A stretch of 5,642 nucleotides of DNA from a bacterium. GTDB lineage: Bacteria > SM23-31 > JAUVVT01. How positions within the stretch are numbered: position 1 is the first letter of the stretch; every line of letters begins with the position of its first letter. Positions 1 to 5,642 of the stretch are shown one piece after another. The notes beneath the pieces were generated by a model. That model was not told where the DNA came from and ran no database searches. It worked only from the letters and a program-made list of their open reading frames with translations. The stretch is from the NCBI GenBank assembly GCA_030616165.1, contig JAUWXV010000235.1:1-5642 (forward strand), given 5' to 3'. The translations under genes were made by a program, and so were the position numbers.

Positions 1-965
1 GCGGGTATATCCCTTCCGATTAATGTGCCGATAAGTTTGTCGTATCTCCCCCCTCCGGTCAGGCTTCCCATATGGGGAAGGGTTTCAATAACAGATTCGT
101 ATATTATCCCAGTGTAGTATTCAAGTCCCCTCGCAAGATAAAGGTCAAATTTATAATTACTTTTATCTACATCTGTCATTTCAAGGTAATCAAAAAGTGT
201 CTCAATTTCTTTAAGACCATCCCTGAAAGATGAGATAGAATCTATCTTCCCTCCAAGTAAATTTATAACATCCCCCGAATCTTTCTCCAGAGAAATATGC
301 AGAATATTATTAATTTTATTTATAACATTTTTCGAGAATCCCTTTTTTATAAGTTCCTCATTAACTCCTTCCATTCCAATCTTATCTAATTTATCAAGAG
401 ACCTTAAGAAACTATTTCCAAGGTCAGGATTTATATCTAAAAATTCTATTATACCTTTCAGGATTTTTCTATTATTTATTCTGATTTTATATTCTTTAAA
501 TCCGAGTTCTTTTAAAATTTCGTCGGTCATTACTATAAATTCAGCATCAATTAGAATGGAATCTGAACCAACAGTATCAGCATCACACTGGTAAAATTCC
601 CTGTATCTTCCTTGATGTATTTGAGGTTTATCAGCCCTCCAGACCGGCTGAATCTGATATCTCTTGAAAGGTTTGCTTATATCAGGATTCATTGCAATAA
701 CCCGGCACAGCGGAACAGTCAGGTCATACCTCAAAGCGAGTTCGTTCCCGCCTTTGTATGCTAATTTATAGATTAATTTTTCGTCTTCGGTGCCGTATTT
801 ACCGGTCAGTATATCAAGATATTCTATGGAGGGTGTTTCGAGAGGCTGAAAACCATACTTCGTGAATATAGCCTTCAACTTATCGATTATCTCTTCCCGG
901 GTTATCATTTCTTCAGGTAAAAAATCTTTTGTTCCTTTGAACGTTCTTGGAGTAATATTTTTCAT
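1..965 (-). CDS. hisS: Histidyl-tRNA synthetase (partial, C-terminus beyond window)
   Basis: This gene charges tRNA-His with histidine in the cytoplasm, in two steps through histidyl-adenylate. Reading leftward from the ATG at 965-963, 321 codons stay open to the window edge. Class II synthetase features appear in order: an N-terminal FKGTKDFLPEE stretch (residues 9-19), a TGKYG/ALRYDLTVP segment (54-85), motif 2 from RYQIQPVWRAD to GRYREFYQCD (102-128), the histidine-binding RGLEYYTG (279-286, with E where D is usual), and the start of motif 3, TGGGRYD (303-309). HisRS is usually about 420-450 residues, so the rest of motif 3 and the anticodon-binding domain are cut off by the window. FYQCD and the longer motif-2 loop are typical of the archaeal/eukaryotic/Bacteroidota type. 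No strong Shine-Dalgarno precedes the ATG, but it is the first in-frame start before the family-conserved N-terminus. A palindrome array lies 25 bp upstream. Confidence 0.96.
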   Translation of the reverse strand, partial: MKNITPRTFKGTKDFLPEEMITREEIIDKLKAIFTKYGFQPLETPSIEYLDILTGKYGTEDEKLIYKLAYKGGNELALRYDLTVPLCRVIAMNPDISKPFKRYQIQPVWRADKPQIHQGRYREFYQCDADTVGSDSILIDAEFIVMTDEILKELGFKEYKIRINNRKILKGIIEFLDINPDLGNSFLRSLDKLDKIGMEGVNEELIKKGFSKNVINKINNILHISLEKDSGDVINLLGGKIDSISSFRDGLKEIETLFDYLEMTDVDKSNYKFDLYLARGLEYYTGIIYESVIETLPHMGSLTGGGRYDKLIGTLIGRDIP

Positions 966-990
966 TTTTTCTCAAATTTGGGGTTTTTTT

Positions 991-1081
991 GTGATAATAT
1001 TTTATCATTTCGCGATAATATTTTATCATTTCGTGAGAATATTTTATCATTTTGTGATAATAATTGATAAAATATTATCAT
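991..1081. repeat. 21-bp-period palindromic repeat array upstream of hisS
   Basis: Three tandem 21-bp units lie at 991-1011, 1012-1032 and 1033-1053. Each carries the dyad TGATAA-N4-TTATCA or a near match: 992-1007 perfect, 1013-1028 with C for the first T, 1034-1049 with TGAGAA in the left arm. A fourth, perfect dyad in inverted orientation follows at 1065-1080 after a 10-bp phase change. The 21-bp spacing is two helical turns, so the first three sites face the same side of the DNA. This looks like a cooperative operator array between hisS and its upstream promoter. The arms resemble the TGATAAT half of Fur-family boxes, but the spacing is one base longer, so I do not assign a regulator. A weak -10-like TATACT on the minus strand lies at 1106-1101. 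Confidence 0.75.
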
Positions 1082-1107
1082 ATTCATCATTTTTTAAAAT
1101 AGTATAA

Positions 1108-1389
1108 AAAATTTGAACTATTCATTATTTATTGTTAAAAAAGAGATTATGAAGATAATAAAAAAAATAAATTTTTTATTTTTAATCAAAAATAAGGGGG
1201 GTTTTTATGAAAATTTACTTAAGTTATTATTATTCTGTTAATTAAAGATTATTTAAGTTTCTCATATTTTTCAAGACTTTTTAAGTCAATAAAAATTGGA
1301 TAATTAAATTAATGTGTTATTGTTAATTATTATTTTATTATAAATATAACAAAATATATTCGTAAATACAAGAACTATTTTGTTTTTTG
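1108..1389. other. AT-rich intergenic region without a recognisable gene
   Basis: This stretch separates the hisS upstream region from the small minus-strand operon. It is extremely AT-rich with runs of A and T and several weak A/T palindromes around 1160-1185. The one island is a G-run at 1196-1201, followed five bases later by an ATG opening a 12-codon reading frame (1207-1245, MKIYLSYYYSVN). I see no tRNA, no GC-rich terminator and no conserved RNA structure. Any terminator for the minus-strand genes would have to be in 1250-1389, and none is evident. Confidence 0.6.
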
Positions 1390-1614
1390 CTAATTTGAAT
1401 AGTGTTCAATACGGTCTTTGAGCCATTTCCAGTCCGGATTATAGTGATTGAAGAATGACTTGTAATTGTCTTTAAGCCATTCGTATAAATCATCTTCGGT
1501 GAATTTGCAGAATGTTTCTACAAGAATGTCAAAGGATATGTCTTCGGGTATTTCTATTCTTGAGTCTTTTAATTCTTCTTCTAAGAATTCTTTTACGACT
1601 TCTCTATCGAGCAT
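1390..1614 (-). CDS. Small acidic hypothetical protein (74 aa)
   Basis: I do not recognise a named family. The 74-residue product is acidic, predicted mostly helical and cytosolic, with no signal peptide or membrane segment. Its C-terminal half is rich in aromatic residues (EDDLYEWLKDNYKSFF, then DWKWLKDRIEHY, about residues 40-71). This style recalls small accessory proteins of phages or conjugative elements, but that is only an impression. The start is supported by an AGGA Shine-Dalgarno element about eight bases before the ATG at 1614-1612. It follows the 85-residue gene on the same strand after a 26-bp gap, so the two are probably co-transcribed from the promoter at 1933-1961. Codon use is AT-rich, like the chromosome around it. 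Confidence 0.72.
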   Translation of the reverse strand: MLDREVVKEFLEEELKDSRIEIPEDISFDILVETFCKFTEDDLYEWLKDNYKSFFNHYNPDWKWLKDRIEHYSN

Positions 1615-1640
1615 AATAATTTTCCTGATATGAATATATT

Positions 1641-1898
1641 TTAAGATATTGTTTTTTTATTTTTATCCCAATTATAATAAATATCCATAACATTATTATA
1701 CATTTCAGTTTCAAATTTCTCATCACATTTATCTTTTTTTGACTTAGCTCCAAGAATATTGCTCAAATGTACTTGTGCAAATAGTAAGTGCTCTCTTCTT
1801 TTAACAATATCAGGCGGATATGGAGTAATAGCAGGTTTATTAAATCTGAGTTCATAGTTAATTTTTTCAAACTCCTTTTCGATTTGTTTTTTATTCAT
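1641..1898 (-). CDS. Small hypothetical protein (85 aa), first gene of a two-gene operon
   Basis: The function is not recognisable. The 85-residue product is charged and lysine-rich. It has an N-terminal helix (KKQIEKEFEKINYELRF, residues 3-19), a proline-containing turn (PAITPYPPD, about 22-30), then two likely helices. It has no transmembrane segment, signal peptide or metal-binding motif. The ATG at 1898-1896 has only a weak ribosome binding site (AGATAA), but it sits about 30 bases downstream of a well-formed promoter, which supports both the gene and the start. It is followed after 26 bp by the 74-residue gene on the same strand. An opposite-strand frame across 1788-2015 has no such support and is taken as a shadow. 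Confidence 0.68.
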   Translation of the reverse strand: MNKKQIEKEFEKINYELRFNKPAITPYPPDIVKRREHLLFAQVHLSNILGAKSKKDKCDEKFETEMYNNVMDIYYNWDKNKKTIS

Positions 1899-1932
1899 AT
1901 TATTTTATCTAATAATAATTTATTTATTTTTA

Positions 1933-1961
1933 AATATAGTGATTCATATAGTAATTGTCAA
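1933..1961 (-). promoter_or_regulatory. Sigma70-type promoter of the small minus-strand operon
   Basis: Read on the minus strand, a perfect -35 TTGACA (1961-1956) is separated by exactly 17 bases from a -10 TATATT (1938-1933). Transcription would begin near 1926, giving a leader of roughly 28 bases before the ATG at 1898. A perfect -35 hexamer with optimal spacing and a 5/6 -10 stands out even in AT-rich DNA. It is of the general bacterial type, not the TTTG/TAnnTTTG type of core Bacteroidota. Confidence 0.7.
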
Positions 1962-2078
1962 AAAGTATTTTATAAAATATTTTATGGCACAGCAGTTATA
2001 AATTATCAGTTGTAAAACAGAGATTTATTACTGCTTATTTACAACCAGTGTATAGAGAGGGGGAATTAACTTAACTAA

Positions 2079-2146
2079 TTGTTATTATTAAATATTAATG
2101 TAGAAAAATAAAATAATTTACTTGACTTTCTGAAGTTAATATAGTA
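2079..2146. repeat. 68-bp perfect direct repeat, copy 1 (upstream of HEPN-like gene)
   Basis: Every base of this block recurs at 5061-5128 in the same orientation, 2982 bp away. Flanking similarity extends left to about 2062 (GGAATTA shared, then scattered mismatches) and right to about 2194 (TTGAGTTA and ACTTATTT shared), giving roughly 130 bp of related sequence. The block contains the dyad TTGACTTTCTGAAGTTAA (2122-2139), with ACTT and AAGT arms around TCTG. It ends about 80 bp before the HEPN-like start codon. It encodes nothing and has no terminal inverted repeats like an IS or MITE. Confidence 0.95.
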
Positions 2147-2150
2147 TTTT
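2122..2150 (+). promoter_or_regulatory. Candidate promoter/operator of the HEPN-like gene
   Basis: TTGACT (2122-2127, 5/6 to the -35 consensus) is followed after 17 bases by TATTTT (2145-2150, 4/6 to the -10 consensus). The -35 overlaps an ACTT-TCTG-AAGT dyad that could bind a repressor. In the second repeat copy the -35 and dyad are preserved, but the corresponding -10 reads TAAGTT. A better TATAAT occurs there further down, at 5181-5186. So the -35 and dyad are secure as conserved sequence, while promoter activity is inferred. Confidence 0.38.
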
Positions 2151-2227
2151 GTTGTTGAGTTAAGACTTATTTACTTATGTATGATAAGTGAATAATTATT
2201 ATGTTGATTATTAGTTAGAAAAATAAA

Positions 2228-3328
2228 ATGAGTGATTGGAATATTATTTTTATATTGCATAATTTATCTCTGAATAATCCTATTGAGTATAATTACATAG
2301 CCTTAGTACCATCATCTGATAGCCGTGTTCAAAAACTAATTAAAAAACATGATAAATTAAAGTATTTCATCAACAATTTTACTGACCAATTTGGTCGAAA
2401 AATTAGTCCTTCAATTATAGTGGTTCGTGATGATGCTCCAAGGAATCTTCTTTCATCTGAGGCAATAATAGATTTTAGAAATGTAATAGCAATTAGTTTC
2501 ATAATTATAGCATGGCAAGATTCTTTAAATAAAAGAGTGCCATTGAATTATACTAAATTTTCAGATTATTTTGATATTTACCCAATCAATCCAAGTAAGG
2601 ATTATAAATATTTAATGAGTTGGACTCCATCAATAATGAGTGCGGACGAACCAAATGAATTCTGCGGCCAATGCTCACCCGGGCTTGCAAGAATTAATTC
2701 TGTTAAAGAATATGACAAAGAATTATTTGACTCTTTGCTTAAAAAATGGGAAGAAAAACATCTTAAAAAAAGGCAAAAAAGTTGGAAGTTGATTTGTCTT
2801 TTTCGTTCCCTTGAAATGGCATATCATGCTTGTTCAATGCCATATGAAAATAATAGTACAATTTATGACTACGGTGCTAAACTAAGTATTTGGGTTGGTG
2901 CTTTCGAGATTTTAATTCATCCTCAAAACGGTAAGGCTAATTTAAAAAAAGTATTGGATTTAATAGGAAAAGTAAAATTTAATTCAAAAAAACTCAGAAA
3001 TAAATATTACCGAATACCGAATCCTAATAATAAAAACAAAAAGATTGGAGTTAATTTAGCACAAAAATTGTATAGCCAAATTTATGATGCAAGATGTGAT
3101 TTTCTGCATGGTAATCCAGTTAGTACGAAAGACATTTTTCCTTTTAAAAGTCAAAATGATTATACATTAAATTTTTTTGCACCTTTAATTTATAATATTG
3201 CTCTCAAATGTTTTCTTGAAATTTTTAATAACAAAATTGATTTAAATAAATTATCAAATTCTCAATTTTCAAACTATCGTAATTTAGAAGAAGGTTTGTT
3301 AAAAGCATTGAAGGACAGAAGGAGGTAA
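2228..3328 (+). CDS. HEPN-domain-like protein (366 aa), possible RNA-targeting/defence function
   Basis: The C-terminal half resembles Apea/HEPN-type helical domains. A helix LSIWVGAFEILIHP (219-232) and a helix KKVLDLIGKV (240-249) precede DARCDFLHGNPV (287-298). That segment contains R289-x4-H294, the R-x4-6-H signature of HEPN ribonucleases. HEPN proteins often cut RNA in toxin-antitoxin and anti-phage systems (ApeA is one example). No substrate or partner can be assigned here. The N-terminal half (1-170) has no domain I can name. It contains FCGQCSPGL (145-153) with a CxxC pair. No signal peptide or convincing membrane segment is seen. The ATG lacks a strong Shine-Dalgarno element. The gene is AT-rich like the chromosome to its left, yet its upstream region shares a 68-bp block with an integron cassette further right. 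It appears full-length and is the only plus-strand gene before the composition change. Confidence 0.8.
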   Translation: MSDWNIIFILHNLSLNNPIEYNYIALVPSSDSRVQKLIKKHDKLKYFINNFTDQFGRKISPSIIVVRDDAPRNLLSSEAIIDFRNVIAISFIIIAWQDSLNKRVPLNYTKFSDYFDIYPINPSKDYKYLMSWTPSIMSADEPNEFCGQCSPGLARINSVKEYDKELFDSLLKKWEEKHLKKRQKSWKLICLFRSLEMAYHACSMPYENNSTIYDYGAKLSIWVGAFEILIHPQNGKANLKKVLDLIGKVKFNSKKLRNKYYRIPNPNNKNKKIGVNLAQKLYSQIYDARCDFLHGNPVSTKDIFPFKSQNDYTLNFFAPLIYNIALKCFLEIFNNKIDLNKLSNSQFSNYRNLEEGLLKALKDRRR

Positions 3329-3335
3329 TTTTTAT

Positions 3336-3352
3336 CTTATCTGATAGATAAG
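3336..3352. other. Hairpin just after the HEPN-like gene
   Basis: A perfect 7-bp inverted repeat (CTTATCT, GAT loop, AGATAAG) begins seven bases after the stop codon at 3326-3328. It is AT-rich and lacks a following T-run, so it is a poor intrinsic terminator on the plus strand. It could be an RNA 3'-end structure or a decayed recombination site. TTATCT (3337-3342) is exactly complementary to the AGATAA at the left end of the first attC (3943-3948), which is what the start of cassette A should look like. Confidence 0.45.
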
Positions 3353-3443
3353 CATGGTTATAAAGAATTGTTGGTGTTTTTTACCAGATTCTCACGTTTA
3401 ACTTTTGGTATTGAGACTCAATTCGCAGAAAGGAGAACCAAGA

Positions 3444-3932
3444 ATGAGTGGAAGAATCAAAGCTGGGCAAGGCACACTTATTGGAAACGCTGGAGAGTAC
3501 TACGTGGTTGCAGAACTATTAAAGCGTGGTATCATTGCAGCGCTTGCCCCTCGTAATGCTCCAGCCTTCGATATTCTAGCCACAAATCGTGGAAAGACCA
3601 CTAGAATCCGTGTAAAAACGAAAACTGAGCATTACGATATCTGGCAATGGGCAGTGAAGAAAGATGGATCAATTTTTCGTGACATAACAAATCGTGATGA
3701 CTTTACGGTCTTGGTCAATCTTACAATGGATCATCGAGAAATGACTTTTTATGTGATGCCCACTTCCCGTCTTAATAAGTGGCTTGTGAGAGACTTTAAA
3801 GAGTGGTTGGCTACACCAGGAAAGAGAGGACAGCCACACAGTTCATCTAATCCGAAAAGGAGCCTTTCCTATAAGCGACATAAAACAGCCCTTGAGCAAT
3901 ACCAAAATAATTGGGACATTCTTTGGAAGTGA
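3444..3932 (+). CDS. PD-(D/E)XK nuclease-like cassette protein (162 aa)
   Basis: The N-terminal part has the layout of a restriction-endonuclease-like fold: GNAGEYYVVAELLKRG (14-29, acidic E18), APAFDILA (39-46, D43), then a strand RIRVKTK (54-60) with K58. In the PD-(D/E)XK fold the residue two before the lysine is usually E or Q. Here it is R56, so nuclease activity is uncertain. A later strand with TFYVMP (101-106) and a basic tail follow, a layout shared with DUF4365-like proteins. The substrate is unknown. The start is the ATG at 3444, because AAAGGAG (3429-3435) lies eight bases upstream. An in-frame TTG at 3405 would place this site inside the coding region. Codon use is clearly more GC-rich than the genes to the left. 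The gene is followed within 11 bases by an attC site, as expected of an integron cassette. Confidence 0.78.
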   Translation: MSGRIKAGQGTLIGNAGEYYVVAELLKRGIIAALAPRNAPAFDILATNRGKTTRIRVKTKTEHYDIWQWAVKKDGSIFRDITNRDDFTVLVNLTMDHREMTFYVMPTSRLNKWLVRDFKEWLATPGKRGQPHSSSNPKRSLSYKRHKTALEQYQNNWDILWK

Positions 3933-3942
3933 GATTCTTGCA

Positions 3943-4073
3943 AGATAATAAGTCTTTGTAGTCGACCGCACTCTTGGGGTGATTTTTAAGATGGTTTTTA
4001 CATCTGGAGGGTGTTTTTTTCCAGTTTCATCCGTCGTCAAATCCGAGTTGGCGGCTTAGCTCCGTTGTTAGGC
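3943..4073 (+). other. attC recombination site 1 (end of cassette A)
   Basis: This is an integron attC of about 131 bp. The right end is canonical: L' GGCGGCTTAGCTCC (4050-4063), then R' GTTAGGC (4067-4073), cut after the G. The left end is R'' AGATAAT (3943-3949) followed by AAGTCTTTGTAGTCGACCGC. That half matches the left half of attC 2 at 18 of 24 positions from TAA(T/C) to CGACCGC. R'' has lost the invariant final C of RYYYAAC, so the site may fold or recombine poorly. The interior is long, within the size range of large VCR-like attC sites. A minus-strand reading frame across it is fortuitous. Confidence 0.8.
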
Positions 4074-4085
4074 AGGGAGATTTGA

Positions 4086-4940
4086 ATGAAGTTTGTAGCA
4101 ATTGACTTTGAAACCGCTAACCCAGATCTTGCAAGTATATGTCAGATCGGCGCGGTTACCTTCCAAGACGATAAAATCGTTGACACATGGCAGACATTAC
4201 TTAATCCTGAGGACTACTTTGATCCCATGAATGTATCAATACACGGTATCTATGAAGATATGGTTCAGGATGCCCCAACATTTCCACAAGTGTTTGGTTC
4301 TCTAAAGCATCTCATTGCTGGGCAGATAGTAGTTTGTCATTCGCATTTTGATAGAGTAGCTTTGGATAGAGTGATATATAGATACACCTTATCTAAAATC
4401 GACTGCGTTTGGTTAGATACAGCTAAAGTAGTTAGGCGAGCATGGACAGAGTTTTCGAGGAAAGGTTATGGACTAAAAAAAGTAGCTGAAACGCTTGGTA
4501 TAGAATTTGAACATCATGTAGCCGAAGAGGACGCTCGGGCAGCGGGAGAAATTTTGTTGCGGGCAATCGCTGAAACGGGGATGAGCCTTCAGGATTGGCT
4601 GATTCGCGTAAACAAGCCTATTGATCTTAATGTAGGGGAAATCACGCGGGAAGGAAATCCAGATGGGCCACTTGCTGGCGAAGTAGTGGTGTTCACCGGC
4701 ACCTTATCAATGCCTCGGAGGGAAGCGGCTGATCTTGCAGCAGAAGCTGGATGCGAAGTTGCTGCTGCTATAAAGAAAACTACTACCCTTCTGGTTGTTG
4801 GGGATCAAGACATACGCAGGTTAGTGGGTCATGAAAAAAGTTCCAAACATCGGAAGGCTGAAGACCTCATCGCCAAAGGACAGCTAATTAGAATTGTAGG
4901 TGAAAGCGATTTTCTCCGGCTTGTAGAGGTTACTGCCTAA
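4086..4940 (+). CDS. DEDDh 3'-5' exonuclease with C-terminal BRCT domain (284 aa)
   Basis: The N-terminal domain (1-165) is a DnaQ/epsilon-type exonuclease that removes nucleotides from 3' ends by two-metal catalysis. ExoI is DFET with D7 and E9, ExoII is CHSHFD with D89, and ExoIII is HHVAEED with H144 and D149, so all five DEDDh positions are present. The C-terminal part (about 196-281) is a BRCT domain, starting LAGEVVVFTGTLSMPRREAA and containing TTTLLVVGDQD. This domain type is found in DNA ligase and other repair proteins, where it binds DNA or phosphoproteins. A role in DNA repair or degradation of foreign DNA is plausible. It is not the replicative polymerase III subunit, judging by the fusion and context. 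Start: AGGGAG (4074-4079) lies six bases before the ATG. The gene fills its cassette: the leader is 18 bases after the attC cut point, and the TAA stop overlaps the next attC. Confidence 0.93.
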   Translation: MKFVAIDFETANPDLASICQIGAVTFQDDKIVDTWQTLLNPEDYFDPMNVSIHGIYEDMVQDAPTFPQVFGSLKHLIAGQIVVCHSHFDRVALDRVIYRYTLSKIDCVWLDTAKVVRRAWTEFSRKGYGLKKVAETLGIEFEHHVAEEDARAAGEILLRAIAETGMSLQDWLIRVNKPIDLNVGEITREGNPDGPLAGEVVVFTGTLSMPRREAADLAAEAGCEVAAAIKKTTTLLVVGDQDIRRLVGHEKSSKHRKAEDLIAKGQLIRIVGESDFLRLVEVTA

Positions 4941-5005
4941 CAAGGTGCTGTAGCCGACCGCGATAAAAATCCGCCGCCTACGGCGGCGGAGCTCAATCGT
5001 TATAA
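4935..5005 (+). other. attC recombination site 2 (end of cassette B)
   Basis: A 71-bp site begins with R'' GCCTAAC (4935-4941), overlapping the stop codon of the exonuclease gene, then AAGGTGCTGTAGCCGACCGC. The right half is GGCGGCGGAGCTC (4982-4994), AATC, and R' GTTATAA (4999-5005). It aligns with the right half of attC 1 (GGCGGC..AGCTC....GTTA). R'' is exactly complementary to GTTAGGC at the start of this same cassette (4067-4073), as expected when the site closes in the circular form. The apex is a strong GC-rich hairpin, CCGCCGCC-TAC-GGCGGCGG (4971-4989). Confidence 0.85.
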
Positions 5006-5060
5006 AGATTGACTGGGACAAACACTATTTTTTGAATTATATCGGAATTATCCTAAATAC

Positions 5061-5128
5061 TTGTTATTATTAAATATTAATGTAGAAAAATAAAATAATT
5101 TACTTGACTTTCTGAAGTTAATATAGTA
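5061..5128. repeat. 68-bp perfect direct repeat, copy 2 (inside cassette C)
   Basis: This block is identical base for base to 2079-2146. The related flanks run from about 5044 to about 5195. The TTGACT -35-like element lies at 5104-5109 and the ACTT-TCTG-AAGT dyad at 5107-5118. To the right, this copy carries about 19 extra bases relative to copy 1, corresponding to the palindrome TATCCGCC-AGA-GGCGGATA. The two copies flank the HEPN-like gene and cassettes A and B in direct orientation, so homologous recombination between them would delete about 2.98 kb. Confidence 0.95.
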
Positions 5129-5142
5129 AGTTATCATTGAGT

Positions 5143-5161
5143 TATCCGCCAGAGGCGGATA
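5143..5161. repeat. GC-rich palindrome inserted into repeat copy 2
   Basis: Two perfect 8-bp arms (TATCCGCC and GGCGGATA) flank AGA. The palindrome is absent from copy 1: alignment through TTGAGTTA on the left and ACTTATTT on the right needs a 19-base gap there. Its core TCCGCC...GGCGGA also forms the tip of the attC 2 hairpin (4970-4990). Short palindromes of this type are known as abundant dispersed elements in several bacterial groups. Confidence 0.75.
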
Positions 5162-5205
5162 AAACACTTATTTGATAATGTATAATAAATGGATACGGAA
5201 CACCC

Positions 5206-5280
5206 GCTTATCGGAGCTGCCATAGAACCGTCATGTAAGCGTGCCATCTTACTTTCAGCTTATCGGCAGTTGCGTTAGGC
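5206..5280 (+). other. attC recombination site 3 (end of cassette C)
   Basis: A 75-bp site. R'' GCTTATC (5206-5212) is one base off RYYYAAC, followed by GG and AGCTGCC (5215-5221). The right half is GGCAGTT (5265-5271), GC, and R' GTTAGGC (5274-5280). Folding pairs GCTGCC with GGCAGT, and the two arms have the same R-spacer-L geometry. Cassette D therefore starts at 5275 with TTAGGC. The interior has no coding sequence. Confidence 0.78.
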
Positions 5281-5331
5281 AGATGAATTAGATGCTTTTT
5301 GGGAAAATTTGGGAGAGGTTAGTTTACACAG

Positions 5332-5520
5332 ATGATTGAGAAAGTTGTGAATAAGCGCAATCTGAAAGATTTCTCATCTATTAGGGAGGACTTGGATTAT
5401 TGGCTGAGTAAAACTCCTGATGAACGTGTGGCTACCGTAGATTATTTAAGAAGGCAATATCATGGAAGTACAGCCAGACTTCAGAGATCTGCTCGCGTTA
5501 CTCAACGAACACAAGGTTGA
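5332..5520 (+). CDS. Small basic protein (62 aa) paired with a nucleotidyltransferase gene
   Basis: The product contains DLDYWLSKTPDERVATVDYLR (about 21-41), then a basic tail QYHGSTARLQRSARVTQR. I know this pattern as a conserved small partner encoded immediately before nucleotidyltransferase-like genes in many bacteria. Its biochemical role is not established, and an antitoxin or partner function is inferred only from the pairing. No membrane segment or signal peptide is present. GGAGAGG (5312-5318) lies 13 bases before the ATG, rather far for a Shine-Dalgarno element but the only candidate. The 3' end overlaps the next gene by 59 bases in another frame, which implies coupled translation. 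It is the first gene of cassette D, 57 bases after the attC 3 cut point. Confidence 0.8.
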   Translation: MIEKVVNKRNLKDFSSIREDLDYWLSKTPDERVATVDYLRRQYHGSTARLQRSARVTQRTQG

Positions 5521-5642
5521 TTACATCATAATTGACGCCTATGCGCTGGCATTTCACGGAGCTCCACGTTACACCGGTGATATAGATATTTATGTCAAGC
5601 CTAATCCAATAAATGCTCAGCGTATTATGGCAGCCCTCGACG
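5462..5642 (+). CDS. Nucleotidyltransferase-fold protein, AbiEii/DUF6036-like (partial, 5' end only)
   Basis: The first 60 codons read MEVQPDFRDLLALLNEHKVD, then YIIIDAYALAFHGAPRYTGD and IDIYVKP. This is the N-terminus of a polymerase-beta-type nucleotidyltransferase fold. The catalytic DxD is present as D40-I-D42, with the usual H32-G, R36 and T38 around it. Members of this family serve as toxins (AbiEii, MenT-like) or as unassigned accessory proteins. The helix before the strand normally carries G-[GAS] after the hydrophobic run, and here D25 stands in the glycine position. The ATG at 5462 is chosen because it begins the family-typical N-terminus PDFRDLL. It overlaps the 62-residue gene by 59 bases, an unusually long overlap. 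The gene continues past the window end. Confidence 0.82.
   Translation, partial: MEVQPDFRDLLALLNEHKVDYIIIDAYALAFHGAPRYTGDIDIYVKPNPINAQRIMAALD

Follow-up and report, generated by a model that had tools for sequence, protein, structure and literature searches.

A probable cassette promoter and attI-like platform dispersed through the genome of an SM23-31 bacterium

Integrons have been described as one attI site and one Pc promoter serving an array of cassettes in which distant genes are silent. In the genome studied here, cassette genes stand behind some 20 dispersed copies of one conserved block, and this block is best explained as a lineage-specific, dispersed cassette promoter joined to an attI-like platform, without an intact integrase (we put the probability of this reading at roughly 0.8). 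In each platform, a sigma-70-type promoter (TTGACT-N17-TAnnTT) would stand before an attI-like site of about 70 bases that closes with G|TTRRRY, the integron crossover motif. The enzyme that put cassettes in at G|TT would be an integron integrase, since decayed, missing from the assembly or supplied in trans, and the platform promoter would read into the inserted cassettes. The window analyzed was a whole stretch of 5,642 nucleotides, which is contig C172 of a 3.74-Mb MAG of 343 contigs (G000).

The block in the genome and in its relatives

The 68-base identity noted in the preliminary description was confirmed: positions 2079-2146 and 5061-5128 of the window, of 15% GC, are identical; in 300 Markov simulations, the longest match between the two regions was 13 bases. 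Beyond this core, positions 2062-2162 and 5044-5144 are still 91% alike over 101 bases. Regarding the block as a pair of copies proved too narrow, given that about 20 copies are dispersed in the genome. When a sequence-only covariance model built on ten copies (R1, 141 positions) was used, 20 copies were detected in G000, and copies were also present in three of five class relatives (two in G005, one each in G001 and G002). A BLAST search with the segment 5000-5274 hit 13 places in the genome, and block copies besides the segment itself were recovered at about 75-91% identity. Moreover, the block is present in another family of the phylum as well, and the sole match to the exact block pattern in the GTDB collection was bacterium SM23_31. 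The block was found neither in viral contigs (exact pattern) nor in plasmids and phages (blastn), and an Rfam scan of seven loci gave no match.

The left-hand copy in the window, together with the genes and sites that follow it, comprises the following features.

2050..2218, + strand: block copy 1, a putative promoter and attI-like landing site upstream of the HEPN-like gene, with the crossover at G2214|T2215 (R1, 91 bits; 20-copy junction alignment)
2122..2150, + strand: predicted promoter of copy 1, TTGACT at 2122-2127, 17-nt spacer, TATTTT at 2145-2150 (hexamer columns conserved in 23 copies)
2228..3328, + strand: HEPN-like ORF of 366 aa with R-x4-H (ORF list; start 14 nt past the junction)
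3444..3932, + strand: cassette cargo ORF, possibly a nuclease of the PD-(D/E)XK type (PF11645, E 8e-4, which does not reach its cut-off)
4067..4073, + strand: GTTAGGC core closing an attC-like stretch behind the PDDEXK ORF (sequence, by eye)
4086..4940, + strand: exonuclease (RNase_T) and BRCT protein, cassette cargo (PF00929, E 3e-19; PF00533, E 1e-5)
4935..5005, + strand: attC-like site of the exonuclease cassette, GCCTAAC ... GTTATAA, with palindrome CCGCCGCC/GGCGGCGG in the loop (sequence; fold z -2.6, owed to the palindrome)

The HEPN-like gene had been taken as simply chromosomal. Its start lies 14 bases behind the G|TT junction that other copies carry in front of their cassettes, and the gene itself is probably cassette cargo of copy 1. 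Its GC content is 28%, as compared with 45% for the exonuclease ORF, and the ORF has no Pfam match and no PADLOC match.

A conserved predicted promoter directed toward the junction

From left to right, the aligned copies consist of an AT-rich arm, the elements TTGACT, N17 and TAnnTT, and about 70 conserved bases ending in ...AAGTTAATTATTAG|TTAGG. Both promoter hexamers, -35 and -10, are conserved with a spacing of exactly 17 nt (TTGACT-N17-TAnnTT) in 23 copies; in this 23-copy table, the -35 values are partly built in because the rows were anchored on TTGANT, and the -10 values are free of anchoring. In alignment A2, which was anchored elsewhere than on the promoter, the invariant columns include TTGA and the last T of the -35 element, as well as the A and the last T of the -10 element. 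Single-sequence promoter scans gave no signal above that of shuffles. At the level of sequence, the block has the properties of a promoter that would read into the first cassette.

The TTGACT box that had been pointed out earlier is present in both window copies, but the dyad ACTT-N4-AAGT described around it occurs in 6 of the 23 aligned copies, and the idea of a shared operator or dyad was rejected on these numbers. The proposal of common control by such an element does not agree with the pattern of conservation, in which spacer and dyad vary while the -35 element, the -10 element and the crossover core are conserved. To our knowledge, no general sequence defines attI sites, so that the attI identity of the block rests on its position, its core and its promoter.

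Cassette exchange at the crossover core

Conservation stops across one G|TTRRRY core in 20 copies. Information per base is mostly 0.5-1.3 bits as far as the junction, then drops to about 0.1-0.2 bit from +7 onward (20 copies), and the junction bases are G in 90%, T in 90%, T in 90% and A in 85% of these copies; the alignment was anchored at the core positions, and the drop beyond the core is independent of this anchoring. Cassette exchange at the junction was seen at the diverged copies C24a and C233a, behind which the same 101-aa-gene cassette is found. When these two loci were compared, identity was 71-75% over the 120 bases to the left of G|TT (71% for the nearest 60) and 97% in the 60 bases to the right of it. 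It stayed at 91% or more as far as +480, the point at which C24 has a RAYT-type insertion. Such a breakpoint is the footprint that would be expected of integron recombination, not of a segmental duplication with random ends.

The cargo differs from copy to copy and includes a TIR protein, a pentapeptide protein, a trypsin-like protease, DUF2971 (PDC-S31) and radical SAM proteins, HicB-HicA (assigned by eye), small membrane proteins and, twice, the 101-aa protein. Cargo genes lie on the same strand as the block and mostly start 14-183 nt past the junction. Several of them are followed by textbook attC sites, in C233 (L091:1790-1923 and 7166-7227), C24, C204 and C20. Finders requiring strict core complementarity missed most attC sites, and a looser finder was used with shuffle controls, by which chance matches amount to 0.1-1.3 per 10 kb per strand; many attC calls on the block contigs were made by eye. 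A second conserved family, a right flank of about 200 bases, starts exactly at GTTA behind the last attC in C208, C24, C233 and C128. This arrangement suggests an ancestral element that may have been split by cassette insertion at the GTTA of the right flank; an empty (unsplit) landing site joined to the right flank was searched for, and none was found.

The gene-less segment at 5000-5274

The right-hand part of the window contains the second copy of the block (copy 2), with the features listed here.

5000..5274, + strand: gene-less cassette-like segment (no ORF of at least 40 aa on the + strand; sole full-length copy in the genome)
5061..5128, + strand: 68 bases matching 2079-2146 exactly (sequence comparison, Markov simulations)
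5104..5132, + strand: predicted promoter of copy 2, TTGACT at 5104-5109, 17-nt spacer, TAAGTT at 5127-5132 (hexamer columns, 23 copies)
5142..5162, + strand: REP-like palindrome TTATCCGCCAGAGGCGGATAA (alignments; same place in copies C177 and C266b)
5163..5195, + strand: attI-like region, left part only (match to model R1 stops at position 115 of 141)
5196..5280, + strand: apparently foreign attC half in place of the attI-like core, ending GTTAGGC at 5274-5280 (79% identical to C329:2191-2251)
5332..5520, + strand: 62-aa ORF of the next cassette (ORF list)
from 5462, + strand: nucleotidyltransferase-like ORF, truncated where the contig stops (identified by eye; the 60-aa fragment has no convincing Pfam match)

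The absence of a gene from the segment was borne out by the ORF list for + strand ORFs of at least 40 aa, and a BLAST search of the genome returned one full-length copy of the segment and none elsewhere. Of the attC boundaries that had been assigned to it, the right one stands (GTTAGGC, 5274-5280, a clear integron core) but the left one is poor (GTTATAA, 4999-5005); given this poor left core and the REP-like palindrome in the preceding site, the limits of the cassette are only partly certain. Copy 2 ends near 5195, about 20 nt short of its crossover core, and its promoter is kept. It is the exceptional copy, in which the last 20 or so bases of the attI core would have been lost and a foreign attC half put in their place. 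The related attC half at C329:2191-2251 stands before a CBASS 2TM effector-like gene; ahead of it, a block-like stretch is visible by eye, to which the block model gives no score. The other REP-like palindrome, that at 5142-5162, lies at the same place in three copies (that at 5044, C177 and C266b), and part of the block family thus descends by copying.

The segment is plausibly a gene-less promoter cassette, which would transcribe the small-ORF/nucleotidyltransferase cassette behind it. The preliminary description regarded it as a mobile regulatory module. This holds insofar as the block is promoter-bearing and is set before different accessory genes, and insofar as 5000-5274 is gene-less and cassette-like, but in most copies it is the promoter that would be fixed and the gene that would be mobile.

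Search for an integrase

In G000 and five class relatives, no integrase scored above the TIGR02249 cut-off; as these MAGs are incomplete (completeness 63-90%), absence of the enzyme is not established. Block copy C260b is divergent from an ORF whose first part matches, over 25 aa, the N-terminus of integron integrases (E 0.0055) and no models other than these. About 500 bp beyond this match, the opposite strand encodes a C-terminal fragment of a tyrosine recombinase. A motif scan of 25 loci returned both C260 fragments and nothing more. Together, the two short parts on opposite strands appear to be an integron-integrase remnant, the N-terminal part having the E-value of 0.0055 given above. XerC/XerD-like genes at C169 and C274 were considered as integrase candidates and were rejected on the basis of family scores and neighbors.

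Alternative explanations

Because the block ends in a GTTRRRY core, it might instead be an unusual attC, that is, the promoter-carrying 3' end of native cassettes, with each block belonging to the cassette upstream. Copies C172b and C266a do lie inside arrays behind other cassettes, and the arms of copy 1 are weakly complementary between 2069 and 2220 (score 10.8). We consider this reading improbable, since it is the sequence of the block that is conserved rather than a fold: RNAalifold found no conserved fold, with an unfavorable covariation term (+2.31) and two-sided change in 1 of 33 pairs, as expected for attI and not for attC. Moreover, the genes upstream of the blocks are unrelated chromosomal genes in either orientation, often hundreds of bases away, which indicates that the block starts arrays and does not end cassettes. 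It is very unlikely, too, that the block is an ordinary dispersed repeat of the MITE or REP kind whose position before genes is incidental. There are about 20 AT-rich copies with subfamilies (the REP palindrome being common to three), and the contigs that carry them are also rich in RAYT-type repeats. The preliminary description had proposed that numerous copies bearing no relation to downstream genes would reveal such a repeat; numerous copies were indeed found, but they keep a strict register with same-strand accessory genes, mostly within 14-183 nt, and their conservation ends at one core motif, at which cassettes are exchanged. Terminal inverted repeats and target duplications were not seen, and the left ends of the blocks grade off without inverted repeats. 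Insertion of cassettes at non-classical genomic attG sites, the block being a host promoter family that was hit repeatedly, has a precedent in IntI1, for which genomic cassette insertion at attG has been described (Loot et al. 2024, cited in PMC12901181). A family of some 20 sites with 140 bases in common, one of them beside the apparent integrase remnant, is more specific than the attG sites described there, and block copies also occur in another family of the phylum; we give this explanation a slight chance at most.

For the segment 5000-5274 itself, the opposing view deserves considerable weight, although we hold it to be somewhat short of an even chance: the segment may be a dead relic of deletion or gene conversion between neighboring copies and no mobile cassette. 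Its match to copy 1 ends abruptly after 68 bases, which fits gene conversion of this kind, and its right part resembles C177 and C266b; the poor left boundary core and the lack of a second copy of the whole segment point the same way. Against this, neither promoter box is damaged, and on the right the segment ends in a proper core with a cassette behind it.

Comparison with known cassette systems

Like the Pc promoter and attI site of an integron, the putative platform has a promoter directed into a site ending G|TTRRRY, with attC cassettes behind it and one copy divergent from the apparent integrase remnant; unlike them, it occurs in about 20 dispersed copies per genome rather than one, and no intact integrase was found. 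A CALIN is a cluster of attC sites lacking an integron integrase (PMC9668308). The attC cassettes in C233, C24, C204 and C20 likewise have no integrase nearby (none on these contigs), but a conserved promoter joined to an attI-like site stands at the head of each cluster, and the conserved right flank closes some of them. Gene-less promoter cassettes have been demonstrated experimentally in Vibrio (PMC11014356) and in oral Treponema (PMC6557892). The segment 5000-5274 resembles them in being ORF-less and cassette-like with a predicted sense-strand promoter, and differs in that its promoter is a recognizable copy of the platform promoter accompanied by half of an attI-like site. In the delta-attI cassettes of mobile integrons, which keep the attI core beside the crossover and lose the outer part (PMC12901181), a truncated attI fragment has likewise become part of a cassette; 5000-5274 in contrast keeps the outer part and the promoter and loses the core. 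Insertions at attG sites share with the present loci the occurrence of isolated chromosomal cassettes away from a classical integron, whereas the targets here are one conserved sequence family with a promoter.

A more far-reaching and tentative view, which we think unlikely but worth stating, is that of a distributed integron, in which many promoter-plus-attI sites would be spread through the genome, possibly because the platform itself can travel as a gene-less cassette; nearly every cassette would then stand first behind its own promoter, and the silencing of genes in the arrays of large integrons would be avoided. Already on the main reading given at the outset, some twenty dispersed promoter/landing sites, mostly with one or a few cassettes each, would represent a different architecture run by the same machinery. 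In a literature search of incomplete coverage, no paper was found on multiple or dispersed attI sites, or on integrons in SM23-31 genomes. The block may also provide a handle for finding integron cargo (here TIR, CBASS-effector-like, HicBA and DUF2971 proteins) in MAGs without an assembled integrase.

Additional observations

RAYT/IS200-like transposase remnants with GGGACACAATACT-type ends occur among cassettes at L018 (about 930-1390), L037 (about 1195-1480) and L017 (about 7900-8100). A cassette gene at L020 (1466-2170, - strand) matches the PADLOC CBASS 2TM effector models (E 7e-26). Behind block copy C177, three tandem paralogous proteins of about 300 aa with signal peptides are encoded at L014 2360-5162; the one of the three that was tested has no Pfam match. 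Within the window, small ORFs without a Pfam match lie at 1390-1614 and 1641-1898 (- strand), in the interval from hisS to block copy 1. At 985-1080, ahead of the hisS-like gene, three 21-base repeats in tandem (TTTTGTGATAATATTTTATCA-like) are accompanied by an inverted copy, and together they look like an operator array or a repeat; a similar array precedes an amidohydrolase gene in L019.
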